This document shows positions 1 through 64,000 of a DNA stretch of 64,000 bases, piece after piece. The notes under the pieces are model-generated. The model did no database searches, was not told the origin of the DNA, and worked only from the letters and a program-made list of their open reading frames with translations. Source of the DNA: Formivibrio sp. (GTDB lineage: Bacteria; Pseudomonadota; Gammaproteobacteria; Burkholderiales; Chitinibacteraceae). The number at the start of each line of letters is the position of its first letter. The stretch's first letter is position 1. The translations under genes were made by a program, and so were the position numbers. The DNA is taken from assembly GCA_031291275.1 (NCBI GenBank), contig JARLJJ010000327.1:1-64000 (forward strand). The letters run 5' to 3'.

Positions 1-151
1 CATCGCCCACCGCCTTTCCACTATCGAAAACGCCGACCGGATCGTGGTGTTGCAACAAGGCCGAATTGCGGAAATGGGCACACATGCCGAGTTGGTTGCA
101 ACTGGCGGTCTGTATGCCCGGATGCATGCGGTGCAGTTTGCTGAAAGTTAA
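1..151 (+). CDS. msbA: Lipid A export ABC transporter MsbA, C-terminal end (partial)
   Basis: The last 49 codons of an ABC exporter run into the window; the reading frame starts at base 2 and the stop is TAA at 149-151. The H-loop (IAHRLSTI) and the tail of the nucleotide-binding domain are visible. The ending [10 protein letters not shown] resembles the MsbA C-terminus. MsbA flips lipid A-core across the inner membrane using ATP. The gene lies beside LPS core/O-antigen genes, which fits. It is not in the ORF track because its start lies outside the window. The exact subfamily is inferred from only 49 residues and from context. Confidence 0.85.
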
Positions 152-991
152 TTAAGTCGCGTCTGGGTGGTATTGGTCAACGCCTTGAATGGCTTTAGTG
201 TGTTGGCCGTTGAGCGTCGCTTCAAAGCGCACCCAGTTCTCGGGTTGTTGAGACCGGTCGTTTTCGCGATGCCAAAGGTGCAATACCTGCACCGAAAAAC
301 GACCGTCTTTGACCCGCAGACCCTGTCGGATCAGACGAACTGCAAAATCCGAGTCTTCATAACCCCATCCGCAAAACGACTCGTCAAAGCCATTGATGGC
401 ATAAAAATCACGGCGCCAAACCCCTAAATTGCAGGTTCTGACCCTTTGCCATCGGTGCCCTCCCAACTTCCGTAACATACCGAGGGGCCAGCGGCAGCAT
501 GCGCTCGCTTTATTTGCTTCTCTACGTTTTACTGCCGCTTGCCAATGGCTTTTGTCCCAGAGCATGACATAGAATGGGTCCTTGTTGGCGAGAAGCGAGG
601 AGGTAAGGCTTTCACTGAGTAATATGCGGCTACCCGCCACGCACCAACCTGTCTCCATCAAACGGCGATGTTGGGCGCAGAAATCCGGCATTGGCAAACA
701 ATCACCATCAATGAAGATAAAGTAGTCACCTTTGGCTTGGGCAGCTGCTTTGTTGCGCGCGGCTGCCGCACGAAAGCCAATATCTTCCTGCCAAACGTGA
801 ATCAGTGGGGCTGGGTAATTTCCGGCATATGATTTGATGAGTGCAGCCGTTTCCGGTTGTGAGCCGTCATCTGCGATGAGTACTTCAAAATGGCCTGCGT
901 CGATCTGGCGGGCCAAGGTTTCAAGTACTGCCCTCAGTGCATCTGGCCGATTATAGGTGGTGACAATTAGGCTAAGCTTGGGTGTGTTCAT
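152..991 (-). CDS. GT2 glycosyltransferase with galactosyltransferase-type C-terminus
   Basis: A 279-residue GT-A fold enzyme. The N-terminus has the GT2 pattern (LSLIVTTYNRPD, then IADDGS near residue 40) and a metal-binding DGD at about 95-97. A C-terminal GWGYEDSDF motif near residue 210 is typical of the Glyco_transf_7C region that supplies the catalytic base. It probably adds a sugar to LPS core or a surface polysaccharide at the cytoplasmic face of the inner membrane. It overlaps the upstream GT2 gene by 20 bp, so the two are probably co-transcribed. Its stop abuts the msbA stop (convergent). The sugar donor cannot be read from sequence. Confidence 0.9.
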   Translation of the reverse strand: MNTPKLSLIVTTYNRPDALRAVLETLARQIDAGHFEVLIADDGSQPETAALIKSYAGNYPAPLIHVWQEDIGFRAAAARNKAAAQAKGDYFIFIDGDCLPMPDFCAQHRRLMETGWCVAGSRILLSESLTSSLLANKDPFYVMLWDKSHWQAAVKRREANKASACCRWPLGMLRKLGGHRWQRVRTCNLGVWRRDFYAINGFDESFCGWGYEDSDFAVRLIRQGLRVKDGRFSVQVLHLWHRENDRSQQPENWVRFEATLNGQHTKAIQGVDQYHPDAT

Positions 992-1727
992 TCAGATACA
1001 TCAGCTTGAGGTAACGGTAATAAGTGCCTTCGGCATTGGAAACAGCCAGAATGAAACCTTCTTGTCCATCCAGGAATCCTCGACGGAGGATGTAGCTTCT
1101 AAAAAATGCTACTAATCCATGCCGGATCGCTTTGCCCAAACTTGCTTGTTGTCCGCGTAGATGCCGCTGTTTGGCCCCTGCTGCAGAATAGCTGTTGACC
1201 TTGGCCAGTACTTGGTCGAGGTTGTCAAAGGAATAGTGCAATATCTCGTTCGATAGGCGTAATGGAACACCTGTGAAAATTAAACGTTCATGTACCAAAT
1301 CTTCAGAATAATAGGCTGTGCCGCGCTGGAACAGGCGAGGTACATAATCCGGATACCATCCAGAATAGCGTATCCAGCGACCACAATAGTTGGAAAGCCT
1401 GGGCAAGGCGTACACATTGGATTGTGGCGCACTTATGACGGAACGAATCTCATCTACTAGTTCCTGGGTTAGCACTTCGTCGGCGTCAAGAGATAGTATC
1501 CAGTCGGTTTCAAGCAATGAAATACATCGATTTTTTTGTGTGCCAAAGCCCGGCCAGTCCGATGTCTGATGGGTTTCTGCCCCATGTTTGCGTGCAATTT
1601 CAAGCGTGTTGTCGGTGCTACCGGAATCAAGTATGACGATTTTATCGGCCCATCTGACTGCAGACAGGCATGACGGGAGGTGTGTGGCAGCATTTTTGGT
1701 AATGATGGCGACGCCAATGGTGGGCAT
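972..1727 (-). CDS. GT2 glycosyltransferase, WaaE/KdtX-like (LPS core)
   Basis: A 251-residue GT2 enzyme. It opens MPTIGVAIITKN, continues to ILDSGSTD, and has a DAD metal site at about 81-83, followed by LPRLSNYCGRWIRYSGWYPD. This layout matches the WaaE/KdtX family, which adds a glucose to heptose I of the LPS inner core; the family match is from motif recognition only. The ORF track begins at a TTG 60 bp upstream; the ATG at 1727 gives the normal family N-terminus, so I use it. It is followed by an overlapping GT2 gene and faces a divergent GT4 gene across about 155 bp that should hold both promoters. Confidence 0.85.
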   Translation of the reverse strand: MPTIGVAIITKNAATHLPSCLSAVRWADKIVILDSGSTDNTLEIARKHGAETHQTSDWPGFGTQKNRCISLLETDWILSLDADEVLTQELVDEIRSVISAPQSNVYALPRLSNYCGRWIRYSGWYPDYVPRLFQRGTAYYSEDLVHERLIFTGVPLRLSNEILHYSFDNLDQVLAKVNSYSAAGAKQRHLRGQQASLGKAIRHGLVAFFRSYILRRGFLDGQEGFILAVSNAEGTYYRYLKLMYLNEHTQA

Positions 1728-1882
1728 GTTGCGGGCTAGTGGGTGATTGAGACTGTTATAATCCACTAATCTATCAGTGCAGTGCAAGCTGGCTTGTCGC
1801 TTGTCATGCGTATTGTCGATGTCGCGGTTTTTTGCCTTAATACGGATATTGTTCTGCAGGTGGCTAACTTGATTTAAATGAG

Positions 1883-2977
1883 GTGCATTTAGTTGTCAGA
1901 ATATTCGGATCAGAATCAGTGAAACTACCCAAAGGGATTAACCTTATTTTCCACTCCATCTGTTCTAAAGGAGGGATGGAACGTTACGTTCTGGATCTGA
2001 TCGCAGGCCTTTCGCAACGAGGGGTTTTGCTGAGAGTCGTAACTAGGCGACTCGCTTGGCCAAGCATGCAGCCGCATGGCGTTGAATTTATCGTATTACC
2101 AGACTGGACACCATTTTCTCGCATCAATAATTATGTTTTTGAAAGCCGTGCAGTCTCCCATGCAAGGCTGGATTGGCCAATTATTGGAATTTCACGGGTT
2201 CCGGGCGGGGCGAAACTTGCTATTGTCGGCGGTACGCACCTTGGTCATTTGCAGAACAAGGGAAGGCTGCAGCCTGGGTTATTTGATAGATTGACCATCG
2301 GTCACGAGAAAGCACTGTACCGCGGAGCTTGCAGCATCGTTGCGCACTCAGAGCGGGTGCGGCAAGAAATAATTCACCATTATGACGTGGAGGCGGACAG
2401 GGTAATCACGCTCTATCCCCCGGTCGACACAACGGTCTTTTCATTGGCAGCACGTAACGGGCGCGAGGCGCTACGACAGCACATTGGTGTCGGGCCGGAT
2501 GAACTCATGCTACTGTTTCCATCTAATAACCATACGTTGAAGGGCGCTGATCTGATCTTGTCGGCGCTCGACGGATTCGATTCTCGAATTCGATTGGTTG
2601 TCGTAGGTAAAGATGCTTTGAACCATCCCCGCGTAATTAATTTAGGATTTCGTCGCGATATGCCCGCCTTGTATGCCAGTGCGGATGCCTCGATTCTCGC
2701 ATCCAAGTACGAAGCATTCGGTTTAGTCGGTCCGGAATCGATACTATGCGGAACGCCTGTTTTGTTTGCGAATACCGTGGGTGCTATTGAAGTGCTGTCC
2801 GATGCCGCGTGCGTTCGCTTCGAGCGTACGGTCAATAGCCTGCGCGCTGCTCTGGCTAGTGTCTTGCTACGTTTCGAGGCCGAAACACTTGCGCTGGCTG
2901 AGCCAGGGTTGCATATTCACTACCCTTACTCTCTCGATGCCCATATAGATGCACTGATGAGCCAGCTGCTACCCTAA
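1883..2977 (+). CDS. GT4 family glycosyltransferase (LPS/polysaccharide)
   Basis: A protein of up to 364 residues with the GT-B fold of family GT4. The N-terminus has the donor-loop glycine pattern (HSICSKGGMERYVLDL). The C-terminal half carries the E-x7-E motif EAFGLVGPE at about residues 277-285, which binds the nucleotide sugar. It is a retaining glycosyltransferase of the WaaG/PimB type, probably building LPS core or O-antigen. There is no early ATG: the start is GTG at 1883 or an in-frame GTG at 1919, which is closer to the usual family N-terminus. It heads a plus-strand run of four genes. Confidence 0.88.
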   Translation: MHLVVRIFGSESVKLPKGINLIFHSICSKGGMERYVLDLIAGLSQRGVLLRVVTRRLAWPSMQPHGVEFIVLPDWTPFSRINNYVFESRAVSHARLDWPIIGISRVPGGAKLAIVGGTHLGHLQNKGRLQPGLFDRLTIGHEKALYRGACSIVAHSERVRQEIIHHYDVEADRVITLYPPVDTTVFSLAARNGREALRQHIGVGPDELMLLFPSNNHTLKGADLILSALDGFDSRIRLVVVGKDALNHPRVINLGFRRDMPALYASADASILASKYEAFGLVGPESILCGTPVLFANTVGAIEVLSDAACVRFERTVNSLRAALASVLLRFEAETLALAEPGLHIHYPYSLDAHIDALMSQLLP

Positions 2978-3014
2978 CTCGCAGGATCGAATCTTCTTAA
3001 CTACGAGCAAATTG

Positions 3015-4001
3015 ATGCTGTCGCTTCCCAAAGTCACCATGCTCCTTATCTCCTACAACCAGGAAGATAAAATCAAAGAGGCAATAGAAGGCGCGCTAAC
3101 GCAGGATTACCCTAATCTTGAAATCGTTATCTCTGATGATGCCTCTACTGATAAAACGTATTCTGTAATTGAAACGTGTGTACGAAACTATCAAGGGACA
3201 CACCATATTGTTATCAGTCGTAATTCATGCAACTTGGGTATCGGCGGCAATATTAGCAAAGCAGTTCTAGGATCAAGTGGCGAACTGATATTTATTACTG
3301 CAGGCGATGATGTATCAATTCCAGAACGAGTCTCTACAGTGGTTAATTTCTGGTTGAAAAACGAAAAAATTCCCGATCTGATTGCCTGTGATTTGTACGA
3401 TATGGACAGTGAAGGTTGCATTCATGGCGTGATTCAAGTCGCTAATCTGGATGATTACCATTCGCTTGACGACTGGTCTCGTTCTCCTCCTCGAGTGATT
3501 GGTGCTGCGCAAGCGTGGACTCGACGTCTCTTCGACCGTTTTGGGGGCATACCCGAAGGCGTGGTGGGTGAAGATATGGTTATGGCGTTTCGGGCAATTG
3601 CTATTGGGCGAGCAGTAACGTTGCCACTGCCGTTGGTAAGGTATCGTAGAGGTGGATTAACCCAGCAAAACAAAGCGTTGTCAGCCAGCGAGGTGATACG
3701 TCGGTTGACACGAAAGCTAAACAGCAGCAAAACAGAATTACTTTGCATGCTGGATACAGCTCGCCAACTCAATGCCAGTACTTTTACGCTGGATAACATC
3801 GAAAAAAAATACCAGAAAGAATGTTTTATCGAGCAAATGTTTTCTGCGGAAAGTGTCGTCAAAAAAATCAGCGTTGCATTTACAACACACTCTCAAGCAC
3901 TCGGGTTTCGACTTCGTATTTTTACCTACGCTGCGATGCCTTGCCTTTTGGCACCATTTTTTGTGCTAAAGCGCTGGCGCTATCATCAATTTAAAAAATA
4001 G
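3015..4001 (+). CDS. GT2 family glycosyltransferase
   Basis: A 328-residue protein with a GT-A domain in its first 200 residues: VTMLLISYNQED, then ISDDASTD, then ITAGDD as the DXD-like metal site. A WSRSPP/GVVGEDMVM stretch probably covers the acceptor loop and catalytic base. The C-terminal 80 residues are basic and partly hydrophobic, possibly membrane associated. The ORF track starts at a TTG directly before an ATG at 3015, and I use the ATG. It follows the GT4 gene by about 37 bp and precedes the O-antigen ligase by 13 bp. The specific linkage is unknown. Confidence 0.88.
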   Translation: MLSLPKVTMLLISYNQEDKIKEAIEGALTQDYPNLEIVISDDASTDKTYSVIETCVRNYQGTHHIVISRNSCNLGIGGNISKAVLGSSGELIFITAGDDVSIPERVSTVVNFWLKNEKIPDLIACDLYDMDSEGCIHGVIQVANLDDYHSLDDWSRSPPRVIGAAQAWTRRLFDRFGGIPEGVVGEDMVMAFRAIAIGRAVTLPLPLVRYRRGGLTQQNKALSASEVIRRLTRKLNSSKTELLCMLDTARQLNASTFTLDNIEKKYQKECFIEQMFSAESVVKKISVAFTTHSQALGFRLRIFTYAAMPCLLAPFFVLKRWRYHQFKK

Positions 4002-4014
4002 AAGTTATCTTATT

Positions 4015-5274
4015 ATGTTTAATAGATTGTATGTGATATTTAAGTCAATCCGATGGAGTTGCTTTTTTAATTATTTATCATTGTTAGTAGTGCTTAGTTA
4101 TCCGATAATGGGGAGTAAAATATTTCCATTCGGAGGAGGTCCAAGATATATGTCCGTATTGGCTGGTCCTGTGGCCTTGCTTGTGTTGTTGAAGAATTTT
4201 AGAACTGATATTAGATCACTGACACTATCGGTATGGGAATGGGCTGTTCCGTTTATTCCATTTGCTTTTGTTTGGGAATTTGTCCAATTCTGGCATAACG
4301 TAACACTTGCCGAACCAGCGCCCCTTAGTCGGATATTTTGGGGTGCCGTTATTTATGCAGGAGCACGCCATCTTGGTGTTACGCGAAAACAACTGGCTTA
4401 TGCTGCATGTATTGGTGCTTGTGTGTATTTTGCTATTGCAATGGATGAGTTTTTTATCCAAGGTCGAGAGAGAGTTTGGGGTGGAGTGTACGAAAACCGG
4501 TTTGGACAATTTTCCGTCTGGTTGGCAGGGTTATGTTTCTTACATTTCTTGTATCGAGAGCGGGAAAAAGCAGATTCGTATCTGACCTATTTTCTTCCAT
4601 TGGGAAGCTTTTTCGCACTCGTAACGGCAGTTATGACGGGCTCCCGTGGTGCGTTGGCTGCTATTCCTGTTTTATTCTTTATTGCCCCTATGGCGGGTAG
4701 AAGAAATAGAAAATTGGCGTTTATAGCTACAATTTGTTTGTTTTTAATAGGTTTTACAGTTTTTCTTTATCCTCCGGTAACAACCAGGTTTTTCCTGGCA
4801 TTTCAGGAGTTCATTCAGTACTTTAAAGAATCCGTTTTTTCAGAAACATCGATTGGTGTTAGGCTAGAAACGTGGAGAATAGCGTTTGGAATTTTAGGGA
4901 GTCATCCGTTACTTGGTATGGGTTTTACTTCGTTTGCAAATCTTCAGGCTAGTCATGAGGTCTCGTTTAATATTCCCGGTGCGGTGCTTCTGTTGCCAGA
5001 TTTTCACAGTGATTGGGGAAAAATAATCGTTTTGGGTGGGGCCTGTTTATTCATGTCTTTTTGTATTAGTATTTTTTTACTATTCAAGCGAGCTGCTTCA
5101 GATGTGTATCGATATTGGTTTTTGCTTGGTGCTTTAATATTTAGTTTTGCCGAACTATTTTTTTGCAATAAGTTGGGGTTTAGCTTTTTTGTTTCGACTT
5201 GGGCACTTTATTCTGCATCAAGTGATAATGAAAAGTATGGGCTGCTTAGCAGTGGAATAAATAAATTTTGTTAA
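4015..5274 (+). CDS. O-antigen ligase family membrane protein (WaaL/Wzy_C)
   Basis: A 419-residue integral membrane protein with about ten hydrophobic segments and a large periplasmic loop between about residues 260 and 340. The loop contains ETSIGVRLETWRIAF and SHPLLGMGFTSF, the conserved region of the Wzy_C/O-antigen ligase family. The family transfers undecaprenyl-linked O-antigen to lipid A-core (WaaL) or polymerises repeat units (Wzy); sequence alone does not separate these, but the context of core glycosyltransferases favours a ligase. The DNA is clearly more AT-rich than neighbouring genes, with many ATT/TTT codons, which suggests acquisition. Confidence 0.85.
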   Translation: MFNRLYVIFKSIRWSCFFNYLSLLVVLSYPIMGSKIFPFGGGPRYMSVLAGPVALLVLLKNFRTDIRSLTLSVWEWAVPFIPFAFVWEFVQFWHNVTLAEPAPLSRIFWGAVIYAGARHLGVTRKQLAYAACIGACVYFAIAMDEFFIQGRERVWGGVYENRFGQFSVWLAGLCFLHFLYREREKADSYLTYFLPLGSFFALVTAVMTGSRGALAAIPVLFFIAPMAGRRNRKLAFIATICLFLIGFTVFLYPPVTTRFFLAFQEFIQYFKESVFSETSIGVRLETWRIAFGILGSHPLLGMGFTSFANLQASHEVSFNIPGAVLLLPDFHSDWGKIIVLGGACLFMSFCISIFLLFKRAASDVYRYWFLLGALIFSFAELFFCNKLGFSFFVSTWALYSASSDNEKYGLLSSGINKFC

Positions 5275-5316
5275 TACAATTTAACTGTTGATTTTGTTAA
5301 GAAGGTAGTGCTTAGG

Positions 5317-5949
5317 ATGAAGTTACTTAAAAATATTTGTGCAGCATGGGAACGGCGAAAAATTAAAAAACTTCCTGTTTTGCATCAGGGGGCTGCTCGA
5401 TTTTATTTAAAATATAAAAATAAATATTCATTTGGTATCGGAAGTTATGGATTGCCGGTAATTCATGATTGGAATGAAGGAACGACGCTGTTAATTGGAT
5501 CGTATTGTTCAATTTCTACCAATGTGCAAATATTCCTTGGTGGGAATCATCGTGGGGACTGGATAAGTACTTATCCATTTCCTGCAATGATCGATGAGGC
5601 AAGATGCATTACTGATTTTGGTATAAGTCGAGGGAGTGTAATTATTGGAAATGATGTATGGTTATGTGCGAGTTGTATTATTCTCTCTGGGGTCACCATA
5701 GGTGATGGGGCTATTGTAGCTGCTGGTGCAGTTGTTTGCAGAGATGTTGAGCCATATTCTATTGTTGCTGGAAATCCTGCGAGGCATGTTAAATGGAGGT
5801 ATGATGAAATTACAAGGGATTTGCTACTTAAAAGTGAATGGTGGAAATGGCCAGAGCAAGAAATTAGAAATATTTGCCATCTATTATGTAGTAATGATAT
5901 TGATAAATTTATTGAATATACTTTTGATCGGAAAACAAATTTTGTGTAG
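5317..5949 (+). CDS. Hexapeptide-repeat O-acetyltransferase (CatB/XAT type)
   Basis: A 210-residue left-handed beta-helix acyltransferase. Hexapeptide repeats occupy about residues 60-165, with VIIGNDVWL and VAAGAVVCRDVEPYSIVAGNPAR as signature segments, followed by the usual KWRYDE tail. XAT-class enzymes acetylate sugars or antibiotics with acetyl-CoA; beside a ligase and glycosyltransferases, O-antigen/core acetylation is the likelier role. I use the ATG at 5317 rather than the GTG at 5308, with GAAGGT about 10 bp upstream. Strongly AT-rich like the preceding gene. Its stop lies only about 3 bp before the left inverted repeat of the IS remnant, so the extreme C-terminus may have been altered by the insertion. 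Confidence 0.85.
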   Translation: MKLLKNICAAWERRKIKKLPVLHQGAARFYLKYKNKYSFGIGSYGLPVIHDWNEGTTLLIGSYCSISTNVQIFLGGNHRGDWISTYPFPAMIDEARCITDFGISRGSVIIGNDVWLCASCIILSGVTIGDGAIVAAGAVVCRDVEPYSIVAGNPARHVKWRYDEITRDLLLKSEWWKWPEQEIRNICHLLCSNDIDKFIEYTFDRKTNFV

Positions 5950-5951
5950 CA

Positions 5952-7156
5952 GGGTGGTGAAAAACCCTCTATTTCAAGCCCAGCAACATCTAGCGTGATG
6001 AGAGAATACATTCGGGCCTTTTCTACTTCTTACCGATTATGCGCGGCAGCGATTTTATTTAGGGTGTGATGTTCAGTTATGTGGGTATAGAAGACCGGAT
6101 ACCGGCCTCGCATCTGCTGCGTAAGCCCAAAATTGCAGTCGATACCATTAGAACTCACGATGAGCTGTGAGTTTGACAGGCGCTATGCCCGGACCGGCCC
6201 CCTCGATCCCGCTGGCTGCTGCGGGCATTGCTGCTGCAAGTGCTCTACGCCATCCGTAGCGAGCTCCAGTTGATGGCGTGACTGAATTACAATCTGTTGT
6301 TCCGCTGGTTTGTCGGACTGGGCGTTGATGATCGGGTGTGGGAAGGCACGGTGTTTTTCGCCAACCGCGACCAGCTGCTCGAACAGACGCTGTTGCTGGA
6401 TTTCTTCAATCACGTTCTCATGCTTGCCGACTGGGCGGGGCTGCCCTCTGACGGGAATTTCAGCGTTGATGGCACGATGATTGAAGCTTGAGCCTGATGC
6501 GCAAGGATGGCATGGACCGCAAGGACGATGACAACAAAGGCAGCCGCTCCAACGCCGAAGTGGATTGCAAGGGCGAAAAGCGCAGCAACGCCACGCATGA
6601 ATCGAAGACCGATTCCGATTCGCGGCTCTACAAAAAGGCCAAGTTTTCCGAAGCCAAGCCATGGCATCAGATGCACATCGTGATGGAGAACTGCAACGGG
6701 CTGGTCGTGGATGTGGAAACCACAAAGGCCACTAGCACGGCCGAGTGTGAAGCTGCAGAAACCATGGCCAACAAACACTTAAATCGAACAGCGCCCTGGG
6801 CGAAGACAAAGGTTGGACGTGGCTGATCACCAGCAAGCGATCGAGGCGTTGGACATGGCAACCAAGGACAAAGGCAGCGCTGTGGATGGGCGCACCAAGC
6901 GTGGCAAGAATTATGCGATCAGCATGATCAAGTGCAAGCGGATCGAAGAATGCTTTGGTTGGGCCAAGACAGTGAGTGTGTTTCGCAAGACCAGCTTCAT
7001 TGGCACAGCCAAGGTGCAAGCGCAGGTCTTGCGTGGAACCTTGCGCGGATGATGAGTCTATTGGGATGGCGCAATTGCACCACAGAGGGCAATTGCGTCG
7101 TGATGCTGCAAAACGGCGGCTAAAACCCGAAGGTGGGCGATGATTTTTCACCTGCC
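5952..7156 (+). mobile_element. Degenerate IS5-type insertion sequence with recognisable terminal inverted repeats
   Basis: A transposase relic is framed by short imperfect inverted repeats: GGGTGGTGAAAAA at 5952-5964 and, reading inward from the right end, GGCAGGTGAAAAA at 7156-7144 (11 of 13 matching). The span of about 1.2 kb is normal for an IS5-family element. No clear target-site duplication was found. The element separates the AT-rich O-antigen genes from metX and is inactive because the transposase frame is broken several times. Confidence 0.75.
6069..7123 (+). pseudogene. IS5-family transposase, frameshifted and with internal stops
   Basis: Pieces of one transposase are spread over several frames. 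The order is MFSYVGIEDRIPASHLLRK (6069, stop at 6168-6170), LLLQVLYAIRSE, NYNLLFRWFVGLGVDD to FSVDGTMIEA (6297-6491, first catalytic Asp), EVDCKGEKRSNATHES to LVVDVET (6488-6826), then SAVDGRTKRGKNYA to CKRIEECFGWAKT with the catalytic Glu (6813-7052), and finally NLARMMSLLGWR (to 7123). Premature stops, frameshifts and an internal deletion near the second Asp mean it cannot make transposase. The ORF-track entries here are its fragments, not genes. Confidence 0.88.
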
Positions 7157-7267
7157 TATTTAATGCTAAATTTAAAGTAAGCGTTAGTTATATTGTGTAT
7201 CTAGAACGAAAAGCTTGAAGTATCTGTAGGGATTGAATAAATGAGTGAAGTGCGAGGAAGTCCTCCA

Positions 7268-8398
7268 ATGAAAAGTGTCGGTATTGTTAATGCTCAAAAG
7301 AGTGTATTTGATACGCCAATTCAACTCGCCTGCGGCATCACCCTGCCGCGCTATGAGCTGGTTTATGAAACCTATGGTCAGCTAAACGCTGACAAATCCA
7401 ATGCAATCCTGGTGTGTCATGCGTTGTCGGGCAACCATCATCTGGCAGGCAAGTACAGCGAAGCTGACAAGGCGCCGGGCTGGTGGGATAGTATGATCGG
7501 GCCGGGTAAGCCGGTCGATACCAATCGCTTCTTCGTGATCGGAGTGAATAACCTGGGCGGTTGTCACGGCTCGACCGGGCCTTCCAGTATCAATCCGGAA
7601 ATCGGCAAGCCCTTCGGTTCGACCTTCCCCTTGGTGCTGGTGCGCGACTGGGTCGAGACGCAGGCACGGCTGGCGGATCTCTTGGGGATCGAGAAATTTG
7701 CGGCGGTCATGGGTGGCAGTCTGGGCGGGATGCAGGCGTTGCGCTGGACTGTGGCCTATCCGGAGCGAGTGCGCCATGCGCTGGTGATTGCGGCTGCCCC
7801 CAAGCTGACGGCGCAAAATATCGCTTTCAACGATGTGGCGCGCCAGGCAATTCTGACCGATCCGGAATTCCATGGTGGGGATTTTTACGAGCATGATGTG
7901 GTACCGCGTCGCGGGCTGCGTCTGGCGCGTATGCTCGGTCATATCACCTATCTTTCCGATGACGGCATGGGCGAGAAATTCGGCCGTTTACTGCGTTCCG
8001 GCGAGTACCAATATGGATTCGATGTCGAATTCGAGATCGAATCGTACCTGCGGTATCAGGGCGACAAGTTTTCCGGCAGCTTCGATGCGAACACCTATCT
8101 GTTGATGACCAAGGCACTGGATTATTTCGATCCGGCGCGCGATTTTGACGGTGATTTGTCTAAGGCCTTGTCGCGCACCCAGGCCGGTTTTCTGGTTGTA
8201 TCGTTTACCACGGATTGGCGTTTTTCGCCGGCGCGTTCACGCGAGATTGTTAAGGCCTTGCTTGATGCGCACAAGAATGTCAGCTATGCCGAGATCGAAT
8301 CGCGTCACGGTCACGATGCTTTCCTTATGGAGGATGCGCCTTACCATGCGGTGATGCGTGCCTATCTTAACCGGATTGACGCGGAGGTAAACCCATGA
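7268..8398 (+). CDS. metX: Homoserine O-acyltransferase MetX
   Basis: A 376-residue alpha/beta-hydrolase-fold enzyme that activates homoserine with acetyl- or succinyl-CoA, the first committed step of methionine synthesis. The nucleophile elbow is GGSLGG. The remaining triad residues are the Asp in FTTDWRF and the His in [14 protein letters not shown] and [11 protein letters not shown] are family signatures. I prefer the ATG at 7268, preceded by GAGGAAG at good spacing, over the ATG at 7241; the latter also has a weak Shine-Dalgarno and cannot be excluded. The stop overlaps metW by 4 bp. Acyl-CoA preference cannot be read safely; many proteobacterial MetX enzymes use succinyl-CoA. Confidence 0.95.
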
Positions 8399-9000
8399 AC
8401 AAGTTGCGCGCCGATTTGCGTTGTGTGGCCGAATGGATCAAGCCGGGAATGCGGGTGCTTGACCTGGGCTGTGGCGATGGCGAGCTGTTGACCGCGCTCG
8501 CTAGGGAGAAACGTGTCACCGGTTACGGGGTTGAGATCGATGTCGACAAGGTCGTTCATTGCGTCGAGAACGGACTCAATGTGATCCAGTCCGATCTGGA
8601 AAGCGGGCTTTCCGCGTTCGAGTCGGAAAGCTTTGATTACGTGGTGCTCTCGCTCACGATCCAGGCCATGCACAATATCGAGGGCATTCTGGCCGAGATG
8701 CTGCGCGTCGGGAAAACCGGCATTGTCACCTTCCCGAACTTCGGCTTCTGGGAAAACCGCTGGCAGATCCTGTGCGGGCGCATGCCGGTATCGGAGACCA
8801 TTCCTTACGAGTGGTACAACACGCCGAATATCCATTTCTGCACGCTGGGCGATTTCGACCGTCTGCTGGGCAAGTTGGGTATGAAAATAGAGCAGCAGCA
8901 GGTTTTGCATGCGGGTGAAAAAGTCGAGCTGTTCCCGAACCTGCTCGGCAGTTTGGCGCTGATAAAATTCGGCCGTAATGGCGCGTTGCAACGCGGTTAA
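8395..9000 (+). CDS. metW: Methionine biosynthesis protein MetW
   Basis: A 201-residue class I SAM-methyltransferase-like protein with motif [13 protein letters not shown] near residue 20 and the family segment [13 protein letters not shown]. MetW is found coupled to MetX in many proteobacteria and is required for, or supports, homoserine acyltransferase activity. The ATGA overlap with metX shows translational coupling. The usual length is about 195-200 residues, so it is complete. Confidence 0.95.
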
Positions 9001-9006
9001 ATTGCC

Positions 9007-9080
9007 GTCATACCGGCGAAAGCCGGTATCCAGTGCTGTTGATGATTTACAGTCTAGACCCCGGCCTTCGCCGGGGCGAC
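9007..9080. repeat. Intergenic double-hairpin repeat (REP-like)
   Basis: Two GC-rich hairpins, TACCGGCGAAAGCCGGTA (9011-9028) and CCCCGGCCTTCGCCGGGG (9059-9076), are separated by about 30 bp and bounded by GTCAT... and ...GCGAC. This layout is that of the extragenic palindromic repeats seen in many proteobacterial genomes. It lies between the convergent metW and ahpF and could also stop transcription from both sides. A shortened relative is seen at 57424-57441. Confidence 0.7.
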
Positions 9081-9179
9081 AAGTTCAACCTTAATCTGTT
9101 CGAGTCAACGTAGGCCGGCATAGGCTGAAAATAAACCGCTCCGAATCCAATAAATTCAGGGCGGTTTGCTTTTCAGGTT

Positions 9180-10742
9180 TCAGGCAGGCGCCCCGCTGCG
9201 AATCAGGTGATCGAACGCGCCCAGGCTGGCTTTGGCGCCGTCGCCCATCGCAATGATGATCTGTTTGAACGGCGATGTCGTAGCATCCCCCGCAGCAAAT
9301 ATGCCGGGGGCGGATGTCTGCCCGCGTGCATCTACTTCAATTTCACCACGCGGTGACAGTGTCAGTGTGCCTTTGAGCCAGTCAGTGTTGGGCAGCAAGC
9401 CGATCTGTACGAAGATGCCTTCCAGTTCAATCCAGAGGGTTTCCCCGCTGATGCGATCTTTGTAAAACAGACCGGTGACTTTGTTGCTGTCACCGCTGAC
9501 TTCGCTTGTTTGTGCACTCTTGATCACCGTGACATTGGGCAAGCTGTGGAGCTTGGCCTGCAGTACGGCATCGGCCCGCAATACGCTGTCGAACTCAAGC
9601 AGGGTAACGTGTGAAACGATGCCGGCCAGATCGATCGCGGCTTCCACGCCGGAATTTCCGCCGCCGACGACAGCAACGCGTTTACCCTTGAATAACGGGC
9701 CATCGCAATGCGGGCAATAGGCTACGCCACGGCCACGATATTCGCGCTCGCCCGGCACGTTCATCTCGCGCCAGCGCGCACCGGTGGCAATCACCACGGT
9801 TTTGCTTTTCAATATGGCACCGCTGGCCAGATGCACTTCGGTCAAACCGCCACTCGCCGCAGGAATCAGGGCCTCGACGCGCTGCAGGTTCATGATGTCG
9901 ACGTCGTATTCCTTGACGTGTTGCTCCAGCGCGCTGGCCAGCCTGGGACCTTCCGTATGTTGTACGGAAATGAAATTTTCGATGCCCATGGTATCGAGCA
10001 CTTGGCCGCCGAAGCGTTCGGCGACGACGCCAGTGCGGATACCCTTGCGCGCTGCGTAAATGGCGGAGGCAGAACCAGCCGGGCCGCCGCCGACGACGAG
10101 CAGATCAAATGGGGCCTTCTGGCCGATTTTCTCGGTATCGCGACTGGCTGCGCCGGTATCGAGCTTGGCGACGATTTCTTCGAGCGTCATGCGGCCCTGG
10201 CCGAAAGGTTCGCCATTCAGGAATACCGTTGGAACGGCCATGATCTTGCGCGCGGTCACTTCATCCTGAAATGCGGCACCGTCGATCATGATGCTGCTGA
10301 TTCCCGGGTTGAGTACCGCTAACAGGTTCAGTGCCTGTACCACGTCCGGGCAGTTGTGGCATGTAAGCGAAATGAAGGTCTCGAAGCGCAGCTTGCCGGG
10401 CAATGTGCGGATCTGTTCGATCAGTTCGGCTTCGACCTTGGGCGGGTAACCGCTGACCTGCAGCAGCGCGAGCACTAGCGAGGTGAATTCATGCCCCATC
10501 GGAATGCCGGCAAACTGCACACGAATTTCTTCGCCTGGGCGGGTAATCGCAAACGATGGCTTGAACGCGGCGGTACCGTCTTCACGCACGCTGACTTTGT
10601 CGGAGAGCGTGGCGATTTCCAGCAGCAGATCACGCATTTCTTGTGCTGTAGCGCTGGCATCGAGCGAGGCAATCAGTTCGATCGGATTGACGAGTCGTTC
10701 AAGGTAAGCCTTGAGTTGGGTCTTGATGGTGGTACCGAGCAT
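9180..10742 (-). CDS. ahpF: Alkyl hydroperoxide reductase subunit F
   Basis: A 520-residue flavoprotein that passes electrons from NAD(P)H to AhpC. The N-terminal tandem thioredoxin-like domain (about residues 1-200) has its redox pair in [10 protein letters not shown]. The FAD site is [19 protein letters not shown], the catalytic disulfide is YCPHCDG, the pyridine-nucleotide site is [13 protein letters not shown], and the C-terminal FAD motif is GIFAAGDAT. The start is the ATG at 10742 ([15 protein letters not shown]), the usual AhpF N-terminus, with AGGAC upstream; the track start 27 bp earlier is unlikely. It is downstream of ahpC on the same strand. Confidence 0.96.
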
Positions 10743-10819
10743 GGTGTTTGTCCTGGGGGGGAATTGCAAGGGAAAGACGCCGAGGGAAAAACCGCAGATG
10801 GCTTTGCGCTGGAATCCCT

Positions 10820-10851
10820 GGGCGGTGACTGGAAAAACCCAGAAACCGCCC
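10820..10851 (-). other. Stem-loop in the ahpC-ahpF intergenic region
   Basis: An imperfect hairpin pairs GGGCGGT with ACCGCCC and CTGG with CCAG around an A/T-rich loop. It sits about 12 bp beyond the ahpC stop, without a convincing U-tract. Such a stem could partly end transcription or protect the ahpC message, giving more AhpC than AhpF. Function is inferred from position only. Confidence 0.45.
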
Positions 10852-10862
10852 GCTGTACCGGT

Positions 10863-11429
10863 TTAGATCTTGCCAACAAGATCAAGCGATGGTGCCAATG
10901 TGGCCGCCCCGGGAGTCCATTTTGCCGGGCAAACTTCACCCGGATGCGAGGCGATGTATTGGGCCGCTTGAACTTTGCGGAGCAACTCTTTTGCATCGCG
11001 GCCGATGCCCAGGTCATGGATTTCGCAGACCTTGATGAGGCCTTCCGGGTTGATCACGAAGGTGCCGCGCAGTGCCAGGCCTTCTTCTTCGATCATTACG
11101 CCGAAGTTGCGGGTAATGGTGCCGGTTGGATCGCCCACCATCGGGTAATGGATTTTCTTGATGGTGTCCGAGGCATCGTGCCAGGCCTTGTGGGTGAAAT
11201 GGGTGTCGGTCGAAACCGAGTAGATTTCCACGTCCAGCTTCTTGTATTCGTCGTATACGTCGGCCAAGTCGCCCAATTCCGTTGGACAAACAAAGGTGAA
11301 ATCAGCCGGGTAGAAGAAAACAACGGACCACTTGCCTTTCAAGTTGGCTTCGGTGATTTCGCTGAACTTGCCATCATGGTAGACGTTGGCTTTGAACGGT
11401 TTGATTTCGGTGTTGATCAAGGAACTCAT
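10863..11429 (-). CDS. ahpC: Alkyl hydroperoxide reductase subunit C (peroxiredoxin)
   Basis: A 188-residue typical 2-Cys peroxiredoxin. The peroxidatic Cys is in [13 protein letters not shown] and the resolving Cys in [10 protein letters not shown]. It reduces hydrogen peroxide, organic peroxides and peroxynitrite in the cytoplasm and is recycled by AhpF, encoded just downstream. The true start is the internal Met of [12 protein letters not shown]; the 26 extra residues of the track ORF are not part of the family. The promoter region holds an OxyR-like site. Confidence 0.96.
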
Positions 11430-11533
11430 GGTTATTCTCCTGGTTGGGGTTCGGCGGACTTCATGTCTTCCGATGAAGTGAACTTTAAACCAGGCGATTA
11501 TCATCAATCAAATTGATCGTTTAAAACATTACA

Positions 11534-11548
11534 ATAGTAATTTGCTAT
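11534..11548 (-). promoter_or_regulatory. OxyR-like half-site upstream of ahpC
   Basis: The sequence ATAG-N7-CTAT (a palindromic spacing, so it reads the same way on both strands) matches the core of the OxyR recognition element and lies about 105 bp upstream of the ahpC ATG. A second, weaker module of similar spacing may precede it. OxyR control of ahpCF is well established in proteobacteria; here binding is inferred from the motif. Confidence 0.5.
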
Positions 11549-11557
11549 ATTGTGTTT

Positions 11558-12316
11558 TTAGGGCAGTCGGCTGGCAGCGGCCATCTTGCCGATCAGAATG
11601 CTGGGAGAAACCCAGTCGACCAGGTCGTCGAAATAGTTTTCGGCCAATGGATCGGCATCATGGACGAAAGGATGATCGACAAAGCTGGTGTCATTGTTGG
11701 CATTTTCCAGCTCGTCTCCTGCCAAGTTTCCCAGGCGTGTTCCGCCGCTCGGGCCATAGGCACCGCGCAGGTTCTTGCCGTGCGAGACAATGACAGCCAC
11801 GGCAGGAATGCCGCCCAAAGTACCTGCTTGCGGCAATATCGTGATGTCGCCAACAGAGCAGATGGCGAATGAAACCGCTGGATCTGCTGCGGGAATACAG
11901 GTGGCAGAGGGGCCAATGGTTGCGTTGCTGGTATCGGCAAAATAGCTGGTCACGCGATAGCTGTAGCGTTTTCCCCAGGCATCAAGTTCTTTCACCCCGA
12001 GCGTGGCCCAAGGCAGTACGCCATCGATATAAGTGCAATTACCCGTGACGCCGCTGCGTTCCTCCTGCCCGGCCAGTGTTGCCGTATTGGCGAGTGCTGG
12101 ATTGGCCGGGCAGGGTAAGTGGCCATTGCTTAGCGCGAAACCGATCAGGGCATCGCGGACCTCATGCAAGGCTTGCCGGGTTTCTCTTATCCGGTTGGCT
12201 TCAATCTGGCTCAGGTAAGCCCCCAGCATGCCTGACAGCATCAATCCGGCAATGATCAGTACGATTGAAATCTCCACCAAGGTGAAACCAAGATCTTTTT
12301 TCATGCGTGGAATCAT
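11558..12316 (-). CDS. Prepilin-type pseudopilin (MSHA-like operon)
   Basis: A 252-residue protein with a class III prepilin leader: short basic start, cleavage after Gly, then FTLVEISIVLIIAGLML with Glu at +5. The globular part has an LPCPANP motif, a Cys pair, GVLPWATLG, then DAWGKRYSYRV and a C-terminal DDLVDWVSPSIL. It is probably a minor pilin or pilus-associated protein inserted in the inner membrane. Its ATG overlaps the stop of the upstream gene (ATGA), which supports the start at 12316 over a second ATG at 12304. Its globular domain resembles that of the upstream gene product. It is the last gene of the operon. Confidence 0.85.
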   Translation of the reverse strand: MIPRMKKDLGFTLVEISIVLIIAGLMLSGMLGAYLSQIEANRIRETRQALHEVRDALIGFALSNGHLPCPANPALANTATLAGQEERSGVTGNCTYIDGVLPWATLGVKELDAWGKRYSYRVTSYFADTSNATIGPSATCIPAADPAVSFAICSVGDITILPQAGTLGGIPAVAVIVSHGKNLRGAYGPSGGTRLGNLAGDELENANNDTSFVDHPFVHDADPLAENYFDDLVDWVSPSILIGKMAAASRLP

Positions 12317-13248
12317 TTTTTCTGGATGGCCATCGTGCTGCAGTCATAACGCAGCAAGGTTTCCCAGGCATTGCGATTCAGCCAGTCTGAATCGATGCCA
12401 TACATTTCCACGCTGGGCGGGGTGCCGATGCACCCACCCTCCTGTGCCGGGGGATAAGGCGGGAGAGGATATTTCTTTTTTAGTGCCACCGGGTATTCCG
12501 CCACTGCGCGTTGCAATACTTTGGGCAGAATATCTGCTGCGGTGATGACCACGAGTTGGTCGTTGACCAGAAGCGTGCCGGTTGCGTTGGTCAATGGCCC
12601 GTTCAAGCGTGTAATCGTTGGGCTGGTGCTGGCATTGTTGTAGCTGCCGTAGTGTTCAAGGTAGTTGGCTGGCGTGATTTGCTGACTCGCGTTGTTGCGT
12701 ACCTGCCCGGCAAGCAAACTGCCGGGAGCAAACAGGATTGCAATGGCGCCGGGGTAGGCGGTTGAACCGCCGTTGGCAAATGCGTGCAGGTTATAGGGCT
12801 GGGCGGTATTGCTGTTCAGGGCGGCCGTGTTGCTGTCGTGAAATGGGCTTACCACCATGTACCAGAGTGTTTCGCCGGAACCGTCCACCAATTTGGGCAG
12901 GCCGAGCGTATTCCAGGGTAAGCGTCCAATGCGCCGGGCATTGGTATTACAACTGTCATCGCTTGCGGTTCCCGGCCAGCCTTCATATTCCTCTCCAGGT
13001 GCATGCAGATCGGGGCAGGGAAATTCACCCGGACGACTTCGGTTGTAGCTGGTCGCTTTTTGCGACAGCGACCAGGCGATCAGCGAGAGCTTGGCTTGGG
13101 CAAGTGATTGTGTGGTGATTTCGGCTTGTTGTGCCAAGTTGCGTGGTCTGGCATATACCCCGATCAAGGCAAGCGAAAGCATGATGGACAGCACGAACAT
13201 CAGGAGCAACAATGCCGCACCGCGCGAGCGGGTGTGAATCCATCGCAT
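12313..13248 (-). CDS. Pilus-associated membrane protein with PilX/GspK-like N-terminus (MshP/MshQ position)
   Basis: A 311-residue protein. The N-terminus is RGAALLLLMFVLSIML, a hydrophobic helix without the FTLVE leader, as in PilX/GspK-like minor pilins. The rest contains FPCPDLHAPGEE, a Cys, IGRLPWNTLGLPKL, LWYMVVSPF and a C-terminal Cys-containing tail. The segment from PCP through LPW to ITAADIL aligns by eye with the downstream pseudopilin, so the two look like paralogues. The start at the ATG at 13248 has AGGAG just upstream; the track ORF start is 48 bp too early. It follows the PilP-like gene by 4 bp. Confidence 0.75.
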   Translation of the reverse strand: MRWIHTRSRGAALLLLMFVLSIMLSLALIGVYARPRNLAQQAEITTQSLAQAKLSLIAWSLSQKATSYNRSRPGEFPCPDLHAPGEEYEGWPGTASDDSCNTNARRIGRLPWNTLGLPKLVDGSGETLWYMVVSPFHDSNTAALNSNTAQPYNLHAFANGGSTAYPGAIAILFAPGSLLAGQVRNNASQQITPANYLEHYGSYNNASTSPTITRLNGPLTNATGTLLVNDQLVVITAADILPKVLQRAVAEYPVALKKKYPLPPYPPAQEGGCIGTPPSVEMYGIDSDWLNRNAWETLLRYDCSTMAIQKK

Positions 13249-13252
13249 GGAC

Positions 13253-13576
13253 TTACTCCTTGTCTGGCTGGCGTCCGGCTGAATAAATCTCGCCACTGGC
13301 GGCGTCCCAGCTTTCTCCTGGTTTAACGCGCCTAGGTGGCCTTGCCGGATCGAGTTGACCGTTTATCCAGTACATCGTTTTGGCGCCGTCTCGATGCATT
13401 TCGCCGTTGAAGTGATGCAAGGCGTAGGTGACAACTTCCGTTGGGGATGAGGCAATGGGCGGTATGCTGCGATCCAGTTCTGCGCGTTGCTGCGGGGTAT
13501 AAAACAGACGGCCCCATGCACCTTGGACCGGTGGGATTTGCACGAGCACTAAACACAAGCCAAGTCGGTAAATCAT
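13253..13576 (-). CDS. Small exported pilus-assembly protein (MshK/PilP-like position)
   Basis: A 107-residue protein with a signal peptide (MIYRLGLCLVLVQIPPVQGA) followed by WGRLFYTPQQRAELD, a segment often seen at the start of small periplasmic proteins in pilus-assembly operons, and a C-terminal VKPGESWD stretch. The ATG at 13576 overlaps the preceding stop (ATGA) and is clearly better than the track start. By position after PilM/N/O-like genes it should be the MshK/PilP counterpart that links the inner-membrane platform to the secretin; the sequence itself is too short to prove this. Confidence 0.7.
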   Translation of the reverse strand: MIYRLGLCLVLVQIPPVQGAWGRLFYTPQQRAELDRSIPPIASSPTEVVTYALHHFNGEMHRDGAKTMYWINGQLDPARPPRRVKPGESWDAASGEIYSAGRQPDKE

Positions 13577-14190
13577 GGTGTGACACCTGTTTTTCCTGTT
13601 GCAATAGCACTTGGCGCGATGGAAAGCCAATCGTAATCGCACTCGACGATCAACCGCGCTGCGGGTTCTCGCGGCCGGTCGATGTTGCAGCGCGTGGCGA
13701 CCAATGCTCCTGATATTTGGCTCAATGCGTGGTGGACGCGAGAAAAATCGCCTTCATGCAAGGCGCGATAGCTTAGGGTCATACGACTGGAATAAAGCGC
13801 GGAGTTTCCGGCGGGCTTAGCATATTCCAATGGGCGTTGTGGTTCGATGCGGTAGTGCATCGCGTAGGCTGGATTGGCTTGCTGGATGGCTGTGAGTTTT
13901 TCCACCCATTCCAGGCGGTGTTCTCCTTGGCCAAGCATGCCGTATTGCTCCAGCTCGTGATAGCGTTGCTGGTTCGCCTGGGCATCATGCCAAGCGCTGC
14001 GCGCAGATTGCACGATACTGTGGGTGGCATCGAGTTGTTCTTGCAAAGGCCGTAATTGGCTGCGGGAGGTATGCACCTGTTCCTGTGTGAGCAGCAAGGT
14101 CGATCCTGCTACCAGGATGGCGGCGACCAGCCCGATCAGATTGGAGCGAATCAGATAGACGTCCTGCCAGACGTAATTTTGCAGGCTCAT
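13573..14190 (-). CDS. PilO/MshJ-like inner-membrane pilus assembly protein
   Basis: A 205-residue bitopic protein: a short cytoplasmic start, one membrane helix (about residues 17-36, NLIGLVAAILVAGSTLLL), a coiled-coil stretch rich in Gln/Glu (about 40-85), then a small alpha/beta domain. This is the PilO/MshJ/GspM plan, which dimerises with the PilN-like partner and aligns the platform with the secretin. It overlaps the upstream gene by 4 bp and the downstream gene by 4 bp. Sequence identity to MshJ cannot be judged here. Confidence 0.7.
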   Translation of the reverse strand: MSLQNYVWQDVYLIRSNLIGLVAAILVAGSTLLLTQEQVHTSRSQLRPLQEQLDATHSIVQSARSAWHDAQANQQRYHELEQYGMLGQGEHRLEWVEKLTAIQQANPAYAMHYRIEPQRPLEYAKPAGNSALYSSRMTLSYRALHEGDFSRVHHALSQISGALVATRCNIDRPREPAARLIVECDYDWLSIAPSAIATGKTGVTP

Positions 14191-15734
14191 TTTCCACCTT
14201 CGTTCTTGGGCGCAATGACAATCTGCAATGCGAACTTGGCCTGGACCATGTCGTTTTCCGGGGAGGAAATACTGCCTTGAGGACGAATATCGAGCGGGGC
14301 ATTCTGCAATATGGTTGTGGTTCGGGGCATCTTTTCCAGTTGCGCCTGCAGTTGGTCAATTTGCCCGAGCGCTGCGCGGAAGTTGCCATTAAAAGCATCA
14401 ATATAACCTGCGATCTCGATAATTTGCCCGCGTCGGGTGATCGTTTCCGGGATGGAAATATTCCTGGAGGCCGGGATTGGAATTTGGGTCCCAGGCAGCG
14501 CCTTCCAGCTGAAATGTGCGATTGTCAGTAACGGATAGTTGGCAAGAATCTGGCTTATCGTTTGCGCGGTATCTTCCACATCGGGCCAGTTGGCCAGGTA
14601 TTTTCGGTCGAGCTCAACCGCATCTTTCATGGCTTCCGGCTGACTGCCGCGGAGGGACCGAATTTGGGCGCTGACTTCTTGTTGATCGGCTGCTGCAATC
14701 TGCAATGCCCGATGGGTTTGTCTCATGGTTGATTGCAAATGCAGGGTTTCAGCATGATTTTTCCAGCCCAGTAACGCCCCGGCAAGGAGGATCAATGCAG
14801 CGGTCCAATTGAGCGCCCGGCCGAGTTGGCGCAGACGGTGATAATGTCCAGCTGCCGCTGGCAGGTAATGATCTTTAACTTGGCCACGGGCAATGGCTAG
14901 CAAGAGCAGAGTTTCCCAACGCATGCACTTGTCGGGGAATCCTAGCATCGAAGCGAGCGTGTTGACGGTTCCGACCCGGGCATGGATGTGCGGGATTTGC
15001 TCATGCAGGGTTTGTTTGAATGAATCGGCCAATTGCACGGGATCTTCCGCATCGGTTAGCAGGAGTACGTCCAAAGGGTCATGCCGATTCAATGCGTGCA
15101 AATGGCTCAGATACTGGTGCGTGCGATGTGCCTCTTCAGCAAGATGCACGCCATGTATTGCCTTGTCTGCATCGGGCAATAAATTACCTAGGCGACTGAA
15201 ACGCAGGCCTTGTGCCGTGAAGTAACTCTGGCGCCAGTAGCCCGGTTCCACATGGCTGAACAGCAGTAGATGGGGTTGGTCAATGCGCAGCAATTCACCA
15301 CAAGCCAAGGCAACGGAATGAATGCCTGCAATCGCACATTTTTCTGCCAATAGCGTGTCGATTATCCGATCCAATGGTTCGCGTCGGGTCAACGCCGAAA
15401 GCATCAGCGTATTTTGTCCTTCCCGTTGACCTTGATTTACCGCTATCCGCCGATAGGGTGTCGAGTGATAGCTATGATCCAGCTTGCGAGCACACAGGGC
15501 GCGTTGATCCGCACCGGAGAGCCGCGGGACTGATTCAACATGGAAGTCCTCTTCTGCCCAATCAACCAAAACATGGAAACTGGCACGATGCCATTGTCGA
15601 GCCAGCGTTTGCAGTGTGGATAGTTCAGTTTCATCCAGGCTTAGATCGGCCAGAAGCTTGGCCGTGTTCCGGTTGGCTTGGTGGATGCTCAGCCGCGTCT
15701 GGGTCAGCAGCAAAATGACGGTTGGCATAGTCAT
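14187..15734 (-). CDS. MshI-like PilM/PilN-type pilus biogenesis protein
   Basis: A 515-residue protein. The first 300 residues look like a cytoplasmic actin-like (PilM/GspL) domain, though the nucleotide motifs are weak. A membrane helix follows at about residues 310-330 (WTAALILLAGALLGW), then a coiled coil and a periplasmic ferredoxin-like domain as in PilN. It therefore appears to join the PilM and PilN roles in one chain, as MshI and GspL do. It overlaps mshG and the PilO-like gene by 4 bp each. Confidence 0.72.
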   Translation of the reverse strand: MTMPTVILLLTQTRLSIHQANRNTAKLLADLSLDETELSTLQTLARQWHRASFHVLVDWAEEDFHVESVPRLSGADQRALCARKLDHSYHSTPYRRIAVNQGQREGQNTLMLSALTRREPLDRIIDTLLAEKCAIAGIHSVALACGELLRIDQPHLLLFSHVEPGYWRQSYFTAQGLRFSRLGNLLPDADKAIHGVHLAEEAHRTHQYLSHLHALNRHDPLDVLLLTDAEDPVQLADSFKQTLHEQIPHIHARVGTVNTLASMLGFPDKCMRWETLLLLAIARGQVKDHYLPAAAGHYHRLRQLGRALNWTAALILLAGALLGWKNHAETLHLQSTMRQTHRALQIAAADQQEVSAQIRSLRGSQPEAMKDAVELDRKYLANWPDVEDTAQTISQILANYPLLTIAHFSWKALPGTQIPIPASRNISIPETITRRGQIIEIAGYIDAFNGNFRAALGQIDQLQAQLEKMPRTTTILQNAPLDIRPQGSISSPENDMVQAKFALQIVIAPKNEGGK

Positions 15735-16927
15735 CTTATTTTACTGATCGTATCGAAAACGGGGCTCAGAACCGACGACATGATCCAGGCAAGCATGAGC
15801 CCGAGAGTCACGGTGAGCACGGGTTCGATCAATATCTGGATGCGCTCGATCGATTCTTTGACATCGCGATCATAAAAATAGGCGACATTGAGCAAGGCAG
15901 TATCCAGTGCGCCGGTGCTTTCCCCCACGCGTAGCATGCGCAGTACCAGTGGCGGAAACAGTCGCGCTTCCTTAAAACTCGCAGTGATGCCCATGCCTTC
16001 ACTGATGCGAAGCACGAGATGATCCAGCGTGTCGGCAACTTTTACATTTCCTGAGATGCCGCCCGAGATTCGCAAGCAATCCAGGACGGGTATCCCTGCG
16101 GCAAACAGCATGGCGAAAACATTGGCCAGTCGCGCCAGAATAATCTTGTGCAAAATCGGACCGATCAGTGGCAGACGAAGCTTCCAGCCGTCCACCCGTC
16201 GTCGGAATGCCCGGTTGGTGTGCAGGCGCAGTTTGATGAGCAGGAAGAAACCGAGTGGCAGGGCAATCAATACCCAGCCGTGGTGGGTTAAAAAGTGGGA
16301 AACGGCCAGCAAAATGCGCGTATTCAGCGGCAGGGTCTGGCCCATGTCCTTGATGAAATCGACCAGCTTGGGGACCAGGTAAATCATCATGAACATCATG
16401 ACGCTAAAAACTAGCAGCCCGACAAATGCGGGGTAGAGGACAACTTTTTTGGCTTGTGTGGCGAGTTCGTCTTGCCACTTGAGTGTTTCCGTCAGGCGTT
16501 TGAGCACTTGCGGCAACTCGCCGCTGGTTTCTCCGGCATGGATCAGATTGATGAATACGCTATCGAATACTGCAGGATGCGTGGCCAATGCCTGTGAAAA
16601 TGAATGCCCGCCTTCAATGGCTTCAACAAGGCTGGCAAGGATTTCACGAAAGCGCGGATGTTCGATACTGTCGCGTAAATCAATCAGGCTTTCAATCAGT
16701 GGCACGCCTGCGCGGAGCAACTGTTCCAGATGAAAGCAGAAGGTGATTAAGTCGCGTCGAAGAATTTTGCCCAATCTGTGTCGAGCGCCCTGACTTGGCT
16801 TGGCCCGGATCAGAGTCAAGCCGATGCGGCTCAGGCGTAAATCCAGATCGACCAGATTACTGGCATCCATCTGTCCCTGATCGATGCGGCCTTGTGCGTC
16901 GATGGCACGGTAGCGGTACTGCATCAT
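15731..16927 (-). CDS. mshG: Pilus inner-membrane platform protein (MshG, GspF/PilC family)
   Basis: A 398-residue polytopic protein with two GspF repeats, each a helical bundle plus membrane helices. Motifs are QLLRAGVPLIESL with HAGETSGELP in the first repeat, and LFAAGIPVLDCLR with RVGESTGALD in the second. It is the platform that couples the MshE ATPase to pilin insertion. It overlaps mshE by 4 bp and the MshI-like gene by 4 bp. Confidence 0.9.
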   Translation of the reverse strand: MMQYRYRAIDAQGRIDQGQMDASNLVDLDLRLSRIGLTLIRAKPSQGARHRLGKILRRDLITFCFHLEQLLRAGVPLIESLIDLRDSIEHPRFREILASLVEAIEGGHSFSQALATHPAVFDSVFINLIHAGETSGELPQVLKRLTETLKWQDELATQAKKVVLYPAFVGLLVFSVMMFMMIYLVPKLVDFIKDMGQTLPLNTRILLAVSHFLTHHGWVLIALPLGFFLLIKLRLHTNRAFRRRVDGWKLRLPLIGPILHKIILARLANVFAMLFAAGIPVLDCLRISGGISGNVKVADTLDHLVLRISEGMGITASFKEARLFPPLVLRMLRVGESTGALDTALLNVAYFYDRDVKESIERIQILIEPVLTVTLGLMLAWIMSSVLSPVFDTISKIR

Positions 16928-18627
16928 GCAACTCGACTGGTCAGGTCGACGATTCGGGTAACTTCATCGAGCGAGGTTTCGCCGTGCAGCACCCGCTGGC
17001 AAGCGTCGTCTGCCATGGATTGGAACCCTGCAGCGGCTGCTGCCTGTGCGATCTCGTGTGAAGTTGCACGCTGAGCGATCAACTCGCCCATCGCGCTATT
17101 CATGCGCAGTAATTCCATCACGGCCAAGCGTCCCTTGTAGCCGGTATGTGCGCAATGAGGGCAACCTTGTGCACGCAGGAGTGTGGCCGGATTTGCTTCC
17201 GAAAGCGCGAGCAGGCGACGTTCCAGATGGTCGGGTGTATAGGGTGTGCAGCAGTGTTTGCACAGTTTTCGGATCAGCCTTTGGGCCACGATGCCAATAA
17301 TGTTGCCGGCCATGATTTCCGGAGAAATGCCCAAATCGAACAAGCGGGGAATGGCGCCGATAGCCGATGGCGTGTGCAGGGTCGAATACACCTGATGTCC
17401 GGTCATCGCCGCGCGGAATGCCATTTCTGCCGTTTCTTGATCGCGGATTTCACCCACCAGGATCACATCCGGGTCCTGACGCATCATTGAGCGGATGCCA
17501 GTGGCGAAATTCATTTTTACCACTTCGTTGATGGATGTCTGGCGGATCAGCGGGATGGGATATTCCACCGGATCTTCCAGTGTCATGATGTTGATTTCGG
17601 GTGTATTGAGGTGGTTCAGGATCGAATACAGCGTGGTGGTCTTGCCTGAACCGGTAGGCCCGGTCACCAGCAGAATCCCTTCCGGACGAGCGACCATCAG
17701 GCGCAGCGAGCGGAGGTTATCCATACTGAGTCCCAGACTATCGAGAGGGACGAGGCCTTTCTGGCGATCGAGAATTCTCAGTACGATATTTTCTCCCCAC
17801 GTGCAGGGTTGCGCTGAGACGCGAAAATCCAGAGGACGCCCTGCCAGGGTCAGTGATATCCGGCCGTCTTGCGGTGCGCGAGTTTCCGCGATATTCATGC
17901 CGGAAATGACTTTCAGTCGGACAACCATGGCTGGCCAGTACATGCGATGCAAAGCGCGGATCTGCCGTAGTACGCCGTCGATGCGGTAGCGAATGCGCAC
18001 AAACGATTCTTCCGGTTCGAAATGAATATCGGATGCGCCTTGCGTTACTGCATCGGTGAGCAGAGCATCAATCAGACGTACCACCGGTTGGCTGTATCCT
18101 GCCGATGCCATCTGGATACTCGCCCAGTCAATCTCGCCGGTTTCAATTTCATGCAAGAGGCCGTCGATTGAAAGTTCGACGCCGTAATATTGGTCGATAG
18201 CGCGAGCAATGTCTGATTCAGAAGCCAGCTTGATTTCCCATGTGAAAGGTTCTTGCAGGTGCTGCCGCAGTTGGTCAATGGCCGCCAAGTCGTTGGGATC
18301 GGTCATCGCGATGATCAATTTCTTGCTATCGGTATCCAGTGCCAGCGGCAAGACCCGCAGACGCTTGGCCAATTCCTTGGGAACGCGACGAAGCGCTGCC
18401 GCGTCAATAATGACCTTGGAGAGATCGACGCTTTGCTGTCCAAGGTTTTCTGACAACGCATCCCGCAATACCGCTTCAGAAATAAAACCTAATTTCATCA
18501 AGGTCTTACCCAGCGGTTTGCCGGTCTGGCGCTGCTCTTGCAGGGCGATGTGCAGTTGGTCAGGCGTAATCACCCCTTTGTCCGCGAGCGTCTTCCCCAA
18601 TGGCAGTTTGGTCGATGGCGCGTTCAT
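16924..18627 (-). CDS. mshE: Pilus extension ATPase MshE with N-terminal c-di-GMP-binding domain
   Basis: A 567-residue GspE/PilB-type hexameric ATPase. Walker A is GPTGSGKTT, the Walker B/Asp-box region is VILVGEIRDQETA, and a tetra-Cys zinc motif (CKHCC ... CPHC) follows. Residues 9-32 and 38-61 form two 24-residue copies of the MshEN motif (LGKTL, then G-I, then L-AL) separated by exactly 5 residues, the layout described for c-di-GMP binding in Vibrio MshE. Both copies have Pro in place of the usual leading Arg, and the second ends in Asn instead of Gln, so affinity may differ. Overlaps its neighbours by 4 bp. Confidence 0.92.
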   Translation of the reverse strand: MNAPSTKLPLGKTLADKGVITPDQLHIALQEQRQTGKPLGKTLMKLGFISEAVLRDALSENLGQQSVDLSKVIIDAAALRRVPKELAKRLRVLPLALDTDSKKLIIAMTDPNDLAAIDQLRQHLQEPFTWEIKLASESDIARAIDQYYGVELSIDGLLHEIETGEIDWASIQMASAGYSQPVVRLIDALLTDAVTQGASDIHFEPEESFVRIRYRIDGVLRQIRALHRMYWPAMVVRLKVISGMNIAETRAPQDGRISLTLAGRPLDFRVSAQPCTWGENIVLRILDRQKGLVPLDSLGLSMDNLRSLRLMVARPEGILLVTGPTGSGKTTTLYSILNHLNTPEINIMTLEDPVEYPIPLIRQTSINEVVKMNFATGIRSMMRQDPDVILVGEIRDQETAEMAFRAAMTGHQVYSTLHTPSAIGAIPRLFDLGISPEIMAGNIIGIVAQRLIRKLCKHCCTPYTPDHLERRLLALSEANPATLLRAQGCPHCAHTGYKGRLAVMELLRMNSAMGELIAQRATSHEIAQAAAAAGFQSMADDACQRVLHGETSLDEVTRIVDLTSRVA

Positions 18628-19868
18628 TGCTGCGCACTCATCAGGGCGGTGATGCGTTGCTCTGCCACGGCGCGCTCAAAATGACCATTGCCGAGTGAAA
18701 GTGCCCGGTGATAGTAGTCGGCTGATAGCTTTCCCTGCCCGATGTGATCCAGGCTTACGGCCAGATTGAATGCCAGATCGGCATTGTCTTGATCATGGAC
18801 AAATGCCTGGAAAAACTGCTCTTGCGCTTCATGCCAGCGATTATTGGCGGCGTAATATTGGCCAAGCAACAGAGGCGAGCGATTCCGATCATTGTTCTGT
18901 AATAGCTGCATTTCAGTCGCTGCGGAGAGTGCTTTGGGATTGAGTAGCAGGAGCCCGGTTTGGGCTTCTTGGTCTTGCGGGTTGAGCGCAAGCAAGCGCT
19001 GATACCACTGCATGGATTGGGTGGTTTGACCTTGTCGAGCCGCAATTGCTGCGAGCCCAAGCAGAGCATCACGGTTGTTGGCATCGCTTGCGAGCATGCG
19101 GCGATACTGTTTTTCTGCGCCGATGAGGTCACCGCGTTGCCATGCTTGCCAAGCATTTTGGAGTGGAGCAGGAATCGGGGCTTCATCGATATTGCGTTCT
19201 ATCTTGGGTGAATTTTCAGAAGAGGGCTGTGCTTCGATATATCTTGCTTTATCGTCGGCTGGTGGACGGGATATCTGCTCTGTGAGGGATGTCGTTGCCG
19301 GTGGTAACGGGATGGATATCTGCGCAACGGGAGCGGATGACTGTGTGGATGCCGCTTGATCTCGATTTTCGTTTTCTTTTTGAATGGTCGTAGCGGCGGT
19401 TGAGACGGGACGCTCCGCAGTCTCAACGGCGCGGGTGGTGGTGGGTTCTGCAAAAAAAGGCTGCTGTTGCCACCAGAACCCTGCACCTATTCCCCCCAAG
19501 ATAATGGCACCCGCCGGTATCCACGTACGGAGCAAGTGACGCGGCGATTTTGCGCGCGAAATCGGCAACGTGGGCGCAGCGGCTTGGGCGATGGAATGGC
19601 TGTCTTTCCTCGGATTAGAAACCTGATCCTGCTTTTCAACCTTTATGGCTTCCCCGAAAGGACTATCGGAAAGGAGCCCGCTTTTTTCTTCATGGGCAGC
19701 CAGGTCGCCGGTTGGTATGGGATGTGCCATCGTCGTGTGCAGAGTCGATTCTTGCTGCGAGTTTGGATACGCCTGCGTGGGAAATAGCAGGGTGTCTGGC
19801 ATGCGCGGCGGCACTTCAACGAGTTGCATCTGACCGTCTGTCTTTTTCAGCGCATGCAGCAGATTCAT
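18624..19868 (-). CDS. mshN: TPR-containing pilus biogenesis protein (MshN-like)
   Basis: A 414-residue protein with a cytoplasmic N-terminal region of about 110 residues, one membrane helix (about residues 115-133, PAGAIILGGIGAGFWW), a Ser/Thr/Gln-rich linker, and a C-terminal TPR array (about residues 230-410, including a GDLIGAEKQYRRML repeat). The fold and its place between secretin and ATPase genes match MshN, a probable scaffold that links inner and outer membrane parts. Its ATG overlaps the mshL stop by 4 bp. Confidence 0.82.
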   Translation of the reverse strand: MNLLHALKKTDGQMQLVEVPPRMPDTLLFPTQAYPNSQQESTLHTTMAHPIPTGDLAAHEEKSGLLSDSPFGEAIKVEKQDQVSNPRKDSHSIAQAAAPTLPISRAKSPRHLLRTWIPAGAIILGGIGAGFWWQQQPFFAEPTTTRAVETAERPVSTAATTIQKENENRDQAASTQSSAPVAQISIPLPPATTSLTEQISRPPADDKARYIEAQPSSENSPKIERNIDEAPIPAPLQNAWQAWQRGDLIGAEKQYRRMLASDANNRDALLGLAAIAARQGQTTQSMQWYQRLLALNPQDQEAQTGLLLLNPKALSAATEMQLLQNNDRNRSPLLLGQYYAANNRWHEAQEQFFQAFVHDQDNADLAFNLAVSLDHIGQGKLSADYYHRALSLGNGHFERAVAEQRITALMSAQQ

Positions 19869-21715
19869 GGCTGACTCCGGGAGGGTAAAGGTAAATTACC
19901 GCTGTGAAAGGCCGAGAGTTCCTGGTCTTGGGGCGAGTCGAAGAAATGCTGGTCTGGAATCAATGGCCTGAAATTGGCTAGTTCACTTTCCAGTCCGTTT
20001 TGCCTGATGACAATGGGTTTCAGAAAAATGACCAGCTCTATTTTCTTTACCTTGTCGTCGCGATAGCTGAACAAATCGCCCAGAAATGGGAGACGGGAAA
20101 GCCCTGGCAAACCGTTTCGTTCATTCGATTGTGAATCCTGAATCAGACCGCCCAACACGGCAATTTGCCCGCTGGGAATCTTCAGCGTGGTATCAAATTC
20201 GCGTACTTGCAGGTTGGGAACCAGGCTTTTTACCCCGAGGTTGCCCGTTGCAGAAACAATGGCGACGGCGGGATCTTCCACATAACTGCTGATATTGGTA
20301 ATGGTGGGCCGGACATTCAGCAAGATAGTGCCGGATTCGCTGATCTGCGGTGTGACCTGCATGACCAATCCGACGGGGACCGTATGCAGTTCGCTGGTAT
20401 AGGTACGACTGGTCACTTCCCCCGAATCATTCTTGTCTTCTTCTATTTTCAGGCGGAAATACACCTGTTCATCGACGACCTTCATCACGGCAGTCTGATT
20501 ATTGAGCGCCATGACCTTGGGGCTGGACAGCACCCGGGTGCGGCCGAACTGCTCAAGAAATTTCAGCGTGATGCCGAAGGTGCCATTGTCATAGCTCACC
20601 AAACCCAGTGCACTGCTGCTGAATTGGGCGGCGCTGAGTGCTTGCGCTGCCGACCAGTATCCGCCAGCTGCAGCGCGGGCCCAATCCACGCCGGACTGAT
20701 ATTGGTCTGATAGGGTCACTTCGACCACGGTCGCTTCGATCATCACTTGCCGCTGTGCCGCCGCCTGGATGAAAGACAAGAATTCGGCCACTTTTTGCTG
20801 GAGCCGATGACTGGCGCGTATCGTCAAGGTGCCCGTTTCTGGATGAATGATGACCAGGTTTTTTTCCGGTGGTTCTGGCCTTCTTCCTGCGATGCTCGCT
20901 TGCTTGGATTGAAGTGCCATGGTTTCGGCAGTGGTTTTTTCCGATTGCGCTACGGTCTTTTCGATCTTGGCCAAGCGGTCGGCGATGACCAGTGCGGAGG
21001 CCATGTCGCCGGTACTCATCGCCGGGCGGGCAATCTGGCCCGCCTGCTGTGCCGTATTGATGACGGGTGGACTATTGTCCGGCCGAATATCCAACAGTTC
21101 CTTAAGATTGGTTTCCAGGCGTTTCCAGAATTGATGCTGAATTTCACTTTCAATGGCGGTGTTGGAACTGTTGCTGCTTCCGTAAGGTGAATCGCTGCCA
21201 CTGGTTGCAACCGAGTTGACGATATTCACGGTCGACTTGGTGTTGCGGGCGATGTTGAAATAATCGACGCGATAAGTTTTCAGGTAGGGCGTGTCCGGTT
21301 TGACACTGAGGGTGCCTTCTTCCAATGCCCAGCGGATATCGACTTGCTGAACGATGCGATTCAGGATTTGCGGCAAGGTCTGGTTGATGGCGCTGAGCGT
21401 GACATTGCCGCTGACATCCGGGTGGATGTCGAGATTGATCTTTGCATCGCGAGCCAGGGCAAACAGCAGATCCTTGACCGCCAGATTGCTGACTACGACG
21501 CTGAATGTATCGGTATGCGGGGTGGGGGCAGGCTTGCTGGGTTCTGGCAGCAGGGCTACCGGATCGGGTATGCGATTGTCCGATGACGCGGGGAGGCTAA
21601 GGTGCTGGCTTGCTTGCTGCAGGGGGGCGGGTGCGGAAGAACAGCCCCCGAGAAAAGGGATGAGCAGTAAAAGTCGACAGAATAATTGGACCGATTCCAC
21701 CCGAAACTTTCCCAA
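19865..21715 (-). CDS. mshL: Outer-membrane secretin of the MSHA-like pilus
   Basis: A 616-residue lipoprotein secretin. The signal peptide ends in a lipobox (FLGGC). An N0/STN-like domain covers about residues 70-150 (LLFALARDAKINLDIHPDVSGNV), and the secretin domain lies at about 320-590: VMIEATVVEV, RVLSSPKVMALNNQTA, VPVGLVMQVTPQI and GQIAVLGGLIQDS, ending LPFLGDLFSYRDDKVKK. It forms the pilus exit pore. No ATG is available near the start: the TTG at 21715 gives a basic n-region for the signal peptide, and a GTG at 21700 with GGGAAAG upstream is the alternative. First gene of the nine-gene operon. Confidence 0.9.
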   Translation of the reverse strand: MGKFRVESVQLFCRLLLLIPFLGGCSSAPAPLQQASQHLSLPASSDNRIPDPVALLPEPSKPAPTPHTDTFSVVVSNLAVKDLLFALARDAKINLDIHPDVSGNVTLSAINQTLPQILNRIVQQVDIRWALEEGTLSVKPDTPYLKTYRVDYFNIARNTKSTVNIVNSVATSGSDSPYGSSNSSNTAIESEIQHQFWKRLETNLKELLDIRPDNSPPVINTAQQAGQIARPAMSTGDMASALVIADRLAKIEKTVAQSEKTTAETMALQSKQASIAGRRPEPPEKNLVIIHPETGTLTIRASHRLQQKVAEFLSFIQAAAQRQVMIEATVVEVTLSDQYQSGVDWARAAAGGYWSAAQALSAAQFSSSALGLVSYDNGTFGITLKFLEQFGRTRVLSSPKVMALNNQTAVMKVVDEQVYFRLKIEEDKNDSGEVTSRTYTSELHTVPVGLVMQVTPQISESGTILLNVRPTITNISSYVEDPAVAIVSATGNLGVKSLVPNLQVREFDTTLKIPSGQIAVLGGLIQDSQSNERNGLPGLSRLPFLGDLFSYRDDKVKKIELVIFLKPIVIRQNGLESELANFRPLIPDQHFFDSPQDQELSAFHSGNLPLPSRSQP

Positions 21716-21719
21716 GAAA

Positions 21720-21743
21720 GTGTAATTTTTGAAAAATTAACAC
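21720..21743 (-). promoter_or_regulatory. AT-rich inverted repeat just upstream of mshL
   Basis: TAATTTTT-G-AAAAATTA is a perfect 8-bp inverted repeat inside a wider imperfect palindrome (GTGT...ACAC). It lies in the 76-bp AT-rich gap between rsmB and mshL, directly before the mshL start. It could be an operator or an RNA hairpin near the ribosome-binding site. No protein can be assigned. Confidence 0.35.
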
Positions 21744-21791
21744 ATTTCTTGGAAATTGTTTCTGGAAAATTATTTATTTTGTATTTTAAAG

Positions 21792-23048
21792 TTATTTTAG
21801 AGTCAGCAATGCTGCAAAGAATCCATCGGTGCCATGCTTTTGTGGCGAAAGTTTAAGGTAGGGGCCTTCAAGCAGGGTGGCGATATTTTCCGGCATTTGT
21901 TCGCGCGCATCACACAGGCTGAACTCGGGATGAGCGGCAAGAAAGGCATCGACAATGGCTTCGTTCTCCTCATGTAACAGGCTACAGGTGGCGTAAACCA
22001 GGCGGCCTCCCGATTTGGTCAGGCGCGAGGCGGATGCCAGAATGCTGGCTTGCTTGATGTTGAGTTCTGCCACACCTGCCGCAGTCTGACGGTATTTCAA
22101 ATCCGGATTACGGCGCAAGGTTCCCAATCCAGAACAAGGAGCATCGACCAGGACGACATCCATCTTGCCAGCGAGGCGCTTGATTTTTTGATCGTTTTCC
22201 GAGGCAATCAACTGTGGTTGTACATTGGATAAGCCAGACCGCGCCAGCCGTGGCTTGAGGTTGGCCAGACGTTTTTCCGAGACATCAAAGGCATACAGCC
22301 GACCGGATGACTGCATCATCGCGCCCAGCAACATGGTCTTGCCGCCTGCTCCGGCGCAGAAATCGGTCACCATCTGGCCGCGTTTCGGATTCGCCAGCAG
22401 GCCCAGCAACTGGCTGCCTTCATCCTGCACTTCGATCACGCCTTCCTCGAAGACCTTGGTCTTGTTGATCGGCGGTTTGCCCACCACGCGCAATCCCCAG
22501 GGAGACAGGGGGGTGGGTTCCGCATCGACACCGGCAGCAGACAGTCGGTCGATGATTTCATCCCGGTCGCGGGCTTTGAGTGTATTTACGCGCAAGTCTA
22601 GCGGCGCGGAGAGCAGCAGGGAGCGTCCAAGTGCCAGTAGTTCTTCTTCGCTGGTGCCGCTGGCGAGCAGGGAATCCGCCACCCATTGTGGCAGGGCGGC
22701 GCGAACGGCAAGCGGTGCATCTTTCAATGATTTGGCTTTCAGCGTGCTGGCGTATTTGCGGTCGTCCTCGCTGAAAATCGGCGGTAACTCGCGCAGGTTG
22801 CGCTTCTCGATGCCAACGTACCAGGCCAGCAATATCTGGCGCGGATTGGGCATCTCACCCACCAGCCATTCGATTTGCGGCAGGTGGCGCAAAATGCCAA
22901 ATACGGTTTCCGCGACAAAATGCCGATCATGGCTACCCAAATTACGGTTATCACGGAAATGGCGCGAGATCACGCCATCTGCCGGGCTGGTAAAGCTTAG
23001 CGTCGAGGCCAGAACGTCAAGGATGGCGGAAAATTGCAGTTGATTCAT
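21792..23048 (-). CDS. rsmB: RsmB/NOP family 16S rRNA (cytosine-C5) methyltransferase
   Basis: A 418-residue SAM-dependent m5C RNA methyltransferase. The SAM loop is DFCAGAGGKTMLLG, motif IV is VDAPCSGLGTLRRNPD, and the catalytic Cys motif is YATCSLLHEEN. The N-terminal 150 residues form the NusB-like/RNA-binding extension. It probably methylates a cytosine of 16S rRNA; whether it is the exact orthologue of E. coli RsmB (C967) or a related NOP-family enzyme is not certain. It is separated from the DUF3108 gene upstream by 67 bp and precedes the msh operon. Confidence 0.88.
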   Translation of the reverse strand: MNQLQFSAILDVLASTLSFTSPADGVISRHFRDNRNLGSHDRHFVAETVFGILRHLPQIEWLVGEMPNPRQILLAWYVGIEKRNLRELPPIFSEDDRKYASTLKAKSLKDAPLAVRAALPQWVADSLLASGTSEEELLALGRSLLLSAPLDLRVNTLKARDRDEIIDRLSAAGVDAEPTPLSPWGLRVVGKPPINKTKVFEEGVIEVQDEGSQLLGLLANPKRGQMVTDFCAGAGGKTMLLGAMMQSSGRLYAFDVSEKRLANLKPRLARSGLSNVQPQLIASENDQKIKRLAGKMDVVLVDAPCSGLGTLRRNPDLKYRQTAAGVAELNIKQASILASASRLTKSGGRLVYATCSLLHEENEAIVDAFLAAHPEFSLCDAREQMPENIATLLEGPYLKLSPQKHGTDGFFAALLTLK

Positions 23049-23115
23049 GGTGTTCCTGCTTATATTGGTGCGGGTAATTCCCGTAATTGTATTTGCTTTA
23101 GGCCTTGGCCCAATA

Positions 23116-24249
23116 TTATTTGTTGCCGCGCTCGCCAGGAAGCTTGTTGCTCTGCGGTTTGATCCATTCCAGAACCGTCTTGCCGTCGATGCTGATTTGA
23201 TTGGCCCAGATATCCAGGCTGAGATCCTTTCCCAGAGTGATCGTCATGCGTACCGGGATATTGTTCCACTCGGGTGCCAGCCAGAAATCCACCTGTCGGT
23301 CGTCCCACTTTCCGCGCAGTAACAAGGCGTTAATTTCTTTTTGTCCCAGGCGCAACTTGGCTTCCCCGGCAAGACTCAGTTGAGCATTCTCGTATTTGCG
23401 TCGACCAGAGAAGATCGAAAATGTCTGCTCGGCTTGATCTCCACCGATCAGGCTAATATTGAAAGCCGTGGAGAAAATGTCCTGATCTCCCGTGGCGATG
23501 GTTTCAATTTTGCGTTTGCCCGGTTCGCCCACTTCGGCCGTGAGTGCATTCCAGTCAAAGTCGACTTGATAATACGGGTCCGGCTTGCCATTGCGGTATT
23601 CCACAAAGCGCTCCGGGATCAGACCTTTGTTATTGACCTTTCCACTACTGTGAAATAGGCGTGAAGTGCCCAGAAAGCCTACTTCCAGGCGTAAATCATA
23701 GTGCCCGTTGACTACCTTCCAGCTCATTTGCGCTGGAATGATGCCGTAGACATAGGTCACTTTCAGGTCGTTGGGAAAACGTGCCCGTTCTTGCTCGGCT
23801 TGTCGATTCTGCGGGCGGCTGGCGTTTGTCGGAAGACTGGCCGCGGCGCTAGCAAGGGCTTCCGGCTGACTTGCCACCAGCGTTGGCGCTATTCCAGTCA
23901 CGATCACCGGCGTGTTCACGCTGATGGCGGGCGGAGCGGAGGCAATCACGATGGGGCGTGGTTTGGCCGGTTTGCGTACCGGTTTATGAACAACTTTGGT
24001 TTGAGGCTGCTTGTGCAGGTAAACCAGTAGCGTGTCCGGCGGTTTGATGCCCGCTAGTGCCGATGGAGTCTCCTCTTCTAGTGACAATGCCTTGAGTTTC
24101 CGGGTTGGTTTTTTCAACTCGGTTTGTTCAAACACGGGCTTGGTCAGCCAGGCATAGATTTCCTCGCTGAAAATACTGATGACATGTAGCAGTAGCGAAA
24201 GGATAAACGCGCCCCAAAGGGTGCGGCGCAGCCAAGGGCGAAGCGGCAT
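23116..24249 (-). CDS. DUF3108 domain protein with N-terminal membrane anchor
   Basis: A 377-residue protein. Residues about 10-30 form a membrane helix (LWGAFILSLLLHVISIF), followed by a Pro/Ala-rich linker with a TonB-like Pro-Lys-Arg pattern (VHKPVRKPAKPRP), then a beta-rich periplasmic DUF3108 domain (about residues 170-370, VTYVYGIIPAQMSWKVVNGHYDL). The biochemical role is unknown. It is 2 bp from purN, as often in betaproteobacteria. Confidence 0.82.
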   Translation of the reverse strand: MPLRPWLRRTLWGAFILSLLLHVISIFSEEIYAWLTKPVFEQTELKKPTRKLKALSLEEETPSALAGIKPPDTLLVYLHKQPQTKVVHKPVRKPAKPRPIVIASAPPAISVNTPVIVTGIAPTLVASQPEALASAAASLPTNASRPQNRQAEQERARFPNDLKVTYVYGIIPAQMSWKVVNGHYDLRLEVGFLGTSRLFHSSGKVNNKGLIPERFVEYRNGKPDPYYQVDFDWNALTAEVGEPGKRKIETIATGDQDIFSTAFNISLIGGDQAEQTFSIFSGRRKYENAQLSLAGEAKLRLGQKEINALLLRGKWDDRQVDFWLAPEWNNIPVRMTITLGKDLSLDIWANQISIDGKTVLEWIKPQSNKLPGERGNK

Positions 24250-24251
24250 GG

Positions 24252-24887
24252 TCAGTTGATCGGTGCGCGCAGTGCACCATGCGAAGGTAATGCGCCACTG
24301 AGTTCAACCCGGCCATCTATTTGTTTCAGTCGGCCTTCGATGAACCAACGAACCGCTTGTGGATAAATGACATGTTCTTGCTCAAGAATACGTGTCGCCA
24401 AGCTTTCCGGCGTGTCGTTATCACCTACCGCTACCGCAGCCTGGGCAATGATCGGACCATGGTCGAGCTCGGGCGTGACGAAATGCACGGTGCATCCGGT
24501 TATTTTTACCCCGGCTTCCAGCGCCCGTGCGTGGGTATTCAGGCCGCTGAATGCCGGCAGCAGTGATGGATGGATATTGATCATCCTGCCCGCATAATGT
24601 GCAACAAAGCCATCCGTGAGGATGCGCATATAGCCTGCCAGTACCACCAGGTCCGGTTGGTAACGGTCGATGGTTTGTGCCAGCGCGTCATCGAAGGCCG
24701 TGCGGTCGGCAAAAGTCTTGTGATCGAGTGCGATGCTGTCGATGCCACGTGCCTGGGCCCAAGCGAGTCCCATAGCGTCTGGACGGTTGGAGATAATTGC
24801 CGCCACACACGCGCCAGGAATTCCAGCTTCGACGATGGCTTGCATATTGCTGCCTCGACCGGAAATCAGGATGACGATGTTTTTCAT
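24252..24887 (-). CDS. purN: Phosphoribosylglycinamide formyltransferase
   Basis: A 211-residue GAR transformylase that uses 10-formyltetrahydrofolate in purine synthesis. Signature segments are VILISGRGSNMQAI at the start, MINIHPSLLPAF with the catalytic Asn/His, and CTVHFVTPELDHGPII with the catalytic Asp. Length is normal. purM lies 92 bp upstream on the same strand, so the two consecutive purine steps are adjacent. Confidence 0.96.
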   Translation of the reverse strand: MKNIVILISGRGSNMQAIVEAGIPGACVAAIISNRPDAMGLAWAQARGIDSIALDHKTFADRTAFDDALAQTIDRYQPDLVVLAGYMRILTDGFVAHYAGRMINIHPSLLPAFSGLNTHARALEAGVKITGCTVHFVTPELDHGPIIAQAAVAVGDNDTPESLATRILEQEHVIYPQAVRWFIEGRLKQIDGRVELSGALPSHGALRAPIN

Positions 24888-24892
24888 TCGAC

Positions 24893-24978
24893 CGTGAGGA
24901 GTTAGGGGTGGAGGAGTCAGGAGTCAGAAGGAAAAGCGCTGGGGCGGTGGTTTTCACCTCACCCCTCGCGCTTCACTC
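24893..24978. repeat. Low-complexity GAGGAGT-type inverted repeat between purM and purN
   Basis: The purM-purN gap holds short direct repeats of GAGGAGT/CAGGAGT on one side and a reverse-complement tract (CACCTCACCCCTC...CACTCCTTAC) on the other. The arms form an imperfect inverted repeat around a TTTTC centre. Such GTGAGG-type tracts are common intergenic elements in betaproteobacteria. It may act as an RNA stem between the two purine genes. Confidence 0.5.
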
Positions 24979-24979
24979 C

Positions 24980-26017
24980 TTACGCTACTTGCGTCTGGTG
25001 CTCGTCGCCTACTCGTGCGCGAATTGCGCCCAAGGTGTAAACCGTTTCGCCTTCGGCTTGCAACAGTGCCGTGGTTTGCGCCGCGTGTTCGGCGGCAACA
25101 ATCACCACCATGCCGATGCCGCAGTTGAAGGTGCGATACATTTCACGCGGTGCTACGCCGCCTTTTTCCTGCAGCCACTGGAACAGCTTGGGCATGGGCC
25201 AGCTCTTGGCATCGATCTGGGCCACGGTGTTTTCCGGCAACACGCGCGGGACGTTCTCGGAGATGCCGCCGCCGGTAATGTGTGCCATGCCTTTGACCGG
25301 CAGGGTTTGCATCAGTTTCAGCAACGGTTTCACATAGATGCGGGTCGGGGCCATCACCACGTCGGCGAGCGACTTGCCGTTCTCGAATTCTGCGGTGTAG
25401 TCGGCTTCGGCCAGATGCAAAATCTTGCGTACCAGCGAATAACCGTTCGAATGTGCACCGTTGGAGGCGAGTCCCAACACCACGTCACCCGGCTGGATGG
25501 TCTTGCCGGTGATGATCTGCGCTTTTTCCACCACGCCGACGGCGAAGCCGGCCAGGTCATATTCTCCTACCGGATACATGCCGGGCATTTCGGCGGTTTC
25601 GCCGCCGATCAAGGCACAGCCGGCCTGCTCGCAACCGGCGGCAATGCCCTTGATCACTTCGGTTGCGGCCGGCACGTCGAGCTTGCCGCAGGCAAAGTAA
25701 TCGAGGAAGAACAGCGGTTCGGCGCCTTGCACCAGGATATCGTTCACACTCATGGCGACGAGATCGATGCCGACGGTGTCGTGCCGATTCAGTTCAAAAG
25801 CCAGCTTGAGCTTGGTGCCGACGCCATCGGTGCCGGATACCAGGACCGGTTCTTTGTACTTCTTGGAGATCTCCACCATCGCGCCAAAACCGCCGAGTCC
25901 GCCCAGGACTTCCGGGCGCATCGTGCGCTTGGCAAAGGGCTTAATGTTCTCGACCAGTTGGTCGCCTGCGTCAATGTCGACACCGGCATCACGGTAGGAG
26001 AGGTTAGGGGTGGTCAT
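24980..26017 (-). CDS. purM: Phosphoribosylformylglycinamidine cyclo-ligase (AIR synthetase)
   Basis: A 345-residue ATP-dependent enzyme that makes aminoimidazole ribotide. It shows the family order: [81 protein letters not shown] and NCGIGMVV. The ATG at 26017 has GAGGAA upstream and gives exactly the usual length; the track ORF adds 21 spurious residues. Divergent from the permease gene. Confidence 0.96.
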
Positions 26018-26115
26018 GTTGTTCCTCGGTGCGGGTTGGCCGGATGCGCCAGAGCAGGGCGAATGCGTTAGAATCAGCACATCCTTGAAAAACCGAGATT
26101 TTACCGCATCCCGCT

Positions 26116-27231
26116 ATGAAACGCCCACTCGCCCGACGCTCGTCTTCTTCCGCATGGTGGGCAGTCCTTGCATTTGTTTTTTTGCTGGGCTGGCTTGGCT
26201 ACGCTTTGTTGCCGATTTTGACGCCTTTTGTGGCGGCAATTTTATTGACATATATCTGCCTGCCCGCACAAAAATGGCTGACCCGTCATCGTATTAGCCC
26301 AGACTTTGCTGCGATTTTGGTCATGCTCGGCCTCTCAATGCTGGCTGGTGCTTTTCTGCTGGTATTGCTGCCCATGTTGTTCCTGCAAATGCAGGCGCTC
26401 TATGGCGGGTTGGGAAAGTTGTTTGCATTGGCGCAATCGAGTTGGTTGCCACAGTTGCAAGCCAGACTGGGTGTGAATATCCCTTTTGATCTGGAGCACT
26501 TGCGGAGTTGGCTGGCTGCAAACAGTGACAGTCTGCGTACCGTCGTGCCCGAAATTCTTAAAGGCTTGGGCAGCAAGGGAATGGCCATTGTGCAGATTAT
26601 CGCCAATGTGGTGCTGACCCCGGTGGTGTTCTTTTATTTCCTGCGCGATGCGAACGATATCGCACCGCGGCTGTTGCAATTCTCCCCGCGCCGTTATGTG
26701 CATGGCATATCTGCCTTATTGGACGATATCGACAGCGTGTTGGGCGAATTCCTGCGCGGTGAACTCACGGTCATGTTGGTGATGAGTGTGATCTACTCCG
26801 GTGGGCTGTGGATGATCGGCCTGGATGCTGCGTTGCCAGTGGGGCTGATCTCCGGGATGCTCACGTTTATTCCCTATGTAGGCGCCACCATCGGCTTGTT
26901 GCTGGGTGCGCTGACTGCCTTTACCCAGTATGGCAACGTGTTCGATCTCTGGCCCACCATGCTGGTCTTCCTGGTGGGTCAAACATTGGAATCAAACTTT
27001 ATTACGCCGAAGCTGGTCGGCAAACGGATTGGCTTGCATCCGGTGGCGGTGATCTTTGCTTTGATGGCATTCGGGCAGCTATTTGGCTTTATCGGTGTTC
27101 TGCTGGCATTGCCCATGGCCGCTATTCTATATGTTGGATTGAAACACCTGATTCACTACTACCATGCCACGCGCTTTTATCGGCAAGGCGAGCATAAGCC
27201 GCCGGTTGAAAAGAACGAGGATTCAGTTTGA
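26116..27231 (+). CDS. AI-2E family transporter / PerM-type permease
   Basis: A 371-residue polytopic membrane protein with about eight hydrophobic segments. The family signature is the C-terminal cluster GMLTFIPYVGATIG, then LVGQTLESNFITPKLVGKRIGLHP and GFIGVLLALPMAAIL. Members transport small molecules such as autoinducer-2 or act as ion/proton antiporters; the substrate here is unknown. Its position between purM and hda is a conserved betaproteobacterial neighbourhood. Its stop overlaps the hda start. Confidence 0.88.
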   Translation: MKRPLARRSSSSAWWAVLAFVFLLGWLGYALLPILTPFVAAILLTYICLPAQKWLTRHRISPDFAAILVMLGLSMLAGAFLLVLLPMLFLQMQALYGGLGKLFALAQSSWLPQLQARLGVNIPFDLEHLRSWLAANSDSLRTVVPEILKGLGSKGMAIVQIIANVVLTPVVFFYFLRDANDIAPRLLQFSPRRYVHGISALLDDIDSVLGEFLRGELTVMLVMSVIYSGGLWMIGLDAALPVGLISGMLTFIPYVGATIGLLLGALTAFTQYGNVFDLWPTMLVFLVGQTLESNFITPKLVGKRIGLHPVAVIFALMAFGQLFGFIGVLLALPMAAILYVGLKHLIHYYHATRFYRQGEHKPPVEKNEDSV

Positions 27232-27890
27232 AGCAACTGGTCCTTGATCTTGCGTTGCCGGCGCCCGAGCCATTCAGTGACTTTGCGCCGGGCGAAAACG
27301 CAGAGTTGCTATTCCAGCTTGGAGAGTGGGCGGGTGCCGCATCGCATGCACGATTCGTCTATCTGTGGGGCGAGACCGGTGTAGGGAAAAGTCACCTCCT
27401 CGCTGCGGCAGCACGACGCGGCTCGGCATGCTTGGTGGATGCGGCGCAGGCACCCTTGCCTGAAGATGTTCCGGCCAATGGCCTGCTGGCGGTGGATAAC
27501 GTCGAGCAACTGGATCGTGCCGGACAGGAAACCCTTTTTGCGCATTTCAATACCTTGCGTGCCGGTGGCGGCGGCTTGCTGGCCAGCGGCCCCTTGCCGC
27601 CGATGCTTTTGTCACTCTTGCCGGATCTGGCCACTCGGCTGGGCTGGGGGCTGGTATACCAACTTAAACCGTTATCCGATGCCGACAAAACGATTGCCTT
27701 GCAACGCCATGCCCGGCAGCTCGGGTTCGAGCTCGCTGGCGAGCAGGCCGAGTATTTGTTGCGTCATGCGCCACGTGATCTGGCCAGTCTGTACCGCCTG
27801 TTGGCAGAGGCCAATGAATTGGCGTTGTCGCGTCAGAAAGCGGTTACGTCTAGCCTTTTACGAGAAATCCTGCACCCGCGCGCGGCATAA
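27228..27890 (+). CDS. hda: DnaA regulatory inactivator Hda
   Basis: A 220-residue AAA+ protein homologous to the ATPase part of DnaA but without the DNA-binding domain. The N-terminus carries a clamp-binding-like QLVLDLALP. Walker A is WGETGVGKSHLL and a Walker B-like LLAVDNVEQLD follows. Together with the DNA-loaded beta clamp, Hda stimulates DnaA-ATP hydrolysis to prevent re-initiation. The start is TTG at 27228, overlapping the permease stop (TTGA), with GAGG about 8 bp upstream. Length matches the betaproteobacterial family. Confidence 0.9.
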   Translation: MKQLVLDLALPAPEPFSDFAPGENAELLFQLGEWAGAASHARFVYLWGETGVGKSHLLAAAARRGSACLVDAAQAPLPEDVPANGLLAVDNVEQLDRAGQETLFAHFNTLRAGGGGLLASGPLPPMLLSLLPDLATRLGWGLVYQLKPLSDADKTIALQRHARQLGFELAGEQAEYLLRHAPRDLASLYRLLAEANELALSRQKAVTSSLLREILHPRAA

Positions 27891-28021
27891 AAGGCCGTAC
27901 GCTCGCATGGGCCTGATTAGATGGCAAACCTCGCTTGCGACGCAAGGTATCTCCTCAGTGCGGGGACGGAAGGGATGGGAATAAAACAAGAAGGATGAGG
28001 AATCAAACCGTTGCATGAATT

Positions 28022-28040
28022 GTCCCGGCTTGGCCGGGAC
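28022..28040. terminator. GC-rich hairpin in the hda-pilin gap
   Basis: GTCCCGGC-TTG-GCCGGGAC forms an 8-bp perfect stem with a 3-base loop between the convergent hda and pilin genes. No strong U-tract follows on either strand, so it is a weak intrinsic terminator or mRNA 3'-end stabiliser. Confidence 0.45.
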
Positions 28041-28074
28041 TTGAAAAGCTTGCATACCACTTTGTTTGCAGTCA

Positions 28075-28094
28075 GGCCCGCGCAGCGGCGGGCC
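28075..28094 (-). terminator. Hairpin directly downstream of the separate pilin gene
   Basis: GGCCCGC and GCGGGCC pair over a 6-base loop, about 20 bp after the pilin stop. It lacks a U-tract. It probably protects or ends the pilin message. Confidence 0.4.
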
Positions 28095-28115
28095 GCATGA
28101 ACAGTTCGCATTCGC

Positions 28116-28739
28116 TCAGGGCAGGATGCGGATGCCCAGGCTGATCTGGCCGGATCGGTCCCAGCAATCCACAGTGTTGTCATAATCGCTGGTTGCGGTG
28201 CTGCCTTTGCTGGCGCTACTGCGCACGATACCGGTATCCGGCGCGCCATCGTCCATGACCCGATCAAGCTGACAGACGAAACGAGCATCCATGGCGTTGG
28301 TTGCAATACCGCCCACGGTTAGATAATTTGTGTTTGCATCGAAGTGTGCGACGGCCGTGGCAGAGGTGTCCGAAATGCTCCAAGGTTGGCTGAATGCGCT
28401 TTGCGTGTCGGCATTGGTCAGGATACTGGCGTTTTGCAGCACCGCCAATGCGGCAGCGGTTTCGATGGCGGAATCAAGCTGGCCGTTTTTCGTTCCCGTG
28501 CCACCGGTGACTGCCGTACCCGGCGCGGCAGTCCAGCCATCGCCGGGATAGCTGCCGTATTTCTCGTGATAAATATTGAATGCCGTGGCCACTTTGTTGT
28601 ACTGCGCTTGGGCATTTTTGATCTTTGCGCCATCGATCAAATCCCTGCCCTTGAATGCCATTCCCATAATCAGTCCGATGACGACTAAAACAATTGCCAG
28701 CTCCACGAGGGTAAAGCCTTGTTGCCTGTTTGAATGCAT
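28116..28739 (-). CDS. Type IV prepilin-like protein, separate from the pilus operon
   Basis: A 207-residue protein with a textbook prepilin leader: seven-residue MHSNRQQ, cleavage after Gly, then FTLVELAIVLVVIGLIMGM with Glu+5. The N-terminal helix continues through KGRDLIDGAKIKNAQAQYNKVATAFN, followed by YPGDGW and a Cys pair (FVCQ ... VDCWD) that probably closes a C-terminal loop. An excellent ribosome-binding site (GGAGGT) precedes the ATG, fitting high expression. It could be the major pilin for the MSHA-like machine encoded about 6 kb away, or a pseudopilin of another system. Confidence 0.88.
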   Translation of the reverse strand: MHSNRQQGFTLVELAIVLVVIGLIMGMAFKGRDLIDGAKIKNAQAQYNKVATAFNIYHEKYGSYPGDGWTAAPGTAVTGGTGTKNGQLDSAIETAAALAVLQNASILTNADTQSAFSQPWSISDTSATAVAHFDANTNYLTVGGIATNAMDARFVCQLDRVMDDGAPDTGIVRSSASKGSTATSDYDNTVDCWDRSGQISLGIRILP

Positions 28740-28783
28740 GTTGAACCTCCAGTATTGAACAACATGATTTTGATAGTAAATTA

Positions 28784-28800
28784 ACTTGTAAATTACAAGT
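28784..28800. promoter_or_regulatory. 17-bp palindrome in the pilin promoter region
   Basis: ACTTGTAA-A-TTACAAGT is a perfect inverted repeat, 45 bp upstream of the pilin ATG in an AT-rich gap shared with the divergent leuS. Reading on the minus strand, TTGTAA followed by 17 bp and TATCAA could serve as a -35/-10 pair, so the palindrome overlaps the putative -35. It is a plausible operator; the regulator is unknown. Confidence 0.45.
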
Positions 28801-28849
28801 AATTACTAAAAAGATTTTAATAAATTACTTGATAAGTCATAAACTGTAG

Positions 28850-31537
<2,688 letters not shown>

Positions 31538-31552
31538 TTTTATGGAGCTTCA

Positions 31553-32053
31553 ATGCAAGCCAATATGCGTATCCTGATTACCCTGTTGCTTGGACTGGTG
31601 CTGACTGCGTGTGGTTTTCACTTGCGCGGTGGCGGTGAAAGTGGCGGTTTAGCCTTTACTCAGGTGAAGGTGGAGGGCGAAGGCGTTGCCGCCAAAAATT
31701 TGCGCGATTACTTGGCCAATTACAAGGGGGTCGAGCAGGTTAAAGACGGCCCGTCAGAAACCGTGATTCGCGTTTTGAGCGAGCAATACACCAAAGATGT
31801 ATACACCCTGAACAATAGCGGGCGGGTTGCAGAGTATCGACTGAACTACCGGTTGAATTTTTCCGCGACGTACAAAGGTGAGCCGGTGCTGGAAGATGCT
31901 ACGGTGACTGCATCGCGCACCCTGTCCTGGAATGAAAACAATATCTTGAGCAAAGAATCTGAAGAAGCTACCTTGGTCAAGGATATGCAGCGCGACGTGC
32001 TTCAACTGATATTGCGCCGAGTCAGTGCCTCAGTCAGCAAGGCCAAGCAGTGA
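31553..32053 (+). CDS. lptE: LPS assembly lipoprotein LptE
   Basis: A 166-residue outer-membrane lipoprotein with a signal peptide and lipobox LTAC, then GFHLRGG, the conserved LptE start. It plugs the LptD barrel and helps insert LPS into the outer leaflet. GGAG lies upstream of the ATG at 31553. It sits 15 bp after leuS and its stop overlaps holA, the standard leuS-lptE-holA arrangement. Confidence 0.93.
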   Translation: MQANMRILITLLLGLVLTACGFHLRGGGESGGLAFTQVKVEGEGVAAKNLRDYLANYKGVEQVKDGPSETVIRVLSEQYTKDVYTLNNSGRVAEYRLNYRLNFSATYKGEPVLEDATVTASRTLSWNENNILSKESEEATLVKDMQRDVLQLILRRVSASVSKAKQ

Positions 32054-33045
32054 AAGTGGACGAGTTACCGCGTGCATTGGCACGCGGACTTTCTTCGCTC
32101 TATGTGATTCACGGGGATGAAGCACTATTGGCACTGGAGGCTGCGCAACTGATTCGCGATAGCGCGCGAGTTGCTGGCTATACCGAACGCGAAGTGTTGA
32201 CTGTGGAAACGGGATTCGATTGGTCGCGGCTGGCGATGTCCGGCAATTCCTTTTCGTTATTTGCTGAAAAGAAAATGATTGATTTGCGCATCCCGACCGG
32301 CAAACCTGGCGTGGAGGGCGCGAAGACGCTGGAAGCGCAAGCGCGCGATTTGCCGCCCGATACACTGATTCTGATCACCCTGCCCAAACTGGATCGCACC
32401 GGGCTCAATAGCAAATGGTTCAGTGCGCTGGCCGGTGCCGGCGAGGTGATTGAAGCCCGTACGATAGAGCGCAACCAACTGCCAGACTGGATCAATAGCC
32501 GATTGGCGCGGCAGAAGCAGCGCATGGAACCGGAAGCTCTGGCCTTTCTGGCTGATCGGGTTGAGGGCAATTTGCTGGCAGCGCATCAGGAAATCCAAAA
32601 GTTTGCACTGCTTTACCCGGAAGGGATGCTCGCGCTCGAAGATGTTCAGGCTGCCATTACCAATGTGGCTCGCTATGATGTTTTCCAGTTGGGTGCGGCA
32701 CTGCTGGAAGGAGATCGTGCCCGCTTTGCCCGGATGCTCGATGGCCTGCGTGCTGAAGGCGAAGCGCCGCATCTGGTGCTGTGGGCGCTGGCGGAAGAAT
32801 TGCGTACGCTGTACCGTATTGGCAAAGGGTGCAGCGAGAATGTTCCGTTGTTCCAGCTATTCAAGGATCACCGGGTTTGGGGTGAGAAACAGAAACTTGT
32901 CGAGCGGGCATTGCCCCGTATCACTGCCGGAAAATTGCGTAAAGCGCTCGCCCATGCGGCGCGCATCGACGAACTTAACAAAGGCATAGGCGAGGGTGAG
33001 GTCTGGGATGAGCTGTTGGATCTCGCGTTGCCGCTGATGCACTGA
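32050..33045 (+). CDS. holA: DNA polymerase III subunit delta
   Basis: A 331-residue clamp-loader subunit. Motifs include LYVIHGDEALLALEAA at the N-terminus, LRIPTGKPG, and the C-terminal collar region ALAEELRTLYRI. Delta opens the beta clamp within the clamp loader. The start is GTG at 32050, overlapping the lptE stop (GTGA). Confidence 0.94.
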   Translation: MKVDELPRALARGLSSLYVIHGDEALLALEAAQLIRDSARVAGYTEREVLTVETGFDWSRLAMSGNSFSLFAEKKMIDLRIPTGKPGVEGAKTLEAQARDLPPDTLILITLPKLDRTGLNSKWFSALAGAGEVIEARTIERNQLPDWINSRLARQKQRMEPEALAFLADRVEGNLLAAHQEIQKFALLYPEGMLALEDVQAAITNVARYDVFQLGAALLEGDRARFARMLDGLRAEGEAPHLVLWALAEELRTLYRIGKGCSENVPLFQLFKDHRVWGEKQKLVERALPRITAGKLRKALAHAARIDELNKGIGEGEVWDELLDLALPLMH

Positions 33046-33053
33046 GCAAACCT

Positions 33054-34505
33054 ATGAAAGAACAGATTCTTGTCAACGTGACGCCGCGAGAAACCCGCGT
33101 TGCTGCGATTACCGACGGTGTGGTGCAGGATTTGCACATTGAGCGCAGTGCACAGCGTGGCATTGTCGGGAATATCTATCTCGGCGTGGTCAAACGCGTC
33201 CTCCCAGGCATGCAGTCGGCTTTCATCGAGATCGGCCTGGAGCGCGCGGCGTTCCTGCATATTGCCGATGTCATCGAGCAGCGCCAGCATCCGAATGAGC
33301 CGCAACGGATCGAACGTCTGGTGCATGAAGGCCAGAGTGTAGTGGTGCAGGTGATCAAGGATCCGATTGGCACCAAGGGCGCGCGTCTTTCCACCCAGAT
33401 CAGCATTGCCGGACGTTTTCTGGTTTTCCTGCCACAGGAATCGCATATCGGCATTTCGCAGCGCATCGAGGATGATGGCGGGCGGGAATTGCTGCGTGCG
33501 CGGATGGGGCGCCTGCTGGAAGGCGAACATCAAGGCTACATTATCCGCACCTCAGCCGAGCATGCCACCGACGAAGAATTGAAAGCCGATATCGATTACC
33601 TGAACCGCATTTGGGCCGATATCCGCCAGAAAGCACAAACGCTGCCGGCGCAATCGCTGCTGTTCCAGGATCTGTCGTTGCAGCTGCGCGTGTTGCGCGA
33701 TATTGTCACTGCGGAAACCGAGCAAGTCTTGGTCGATTCGCGCGAAAATTTTCAGCGTATGACCGAATTCGCCGAACTGTTTGTGATTGATGTGCTGCCT
33801 CGGGTCAAGCATTACACCGGAGATCGCCCGCTGTTCGAATTGTATGGCATCGAGGCGGAGATCGAAAAAGCGCTGTCGCGTCGGGTCAATCTGAAGTTCG
33901 GTGGTTATCTGATCATGGACCAGACCGAAGCGATGACCACGATCGACGTCAATACCGGCGGGTTTGTCGGGCACCGCAATTTCGACGACACCATCTACAA
34001 GACCAATCTGGAAGCGACGCACGTGATTGCGCGGCAGTTGAGACTGCGCAATCTGGGTGGCATCATCATCGTCGATTTCATCGACATGGATAACGAGGAT
34101 CACCGTAAAGCAGTGTTGGACGAGCTGCAGAAGGCGTTGGCTACGGATCGGACCAAGATCACGCTGTCTGGTTTCACCTCGTTGGGCCTGATCGAGATTA
34201 CCCGCAAGCGTACGCGCGAAAGCCTGGCGCATGTGCTGTGCGAGCCCTGTCCGACTTGTCAGGGCCGCGGTGAAATCAAGACGGCACAAACGGTCTGCTA
34301 CGATATTTTGCGCGAAATTTTGCGCGAAGCTCGCCAGTTCAATGCACGCGAATACCGCATTCTGGCGGCGCAGAATGTGATCGACATGTTGCTGGATGAG
34401 GAATCGACCAGTCTGGCCGAGCTGGCAGACTTTATCGGCAAGCCAATCTACCTCCAGGTGGAAAGTGCCTATACGCAAGAGCAGTACGACGTTGTGCTGA
34501 TGTAA
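33054..34505 (+). CDS. rng: Ribonuclease G
   Basis: A 483-residue endoribonuclease of the RNase E/G family. An S1 domain covers about residues 35-125 (GNIYLGVVKRVLPGMQSAFIEIG). The catalytic centre has TIDVNTGGFVG and IIVDFIDM, providing the metal-binding Asp residues, and the zinc-link is CEPCPTCQGRG. It lacks the long scaffold of RNase E, which fits RNase G, involved in 16S rRNA 5' maturation and mRNA decay. It starts 8 bp after holA. Confidence 0.95.
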   Translation: MKEQILVNVTPRETRVAAITDGVVQDLHIERSAQRGIVGNIYLGVVKRVLPGMQSAFIEIGLERAAFLHIADVIEQRQHPNEPQRIERLVHEGQSVVVQVIKDPIGTKGARLSTQISIAGRFLVFLPQESHIGISQRIEDDGGRELLRARMGRLLEGEHQGYIIRTSAEHATDEELKADIDYLNRIWADIRQKAQTLPAQSLLFQDLSLQLRVLRDIVTAETEQVLVDSRENFQRMTEFAELFVIDVLPRVKHYTGDRPLFELYGIEAEIEKALSRRVNLKFGGYLIMDQTEAMTTIDVNTGGFVGHRNFDDTIYKTNLEATHVIARQLRLRNLGGIIIVDFIDMDNEDHRKAVLDELQKALATDRTKITLSGFTSLGLIEITRKRTRESLAHVLCEPCPTCQGRGEIKTAQTVCYDILREILREARQFNAREYRILAAQNVIDMLLDEESTSLAELADFIGKPIYLQVESAYTQEQYDVVLM

Positions 34506-34517
34506 GCGGGAAGATAC

Positions 34518-35879
34518 ATGAATCCAATTGAACTCCGTGCCGCCACCGGGCTTGCCGGTTTGTATGCCTTGCGCATGCTGGGCATGTTTCTCATTCTCCC
34601 GGTTTTTGCGGTGTATGCCGGAGCCATGCCGGGTGGGAATAACCATGTCCTGATCGGCTTGGCCTTTGGTGCTTTTGGTTTGACCCAGGCTCTGTTGCAA
34701 CTACCGATGGGCATGTGGTCGGATCGTATCGGGCGCAAGCCGGTGATTTATCTGGGCCTAGTGCTGTTCCTGCTGGGCAGCCTGATCTGTGCGCTGGCAA
34801 GCAATATTGGCTGGTTGATTCTTGGCCGTGCCGTGCAGGGAGCCGGTGCAATTTCTGCGGCTGTGACTGCCTTGCTGGCTGATTTAACCCGAGAAGAAAA
34901 TCGGACCCGTGCGATGGCCATGATCGGCGGATCCATTGCCACGACCTTTGCCGTTTCCCTGGTGCTTGCCCCCAAGCTTGCCTCCTGGATCGGCTTGTCC
35001 GGCATCTTCCTGCTGACCGCAGCGCTGGCGCTGGCCGCCATGCTGGCGGTGCGATTTTATATTCCGCAGCCGCTTATTACCCGTTTCCATTCCGATACTG
35101 AAACCAGCCGGGCGCGCTTGCCGGCAGTGCTGCGTCATCCGCAATTGCAACGACTAAACTATGGTGTTTTTGCGCTGCATGCGGCGCAAATGGCCATGTT
35201 CACGGTACTGCCGCTGATTTTGACTAAGGTGGGTGGAATTGATATTCAGCATCACTGGGAGGTCTATCTGCCAGTGGTCCTGGGCGGCTTTGTCTTGATG
35301 GTGCCGGCAGTTATTTATGGCGAAAAAAAGCATCACCTCAAGGGCGTATTCGTTTTTTCCATCGCCTTGATGCTTGTGGCGCAGATTGGCATGGCCCTCT
35401 GGCTACCCAGCCTTTCCAGTATCGTGCTCTGGCTAGTATTGTATTTTGTGGCATTCAATATTCTGGAAGCGACCCAGCCATCGTTGATTTCCAAGATCGC
35501 TCCGGTCGATGCCAAAGGGACGGCGATGGGGGTGTACAACACCTGCCAATCGCTTAGCATGTTTGTCGGCTCCGCTTTGGCTGGCTGGCTCTACCATCAA
35601 TGGGGCAGTGAATCGGTCTTTGCTTTTTGTGCCGTATTGATGGCGGTGTGGCTGCTGCTGGCGCTGGGCATGCAGACACCAAAACCTGTGAAAATGCAGA
35701 TGTTCCACATTGGTGAGAACTGGAAAGGCGAACCGGCGGCGCTCTCTGCTAAACTGCGCCAGATCGATGGCGTGGTTGAAGCCGTTGTATTGACCGAAGA
35801 ACGTGTGGCGCTGCTTAAAGTACTTCAGGATGGCTGGAACGAAGCTGGCGCCAAAGAACTGATTGAGGAGACTAACTGA
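34518..35879 (+). CDS. MFS transporter, YajR-like with C-terminal ferredoxin-like domain
   Basis: A 453-residue transporter with 12 membrane segments. Motif A appears as [14 protein letters not shown] after the second helix. A soluble C-terminal domain of about 65 residues ([16 protein letters not shown], then [13 protein letters not shown]) resembles the ferredoxin-like YAM domain of E. coli YajR. The substrate is unknown. It overlaps the over-long ssb ORF of the track, but not the true ssb start at 35881. Confidence 0.87.
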
Positions 35880-35880
35880 C

Positions 35881-36366
35881 ATGGCATCACTTAACAAAGT
35901 TCTGCTGATCGGCAACCTGGGCCGTGACCCGGAAAACCGCTTCCTGCCTTCCGGCGGTGCCGTATGCAATTTCAGCATTGCGACGACCGACCGGTTTACC
36001 GATAAATCGGGCCAAAAGCAGGAACGGACCGAATGGCACAATATCGTGATGTACGGAAAACTGGCGGAAATCGCCTCGCAGTACCTCAAAAAAGGTTCGG
36101 CGGTGTATGTGGAAGGCCGTTTGCAAACGCGCAAATGGCAGGACAAAAATACCGGCGCTGATCGCTATAGCACCGAAATCATCGCCGACCAGATGCAGAT
36201 GCTGGGCGGGCGTGGCCAGGGCGGCGCTCAATCCGGTCCGGAAGATTACAACCAGGAATATAGCCCGGCACCGCAACAATCCGCACCGGCGGCTGCCAGA
36301 CCGGCACCGGCTGCAGGCAAGCCCGCTGCCAAATTTGATGATTTTGAGGACGACATTCCGTTTTAA
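35881..36366 (+). CDS. ssb: Single-stranded DNA-binding protein
   Basis: A 161-residue SSB: an OB-fold in the first 110 residues ([50 protein letters not shown]), a Gln/Pro/Ala-rich linker, and the acidic tip DDIPF that recruits partner proteins. The start is the ATG at 35881 with GAGGAG upstream; the track ORF begins 18 bp too early inside the preceding gene. An intrinsic terminator follows. Confidence 0.96.
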
Positions 36367-36392
36367 TTTACACTTTGGATAATAAGTGTAAT

Positions 36393-36427
36393 AAAAGCCC
36401 GGCTAACCGATTGATGGCCGGGCTTTT
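36393..36427 (+). terminator. Intrinsic terminator after ssb
   Basis: AAAAGCCCGGC and GCCGGGCTTTT pair over a 13-base loop, with a T-run at the end. It lies 27 bp after the ssb stop and closes the leuS-to-ssb group. It may also act on the opposite strand, as the A-run is symmetric. Confidence 0.88.
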
Positions 36428-36522
36428 CATTGGGCTAAGCATGACATTGGTATTGAAAAAAGGTGTGCGACTACGGGTATAGGCGCGGATTTCCTTTTGA
36501 ACGCAATAAGTATCTCGATATT

Positions 36523-37425
36523 TCAGTCGATCAGCATATCGTGTTCGATCCAGTCGGTGACCGAGATGTGCTGCGGCGTCCAACCCAACTCGCGTCGCGC
36601 ACGGACAGCGCGGACGCGGCTGTTTGATCCGAAAGAATAACGCGCATGGCCTTCGCCCCATTCGCGCGTGGCTTCCTCGACAGTCCAAGATTGGACTGCG
36701 CCGAGATCAAGACGGCGTGCGATGGCTGCGCTAATTTCGGCGTAAGAAGCCTCGCCGTTTTCGACGAAATAAAATGCGCCGGCGGGTGCCTTCTCTAGCG
36801 CCATCTGGTACAGCGTGGCCACGTCATGAATATGTACATTGGACCAGCGGTTGATGCCGCGGCCGACGATACGTACCACGCCGCTGGTTTGTGCCTGTTC
36901 TACCAGTGGTGGTATTTGCACGCTGTTGGCATGCAGTCCGTTGCCCGTACCGTAAATCATGGTGTTGCACAGCACGATGGCGCGTACGCCTTCCTTGGCC
37001 GCAGACAGGATCAGGTTGTCGACAGCGTGGCGTGCCTGTTTCCCCGGTTCGACGATGAAGGGCGTGTTCTCGTCGAAAATATGTTCGGACAAGATATCGC
37101 CTTGAACGTCGTCGCCAATTACGCTGGAGCCGCTGGTGTGCAGAAAGGGTTTGCCGGAACCGCGCAAGCCATGCAGCAGGGCTTCAACCGCGGCGCGATG
37201 GTCGCTGCTGGCCGCGTTGATGACCGCATCGGCTTGCTGTGCTTCAAGGACAAGCAGATCGTGGTCATCCAGCGTGCCGAGGACTGGTGCAATGCCGAGG
37301 GCGGCCAGACGGTCGGCTTGTTCCGGGTTGCGAACCAGTCCGCGCAGGGTATGACCTGCATCTTGCAGATGCCTGGCGACCGAACCGCCGATGTAACCGG
37401 CAGCGCCGGTGATGAAGATGTTCAT
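36523..37425 (-). CDS. NAD(P)-dependent epimerase/dehydratase family protein
   Basis: A 300-residue Rossmann-fold protein. The cofactor loop is GAAGYIGGSVARHL at residues 7-20, followed by NPEQADRLAALG and the DAVINAAS stretch typical of the atypical/extended SDR family. IYGTGNGL sits where extended SDRs have their Tyr region. The substrate is unknown. It has a good ribosome-binding site (AAAGGAAA) and is divergent from a LysR gene that probably regulates it. Confidence 0.85.
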   Translation of the reverse strand: MNIFITGAAGYIGGSVARHLQDAGHTLRGLVRNPEQADRLAALGIAPVLGTLDDHDLLVLEAQQADAVINAASSDHRAAVEALLHGLRGSGKPFLHTSGSSVIGDDVQGDILSEHIFDENTPFIVEPGKQARHAVDNLILSAAKEGVRAIVLCNTMIYGTGNGLHANSVQIPPLVEQAQTSGVVRIVGRGINRWSNVHIHDVATLYQMALEKAPAGAFYFVENGEASYAEISAAIARRLDLGAVQSWTVEEATREWGEGHARYSFGSNSRVRAVRARRELGWTPQHISVTDWIEHDMLID

Positions 37426-37541
37426 GTGTTTTCCTTTGAATGGGGTGAATGCCGATGGCCAGTATGGACGCTTGCAGCTTGCTCAATAAGCCCTGTATAA
37501 GCACAAGATACTTGCTTGAAAATCAATAGTAGGAGGCGCAG

Positions 37542-38435
37542 ATGAAAAGCACGCTGGAAGAGCTCATCGCCTTTCGTACCGTGGTAGACAGCGGCTCCAT
37601 CACTGCTGCCGCAGAGCAACTGAAGCAGACCGTGTCGGGCGTCAGCCGCGCGCTGCGCCGTCTCGAAGCCAAGCTCGATACCACGCTGTTGCACCGTACT
37701 ACTCGACGCTTGGGTCTGACCGAAGAAGGCGAACGGTTTTTGGCGCATGCACGCATTGCTCTGGCTTCGCTGGATGAGGCGGAGGAGCTGCTGATCGTGC
37801 ACCGAGAACAACCGGCAGGGCGGCTGCGCGTGAATGCGGCCATGCCATTCATGCTGCACGTGATTGTGCCGCTGATACCGGAGTTCCGGCTTCGTTACCC
37901 ACTGATTGAACTTGAACTCAACACCAATGACTTGGTAATCGATCTGCTGGAAGAAGATACCGACGTGGCGATTCGTATCGGGCCGCTACGCGATTCGACA
38001 TTGCACGCACGCGTATTGGGCAGTAATCGTCTGCGCGTGCTGGCTAGCCCGGCCTATCTCAAGGCGCATGGCCGACCGACAAACATTAGCGATCTGGTCG
38101 CCAATCACGTACTGCTGGGTTTCAATCAGCCTGATTCGCTCAATGATTGGCCACTGCGGGGGCCGCACGGTGATTGCCTGCGCATTGCCCCGGCCGTGCG
38201 TGCATCCAGCGGCGAGACGCTGCGCCAGTTGGCCGTGAATGGAACCGGTATCGTTTGCCTCGCCGATTTCATGACGTTGGCCGATCAGGCGCGCGGCGTT
38301 CTACTGCAAGTTTTGTCACAAGACACCGTGGAGGTGCGCCAGCCGGTCCATGCGGTTTACTACCGTAACACGCAACTTGCCGCGCGAGTGGCCTGCTTCC
38401 TGGATTTCATCAGCGAACGCCTTGGTGCAGAGTAA
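37542..38435 (+). CDS. LysR family transcriptional regulator (divergent to epimerase)
   Basis: A 297-residue LTTR. The winged helix-turn-helix covers about residues 1-60 (ELIAFRTVVDSGSITAAAEQL, SRALRRLEAKL, LHRTTRRLGLTEEG), followed by a PBP2-like effector domain. The subgroup resembles the DsdC/YafC-type LTTRs with VRASSGETLRQLAV near the C-terminus. A strong AGGAGG precedes the ATG. It is transcribed away from the epimerase gene across about 116 bp, the usual LTTR-target layout. Confidence 0.9.
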   Translation: MKSTLEELIAFRTVVDSGSITAAAEQLKQTVSGVSRALRRLEAKLDTTLLHRTTRRLGLTEEGERFLAHARIALASLDEAEELLIVHREQPAGRLRVNAAMPFMLHVIVPLIPEFRLRYPLIELELNTNDLVIDLLEEDTDVAIRIGPLRDSTLHARVLGSNRLRVLASPAYLKAHGRPTNISDLVANHVLLGFNQPDSLNDWPLRGPHGDCLRIAPAVRASSGETLRQLAVNGTGIVCLADFMTLADQARGVLLQVLSQDTVEVRQPVHAVYYRNTQLAARVACFLDFISERLGAE

Positions 38436-38468
38436 CGTTTGCCGGTGGTTGCGCTGCGATCTTGGGTG

Positions 38469-39167
38469 TCAACGTGAAGTCGAGGCATCCTGACCGAACA
38501 GGATTTTCTTCGCTGTATCATCAACAACCGGGGATGTATTGATCTCCTTGGCCAGTGCATAGGCGCGTTCAGTCGCGGGGCGTGTACGGATGCGTTCGAA
38601 CCACTGCGCAAGATGCGGGAAGTCTTCCAGTTTCTGCTGCTGGCGCTCGTACGGCACGATCCAGGGATAGCAAGCCATATCGGCAATCGAGTAGTCGCCA
38701 GCAATGAATTCACGCCCATCGCCCAGATGCTTGTTCAGCACGCCATACAACCGCGCGGTTTCCTTCACGTAGCGCTCAATCGCGTAGGGCAGTTTTTCCG
38801 GCGCGTATTGACTGAAATGGTGGTTTTGCCCTGCCATCGGTCCAAGCCCGGCCATTTGCCAGAATAACCACTGTAGTGTCTCGCTCCGACCGCGCAAGTT
38901 CTGCGGGATGAAGCGGCCGATTTTGTCGGCGAGGTAAAGCAGGATCGCGCCGGATTCAAAGATCGGGAGTGGCTCGCCGCCATCCGCAGGGGCATGATCG
39001 ACGATGGCCGGAATGCGGTTGTTCGGCGCGATACGCAGGAATTCGGGCTTGAATTGCTCGCCGCGGCCAATATGTACCGGCACGATACGGTAGGGCAGAC
39101 CGGCTTCTTCAAGGAACAGCGTGATCTTGTGCCCGTTGGGCGTGGTCCAGTAGTAAAGATCGATCAT
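38469..39167 (-). CDS. Glutathione S-transferase, YfcG/YghU-like (nu class)
   Basis: A 232-residue GST. The N-terminal thioredoxin-like domain begins MIDLYYWTTPNGHKITLFLEEAG; the TPNGHK motif is typical of nu-class GSTs such as YfcG, which have disulfide-bond reductase and peroxidase activity. The glutathione-binding ESGAILLYLADK and the helical C-terminal domain with IADMACYPWI follow. The start is the ATG at 39167; the 25 extra residues of the track ORF are not family sequence. Convergent with the LysR gene. Confidence 0.9.
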   Translation of the reverse strand: MIDLYYWTTPNGHKITLFLEEAGLPYRIVPVHIGRGEQFKPEFLRIAPNNRIPAIVDHAPADGGEPLPIFESGAILLYLADKIGRFIPQNLRGRSETLQWLFWQMAGLGPMAGQNHHFSQYAPEKLPYAIERYVKETARLYGVLNKHLGDGREFIAGDYSIADMACYPWIVPYERQQQKLEDFPHLAQWFERIRTRPATERAYALAKEINTSPVVDDTAKKILFGQDASTSR

Positions 39168-39445
39168 GTCTAGACTCCAGTGGGTGATTCGCCAAGATGT
39201 ACATCGGCATTGACTTCGGTTTTGAAGGCGTGCAGCTTTCAAATGGAAGCATTATGCGGGGGTGGTCCGGTGTTTGTTAATAGCTACAATTCCCCGTTCT
39301 TGTTGGTTGCGGTGCGGGATTCGGTCAGCGCGAGGATGACTGCGGCTGGATGTCGGGCCAATCAGCCAAGAGAGCGGCGAACGCCATAAATAGTTCATGT
39401 AAAACGCATAGAGTAGTCACTTCCCTGCTCACGCCACCGACGAAA

Positions 39446-39901
39446 ATGAAACCGTCCCCAGGCTGTAAATGGTTTTTGCTCGTTCTGCTACTGACATTTA
39501 CCGAGCATGTTCAGGCGTCGCCAGCGTGCGCCGCCACGATTGACGAATTGCGCGGGATCATGGGCGATCAGGCATTTCCGTTGCGATGGGAAGAGACCTC
39601 GATGGATGATGGCAAACCCCTGATGGTTTCTATCGTTGAAAAGAACGGCGGGCTTTTCCTGGAGTTCATCAAGACCAGAGAAGGTTTGTGGGCCGAGAGT
39701 GCCGGTGTTGTTTGCAAGATTGGTGCGGAAATCGAAACCCGGTTTACCGCGGAGCAAATCCGGCTGGGCCCGGCGGCTAGCTGGTTGTTGCGCCAGGCTT
39801 TGGGTGGAGGCGGGAAATTTATCCTGACCCGGATTGGGCCAGATCAGTTGCGAATTGCAACCAGCGGCTGGAATGGCGATTTTTCTTCAGTGAGCAAATA
39901 A
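39446..39901 (+). CDS. Hypothetical exported protein
   Basis: A 151-residue protein with a predicted Sec signal peptide (basic MKPSPGCK, hydrophobic WFLLVLLLTF, then VQASPA with probable cleavage after Ala). The mature part has two Cys residues and a beta-rich C-terminal region (TRIGPDQLRIATSGWNGDF). I recognise no family. It may be periplasmic. It is flanked by unrelated genes and preceded by about 280 bp in which I see no feature, so its promoter is not assigned. The start at 39446 puts the signal peptide at the N-terminus. Confidence 0.7.
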   Translation: MKPSPGCKWFLLVLLLTFTEHVQASPACAATIDELRGIMGDQAFPLRWEETSMDDGKPLMVSIVEKNGGLFLEFIKTREGLWAESAGVVCKIGAEIETRFTAEQIRLGPAASWLLRQALGGGGKFILTRIGPDQLRIATSGWNGDFSSVSK

Positions 39902-40045
39902 CTGGATGGGTCTGCGCAGGATGGAGAATGCCGTTATTTTTCGCTTCGAGTTGTTGAAGTCTCCGTTCGGGGACTTCTGCTGCTGAGGTTTGTCGGCGAT
40001 CCGGCCCGGAGAGTGTTCATGTTTTGTTGATGGCTTGGCGGGGCA

Positions 40046-40084
40046 GGTTTCCGGCAATGAGCAGCCCTCTCTTTGCCGGAAACC
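40046..40084 (-). terminator. Long-stem hairpin after the idonate dehydrogenase gene
   Basis: GGTTTCCGGCAA and TTGCCGGAAACC form a 12-bp perfect stem around a 15-base loop, 6 bp beyond the idnD-like stop. It should form strongly in RNA; no long U-tract follows, so efficiency is uncertain. Confidence 0.6.
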
Positions 40085-40089
40085 GCTCG

Positions 40090-41130
40090 TCAGAACGTCA
40101 ACTGCACTTTCATTTGCGAGCGACGATCCGAAGCCAGTTCGAACGCTTCCACGGCACGCTCGACAGGCAGCGTGGCGGTGATGATCGGCTTCACATTGAT
40201 GCGCCCTTCCTTGATCAAGCGGGCAGCCAGGGCGTATTCGGTATTGAAACGGAAGGCACCGACCAGGCTGATTTCCTTGCCCACAATCACACCAATCGGA
40301 ATCGGCACTTCGCCGGCCACGCCGACCTGCACGATGGTGCCGCGCGGCCGCAGTGCCGGGATGACATCCTTCAAGACCGGACCCGCACCGGTGCATTCGA
40401 TGGCAACATCGAAGTAACCCTTGTCTGCAGTGAACTCGTCCGCTTTCAGACCCGGTTCAATCGACACGTTTACCGTACGGGTCGCCCCCATTTCCACAGC
40501 CTTGGCCAGTGCGGCATCGTGCAGGTCGGTTGCAACGACTTCGAGCGCACCGGCATAACGGGCGGCAGCGACGACCAAGGCACCGATCGGACCGGAGCCG
40601 GTGACCAGCACCTTCTTGCCGGCGAGATTGCCGGCTTGCTTGACCGCATGCAAGGCAACCGACAGCGGTTCGCAGCAGGCAGCTTCTCCGAGTGAGACTT
40701 TGTCGCCGACCGGTTCGCACTGGTATTCCTCGGCGACGATCAGCTCGCGGAAAGCCCCCTGGCTGTGCGGCGTACGCATTGCACTACCGTAGAACCACAT
40801 ATCCAGACAATGATGCTGTTCGCCGGCCTGGCAGAACTTGCATTTGCCGCACGGACGGCTTGGATTCAATGCGATGCGGTCACCAGCCTTGACGCGGGTA
40901 ACCTTGCTGCCGACGGCTTCAACCGTGCCGGCCACTTCATGGCCCAGCACGATAGGTTGCTTGACGCGAACCACGCCAAAACCGCCATGCAAGTAGTAAT
41001 GCAGGTCGGAGCCACAAATGCCACCGGCACCGATGCGCACCAGCACCTGGTCCTCCGCCATTTCGGCGACCGGGACATTTTCAATATGCAGATCTTTTTC
41101 AGCGTGCAAGACGCAGGCTTTTGCTTCCAT
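40090..41130 (-). CDS. idnD: Zinc-dependent alcohol dehydrogenase, L-idonate 5-dehydrogenase-like
   Basis: A 346-residue medium-chain dehydrogenase. The catalytic zinc ligands are in GGICGSDLHYY and LGHEVAG. The structural zinc lobe is RPCGKCKFCQAGEQHHC. The coenzyme site is VTGSGPIGALVVAAARYAG, and DLHDAALAKAVEMG with Asp at the end of beta-2 favours NAD(H). The overall sequence resembles L-idonate 5-dehydrogenase (L-idonate to 5-keto-D-gluconate). The next gene upstream is an IdnO-like reductase, which supports this. It lies about 110 bp downstream of it on the same strand. Confidence 0.85.
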   Translation of the reverse strand: MEAKACVLHAEKDLHIENVPVAEMAEDQVLVRIGAGGICGSDLHYYLHGGFGVVRVKQPIVLGHEVAGTVEAVGSKVTRVKAGDRIALNPSRPCGKCKFCQAGEQHHCLDMWFYGSAMRTPHSQGAFRELIVAEEYQCEPVGDKVSLGEAACCEPLSVALHAVKQAGNLAGKKVLVTGSGPIGALVVAAARYAGALEVVATDLHDAALAKAVEMGATRTVNVSIEPGLKADEFTADKGYFDVAIECTGAGPVLKDVIPALRPRGTIVQVGVAGEVPIPIGVIVGKEISLVGAFRFNTEYALAARLIKEGRINVKPIITATLPVERAVEAFELASDRRSQMKVQLTF

Positions 41131-41242
41131 GGGATGCTCCCGCTTGAAAATTCAGAAGCCGCGCCCGGTGGCGCGGCATGATGCGGAATAACTTTTGTTG
41201 GCTACCGCTTATGTGATGATCGGCAGCCAGAAACGCTATGCC

Positions 41243-42016
41243 TTATACGCAGCTAGTCAGCCCGCCATCAACATAGATGACTTGGCCGTTGATAAAGTTG
41301 GCGGCTTCTGAAGCCAGGAATACCGCTGCACCTGCCAATTCCTCAACGTTTCCCCAGCGGTTGGCCGGTGTGCGTTTGCACAGCCAGCTGGAAAATTCCT
41401 CGTTTTCAACCAGCGGTTTGGTCAGCTCGGTGATGAAGTAACCTGGGGCAATGCCGTTGGCTTGAATGCCGTATTTGGCCCAGTCGGTACACATGCCCTT
41501 GGTGAGCATGACGACCGCGCCTTTGGTGGCGGAATAAGGGGCAATGGTCGGGCGGGCCAGCATGCTTTGCACCGAGCAGATATTGATGATCTTGCCCTTC
41601 TGGCGCGGGATCATGTGCTTGGCAACGGCTTGCGAAACATAGAACACGCTGGATAGATTGATGCCGACGATGGCATCCCAATGCTCGCTGGTGAAATCTT
41701 CCAGTGGCGCGCGGCGCTGAATGCCGGCGTTGTTGATCAGGATATCGATAGGACCGGCAGTTTTCTCGATACGGTCCACCGCTTCAACGACCGCTTGCTG
41801 CTTGGTCACATCAAATACGGCGTATTCGGCCTTAAAGCCTTCACTGACCAGCTTGTCGGTAGCTGCCTTGGCGCGTGCTTCGTCCAAATCATTGATGATC
41901 ACTGTAGCGCCAGAGCGTGCCAGCCCGTAAGCCAAGGCCAGACCGATTCCCTGCCCTGATCCCGTGATCAATGCGCGCCGACCTTGCAGGCTAAAAAGAT
42001 CAGTTCCTGTATGCAT
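41243..42016 (-). CDS. idnO: SDR family gluconate 5-dehydrogenase-like protein
   Basis: A 257-residue classical short-chain dehydrogenase. The cofactor loop is TGSGQGIGLALA, NNAG is present, the catalytic set includes Ser in ICSVQSM and YSATK (Tyr/Lys), and PGYF follows. The sequence LFSLQGRRALITGSGQGIG resembles 5-keto-D-gluconate 5-reductase (IdnO). GGAG lies about 9 bp before the ATG at 42016, giving the normal IdnO length; the ATG at 42022 is the alternative. Together with idnD it would convert idonate to gluconate. Confidence 0.85.
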   Translation of the reverse strand: MHTGTDLFSLQGRRALITGSGQGIGLALAYGLARSGATVIINDLDEARAKAATDKLVSEGFKAEYAVFDVTKQQAVVEAVDRIEKTAGPIDILINNAGIQRRAPLEDFTSEHWDAIVGINLSSVFYVSQAVAKHMIPRQKGKIINICSVQSMLARPTIAPYSATKGAVVMLTKGMCTDWAKYGIQANGIAPGYFITELTKPLVENEEFSSWLCKRTPANRWGNVEELAGAAVFLASEAANFINGQVIYVDGGLTSCV

Positions 42017-42165
42017 TTCCATTTTCTCCACCTGTTTATAAATGAACTTGATTGAATTGACTGGTCGGGTAGTTCGAGCTATGCCGCTAGTCGATTTAGT
42101 CTGCATTTATAAATCGCCAAGCCATGGAAGTACCAATAGCCATTTTTGATTTTTGTGATCAAAAT

Positions 42166-42177
42166 TTATGATCATAA
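42166..42177. promoter_or_regulatory. Palindrome in the idnO/LysR divergent promoter region
   Basis: TTATGATCATAA is a perfect 12-bp inverted repeat between idnO and the divergent LysR gene; a second TGATCA lies about 13 bp away. The same gap also has two copies of TTTATAAAT (42035-42043 and 42106-42114). These are candidate binding sites for the divergent regulator; assignment is by position only. Confidence 0.4.
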
Positions 42178-42250
42178 GACAGGGGGAGATATTCTCTCTG
42201 GCACAATAGCGTGCAGCCGGGGTGTGCATGGCGGCAAAAGGGGAAAAGGA

Positions 42251-43141
42251 ATGGAACTGAAAACGCTGCGCTCCTTTGTTGTGCTTGCCGAGGAGCTGCA
42301 TTTTGGCCGGGCGGCCGGGCGCTTGTGTATTGTGCAGCCGGCGCTGAGCATGCAAATCAAGGTGCTTGAAGAGGAGCTTGGCGTCGCGCTATTCGATCGC
42401 GACCGGCACAAGGTTGAACTCAGTGCCGCAGGGAAAATATTCCTGCCCGAAGCCCAAGCCACGCTGGCCCAGGCGCAGCGTGCCATGCAACGGGTAAAAT
42501 CGGCCGATAACGGTGAAATCGGTCTGATCCGCCTCGGTTTTGTGTCGTCATTGTTACCCTACTATCTGCCCCGGCTCATTCGTGAACTGCATGCGCAATA
42601 TCCGTTGATCGAGCTGGAACTCAAGGATATGCCGAGCCCGGATCAGTTGGCTGCGCTTAAAGAAAACAAGCTCGACTTCGGATTTATCCGCCTGCCGATA
42701 GAGAACAAGCTGGTTTCAACGCATCCGGTGCTGGAAGAATCTTTCATCGTGGTCTTGCCGGAAAATCACCCTTTGTGCGCGAACGAAGTCATCATGCCGC
42801 TGGATTTGGTCGATTACCCCACATTCATCCTGGCTCGACGCTTCGCTCCCGGGTTTTACGACGAATTCTTGCAGGCGCTCAAACGCAATGGACTGACCTT
42901 GCAGATACTGCAGGAGCTGGGCGAGTTCACCACGATGATCGCATTAATTGCTGCCGGCATGGGAATCGGCATTATTCCCAGGCTGGCGATGGCTGCGAAG
43001 CCGGATCATGTAGCGGTGCGTGAATTGTGCTTGCCCGATCATCACTCCCGGGTTGGGATGGCCTGGGTCGCTCTGGATTCGGCGATAAAGCGGACTTTTT
43101 TTGAGGCGGCAACACAATTAAACACGGTGGTTTCTGCGTGA
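42251..43141 (+). CDS. LysR family transcriptional regulator (divergent to idnO)
   Basis: A 296-residue LTTR beginning MELKTLRSFVVLAEELHFGRAA, with helix-turn-helix residues QPALSMQIKVLEEELG and LFDRDRHKVELSAAG, and a PBP2-like effector domain ending near GIGIIPRLA. The group with LHFGRAA / QPALS resembles BenM/CatM/CbbR-like LTTRs. The track ORF starts 105 bp too early; the ATG at 42251 has AAAGGA close upstream. It is divergent from the idnO-idnD pair and probably regulates it, unlike the LacI-type IdnR of E. coli. Confidence 0.9.
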   Translation: MELKTLRSFVVLAEELHFGRAAGRLCIVQPALSMQIKVLEEELGVALFDRDRHKVELSAAGKIFLPEAQATLAQAQRAMQRVKSADNGEIGLIRLGFVSSLLPYYLPRLIRELHAQYPLIELELKDMPSPDQLAALKENKLDFGFIRLPIENKLVSTHPVLEESFIVVLPENHPLCANEVIMPLDLVDYPTFILARRFAPGFYDEFLQALKRNGLTLQILQELGEFTTMIALIAAGMGIGIIPRLAMAAKPDHVAVRELCLPDHHSRVGMAWVALDSAIKRTFFEAATQLNTVVSA

Positions 43142-43279
43142 ACAGGATGCAATGGGCATTCATTCTGACAACACAGTTGTGTTCACGCAAAAAACAAACC
43201 TTGGGCAGGTGTAATCTGTTCGGTTTCATCATGGGCATGCGGATTTTTGTCCGAAAAATTGCAAAGGAACTCAGCCAAG

Positions 43280-44068
43280 ATGGTGCAAAATTTACCCGTA
43301 GAACTTATTGCCGAGGAATTGCGCCGCCTGCGCGCAGCCTCGCCGCTGGTTCATCTGCTGACCAACGAAGTGGTGCAGGAAATCACCGCCAACGTGCTGC
43401 TGGCCGTGGGAGCTGCACCGGCGATGATCGTGGCCGAAGAAGAAGTGGGCGCATTCGCAGCGATGTCCGGTGCCGTCATGGTCAATGTCGGCACGCTCTA
43501 TCCGGCGCGGTTGGCGGCGATGGAGCAGGCTGTCGTTGCCGCCAATCGGGCGGGAGTGCCGTGGACGCTTGATCCAGTAGCAGTGGGTGTGCTCGATTAC
43601 CGTACTGCCGCATGCCGGCGTTTTCTGACCCAGCAACCGGCAGCGATCCGAGGCAACGCATCGGAAATTCTCGCCCTGGCTGGTTTTGAAGGCGGCGGAC
43701 GTGGTGTCGACAGCACTGCGGGTTCGAATGCGGCATTGGCTGCCGCAACGCAACTGGCAAAAACAACCGGTGCTGTTGTGGCGGTGACCGGTGAAACAGA
43801 CTTTATTACCGATGGCGTCACCACTTGGGCCACGCCGTGGGGGCACCCGGTCATGACCCGCGTGGTCGGAACCGGCTGTGCATTGTCGGCACTGGTCGCC
43901 GCTTTTACCGCGCAGGCGCCGAATCGCTTGAATGCTGTGGCTGCCGCTTGTGCCGTCGCCGGTATTTGCGGCGAGCGCGCTGCACTTAGGAGTCGCGGTC
44001 CGGGCTCGTTCAAGGTCGATTTTCTTGATGCGCTTTATCAGCTGAGTCCTGAGGAACTGCTGCCATGA
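43280..44068 (+). CDS. thiM: Hydroxyethylthiazole kinase
   Basis: A 262-residue ribokinase-like salvage enzyme that phosphorylates 4-methyl-5-(2-hydroxyethyl)thiazole. Motifs: VHLLTNEVVQEITANVLLAVGAAPAM, TLDPVAVG, IRGNASEI, VVAVTGETDFITDG and VVGTGCALSALVAAF with the anion hole and catalytic Cys region. The start ATG at 43280 has AAGGAA upstream; the track start is a TTG 33 bp earlier. The stop overlaps thiE. I found no TPP riboswitch upstream. Confidence 0.94.
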   Translation: MVQNLPVELIAEELRRLRAASPLVHLLTNEVVQEITANVLLAVGAAPAMIVAEEEVGAFAAMSGAVMVNVGTLYPARLAAMEQAVVAANRAGVPWTLDPVAVGVLDYRTAACRRFLTQQPAAIRGNASEILALAGFEGGGRGVDSTAGSNAALAAATQLAKTTGAVVAVTGETDFITDGVTTWATPWGHPVMTRVVGTGCALSALVAAFTAQAPNRLNAVAAACAVAGICGERAALRSRGPGSFKVDFLDALYQLSPEELLP

Positions 44069-44763
44069 TCGGCATGAAATCGTTCGATCTCTCGTTGTAT
44101 CTGGTGCTTGACCCCGACCTGTGCGGCGGGCCGCAAGGCATGGTGGAAACAGCTCGGGTGGCGGCGCAACACGGTGCGAGCATGGTTCAGTTGCGGGCGC
44201 CGAAGTGGAAGAAACGTCAGTGGCTGGAAACGGCGGCTGCGCTCAAAATGGTGCTTGATCCATTCGGTGTGCCACTGATCATCAATGACCATATCGATGT
44301 GGCGCTGGCGGTGGATGCGGCAGGCGTGCATGTCGGGCAATCCGATCTGCCGGTGACTGTGGTGCGAAGACTGATCGGGCCGCGCAAACTGCTGGGTTTG
44401 TCGGTTTCGAATGCGGTCCAGCTGGCAGATGTCCCGCATGAATGGGTCGATTATCTGGGTATCGGCCCGGTGTATCCCACGGGCACCAAGCTTGATGCGG
44501 CGGCAGTGATCGGCCTGCCGTTGTTTGGTGAACTGGTCAAGGTGGCCCCGCTGCCAGTGGTGGCCATTGGCGGTATCCATGCCGGAAATTGCGCCCCTTT
44601 GTTTGCCGCCGGGACCCATGGCGTAGCGGTGGTATCGGCAATTTGCGGCCAGAATGACCTGGCGCTGGCGACGAAAAATATCCTTGATGAAATTCGCAGG
44701 ATGCGGGTTTCTGGCCTGATGAATCCGGACTATCCGGACTTCTGCGCCGGCTGGATCGGCTAG
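44065..44763 (+). CDS. thiE: Thiamine-phosphate synthase
   Basis: A 232-residue TIM-barrel enzyme that joins HMP-PP and thiazole phosphate. Visible motifs are MVQLRAPKWKKRQ, LIINDHIDVALAVDAAGVHVGQSDLP, LLGLSVSN, YLGIGPVYPTGTKLDA, and VVAIGGIHAGN. ATGA overlap with thiM indicates coupled translation. The two genes together form a thiamine salvage/condensation unit. Confidence 0.94.
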   Translation: MIGMKSFDLSLYLVLDPDLCGGPQGMVETARVAAQHGASMVQLRAPKWKKRQWLETAAALKMVLDPFGVPLIINDHIDVALAVDAAGVHVGQSDLPVTVVRRLIGPRKLLGLSVSNAVQLADVPHEWVDYLGIGPVYPTGTKLDAAAVIGLPLFGELVKVAPLPVVAIGGIHAGNCAPLFAAGTHGVAVVSAICGQNDLALATKNILDEIRRMRVSGLMNPDYPDFCAGWIG

Positions 44764-44860
44764 CGCTATATCTCGGGTTTAATCATTCAACTGGGCGTCT
44801 TTGAAACGGTCCGGATATTGGCTTGACCAATATCCGGAGGTGTTGCGATGTGCGGATTTG

Positions 44861-47677
44861 TCAGCCCGTGGTCAGCATCCGCGCCAGATAATGCCCGGTA
44901 TGGCTGGCCGGGTTCTTTGCCACGTCTTCCGGCGTGCCGCAGGCGATGATCTGCCCACCGCCGGCACCGCCTTCGGGTCCGAGATCGATCAGCCAGTCGG
45001 CCGTCTTGATCACGTCGAGATTGTGCTCGATCACCACCACGGTATTGCCGTGTTCGCGCAGGCGACGCAGCACGACCAGCAGCAGGTCGATATCGTGGAA
45101 GTGCAGGCCGGTGGTTGGTTCGTCCAGGATATAGAGCGTGCGGCCGGTGTCGCGCTTCGAGAGTTCCAGCCCCAGCTTCACGCGCTGCGCTTCGCCGCCG
45201 GAGAGCGTGGTGGCCGACTGTCCCAGACGGACATAGCCCAGACCGACATCCATCAGCGTTTGCAGCTTGCGCGCGACGACCGGGACAACGCTGAAGAATT
45301 CCAGCGCGTTTTCCACGGTCATTTCCAGCACTTCGTGGATGGTCTTGCCCTTGTAGGTGACTTCCAGCGATTCGCGGTTGTAGCGTTTGCCGTGGCAGAC
45401 ATCGCACGGCACGTAGATATCCGGCAGGAAGTGCATTTCCACCTTCAATACGCCATCGCCCTGGCACGCTTCGCAGCGCCCGCCCTTCACGTTGAAGCTG
45501 AAGCGCCCCGGGCCGTAGCCGCGCTCGCGCGACATCGGCACGCCAGCGAACAGCTCGCGGATCGGCGTGAACAGGCCGGTATAGGTAGCCGGGTTCGAAC
45601 GAGGGGTGCGGCCAATCGGCGATTGGTCGACATTGATTACCTTGTCGAAATGCTCCAGGCCGTGAATCGACTGGAATGGCGCAGGTTCGGCGCTGGCGCC
45701 GTTCAGGTCGCGTGCGGCGATCACATGCAAGGTATCGTTGATCAGCGTGGATTTGCCCGAGCCGGAAACCCCGGTCACGCAGACCATCAGTCCGACCGGC
45801 AATGCCATCTCGACGTTTTTCAGATTGTTGCCGCTGGCGCCCTTGAGCGTGAGCCACTTTTCCGGATCGGGTTGGCGCCGGGTCGTCGGGGTTTCGATCT
45901 TGCGCAGCCCGGAAAGAAACTGGCCGGTGATCGAGCGCGGTTCGGCCATGATGTCTTCAGGCAAACCGGCAGCCAGCACTTCACCGCCGTGTTCTCCGGC
46001 ACCGGGGCCCATGTCGACCAGATAATCGGCCATGCGGATTGCATCTTCATCGTGTTCGACCACGATCACGGTGTTGTCGAGATCGCGCAGGCGGTGCAGC
46101 GTACCCAGCAGGCGGTCATTGTCGCGCTGGTGCAGGCCGATCGAAGGCTCGTCCAGCACGTACATCACGCCGGTCAGCCCGGAGCCGATCTGGCTGGCCA
46201 GGCGGATGCGCTGGGCTTCGCCGCCGGAGAGCGTGTCGGCCGAGCGTTCCAGGCACAGGTAATCGAGACCGACGTTGACCAGGAAGCCCAGGCGGCTGCT
46301 GATTTCCTTGACGATGCGTTCGGCGATCTGCGCCTTGGCGCCTTCCAGTTGCAGTGTGTCGAAGAACTGCGCGCAATCCTTCAGCGAGAGCTGCGCGATG
46401 CGATGCAGGTTCTGTCCGCCGATCAGTACGTGGCGTGCTTCCTTGCGCAGCCGTGCGCCGCCGCAGTGCGGGCAGGCCTGGTTGTTCTGGTATTTGGCCA
46501 GCTCTTCGCGTACTGCCATCGAATCTGTTTCTTTGTAGCGCCGTTCCAGATTGTGAACGATGCCCTCGAATGCATGCAGACGTTCCACTTTCTGGCCGCG
46601 TTCGTTCATGTAGGCAAAACGGATATGTTCATTGCCGGAGCCGTGCAGGATTGCCTCTTGCGATTCGGCCGGCAGCTGGTTCCATGGCAGGTTCACGTCA
46701 AAGCCATAATGCTCGGCAATGCCGGTGAGCATTTGGAAATAGAATTGGTTGCGTCGATCCCAGCCCTTGATGGCACCGCTGGCAAGGCTCAGATCCGGAT
46801 GCGCGACAATGCGCTTCGGATCGAAGAAGGTGATATGACCCAGTCCATCGCACTTGGGGCAGGCGCCCATCGGGTTGTTGAACGAGAACAGGCGCGGTTC
46901 GAGTTCGGGCAGACTGTAGCTGCACACCGGGCAGGCAAACTTGGCCGAGAACCAGTGTTCCTTGCCGCTATCCATTTCCACGGCAATCGCGCGCCCTTCG
47001 GCGTGGCGCAAAGCGGTTTCGAATGATTCGGCCAGGCGCTGCTGCAGGTCGGCGCGCACCTTCAGGCGGTCGATCACCACTTCGATGGTGTGTTTCTTGT
47101 TCTTGTCGAGCTTCGGTGTTTCGTCCAGCTCGAAGACTTCGCCATCGATGCGTGCCCGCACAAATCCCTGCGCGCGCAGCTCGTCGAACAGGTCCAGATT
47201 CTCGCCCTTGCGCCCGACGATCAAGGGCGCCAGGATCATCAGCTTGGTTTCTTCCGGCAGCGCCAGCACGTGATCGACCATCTGGCTCACGGTCTGGCTT
47301 TCCAGCGCCTGGCCGTGTTCCGGGCAATACGGCGTGCCAACGCGCGCAAACAGCAAGCGCAGGTAATCGTGGATTTCGGTGACGGTGCCCACGGTCGAGC
47401 GCGGGTTATGGCTGGTGGCTTTCTGTTCGATTGAAATGGCCGGCGAAAGCCCTTCGATCAGATCGACATCCGGTTTTTCCATCAGCTGCAGAAATTGTCG
47501 CGCATAGGCTGAAAGCGATTCGACATAGCGGCGCTGCCCTTCTGCATACAGCGTATCGAAGGCGAGCGACGATTTGCCAGAGCCGGAAAGCCCGGTGATG
47601 ACCACCAGCTTGCCGCGGGGGATATCGAGGTTCACATTCTTGAGGTTGTGCGTACGAGCACCGCGAATGCGGATCAT
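44861..47677 (-). CDS. uvrA: Excinuclease ABC subunit A
   Basis: A 938-residue nucleotide-excision repair ATPase with two ABC cassettes. The first Walker A is [10 protein letters not shown] near residue 31 and the second is [10 protein letters not shown] in the C-terminal half. Two signature LSGGE motifs ([11 protein letters not shown] and [11 protein letters not shown]) and zinc-finger Cys sets (CPVCSY ... [12 protein letters not shown] ... CDVC) are present. The start [14 protein letters not shown] (47677) matches the family N-terminus; in-frame ATGs at 47704 and 47752 would add up to 25 residues and neither has a clear ribosome-binding site. No LexA-like box was seen upstream. Confidence 0.96.
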
Positions 47678-47846
47678 GGGCTGGTCGGGGGCGGGGCGGT
47701 ACATGACTGATGTGGCCGGTTGCAGTGGAACCAACCATTTTACCGGATGCATGGAGGCAGGATAGGGAATTGTGGCAGATTGCCGATAGAGTCGGGCGGA
47801 GCAGGCGGTTTTCTGCTGATGTTTTGGCTTGCCGGAACCGTGTTTT

Positions 47847-49709
47847 TCAGCTCAGCGATTCCATCAGCGAATGGTAAAAGGCGAAATGATTACGGCCGTG
47901 CTGCTTTGCCTGGTACATGGCCACATCGGCGCGATGGGTCAGTGTGGTGACGTCCAGGCCATCCTCCGGGCACAGGGCAATGCCAATCGAGGTCGTGATA
48001 TCCAAAAGGTGTCCCTCGATTTGGTAGGGCTGGCTGACCGCGGAAATCAGTTTCTCTGCGACATGGGTGGCGGCTGCCGGATCGTCGATTTGATCGATCA
48101 TCAGCAGGAATTCGTCGCCACCCTGGCGGCAAAGCGTATCCGTGGCGCGCACGCAAGTTTGCATCCTGGCGGCGACTTCTTTCAGCAGCAAGTCGCCGAT
48201 ATGGTGCCCGAGCGTATCGTTGATCTGCTTGAAGTGGTCGAGGTCGAGGAATAGCACGCCGAAACGGCCACCATGCCGTTCGATTCGTGCGATAGCTTGT
48301 TCGATATGCTCTTCAAGCAGCCTGCGGTTGGCCAAGCCGGTCAGGAAATCGTGTTCGGAAAGAAAACGAAAGCGCGCGCTGATCTTGCGTTCGGTGGCAT
48401 CGGAGAATACGCCGATGTAGTGCGTGACGGTCCCGGTCTCGTCCTGGATGCAGGAAATGGTCAGATAAGCCGGGTAAATTTCCCCGTTTTTGCGGCGATG
48501 GGAGACTTCACCTACCCACGGCTGGTTTTTGCCGACCACGGTCCAGTCCGGCTTGGGATCGCTTTCATTGTCTTCAGGGCAGGCGTAAAGCATGGCGGGC
48601 GATTGTCCGATCACTTCGCTGGCCGAGTAGCCGGTGATGTCACTGAACGCACGGTTGACCGAAAAAATGCGCATGGCCGCGGTGGCAATAAAAATGGCTT
48701 CCGCGCTGGATTTGAATACTTGCGCCGACAGGCTGAGCTGCTCGTCTGTTGCTGCCTGAATTTGCGCAGTGTGCAGCAGGCGGTTGTAGATGAAGACGGA
48801 AAGACCGATGACGGCAAAAATCGACAGGCCGATCACGGCCAGCAGGATGCGCATCTGTTTTTGCCATTGCGCCAGTAGTACTTCGCGGTCCAGATGAATA
48901 TGCAGTGCAAACGGAAAAATCCGTGAAGCCTGGTAGGCGGTCAACGTGGCGCGTCCTGCCAGGGTGTGCTCGAAAACGGCGGGATGTGCGGTATCGCCAT
49001 GTTCTCCGGGCAGCAAGTCGAGGCGTATCCCGGGGTGTCTACGTTCATCGGTCGAAAACAGCAGCGTGCGATCCAGCCGGAATAGCTCGATATGTCCCGC
49101 ATCCGGGGCAATAAGCTGGCTGAATTGGTTGATGAAATAATCCGTATTGACGGTCGCCAGAAAAGTAAATGCTTGCTGATGGATGAAGACGATTTTCATC
49201 ACAGGCAAAAAAACCAGCGCATCGGGTGCTGCTGGTTTTTCCGGTGTGGTGGGTTCCCCTTGATTCAGATGCCTGCCTATCCAGGGAACACCGATGCGAA
49301 ATACTTCGGTCGGGGTAGTCATTCGCGGCAGGAAATTGGCGGTATCGATTTTTTTGCCGACATCTTCCGGGTGCGAGCTTGACACGACGAAGCCATTTTT
49401 ATCGATCAGTGCAAGCGAGCGCAGGTAGGGCACGTTGTGCAAGGCAAGGGTAAATGCATTTTTCGCCGGGATGCCCGATTCCAGAATGACCGGGGCATTT
49501 TTGAGTGCGACATCAATGTTGTTGAAGCTCTGGGTCAGGTAATCCTCGAAGACGCGGGCCTGAATGGAGACCAGATTCAGGCCGCTGTCGATTTTCTGTT
49601 TTTGCAACAACCATATTGCATAGCCGCTCGCCGCCAGCATGGAGAGCACCATGCTGGTAACGATGCCGATAAATAGGCAGCGGATGTTTTTATGGCGAAA
49701 ATCAAACAC
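47847..49709 (-). CDS. Membrane diguanylate cyclase: Cache, PAS and GGDEF domains
   Basis: A 620-residue sensor enzyme. It has a membrane helix (about residues 11-34), a periplasmic dCache-like domain (about 40-280), a second helix (about 287-310), a PAS domain with PAC tail (about 325-440) and a GGDEF domain (about 450-615). The active site is intact (RQGGDEF), and an RxxD inhibition site (RATD) lies exactly five residues before it, so product feedback is likely. It makes c-di-GMP from GTP. The GTG start has AGGAG 8 bp upstream. It lies 18 bp after the solute-binding-protein gene, so the pair is probably one operon. Confidence 0.92.
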
Positions 49710-49727
49710 CGGATGGCTCCTGCAAGC

Positions 49728-50516
49728 TCAGTGATTCACCACGATGGCGTCAAGTTTCTGGCGCTTGGCTGCTGCGAGCAGCCGCCCATCTCGCTTGATA
49801 TCACTCACGAATTGTTCGATTCGTGCCAGCCAGACAAGGTCGCCCTTCTGCATGGCATAAGCGTAACTCGTTAGTTGGTAAACCCCGGAAGGTGCGACCA
49901 GGCGAGCCCAATCCGTGGTTTCCAGCATGCGCCGGCTATAGGGGTAGTCGGTCATAAAGACATCGGCGCGACCGGATTCCACTTCCTGTTCCCGGGCATG
50001 CGGGCTGTCGAGTATCTCCAGCGAGGCATGCTTCAGTTTTTCGCGCATCACCGTTTCGTGCAGTGTGCCTTTGGCGACGGCAACTGCCACGCCAGGTTTG
50101 TCGATGTCATCCCAGTTCTTGATGCGGCGATTGGTTTGCGTGGTGATCGCATAAATGTCGCTTTGCAGATAGGGATGACTGAAGCTCAGTTTTTCTGCGC
50201 GTTGCGGCAGTACGCCGACGGCAAACATGGCAATGTCGCAACGATCCTGTTCGATGTCGTCGATCAGTCGCGCAAAATTGCTATCGACAAAAACCGGGGA
50301 GACGCCCAGATCACTGGCAAGTGCCTGGGCCAGGTCGATATCGATGCCGGAAAGTTGTTGGGTTCTGGGGTTACGGTAGGTAATGCCGTAATAATCGGGC
50401 CAGATACAGACGCGCAGTATCTTGGAAGATTGTACCCGAGCCAACCGGCTGGGGTCGGCGTGTGCCAGTTCGATTAAAAACAGCAGGGAGGTAAAGGCCA
50501 GCAATATGCGAAACAT
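49728..50516 (-). CDS. Periplasmic family 3 solute-binding protein
   Basis: A 262-residue protein with a Sec signal peptide (MFRILLAFTSLLFLIELAHA) and a two-lobe amino-acid-binding-type fold: LRVCIWPDYYGITYRNPRTQ, LSGIDIDLAQALASDLG, CDIAMFAVGVLPQRAEKLSFSHPYL and VAVAKGTLHETVM. No permease or ATPase genes are nearby. It lies directly upstream of a Cache-type diguanylate cyclase and may bind a ligand and signal to it, rather than serve transport; that is inference from the neighbourhood. Confidence 0.88.
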   Translation of the reverse strand: MFRILLAFTSLLFLIELAHADPSRLARVQSSKILRVCIWPDYYGITYRNPRTQQLSGIDIDLAQALASDLGVSPVFVDSNFARLIDDIEQDRCDIAMFAVGVLPQRAEKLSFSHPYLQSDIYAITTQTNRRIKNWDDIDKPGVAVAVAKGTLHETVMREKLKHASLEILDSPHAREQEVESGRADVFMTDYPYSRRMLETTDWARLVAPSGVYQLTSYAYAMQKGDLVWLARIEQFVSDIKRDGRLLAAAKRQKLDAIVVNH

Positions 50517-50667
50517 CGGATTCTCCGGTGCAGGGGCATTGGTCAGGCCGGGTGACCTATTTGATTAGGGGTTTCCCTAGCTATTGTAAGGTTAATTTAC
50601 CATTAAACAAGATGTGGGTATTCCAAAACCGTGAATTTATCGCTGGGATGAATACGGGACGGGGAAA

Positions 50668-52926
50668 TTAGTCAGGAAGCGTGATGGGATCAAGCCAATG
50701 ACTTTGGTCACGGAAGACCACCACACTGCCGCTGGCATCGCCTTTCTCATCAAGAATACAGGCCACGGCTTCCTGAATCGTGAAAGTCAGGCCAAATCGA
50801 TTGAGCAGGACAGCGGTGCGGTGTCGCAGAGGGGCATGACTGGTGGCGAGCGTTTGGCGTGGCAGGCAGGGCAGTGGCAATCGGGTTACCGGATCAATCA
50901 CCTGAAAGACTTGTTCGATGGGCAGGTTGAGTGCTTCTTGCGCCTCTCTGCCTGTGAGTGCAATGGCGACGGGATTCAGATAATCGACGCGACCTGCCAG
51001 ATCGGTGGTGATCACGCCGTCAGAAAGCGATTCCAGGATGGCGATCAGTCGCTGTTTTTCTGCCAGGACTTTGAGTCGTGCCTGGTGTAATGCAGTGATG
51101 TCGCGCCCGATGCCCCGGTAGCCGACAAAATAACCCGCTTTGTCCAGAACCGGCTTGCCGGACAGGCTGATCACCAAGGGGTCGTTGCCGTTGCGCAGGA
51201 TAAAAGTGAAATCCCGGTAAGGCTGATGCGCATCAAGCGCTTTGCGGTGACTGATCCATTGCGCTTCGCTCAATCCGGCTTGCGCCAGTTCTCCCGGGCC
51301 AAGCTCGACGCTATGGGCTGGATTGACCTCATGGATTTTGAAAAAACCACCGGTTACGTGGGTAAATCGTCCTTCTTCGTCCTGTTCCCAAACCCAATCG
51401 TTTGAAAGGGTCATTAAATCAGCGAGCCGTTCATTCTGCTGGTGTAACTCATCGTTTTGTTCAATCTCCCGGGTGATCTCGCGGGCGTGCAAGCCTGTGC
51501 CGAGAGATTGGTTGTCGGCATCCTGCAACGGGATCACGATCACTTCGTAGTGGTGAATGGTGCCGTTGGTGTCGCAGTGGCTACTGGTGGTGTGCAATGG
51601 TGTGTTCAATTCCCCCAATTCGGCGGAAAGGAGCAGAGGCTCGTCGAATTGATCCAGCGGCTTGTCTTCGCGGCCAAAGCGGTTTTGCGCGGACTGATTG
51701 GCATAGTTAATCTGACCGTTTGTATTGCGGATCACAATGAAGTCGCTGATCTGGTCGGCGATGGCCATTAATTGCTGGCATTGGATTTCACGTTGCTGGA
51801 AATTGGCCGTGAGATCCAGCGCCCATTGCCTGGCGCGGTCCACGGCATTCTTTTTTGTTTGCAGGAGTGTGCCGAGTAGGAGGGTGATGCCCATACTGGC
51901 CAGTGCCGTTAGCCACAATCCGCCCTGATATTGCGGCGCAATTCCCCAAGGGGTTGCACATAATTCCAGTCGCCATTGCCGACCAGGCATGTTGATCAAT
52001 TTATTGCTGCACAAGAGTGTGCCCGGATGATTGGGTTGAATTCGGGTCTCGACGAGTTGTGCTTCTGGGCGACGGGTGGCGCGATCTATTTCGCCGCCGG
52101 TATCGTAGAGCCGTATTCGCGTTAATTTTTTTTGCAAGGCAGCATCCATACCGGACAGCATCTGATCTACGTGATATATAGCCGTCAGCGATCCGCGGTA
52201 GCGTGACCGCCGCTCTGCCGTATTCGAAGGCTTGGGCCCGGCGGTGTATACCGGGTAATGCATCATGAAACCTAGAGGCGCATTCGTTTGCCGGCCGAGT
52301 ATGAACGGTGGGCTGGTCATGCCGCGACCTTCATCGCGGGACAGGGCCAGTGCGCTGCGGTTTTCCGTCAGGCTTAACAGATCGAGCCCAAGGTAATCGG
52401 CGGTGGCTGTGTTGACGGGATAGAGGTAATCCACCGGTTGCGTGTGAGCCAGTCCAGTATCAGGATGGACCGTATAGCCCAGATAAGCGGTGGCGCGTTT
52501 GCTGCGGGGGTCACGCACCGCCGTGGTGAAAGTCTGAAGTTGATCGTGTTCAACCTGACGGGAAAATCCGATCGCAATAAAACCGGCAAGGCGAGTCAGG
52601 ATGTTTTGATTATCCAGAATAGCCTGGAATGTTTCCGGCTTGAGGTCGGGATTGGCGATGAATGCGCCCTGCAAGCCGCGTAATACCTCCCCTTGTTCGT
52701 TCAACCGGCTCTCAATCTGTTGTGTGGCCTGTTCGGTGATTCGGTTCAATTGTTCCTGGGCCTCTCCTTGAATCACCCGGCTGAATCCCATGACCAGCAA
52801 TCCGGCAAGCAACAACCCACCCAGCAGCGTCAGCAGGAACGGACGCAGTTTGGACAAGGTGGCGAGGAGTTGGTTAGGCGGGTGCATGGCCGAAGCACAC
52901 AAGGAGTTTTTTTTACTATGGTGCAT
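50668..52926 (-). CDS. CHASE-PAS sensor protein without a recognisable output domain
   Basis: About 752 residues. A membrane helix (LTLLGGLLLAGLLVMGFSRV) is followed by a CHASE-type periplasmic domain (FIAIGFSRQVEHDQLQTF, GFMMHYPVY), a second helix (WLTALASMGITLLLGTLL) and three PAS-type domains, the last ending in a PAC-like VVVFRDQSHWL. The chain stops there; I find no HisKA, GGDEF, EAL or MCP region, nor one in another frame downstream. The start is uncertain (TTG 52944, ATG 52926, ATG 52887), with no clear Shine-Dalgarno for any. It may pass its signal to the HD-GYP regulator encoded just upstream. Confidence 0.82.
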   Translation of the reverse strand: MHHSKKNSLCASAMHPPNQLLATLSKLRPFLLTLLGGLLLAGLLVMGFSRVIQGEAQEQLNRITEQATQQIESRLNEQGEVLRGLQGAFIANPDLKPETFQAILDNQNILTRLAGFIAIGFSRQVEHDQLQTFTTAVRDPRSKRATAYLGYTVHPDTGLAHTQPVDYLYPVNTATADYLGLDLLSLTENRSALALSRDEGRGMTSPPFILGRQTNAPLGFMMHYPVYTAGPKPSNTAERRSRYRGSLTAIYHVDQMLSGMDAALQKKLTRIRLYDTGGEIDRATRRPEAQLVETRIQPNHPGTLLCSNKLINMPGRQWRLELCATPWGIAPQYQGGLWLTALASMGITLLLGTLLQTKKNAVDRARQWALDLTANFQQREIQCQQLMAIADQISDFIVIRNTNGQINYANQSAQNRFGREDKPLDQFDEPLLLSAELGELNTPLHTTSSHCDTNGTIHHYEVIVIPLQDADNQSLGTGLHAREITREIEQNDELHQQNERLADLMTLSNDWVWEQDEEGRFTHVTGGFFKIHEVNPAHSVELGPGELAQAGLSEAQWISHRKALDAHQPYRDFTFILRNGNDPLVISLSGKPVLDKAGYFVGYRGIGRDITALHQARLKVLAEKQRLIAILESLSDGVITTDLAGRVDYLNPVAIALTGREAQEALNLPIEQVFQVIDPVTRLPLPCLPRQTLATSHAPLRHRTAVLLNRFGLTFTIQEAVACILDEKGDASGSVVVFRDQSHWLDPITLPD

Positions 52927-53003
52927 GAATCCGGCGGGCGCCAATGCTGATCGAACAACGATCGGACTTTTTTGCTGTCGGTAGGCGTAGGTGTTTCTAA
53001 GAT

Positions 53004-54602
53004 TTACGTGCCGGGATGGTCAGTTTCTTGTTCCCGGTTTTCGGCAAAACGCAGTCGAACCTCATCGATTTGTGGCAGAACTCGAAAGAATGCATCCACC
53101 ACGTCCGGATCGAATTGCGTGCCTCGCCCGGCGCGGATCGCGTTGAGAACGTCTTCTTGTGGCCAGGGTTTTTTGTAGCATCGTGCCTGGGACAGGGCAT
53201 CGTACACATCTGCCAGGGCAACGATCCTCCCGGCCAAAGAAATCGCTTCGCCAGACAAGCCCTGTGGATAGCCTTGTCCATTCCATTTTTCGTGGTGTTC
53301 ATGCGCAATCATGGCGGCCATTTTCAGTGTGCGTGGACGGGCCTCCTTGAATAGCAGGTAACCCATCTCGGCATGTCCATCCATGATGTTGCGCTCTTCG
53401 GGTGTGAAGGGGCCAGGTTTGTTGAGTACCGCATCGGGAATGGCAACTTTGCCGGCATCGTGCAATGGACTGGCCGCGCGAACGATGGATGCCTCCTCAT
53501 CTGTTAGTCCCATGGCTTTTGCCAGCAGCCAGGAATATTCAGCCATGCGGCGGATGTGGTTGCCCGTATCGGGAGAGCGGTGCTCGATGACTTCGGAAAG
53601 TTGATAAATGATGGTGCGCTGGGTGTCCTCGATTTCATGCGACAGCATCAGGTTTTCGTAGGCAATCGACACATTGCGGCAGAACAGCTCTACCAGACTG
53701 GTATCGGGATGAGACAGGGCGACTGGGCCATCGATAATCAAGAGATTGACCGGACCATGCGGCGATTTGAAAAAACCGATGAAATGGTCCTGGGCGTAAA
53801 TACTGTGTTCTTGCTGGATGGCTTGATCAATCGAGCTCTTGAAGCGTTCGAGATCTCCATTATCAAGGTCTTGTCCGCATAAGTGCTGATAACCGCCGGT
53901 GGCATACATGACCTTGATTTCACCGTCCTGCCCTGTCAGTGCAGTGAGCCCGCCTTGAATCACGACATACAATGCTTCTTGCTCGAAAAACAGCAGTGCC
54001 TGCAATTGTTCCAGTACGCCTTGAGCGAATTGCCGGATCGACTGCTGACGGAATATCGTACTGGAAGCTTCGATGACCTTCAGCAATCCGCGCCGATTGG
54101 CTTCCAGCATGGATCGCTGGTGTTCGATGGTCATGATGTCGTTGTAGGAGCGCAGCGTACCCAGTACCGCGGTAAATAGCTTGTCGCGCGTCAGTTCGGT
54201 TTTCGCTTTGTAGTCGTTGATGTCATACGATTCAATAACCTGGCGCTCCGGCGCTACGCCGGGTTGTCCGGTGCGCAGAATGATCCGTACCGTATGGTTG
54301 TGCAGGTCTTCGCGGATGGCCCGTGCCACGCCAAGTCCGGCGTTTTCCGATTCCATCACCACATCAAGCAATACCAGCGCGATGTCTTTATTCGTACGCA
54401 GAACGTCAAGGGCTTCCGCCCCGCTGTAGCTACTGATGATATTGAGTGGGCGGCCCAGAAAATCGATGTTGGCCAGTGCCAGCTTTGTAACCTGATGAAT
54501 ATCCGGTTCGTCGTCCACCACCAGCACGTTCCATGGCGGCATTGTGGGTTGCGGCGTGTCAGTCAGATCATCTTCCAGCCAGTTATCTTCATTCTGATCC
54601 AT
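53004..54602 (-). CDS. Response regulator with REC, DUF3369-like and HD-GYP domains
   Basis: A 532-residue protein. The receiver domain (about residues 24-150) has VVDDEPD, the phospho-acceptor in LVLLDVVME, and later KTELTRDKL. A DUF3369/GAF-like middle follows (about 180-320), then an HD-GYP domain (about 330-515) with HDAGKVAIPD and HHEKWNGQGYPQGL. HD-GYP proteins hydrolyse c-di-GMP, so this is a probable phosphodiesterase controlled by phosphorylation. No cognate histidine kinase is encoded next to it. It leads the minus-strand signalling group. Confidence 0.92.
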   Translation of the reverse strand: MDQNEDNWLEDDLTDTPQPTMPPWNVLVVDDEPDIHQVTKLALANIDFLGRPLNIISSYSGAEALDVLRTNKDIALVLLDVVMESENAGLGVARAIREDLHNHTVRIILRTGQPGVAPERQVIESYDINDYKAKTELTRDKLFTAVLGTLRSYNDIMTIEHQRSMLEANRRGLLKVIEASSTIFRQQSIRQFAQGVLEQLQALLFFEQEALYVVIQGGLTALTGQDGEIKVMYATGGYQHLCGQDLDNGDLERFKSSIDQAIQQEHSIYAQDHFIGFFKSPHGPVNLLIIDGPVALSHPDTSLVELFCRNVSIAYENLMLSHEIEDTQRTIIYQLSEVIEHRSPDTGNHIRRMAEYSWLLAKAMGLTDEEASIVRAASPLHDAGKVAIPDAVLNKPGPFTPEERNIMDGHAEMGYLLFKEARPRTLKMAAMIAHEHHEKWNGQGYPQGLSGEAISLAGRIVALADVYDALSQARCYKKPWPQEDVLNAIRAGRGTQFDPDVVDAFFRVLPQIDEVRLRFAENREQETDHPGT

Positions 54603-54861
54603 GTTTTGGCCCCATTCGCTCAGCGTAACTGCCCGCTTACCTATTGCCTCAGTTTAGACCTGGCATGCTGGAATTGTTACCTTTATGGCGAGCCCTTCGT
54701 GGCGTATGAAATTTCGAACCACAGGCAAATTCTGGCGTCTGGTGCCTATTTTTTTAGCATTTTGCGCTACACCTAACAGCCTGACACGCTTTGGCCGTGC
54801 TGGACCTGTCGATATCTTTGGGGATAAGTTGGGTACTCTTTGGAGTTGAGTCCGTCAGGAA
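54603..54861. other. Intergenic region between the HD-GYP gene and the nrdD control region
   Basis: About 260 bp between divergent genes with no convincing ORF or structure that I can support. It presumably contains the minus-strand promoter for the HD-GYP regulator. The nrdD regulatory boxes begin at 54862. Confidence 0.5.
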
Positions 54862-54875
54862 TTGATTGTTATCAA
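54862..54875 (+). promoter_or_regulatory. FNR/ANR-type box upstream of nrdD
   Basis: TTGAT-TGTT-ATCAA is an exact match to the FNR/CRP-family anaerobic consensus TTGAT-N4-ATCAA. Its centre is about 40-47 bp before the likely start of transcription (a TATAAA lies at 54903-54908), the normal position for an FNR-activated promoter. It implies induction of nrdD without oxygen. Confidence 0.8.
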
Positions 54876-54878
54876 GCG

Positions 54879-54892
54879 CACTCTATTTGGTG
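54879..54892 (+). promoter_or_regulatory. NrdR box 1 (weaker) upstream of nrdD
   Basis: CACTCTATTTGGTG agrees with the palindromic NrdR box (CACWATATWTWGTG type) at 10 of 14 positions compared with box 2. It starts exactly 32 bp before box 2, about three helical turns, the spacing known for paired NrdR boxes. Confidence 0.6.
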
Positions 54893-54910
54893 TCGCGGTG
54901 GATATAAAGG

Positions 54911-54924
54911 CACAATATATTGTG
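54911..54924 (+). promoter_or_regulatory. NrdR box 2 (strong) upstream of nrdD
   Basis: CACAATATATTGTG is a perfect 14-bp palindrome and a close match to the NrdR consensus. It lies just downstream of the putative -10, so NrdR bound here would block transcription when dATP is plentiful. nrdR itself is not in this window. Confidence 0.8.
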
Positions 54925-54957
54925 TTTTTAAAAGTATAAAAAAATCGAGGGGTGGGA

Positions 54958-56958
54958 ATGGACGGACAGCCGCAATATATTTTGAAGCGCGACGGGCGTG
55001 TTGTGCCGTTCGATATCAAGAAGATCGCCGCCGCCTTGGTCAAGGCGGGTGCCGCCACCGGCGAGTTCGATGCGGTCAAGGCTGAGCGTCTGGCATTACT
55101 GGTGGTAGAGCAATTGCCGCAAGATATTACCCCGGCCATTGAAACCATCCAGGATGTGGTCGAAGAAACCCTGCTTGGCCTGCACCATATCAAAACCGCT
55201 CGCGCCTATATTGCCTACCGTACCCAGCATACCCGTCTGCGCAATGATATTCGCACGGTCGTCGATGTCGAATCCAGTATCAACGAATACCTCGATCAAT
55301 CCGACTGGCGCGTGAGTGCTAATGCCAACCAGGGCTGGAGCCTGGGCGGCATGATCCTGAATACCTCGGGCAAGGTGATCGCCAACTATTGGCTGAATCA
55401 CGTCTATCCACCAGAAATCGGCAATGCCCACCGCTCTGGCGCAGTGCATATCCATGATCTGGACATGCTCTCAGGTTATTGTGCCGGCTGGTCGCTGCGC
55501 CGCCTGCTGCACGAAGGTTTCAACGGTGTGCCTGGCAAAGTTGAAGCCAAGCCGCCCAAGCATTTTTCTGCTGCCATCGGCCAGATCGTCAATTTCCTTG
55601 GCACCCTGCAGAATGAATGGGCCGGTGCGCAGGCGTTCAGCTCGTTTGATACCTATATGGCGCCATTTATTCGCACGGATAACCTGAAGTTTATCCAAGT
55701 GAAGCAATTCATTCAGGAGTTGATCTACAACCTGAATGTGCCGAGCCGCTGGGGCACGCAGACGCCGTTCACCAACCTGACCTTCGACTGGATCTGCCCG
55801 GAAGACCTGCGCGAGCAGATTCCGTACGTCGGCGGCGAGGAAATGCCGTTCACCTATGCCGATCTGCAGCCAGAAATGGACATGATCAACAAGGCCTATA
55901 TCGAAGTGATGATGGAAGGCGATGCCAAGGGCCGGGTGTTCACCTTCCCGATCCCGACCTACAACATCACCAACGATTTTCCGTGGGAGCACCCGAATAC
56001 CGATCTACTGTTCGAAATGACCGCCAAGTACGGCCTGCCGTATTTCCAGAACTTCCTGAACTCCGATCTGGAGCCGCAGATGGTGCGCTCGATGTGCTGC
56101 CGCCTGCAGCTCGATCTGCGCGAACTCTTGAAGCGCGGCAACGGCCTGTTCGGTTCGGCCGAGCAGACCGGCTCGCTTGGCGTGGTCACGATCAATTGCG
56201 CGCGTATCGGCTTCGAGTTCAAGGGTGATGAAGCCGGCGTATTTGCCCGCATCGACGAGTTGCTCGATCTGGCCAAGCAATCGCTGGAAATCAAGCGCAA
56301 GATCGTCGAGCGCCTGATCAACGCCGGCCTGTATCCGTACACCAAGCGTTATCTGGGCACCCTGCGTAATCACTTCTCCACGATCGGCATCAACGGCGTG
56401 AACGAGATGATCCGCAACTTCACCGGGGATGCCTACGACCTGACCTCATCGGAAGGCCACGCGTTTGCCGTGAAGCTGCTCGACCATATCCGCGCCAAGA
56501 TGACCGAGTTTCAGGAAGAAACCGGCCACCTCTACAATCTGGAAGCAACGCCGGCCGAGGGCACGACCTACCGCTTTGCCAAGGAAGACAAGAAGCGCTA
56601 TCCGACTATCCTGCAGGCCGGCACGCAGGATGCGCCGTACTACACCAACTCCTCGCAACTGCCGGTGGGTTTCAGCGATGATCCGTTCGAGGTGCTGGCG
56701 ATGCAGGAAGAACTGCAACGCAAGTACACCGGCGGCACGGTACAGCACTTGTACATGACCGAAGCGATTTCCAGCGCCAGTGCCTGCAAGCAGTTGGTGA
56801 AGCGTTCGCTGGAGAAATTCCGCCTGCCGTACATCACGATTTCGCCGACGTTCTCGATCTGCCCGAAGCACGGCTATATCTCCGGGCATCATGAGTTCTG
56901 CCCGAAGTGCGATGAAGAGTTGATCTCCAAGGGGCGTCCGGAATCCTGCTGCAACTGA
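54958..56958 (+). CDS. nrdD: Anaerobic ribonucleoside-triphosphate reductase, large chain lacking the glycyl-radical segment
   Basis: A 666-residue class III reductase. An N-terminal ATP-cone (about residues 5-95, YILKRDGRVVPFDIKKI) senses dATP/ATP. The ten-stranded barrel follows, with AVHIHDLDMLSGYCAGWSLR, NVPSRWGTQTPFTNLTFDW and the Cys-containing RSMCCRLQLDLREL. Zinc-type ligands come near the end (ICPKHGY ... EFCPKCDEE). The ORF then ends GRPESCCN, without the R-x-x-G-Y glycyl-radical motif that every class III enzyme needs; that motif is in the separate ORF at 57508-57696. The ATG at 54958 has GAGGGG upstream, preferred over a GTG at 54952. FNR and NrdR boxes precede it. Confidence 0.93.
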   Translation: MDGQPQYILKRDGRVVPFDIKKIAAALVKAGAATGEFDAVKAERLALLVVEQLPQDITPAIETIQDVVEETLLGLHHIKTARAYIAYRTQHTRLRNDIRTVVDVESSINEYLDQSDWRVSANANQGWSLGGMILNTSGKVIANYWLNHVYPPEIGNAHRSGAVHIHDLDMLSGYCAGWSLRRLLHEGFNGVPGKVEAKPPKHFSAAIGQIVNFLGTLQNEWAGAQAFSSFDTYMAPFIRTDNLKFIQVKQFIQELIYNLNVPSRWGTQTPFTNLTFDWICPEDLREQIPYVGGEEMPFTYADLQPEMDMINKAYIEVMMEGDAKGRVFTFPIPTYNITNDFPWEHPNTDLLFEMTAKYGLPYFQNFLNSDLEPQMVRSMCCRLQLDLRELLKRGNGLFGSAEQTGSLGVVTINCARIGFEFKGDEAGVFARIDELLDLAKQSLEIKRKIVERLINAGLYPYTKRYLGTLRNHFSTIGINGVNEMIRNFTGDAYDLTSSEGHAFAVKLLDHIRAKMTEFQEETGHLYNLEATPAEGTTYRFAKEDKKRYPTILQAGTQDAPYYTNSSQLPVGFSDDPFEVLAMQEELQRKYTGGTVQHLYMTEAISSASACKQLVKRSLEKFRLPYITISPTFSICPKHGYISGHHEFCPKCDEELISKGRPESCCN

Positions 56959-56966
56959 TGCTGCAA

Positions 56967-56992
56967 ACCGGGCGGAGAATATCCCGCCCGGT
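56967..56992 (+). terminator. Hairpin immediately after nrdD
   Basis: ACCGGGCGG and CCGCCCGGT pair over an 8-base loop, 8 bp beyond the nrdD stop. No U-tract follows. It may partly terminate, or act as a processing/stability element between nrdD and the downstream genes. Confidence 0.5.
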
Positions 56993-57094
56993 CAATAATG
57001 CCGTTCATACTTAAGTTGAGCCGCTTCATCCGCTGAACATGCCGTCCCGCATCTCTACTAAACGCAGCAGTACCGATCTCACCCTGGAGGAAAC

Positions 57095-57394
57095 ATGATA
57101 CCGAAATTTGGCGAACATCAAGAAGGCTATGGAGCAGAACTCCAGTGTCCCTCTTGTGGCTTCAATTACCTTCACCACGACCGGGTGGAAGTCTTCGAGT
57201 GTGGAGAAGATGCAACCCACGGAGTGCACGTCGCCGTTGCAGACGGCAAGGCTACCTTTGATACCTCGCTTGAGGGCAACCCTAGCGCCCGTCGCCACGG
57301 ACTGAAAGTTTTCTTCTGGTGCGAAGGCTGCGACGCAAAGCCTATACTGACCATCAGCCAACACAAGGGAAACACCTACGTTGATTTCGAGTAG
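57095..57394 (+). CDS. Small Cys-rich (zinc-ribbon-like) protein between the two parts of NrdD
   Basis: A 99-residue protein of unrecognised family with a very good ribosome-binding site (GGAGGAAAC directly before the ATG), so it is probably real. It has CPSC near residue 18, a single Cys near 36 and CEGC near 76, with the CxxC pairs placed as in a rubredoxin/zinc-ribbon knuckle, and a C-terminal beta-rich tail (LTISQHKGNTYVDFE). Its position between nrdD and the glycyl-radical ORF may be chance or may point to a role with the reductase. Confidence 0.72.
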   Translation: MIPKFGEHQEGYGAELQCPSCGFNYLHHDRVEVFECGEDATHGVHVAVADGKATFDTSLEGNPSARRHGLKVFFWCEGCDAKPILTISQHKGNTYVDFE

Positions 57395-57423
57395 GAGCCC
57401 AATCCATCATTCCACTGGAGCTG

Positions 57424-57441
57424 CGCCGGAATGACGGCAAT
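57424..57441 (-). repeat. Remnant of the REP-like repeat seen at 9.0 kb
   Basis: On the minus strand this reads ATTGCCGTCATTCCGGCG, identical to 9001-9018 except one base, and CCAGTG follows a few bases on as in the 9.0 kb copy. The rest of the unit is missing. It is a shortened repeat unit within the nrdD-to-nrdG region. Confidence 0.6.
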
Positions 57442-57507
57442 TTTTTGAGTGAATGGAATTGCCGCCCGTTCAGTAACTTCAAATGAAAACAATTGGAGAG
57501 CCATAAA

Positions 57508-57696
57508 ATGACCGATCTTTCCGTGCAGGACAAATTGCAAACCGCCACCCAGCCGCTGCTGAAAGATGAAGAGCGTACCCGCTGCGAAGTGTGGACCCGC
57601 GTGATGGGTTATCACCGCCCTGTTTCTGCATTCAATATCGGTAAACAAGCCGAATTCCGCGAACGCAAATTCTTTACAGAAGCATGCTGCAAGTAA
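57508..57696 (+). CDS. Free-standing glycyl-radical segment of anaerobic ribonucleotide reductase
   Basis: A 62-residue protein. Residues about 26-55 (RCEVWTRVMGYHRPVS, then FNIGKQAEFRERKFF) match the C-terminal glycyl-radical region of class III reductases, where the Gly of the VMGY loop carries the radical. This is the part missing from the large NrdD chain. GGAGAG lies 8 bp before the ATG at 57508 (the track starts at a TTG 15 bp earlier). It ends EACCK and overlaps the possible nrdG start. Probably it docks in trans on NrdD and is activated by NrdG. Confidence in the domain match is high; trans action is inferred. Confidence 0.85.
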   Translation: MTDLSVQDKLQTATQPLLKDEERTRCEVWTRVMGYHRPVSAFNIGKQAEFRERKFFTEACCK

Positions 57697-58520
57697 ACCC
57701 GGATTCCTCTTCTTGGCCTGATGAGACTGGTACTCCGATGTGTGGCGAGTCCCCTTGTGGGGCGTCGCGATCCACCGCCGCGAGCGCGGAAGAGCGGCCC
57801 GATCTGCACGAAGGCCCCCGTGTTCCCAAGCTCGGGGGTTTTGTGCGCTTTTCCAGTTGCGACTGGCCGGGCAAGCTGGTTTGCGTGGTGTTTATTTCCG
57901 GCTGCCCATGGCGCTGCCATTACTGCCATAACCCGCATCTGCAAACACGCAGCAAAATGCCGGGCGAGCCAGCCTGGGCCGACGTGCTTATTTGGCTGGA
58001 AACGCGGCGCGGCCTGCTCGATGGTGTGGTGATTTGTGGTGGAGAGCCGCTGGCCGAACCGCGTCTGCCGGAAATGCTGGCGCAGGTAAAGGCGATGGGT
58101 TTCGGCGTGGCGCTGCATACCGGCGGCGGCTATCCGAACCGACTGCGCGAGTGCCTGAAGCTGGTCGATTGGATCGGTTTTGATGTCAAGGCCCCGTTTG
58201 CCGAATACCACCGGATTACTCGTGTCAAAGGGAGCGGCGATGCTGCGCGATTGTCATTGCAGGCTGTGGTCGAGAGTGGCGTGGCATTTGAATGCCGGAC
58301 AACGTCTCATCCGGCACTGCTGAGTGATGCCAACCTGCTGGAGATCGGCCATGAATTGGCTGCTGCTGGCGTTAAGCATTATGCCGTACAGAAATTCCGC
58401 CCCCATGGTTGCAACGATGCCGATCTGTTGGCTGTGCCACTTTCATCGAATTACCCCGCTGTGGCGACATTGGACGAACTTCGCCATCTATTCCCTGATT
58501 TTATCTTGCGCCAGTCCTGA
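57684..58520 (+). CDS. nrdG: Anaerobic ribonucleotide reductase-activating protein
   Basis: A radical-SAM activase of up to 278 residues. The iron-sulfur motif is CPWRCHYC (C-x3-C-x2-C), preceded by the typical DWPGKLVCVVFISG, and GGEPL follows. It abstracts hydrogen from the glycine of the reductase to create the radical. The start is uncertain. The ATG at 57684 overlaps the radical-segment ORF, but the first 45-50 residues do not look like NrdG, which normally begins shortly before the VPKLGGFVRFSS stretch; a later ATG (57738) is possible. Confidence 0.88.
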   Translation: MLQVNPDSSSWPDETGTPMCGESPCGASRSTAASAEERPDLHEGPRVPKLGGFVRFSSCDWPGKLVCVVFISGCPWRCHYCHNPHLQTRSKMPGEPAWADVLIWLETRRGLLDGVVICGGEPLAEPRLPEMLAQVKAMGFGVALHTGGGYPNRLRECLKLVDWIGFDVKAPFAEYHRITRVKGSGDAARLSLQAVVESGVAFECRTTSHPALLSDANLLEIGHELAAAGVKHYAVQKFRPHGCNDADLLAVPLSSNYPAVATLDELRHLFPDFILRQS

Positions 58521-58627
58521 GGTTTTTGCGCTAGGCGGACAAGACAAATAGGGTCTGCTGTTGTAAGCTGCGCCCTCTCTGTGAATACCCGCATTTGCCA
58601 TGTGGCGATAACCCATTCAGGAAAACC

Positions 58628-59797
58628 ATGATTAACCACGATTTTGATCCATTAACCATCCGGGGCAAGGCGTTGTTGCCTATTGTTCAGGGCGGCATGG
58701 GGGTCGGTGTTTCGGCGCACCGCCTTGCCGGTGCCGTGGCGAAAGAGGGCGGGATGGGAACAATCGCCAGCGTGGATTTGCGCCATCATCATGCCGATTT
58801 GGTCGAAGCCAGCAAACATACGCGCACGCAAGAAGATCTGGATGTGCTGAATTGTGTGGCGCTTGACCGTGAAATCAAGCTGGCCAAGGAAACTGCGGCT
58901 GGCAATGGCCTGGTTGCAGTCAATGTGATGAAAGCGATTGGCGCGCACCCGCAGATGGTGCGGCAAGCCTGTGAGTCCGGTGCCGATGCGATTGTGATGG
59001 GTGCGGGGCTGCCCCTCGACCTGCCGGAAATGACAGCGAATTACCCGCATGTCGCCTTGATTCCGATCCTTTCGGATATTCGCGGCGTCAACGTGGTCAT
59101 CAAGCGCTGGATGAAAAAAGGCTGCTTGCCCGATGCCATCGTGATCGAACATCCGAATCATGCCGGTGGCCATCTGGGTGCCGCGAGCATAGAGGGTCTG
59201 AGCGATCCCAAGTTCAGTTTCGACCGGATATTGGCCGAAGCGAAAGTGCTGTTCGAAGAGCTGCACATTGCAGACAAGGTGCCGTTGATTCTTGCCGGTG
59301 GCATCAATAGCTTTGAAAAGGTTAAGCATTACCTCGGGACTGGCGCGTCGGCAGTACAGCTGGGTAGCGCGTTCGCAGTCACCCACGAAAGCGATGCCCA
59401 TTCAAGCTTCAAGGATGTACTGGCCAAGGCGCGCCGCGAAGACATCGTCGAATTCATGAGCGTCGCCGGCCTGCCGGCTCGCGCGGTTCTGACCCCTTGG
59501 CTGAAAACCTATCTGGATCGACTGGAAAAGCTGCAGGCCAATGCCAAGGCCGACATCGCCCGCTGTACTCAGGGGCTGAACTGCCTGTCTGTGTGCGGCC
59601 TGCGCGACGGGCTGTCGAAGGTCGGCCAGTTCTGTATCGACATGAAGCTGTCCTCCGCCATGCGCGGCGAAGTGGGCAAGGGCCTGTTCTTTCGCGGCAC
59701 CGAGCCGCTGCCGTTCGGCGAAGCAATCCGCAGCGCACGCGAGCTGATGGATTACATGCTGACCGGGCATAAGCCAGCTGATTTGCAGCAAGCCTGA
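58628..59797 (+). CDS. Nitronate monooxygenase / FabK-like flavoprotein
   Basis: A 389-residue FMN-dependent TIM-barrel protein. Motifs include IVQGGMGVGVS near the N-terminus, VAVNVM, AIVIEHPNHAGGHLG with the catalytic His region, and ILAGGINSF and GASAVQLGSAF for the FMN phosphate. The family oxidises nitronates or includes enoyl-ACP reductases (FabK); the sequence fits a nitronate monooxygenase-like clade. The C-terminal part has three Cys (CTQGLNCLSVCGL). The start is the ATG at 58628 with AGGAAA upstream. A terminator follows. Confidence 0.85.
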   Translation: MINHDFDPLTIRGKALLPIVQGGMGVGVSAHRLAGAVAKEGGMGTIASVDLRHHHADLVEASKHTRTQEDLDVLNCVALDREIKLAKETAAGNGLVAVNVMKAIGAHPQMVRQACESGADAIVMGAGLPLDLPEMTANYPHVALIPILSDIRGVNVVIKRWMKKGCLPDAIVIEHPNHAGGHLGAASIEGLSDPKFSFDRILAEAKVLFEELHIADKVPLILAGGINSFEKVKHYLGTGASAVQLGSAFAVTHESDAHSSFKDVLAKARREDIVEFMSVAGLPARAVLTPWLKTYLDRLEKLQANAKADIARCTQGLNCLSVCGLRDGLSKVGQFCIDMKLSSAMRGEVGKGLFFRGTEPLPFGEAIRSARELMDYMLTGHKPADLQQA

Positions 59798-59810
59798 TGC
59801 TTTAACCTGA

Positions 59811-59840
59811 AACGCCGCCACTTAACTGGCGGCGTTTTTT
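59811..59840 (+). terminator. Intrinsic terminator after the nitronate monooxygenase gene
   Basis: AACGCCGCCA and TGGCGGCGTT form a 10-bp stem with a 6-base loop and a run of T residues directly after. A canonical rho-independent terminator. Confidence 0.92.
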
Positions 59841-59957
59841 ATTGGAGGTTGTGAGGATGTCGCAGGTCGGGTTAGCCTGAAAAGGCGTAATCCGACAAGG
59901 GTTGCTGGGCGGTAAAGCGGTATAGTAGATTTTTTCTGATAGGGGCTTGTAGCGTAT

Positions 59958-60713
59958 ATGGACAGTGACCTCTTTAGACAGCAGTATGATTTTGAACTGG
60001 AACAGCGCAATTCAATTGCCGCTGCAACTAATATTCCGATCGTTGCTATCACTGTTGTTGCTAGTGCAACGTCAGCAGTCTTACTCGATTATCAGTACAA
60101 ATCGGTTTTCCAGTCATATGTATTCTTGATCTTCGCTTCCTTTGCACTAATCGCGATTGTCGTCGCAATCTCATATCTTTTTTGTTCGTTCTGGAATTAT
60201 GAGTACCAAAAGCTTCCAAATTCAACCGCTCTAAAGCAGCACTTTGAAGCTTTATTTACTTGGCATTCTGGAGAAGGTCTTACGCAGGAAGATGCGAAAA
60301 AATTTGCTGTAATTGACTTTGAAGATTACGTGAATCAACGACTTGCGGAAGCTGGCGATTGGAACGGGCAGAATAATATTATTCGTGGAAATTACTTACA
60401 CAGGGCAACCGCAGCGGTCGCAGTCGCAGTGGTAATGCTCATTCCTGCTGGGCTAATTTATGCTCACAATAAAGCCACGGCGGATGACAAAATTTATCAG
60501 GTAAGGCTCGTCAGTACCCCTAGTCCAATTCAACTTAATGCAGTACAAAAGGAGGTTAAAGTGTCAAACCAATCTTCGAGTAGTGGAAACCCCACAACAA
60601 TTCCAGCTGCACCAGCACCAAGTAGCAAGCCATCAGGCCCGCCCAATACGGTATTTAAGGGTAATACTGATTTGCCAAAGCCAGGGGCTAACAGCCAGTC
60701 TTCAAAAAAGTAA
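59958..60713 (+). CDS. Orphan membrane protein with three helices and a low-complexity tail
   Basis: A 251-residue protein that I do not recognise. A short N-terminal amphipathic stretch is followed by two membrane helices (about residues 25-45, IPIVAITVVASATSAVLL; about 53-75, YVFLIFASFALIAIVVAI), a cytoplasmic stretch of about 80 residues, a third helix (about 152-171, AAVAVAVVMLIPAGLIY), and a Ser/Pro/Asn-rich tail. It is more AT-rich than its neighbours and followed by repeats. The helix pair plus soluble part is reminiscent of small accessory or effector proteins, but no domain is identified. Confidence 0.7.
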   Translation: MDSDLFRQQYDFELEQRNSIAAATNIPIVAITVVASATSAVLLDYQYKSVFQSYVFLIFASFALIAIVVAISYLFCSFWNYEYQKLPNSTALKQHFEALFTWHSGEGLTQEDAKKFAVIDFEDYVNQRLAEAGDWNGQNNIIRGNYLHRATAAVAVAVVMLIPAGLIYAHNKATADDKIYQVRLVSTPSPIQLNAVQKEVKVSNQSSSSGNPTTIPAAPAPSSKPSGPPNTVFKGNTDLPKPGANSQSSKK

Positions 60714-60747
60714 ACTGCGTACAACCAAGCCAAGTAGGCCGGGTTTC

Positions 60748-60888
60748 GTAGGGCGGTGTTCCCATCGGGAACCCGCGCGGGGCAATGTTTGAAATTCAAA
60801 CCTGTTCCAATGGATTGCGGTGGTTCTTTGTATAGCCTTCGGCAACCGTGATTCGGCGGGTTACGCTACGCTTTGAACCCGCCCTACC
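60748..60888. repeat. 141-bp intergenic element with inverted GTAGGGCGG ends
   Basis: The element starts GTAGGGCGGTGTTCCC and ends GAACCCGCCCTAC, so the ends are inverted. The right arm, GTAGGGCGGGTT plus CGTAGCGTAACCCGCC on the minus strand, is the common proteobacterial intergenic palindrome. It carries no ORF. It lies between the orphan membrane gene and groEL. Confidence 0.6.
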
Positions 60889-60963
60889 ATTGGGTTTTCT
60901 TCGTGGTTACGTTGTTGTGGCGTTTGTCCGCAACGGGCACACAACAGCTAATTCTCTGAAAAC

Positions 60964-60991
60964 AAAAAACCACGCCGAAGCGTGGTTTTTT
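60964..60991. terminator. Bidirectional intrinsic terminator downstream of groEL
   Basis: AAAAAACCACGC-CGAA-GCGTGGTTTTTT is a perfect 12-bp stem with A and T runs on both sides, so it can end transcripts from either strand. It lies about 145 bp beyond the groEL stop. Between them I see only a short ATGGAC/GTCCAT stem and no gene. Confidence 0.85.
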
Positions 60992-61135
60992 GTTGGATGC
61001 TGGTACGAGCATCGCGGGGAGCGAGCGAAGTCAGAGTCAAGAAGCACGGAGCACAGAAACCGGAATGGACATGGAGGTCCATGAGGATTTCGAGCACCGC
61101 GCGACGCCGAATCTGACGGGCGCAGCCCCTGCGAA

Positions 61136-62827
<1,692 letters not shown>

Positions 62828-62846
62828 TTACGGAATCACCCGAAGA

Positions 62847-63137
62847 TTAAGCTTCGATCACGCCGAAGATATCTTCTTCGCGCATCACGAGCAGTTCTTC
62901 GCCATCCACCTTGACGGTCTGGCCGCTGTACTTGCCGAAGATCACCTTGTCGCCAACTTTCAGTTGCAGCGCGCGGACGGAACCATTGTCCAGCAGCTTG
63001 CCGGTACCGACGGAAACCACTTCGCCCATGTCCGGCTTTTCAGCAGCGGCGCCCGGCAGAACGATACCGGAGGCGGTTTTTTCTTCAGCTTCAACGCGCT
63101 TGATCACGACGCGGTCGTGCAACGGACGGATTTTCAT
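62847..63137 (-). CDS. groS: Co-chaperonin GroES (10 kDa)
   Basis: A 96-residue protein, [28 protein letters not shown], with the mobile loop and [10 protein letters not shown] and EDIFGVIE at the end. It caps the GroEL ring. The start is the ATG at 63137 with AGGAG upstream; the 16 extra residues of the track ORF lie in the leader. The upstream region carries a CIRCE element and a heat-shock promoter. Confidence 0.97.
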
Positions 63138-63210
63138 GGTGTTTATTCTCCTGTTGAAAAAAAGGGGAGCCAGTACCAGCAGCAATATTCAACCAGCGTT
63201 GAAAATGCAG

Positions 63211-63237
63211 TTAGCACTCTTGGCATTCGAGTGCCAA
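63211..63237 (-). promoter_or_regulatory. CIRCE operator of groES-groEL
   Basis: The plus strand reads TTAGCACTC-N9-GAGTGCCAA, one base off the consensus TTAGCACTC-N9-GAGTGCTAA. HrcA binds this inverted repeat as a repressor. It lies about 74 bp before the groES ATG and just downstream of the sigma-32-like -10 element. hrcA is not in this window. Confidence 0.92.
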
Positions 63238-63266
63238 TGATAGGGGCGAGATAGGGTCTTTTCAAG
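63238..63266 (-). promoter_or_regulatory. Sigma-32 (heat-shock) promoter of groES-groEL
   Basis: Reading on the minus strand, CTTGAAA is followed after 13 bp by CCCCTATCA, which fits the RpoH consensus CTTGAAA / CCCCAT at normal spacing. It directly precedes the CIRCE operator, so initiation would fall inside or next to the operator. Confidence 0.8.
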
Positions 63267-63468
63267 GGGCAACTGGAGAAAAGGTGGCTGTGCGGGGAAC
63301 GCGACCTTGGTTTTTCTCTGGCAGCATCGATAAATAGACGGGGGCTCGGGCAATGCGGATAGGCGCGATGGCATTCCGGAAAGGCGCATAATGCTGTTTC
63401 CCTAGGTTGTCTGCCGTTCGATTAGAGATGGCATCGGGAGATGCTTTCAGTGGGTTAGGGGGAATCGC

Positions 63469-64000
63469 ATGGGCTTTACATACACGCCGCTTATCAAATT
63501 TTGGCATCAGGTTCGTGCTCGTCCTCGATTGATTGCCTCATGTGCGATTGGTGTGCTCGCGTTTGGAATATTGCCACTGCAGTTTGCGCCCTCAACGCGT
63601 GTGCTGGTGGCGTGGGACATCGGCGCCGGACTCTATCTGGCACTTGCCTGGATCATGATCCGGCGGCAAACGGTGGAACATATGCGGTGGCGGGCTCGTG
63701 TGGAAGATGACGGTGCCAAGGTGGTCCTGATCCTGACTGTCGCGGCAGCCATTGCCAGTCTTGCTGCGATTGTGCTGGAGCTTTCCGGCCAGAAAACCAA
63801 TAGTCACGATTGGCAAAGTCTGCATTTGGCATTGGCGGCGGTAACGCTCGCCATCTCCTGGTTGCTGGTGCATACCACTTTTTCCCTCCATTACGCGCAC
63901 ACCTACTATATTGCCCTGGGTCAGAAGGGCGGAGCCCCGCTGGATTTCCCCAAGCAGGACACGCCGGTCTGTATGGATTTTCTGTATTTCGCCATGGTCA
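63469..64000 (+). CDS. DUF1345 family membrane protein, N-terminal part (partial)
   Basis: An ORF opens at ATG 63469 (GGGGGA upstream) and runs off the end of the window with 177 codons visible, so it is absent from the ORF track. The translation begins MGFTYTPLIKFWHQVRARPR and contains four hydrophobic helices, with HTTFSLHYAHTYY and DFLYFAMV characteristic of DUF1345. The function of the family is unknown. It is divergent from groES across about 330 bp. Confidence 0.82.
   Translation, partial: MGFTYTPLIKFWHQVRARPRLIASCAIGVLAFGILPLQFAPSTRVLVAWDIGAGLYLALAWIMIRRQTVEHMRWRARVEDDGAKVVLILTVAAAIASLAAIVLELSGQKTNSHDWQSLHLALAAVTLAISWLLVHTTFSLHYAHTYYIALGQKGGAPLDFPKQDTPVCMDFLYFAMV

What the first reader, a model, noticed from the sequence alone, without database searches (positions are those of the whole stretch)
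11558..13248. Two adjacent homologous pilus proteins, one having lost the prepilin leader signature
Both proteins share an order of motifs: PCP near the start of the globular part, a Cys, LPW-TLG, an aromatic strand, an AVAV/AIAI-containing strand and a terminal segment ending near IL. Only the downstream one has the cleavable FTLVE leader; the other has a PilX/GspK-like helix. This suggests a tandem duplication with division of labour, possibly at the pilus tip.
Basis: seen in the sequence. Interest (0 to 1): 0.5.

Follow-up and report, generated by a model that had tools for sequence, protein, structure and literature searches.

The report
Paired homologous pilus-tip pilins, one Glu5-less
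Two neighbouring genes at the end of an MSHA-like type IV pilus operon encode true relatives that arose from an old duplication; one keeps the normal pilin helix and the other lacks the glutamate that docks pilins, so it probably sits at the very tip of the pilus, and in some relatives it carries a lectin domain.

Summary
Observation confirmed and strengthened. The two minus-strand ORFs (P0002, 13248-12313; P0001, 12316-11558) are homologous along nearly the whole of P0001. Family profiles align over 206-214 columns (99.7-99.8%, E 1e-27). The match stays strong with the whole N-terminal helix removed (E 3e-20), whereas the third prepilin matches only in the helix. P0002 has not lost its leader: the -1 Gly and basic n-region are conserved, and only Glu5 is gone, as in GspK and S. 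sanguinis PilA. The pair closes an MSHA-like operon (secretin-TPR-ATPase-GspF-I/J/K-like-P0002-P0001) across Proteobacteria. All 36 loci found with P0002 have P0001 next door. P0002 varies greatly in size (about 240-1100 aa), usually carries a second copy of the beta half (lost in this genus), and in 7 relatives holds a legume-lectin-like module. In three Burkholderiales a P0002-type Glu5-less helix is joined to a P0001-type head. Best reading: a tip/initiation pair, with P0002 as Glu5-less cap or adhesin and P0001 as adaptor to the shaft. The duplication is ancient, not local. The probable major pilin (28739-28116) lies 6.4 kb upstream. New variant of a known kind; function untested.

The parts
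11558..12316 (-). P0001: Glu5-bearing minor prepilin (MKKDLG|FTLVE), 252 aa; GspG-like first half
   Evidence: PF07963 over cut-off; TIGR01710 match below cut-off; conserved neighbour of P0002; AlphaFold pLDDT 90.7
12313..13248 (-). P0002: Glu5-less homologous minor prepilin (RSRG|AALLLL), 311 aa; head homologous to P0001; C-terminal second beta repeat lost in this genus
   Evidence: no Pfam/NCBIfam match; AlphaFold pLDDT 81.7
13253..13642 (-). small exported protein in the MshK/PilP-like position
   Evidence: no family match; conserved position in relatives; name by position only
13573..14190 (-). inner-membrane protein in the MshJ/PilO-like position
   Evidence: conserved in order; name by position only
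14187..15734 (-). inner-membrane protein in the MshI (PilM/PilN-like) position
   Evidence: conserved in order; name by position only
15731..16927 (-). GspF/PilC platform protein (MshG-like)
   Evidence: PF00482 E=8.6e-50
16924..18627 (-). extension ATPase with c-di-GMP-binding MshEN domain (MshE-like)
   Evidence: PF00437 and PF05157 over cut-off; NF053729 67 bits, cut-off 38
18624..19868 (-). TPR protein in the MshN-like position
   Evidence: TPR families; order L-N-E-G
19865..21715 (-). MshL-type secretin
   Evidence: TIGR02519 254.6 bits, cut-off 250.2
28116..28739 (-). third prepilin (QQGFTLVE), probable major pilin of this system, displaced 6.4 kb upstream of the operon
   Evidence: homologues with E < 1e-37 are encoded directly downstream of the pair in nine relatives; N_methyl over cut-off

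Best explanation
P0002 and P0001 are the tip-initiation pair of an MSHA-like type IV pilus, descended from one Glu5-bearing pilin by an ancient duplication. Shown: the two heads are homologous; P0002 keeps the cleavage Gly but has a hydrophobic residue instead of Glu5; the pair goes with MshL-type machinery; P0002 is the size-variable, sometimes lectin-bearing partner. Inferred: both are processed by the general prepilin peptidase; the pair starts filament assembly with P0002 as the outermost subunit, which needs no Glu5 because no subunit sits above it; P0001 couples it, through its Glu5, to the shaft of major pilin (probably 28116-28739); P0002's exposed C-terminal region is the contact or adhesion surface; extension is driven by the c-di-GMP-responsive ATPase. 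In this genus P0002 has lost its second beta repeat, so its tip is reduced.
For: Head homology with control. Invariant -1 Gly, non-Glu +5. All 36 loci found with P0002 have an adjacent P0001 (34 same strand, 2 convergent). In a 185-genome class sample, 32 of 34 genomes with a strong P0002 (E<1e-30) have a strong P0001; in the other two P0002 lies at a contig edge or the neighbouring P0001 match is partial. MshL-type secretin 6-14 kb upstream in most of them, and elsewhere in the genome in all 7 relatives where the pair stands apart from the operon. P0002 240-1100 aa against P0001 about 210-320. Legume-lectin domain over the Pfam cut-off in one P0002 and a homologous segment in six others, with no hit outside P0002-type proteins. 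Chimeras with P0002-type helix and P0001-type head in L095, L107, L118: the helix, not the head, marks the slot. Published rule: GspK and S. sanguinis PilA lack Glu5 and are placed at the tip; tip complexes are capped by a Glu5-less subunit (PMC5207764, PMC9934059, PMC10191384).
Against: No experiment. Roughly a third of P0001 loci have no P0002 beside them, and three sampled genomes have P0001 without P0002, so P0002 is not universally required. In S. sanguinis the Glu5-less subunit (PilA) and the lectin subunit (PilC) are different proteins, so merging both roles is an extrapolation. The P0002 model is of moderate confidence and has no PDB match. The window's own P0002 has neither lectin nor second repeat.
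Confidence: 0.62

Rival explanations
1. P0002 is a stop/retraction subunit or membrane-anchored regulator (GspK/XcpX-like length control) rather than an adhesive tip: its bulk and lack of Glu5 stall the filament at the secretin.
For: Glu5-less GspK members limit pseudopilus length (PMC5207764); P0002 can exceed 1000 aa.
Against: Lectin modules in seven relatives make most sense if the head reaches the surface; P0002 is small (about 240-310 aa) in several systems.
Confidence: 0.18
2. The pair belongs to a type II secretion-like device and P0002 is a GspK proper, with P0001 as major pseudopilin (GspG-like).
For: P0001 matches the GspG model over residues 10-123 (all 49 members); P0002 shares GspK's Glu5 loss and large size.
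Against: GspG score 36.6 against a cut-off of 88.85; no GspK family match; secretin is MshL and the ATPase has MshEN; a separate probable major pilin travels with the operon.
Confidence: 0.1
3. The resemblance is convergence or generic pilin similarity, not duplication.
For: All type IV pilins share the helix and a beta sheet.
Against: Head-only profile match E=3e-20 while the third prepilin gives nothing; natural chimeras with interchangeable heads.
Confidence: 0.02

Closest known systems
GspK/XcpX/PulK minor pseudopilin (T2SS tip complex GspHIJK)
   Same: Prepilin with cleavage Gly but hydrophobic residue at +5; larger than the major pilin; one per minor-pilin set
   Different: No sequence match to any GspK model, no PDB fold match; head homologous to its partner P0001; gene lies before, not after, its partner; no H, I, J counterparts in the operon
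Streptococcus sanguinis PilA/PilB/PilC tip complex and modular pilins (PMC9934059, PMC8179133)
   Same: Glu5-less minor pilin encoded with an operon partner; a ConA-like lectin grafted on a minor pilin; tip location proposed
   Different: There the Glu5-less pilin (PilA) is small and the lectin pilin (PilC) has Glu5; here one protein combines both in some relatives; different lineage; no sequence match found
MSHA pilus (MSH, T4eP) of Vibrio cholerae
   Same: MshL secretin, TPR protein, MshEN-bearing ATPase, GspF-like platform protein in the same order
   Different: No MshM gene between secretin and TPR gene; only this pair of prepilins in the operon; several genomes carry two MshL-type secretins, e.g. 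G140 with one at each side of the pair
GspG/T4bP pilin heads
   Same: P0001 first half matches TIGR01710; best fold match is the ETEC T4b pilin 9iuf (prob 0.97)
   Different: Below family cut-off; Foldseek E only 0.04, TM about 0.4; extra C-terminal FDDxVxWLSxxxLxxRMxxAGxLP motif

Membership tests
Type IV prepilin (class III leader), P0001 | Gly-1, hydrophobic +1, Glu+5, hydrophobic helix | tested here: met
   PF07963 22.5 bits, cut-off 21.2; FTLVE; invariant Glu in family
Type IV prepilin (class III leader), P0002 | Basic leader ending in Gly-1 followed by hydrophobic helix | tested here: met
   Gly-1 in 36/36 aligned members, leaders such as RAPQRG|, PSAQRG|, HTRSRG|
Type IV prepilin (class III leader), P0002 | Glu+5 / N_methyl family score | tested here: not met
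   +5 hydrophobic in the P0002 clade members whose leader could be placed; no PF07963 match
Type IV prepilin, P0002 | Processing by prepilin peptidase | not testable with these tools
   two Peptidase_A24 genes exist in the genome; cleavage itself needs an experiment
GspK family | Sequence match to GspK models | tested here: not met
   no match in Pfam/NCBIfam for P0002, none in Pfam for its relatives
GspK family | GspK fold (helical insert between first strands) | tested here: inconclusive
   AlphaFold model pLDDT 81.7 shows no large helical insert there and has no PDB match
GspK-like function | Glu5-less, larger than major pilin, one per cluster | tested here: met
   311 aa against 207 aa candidate major pilin; single Glu5-less member in the operon
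GspG major pseudopilin, P0001 | TIGR01710 over cut-off | tested here: not met
   36.6 bits, cut-off 88.85
MSHA pilus | MshL secretin | tested here: met
   254.6 bits, cut-off 250.2
MSHA pilus | MshE with MshEN, MshG, TPR MshN in order | tested here: met
MSHA pilus | mshM (mandatory in the model of PMC6668835) | tested here: not met
   secretin and TPR genes overlap by 4 bases, no gene between; rest of genome not searched for it
MSHA pilus | mshA major pilin | tested here: inconclusive
   28116-28739 is a linked prepilin family but was not compared with MshA
Modular pilin (adhesive domain grafted on pilin) | Extra domain of known binding fold | tested here: not met
   not in the window's P0002; in relatives met: PF00139 in L123 over cut-off, homologous segment in L078, L102, L106, L126, L128, L130

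The most novel reading that the evidence does not exclude
A two-pilin tip module, unrelated in sequence to the GspHIJK set and without a family model for P0002, initiates and arms a widespread MSHA-like pilus: a Glu5-less helix defines the tip slot, and its head is exchangeable, being extended with lectins, trimmed, or replaced by a copy of the neighbouring pilin's head.
Probability: 0.4. Interest if true: 0.66.

Novelty: new variant of a known kind. Interest (0 to 1): 0.52.

Why it matters
The tip of MSHA-type pili is uncharacterised (a 2023 review calls MSHA too poorly characterised to tabulate, PMC10191384). This pair is a concrete, genetically simple candidate, present in about one in five of 185 class-level genomes sampled, with no family model for P0002. 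The natural chimeras offer a test of the Glu5 rule: if the helix alone sets position in the filament, heads can be swapped without changing the slot. It also extends the modular-pilin idea (lectin on a minor pilin) to an MSHA-like pilus of diderm bacteria.

Tried and rejected
Generic pilin similarity: rejected by the helix-free comparison with the third prepilin as control. Recent local duplication: rejected by the tree. Single origin of all Glu5-less copies: a tree forcing them together is worse (p-AU 0.024), but the quick method, long branches and a group named after seeing a first tree make this weak; three narrower tests did not finish. P0002 as a GspK family member: no family match. Frameshift explanation for the short P0002: the same-genus relative L046 ends at the same motif (YDCxSMxIQKK), so the shortening is inherited. 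The search for related loci with the broad alignment A1 failed for lack of conserved stretches; a narrower alignment worked. My leader finder misplaced the Gly in a few proteins (L109, L138, L121, L124, L066, L071), so automatic counts are slightly off and were read by eye. Foldseek of P0002 against PDB gave nothing. PDB sequence searches with the profiles matched only the pilin helix region for P0001 and nothing meaningful for P0002.

Full report
What is there. On the minus strand, an operon runs from 21715 down to 11558: MshL-type secretin, TPR protein, extension ATPase with an MshEN domain, GspF-like platform protein, three proteins in I/J/K-like positions, then P0002 and P0001. Genes overlap or abut throughout. 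P0002 has a strong ribosome site (AAGGAG) before the ATG at 13248; P0001's ATG overlaps the P0002 stop.

Homology. BLASTP of the two window proteins gives E=4e-7 over the first 130 residues. With 31 sequences in each family, profile-profile alignment gives 99.7% and E=8e-27 over 214 columns. An independent set from named genomes gives 99.8% and E=1e-27 over 206 columns. The control is the third prepilin family. P0001 against it aligns only in the helix (58 columns), and without the helix nothing remains. P0001 against P0002 without the first 50 mature residues still gives 99.3% and E=3e-20. So the heads, not just the helices, are homologous.

Leader. P0002 is not leaderless. In 36 of 36 aligned relatives the residue before the hydrophobic helix is Gly, preceded by a short basic stretch often ending QRG; what is missing is Glu at +5. 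That is the published signature of GspK and of S. sanguinis PilA. These are placed at the tip, because Glu5 pairs with the N-terminus of the subunit above and a terminal subunit has none above (PMC5207764, PMC9934059, PMC10191384). Two prepilin peptidase genes exist elsewhere in the genome.

Anatomy of P0002. Most relatives are longer than the window's 311 aa (about 240 to 1100 aa, median near 475 in the first set), while P0001 stays near 240. The usual C-terminal part repeats the protein's own beta half (W...N.W..YAV...C...A..I.PG..L.GQ.R...YLE...ND): hhalign of part 2 against part 1 gives 97.6% and E=2.7e-12. The window copy and its same-genus relative L046 stop just after W..N.W, so this repeat was lost before they split. 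The P0002 of L123 carries a legume-lectin domain over the Pfam cut-off. A model built from four such segments finds seven proteins in more than 100 loci, all of them P0002-type or, for L126, the partial ORF directly upstream of P0001. The lectin assignment of the other six rests on homology to L123 and on the motif GFTFAI...LGY...IGIEFDT. L130 also has peanut lectin as its best, weak PDB match (E=0.021).

Co-occurrence. All 36 loci fetched through P0002 have P0001 as direct neighbour: 34 on the same strand and 2 convergent, L056 and L060. Searching the other way, about two thirds of P0001 loci with enough flank have P0002. In 185 class-level genomes, 34 have a strong P0002. Of these, 32 have a strong P0001, including several where P0001 lies on another contig or far away (G116, G157, G061, G092). 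In the remaining two, P0002 lies at a contig edge or the neighbouring P0001 match is partial. MshL-type secretins lie upstream in most. In seven relatives where the pair stands alone, such a secretin is elsewhere in the genome. Thus the pair goes with this machinery.

Evolution. In the tree of heads the main P0002 clade (58 rows) is separated with support 100, so the duplication predates the spread over Beta/Gammaproteobacteria, Magnetococcales and Desulfocapsa. Alphaproteobacterial clusters hold two or more homologues that all keep Glu5 (L151, L136, L162), which suggests, without a root, that Glu5 was lost in P0002. Three first-position proteins (L095 Janthinobacterium, L107 Pseudoduganella, L118 Burkholderiaceae MAG) have a P0002-type helix (27-36 bits on the P0002 helix model, about 0 on P0001's) but a P0001-type head (119-151 bits against 23-41). 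In L118 the two proteins are 57% identical. Either the head was overwritten by gene conversion, or a fresh copy of P0001 acquired the helix. Either way, the Glu5-less helix is what persists in that gene position.

Structure. P0001 is modelled well (pLDDT 90.7); its best PDB match is the ETEC T4b pilin (prob 0.97, E 0.04). P0002 is modelled moderately (81.7) with no PDB match. The element order is the same: long helix, LPW strand, Y.V strand, A-V/I-A strand, short helix, ND/DD strand, final helix.

Major pilin. The isolated prepilin at 28739-28116 has its closest homologues directly downstream of the pair in nine relatives (E below 1e-37), so it is likely the shaft subunit of this pilus, moved away in this genome. 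Other prepilin clusters in the genome (contigs C193, C477) are separate; their system was not identified here.

Mechanism. Shown: homology, Glu5 loss with retained Gly, linkage to MSHA-like machinery, size variability and lectin grafts in P0002, helix-head chimeras. Inferred: peptidase processing, tip location of P0002, P0001 as Glu5-bearing adaptor, adhesion by the P0002 head, c-di-GMP control of extension through MshEN.

Verdict. The system is a new variant of a known kind (Glu5-less tip minor pilins; modular pilins) in an MSHA-like pilus lacking an mshM gene in the operon. No paper describing this pair was found in the library searched, which does not hold most subscription journals.

Noticed in passing
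window 28116-28739 (-): Isolated prepilin next to leuS; its relatives sit directly downstream of the pilin pair in nine other genomes, so this is probably the relocated major pilin of the operon.
   Followed up: partly
L118:3-1527: Adjacent pilin genes with 57% identical products but different helices (one Glu5-less): a natural helix-head chimera or very recent duplication.
   Followed up: partly
L154:8911-13748, L167:8942-13694: Tandem arrays of four homologous pilins of this family (Thiotrichales, Thiomicrorhabdus), one Glu5-less and three with Glu5, two of them near 470-500 aa.
   Followed up: no
L056:12094-14215 and L060:2879-4972: The two pilin genes are convergent instead of tandem, and the pair lies away from the assembly operon.
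   Followed up: no
G168:C2:42407-54572: Several copies of pilin heads of this family close together in a 1.5 Mb genome, one within an open frame of 2621 codons.
   Followed up: no
L164:4225-7362: 1044-aa Glu5-less homologue in an Alphaproteobacterium, flanked by two Glu5-bearing homologues; its helix is not of the P0002 type.
   Followed up: no
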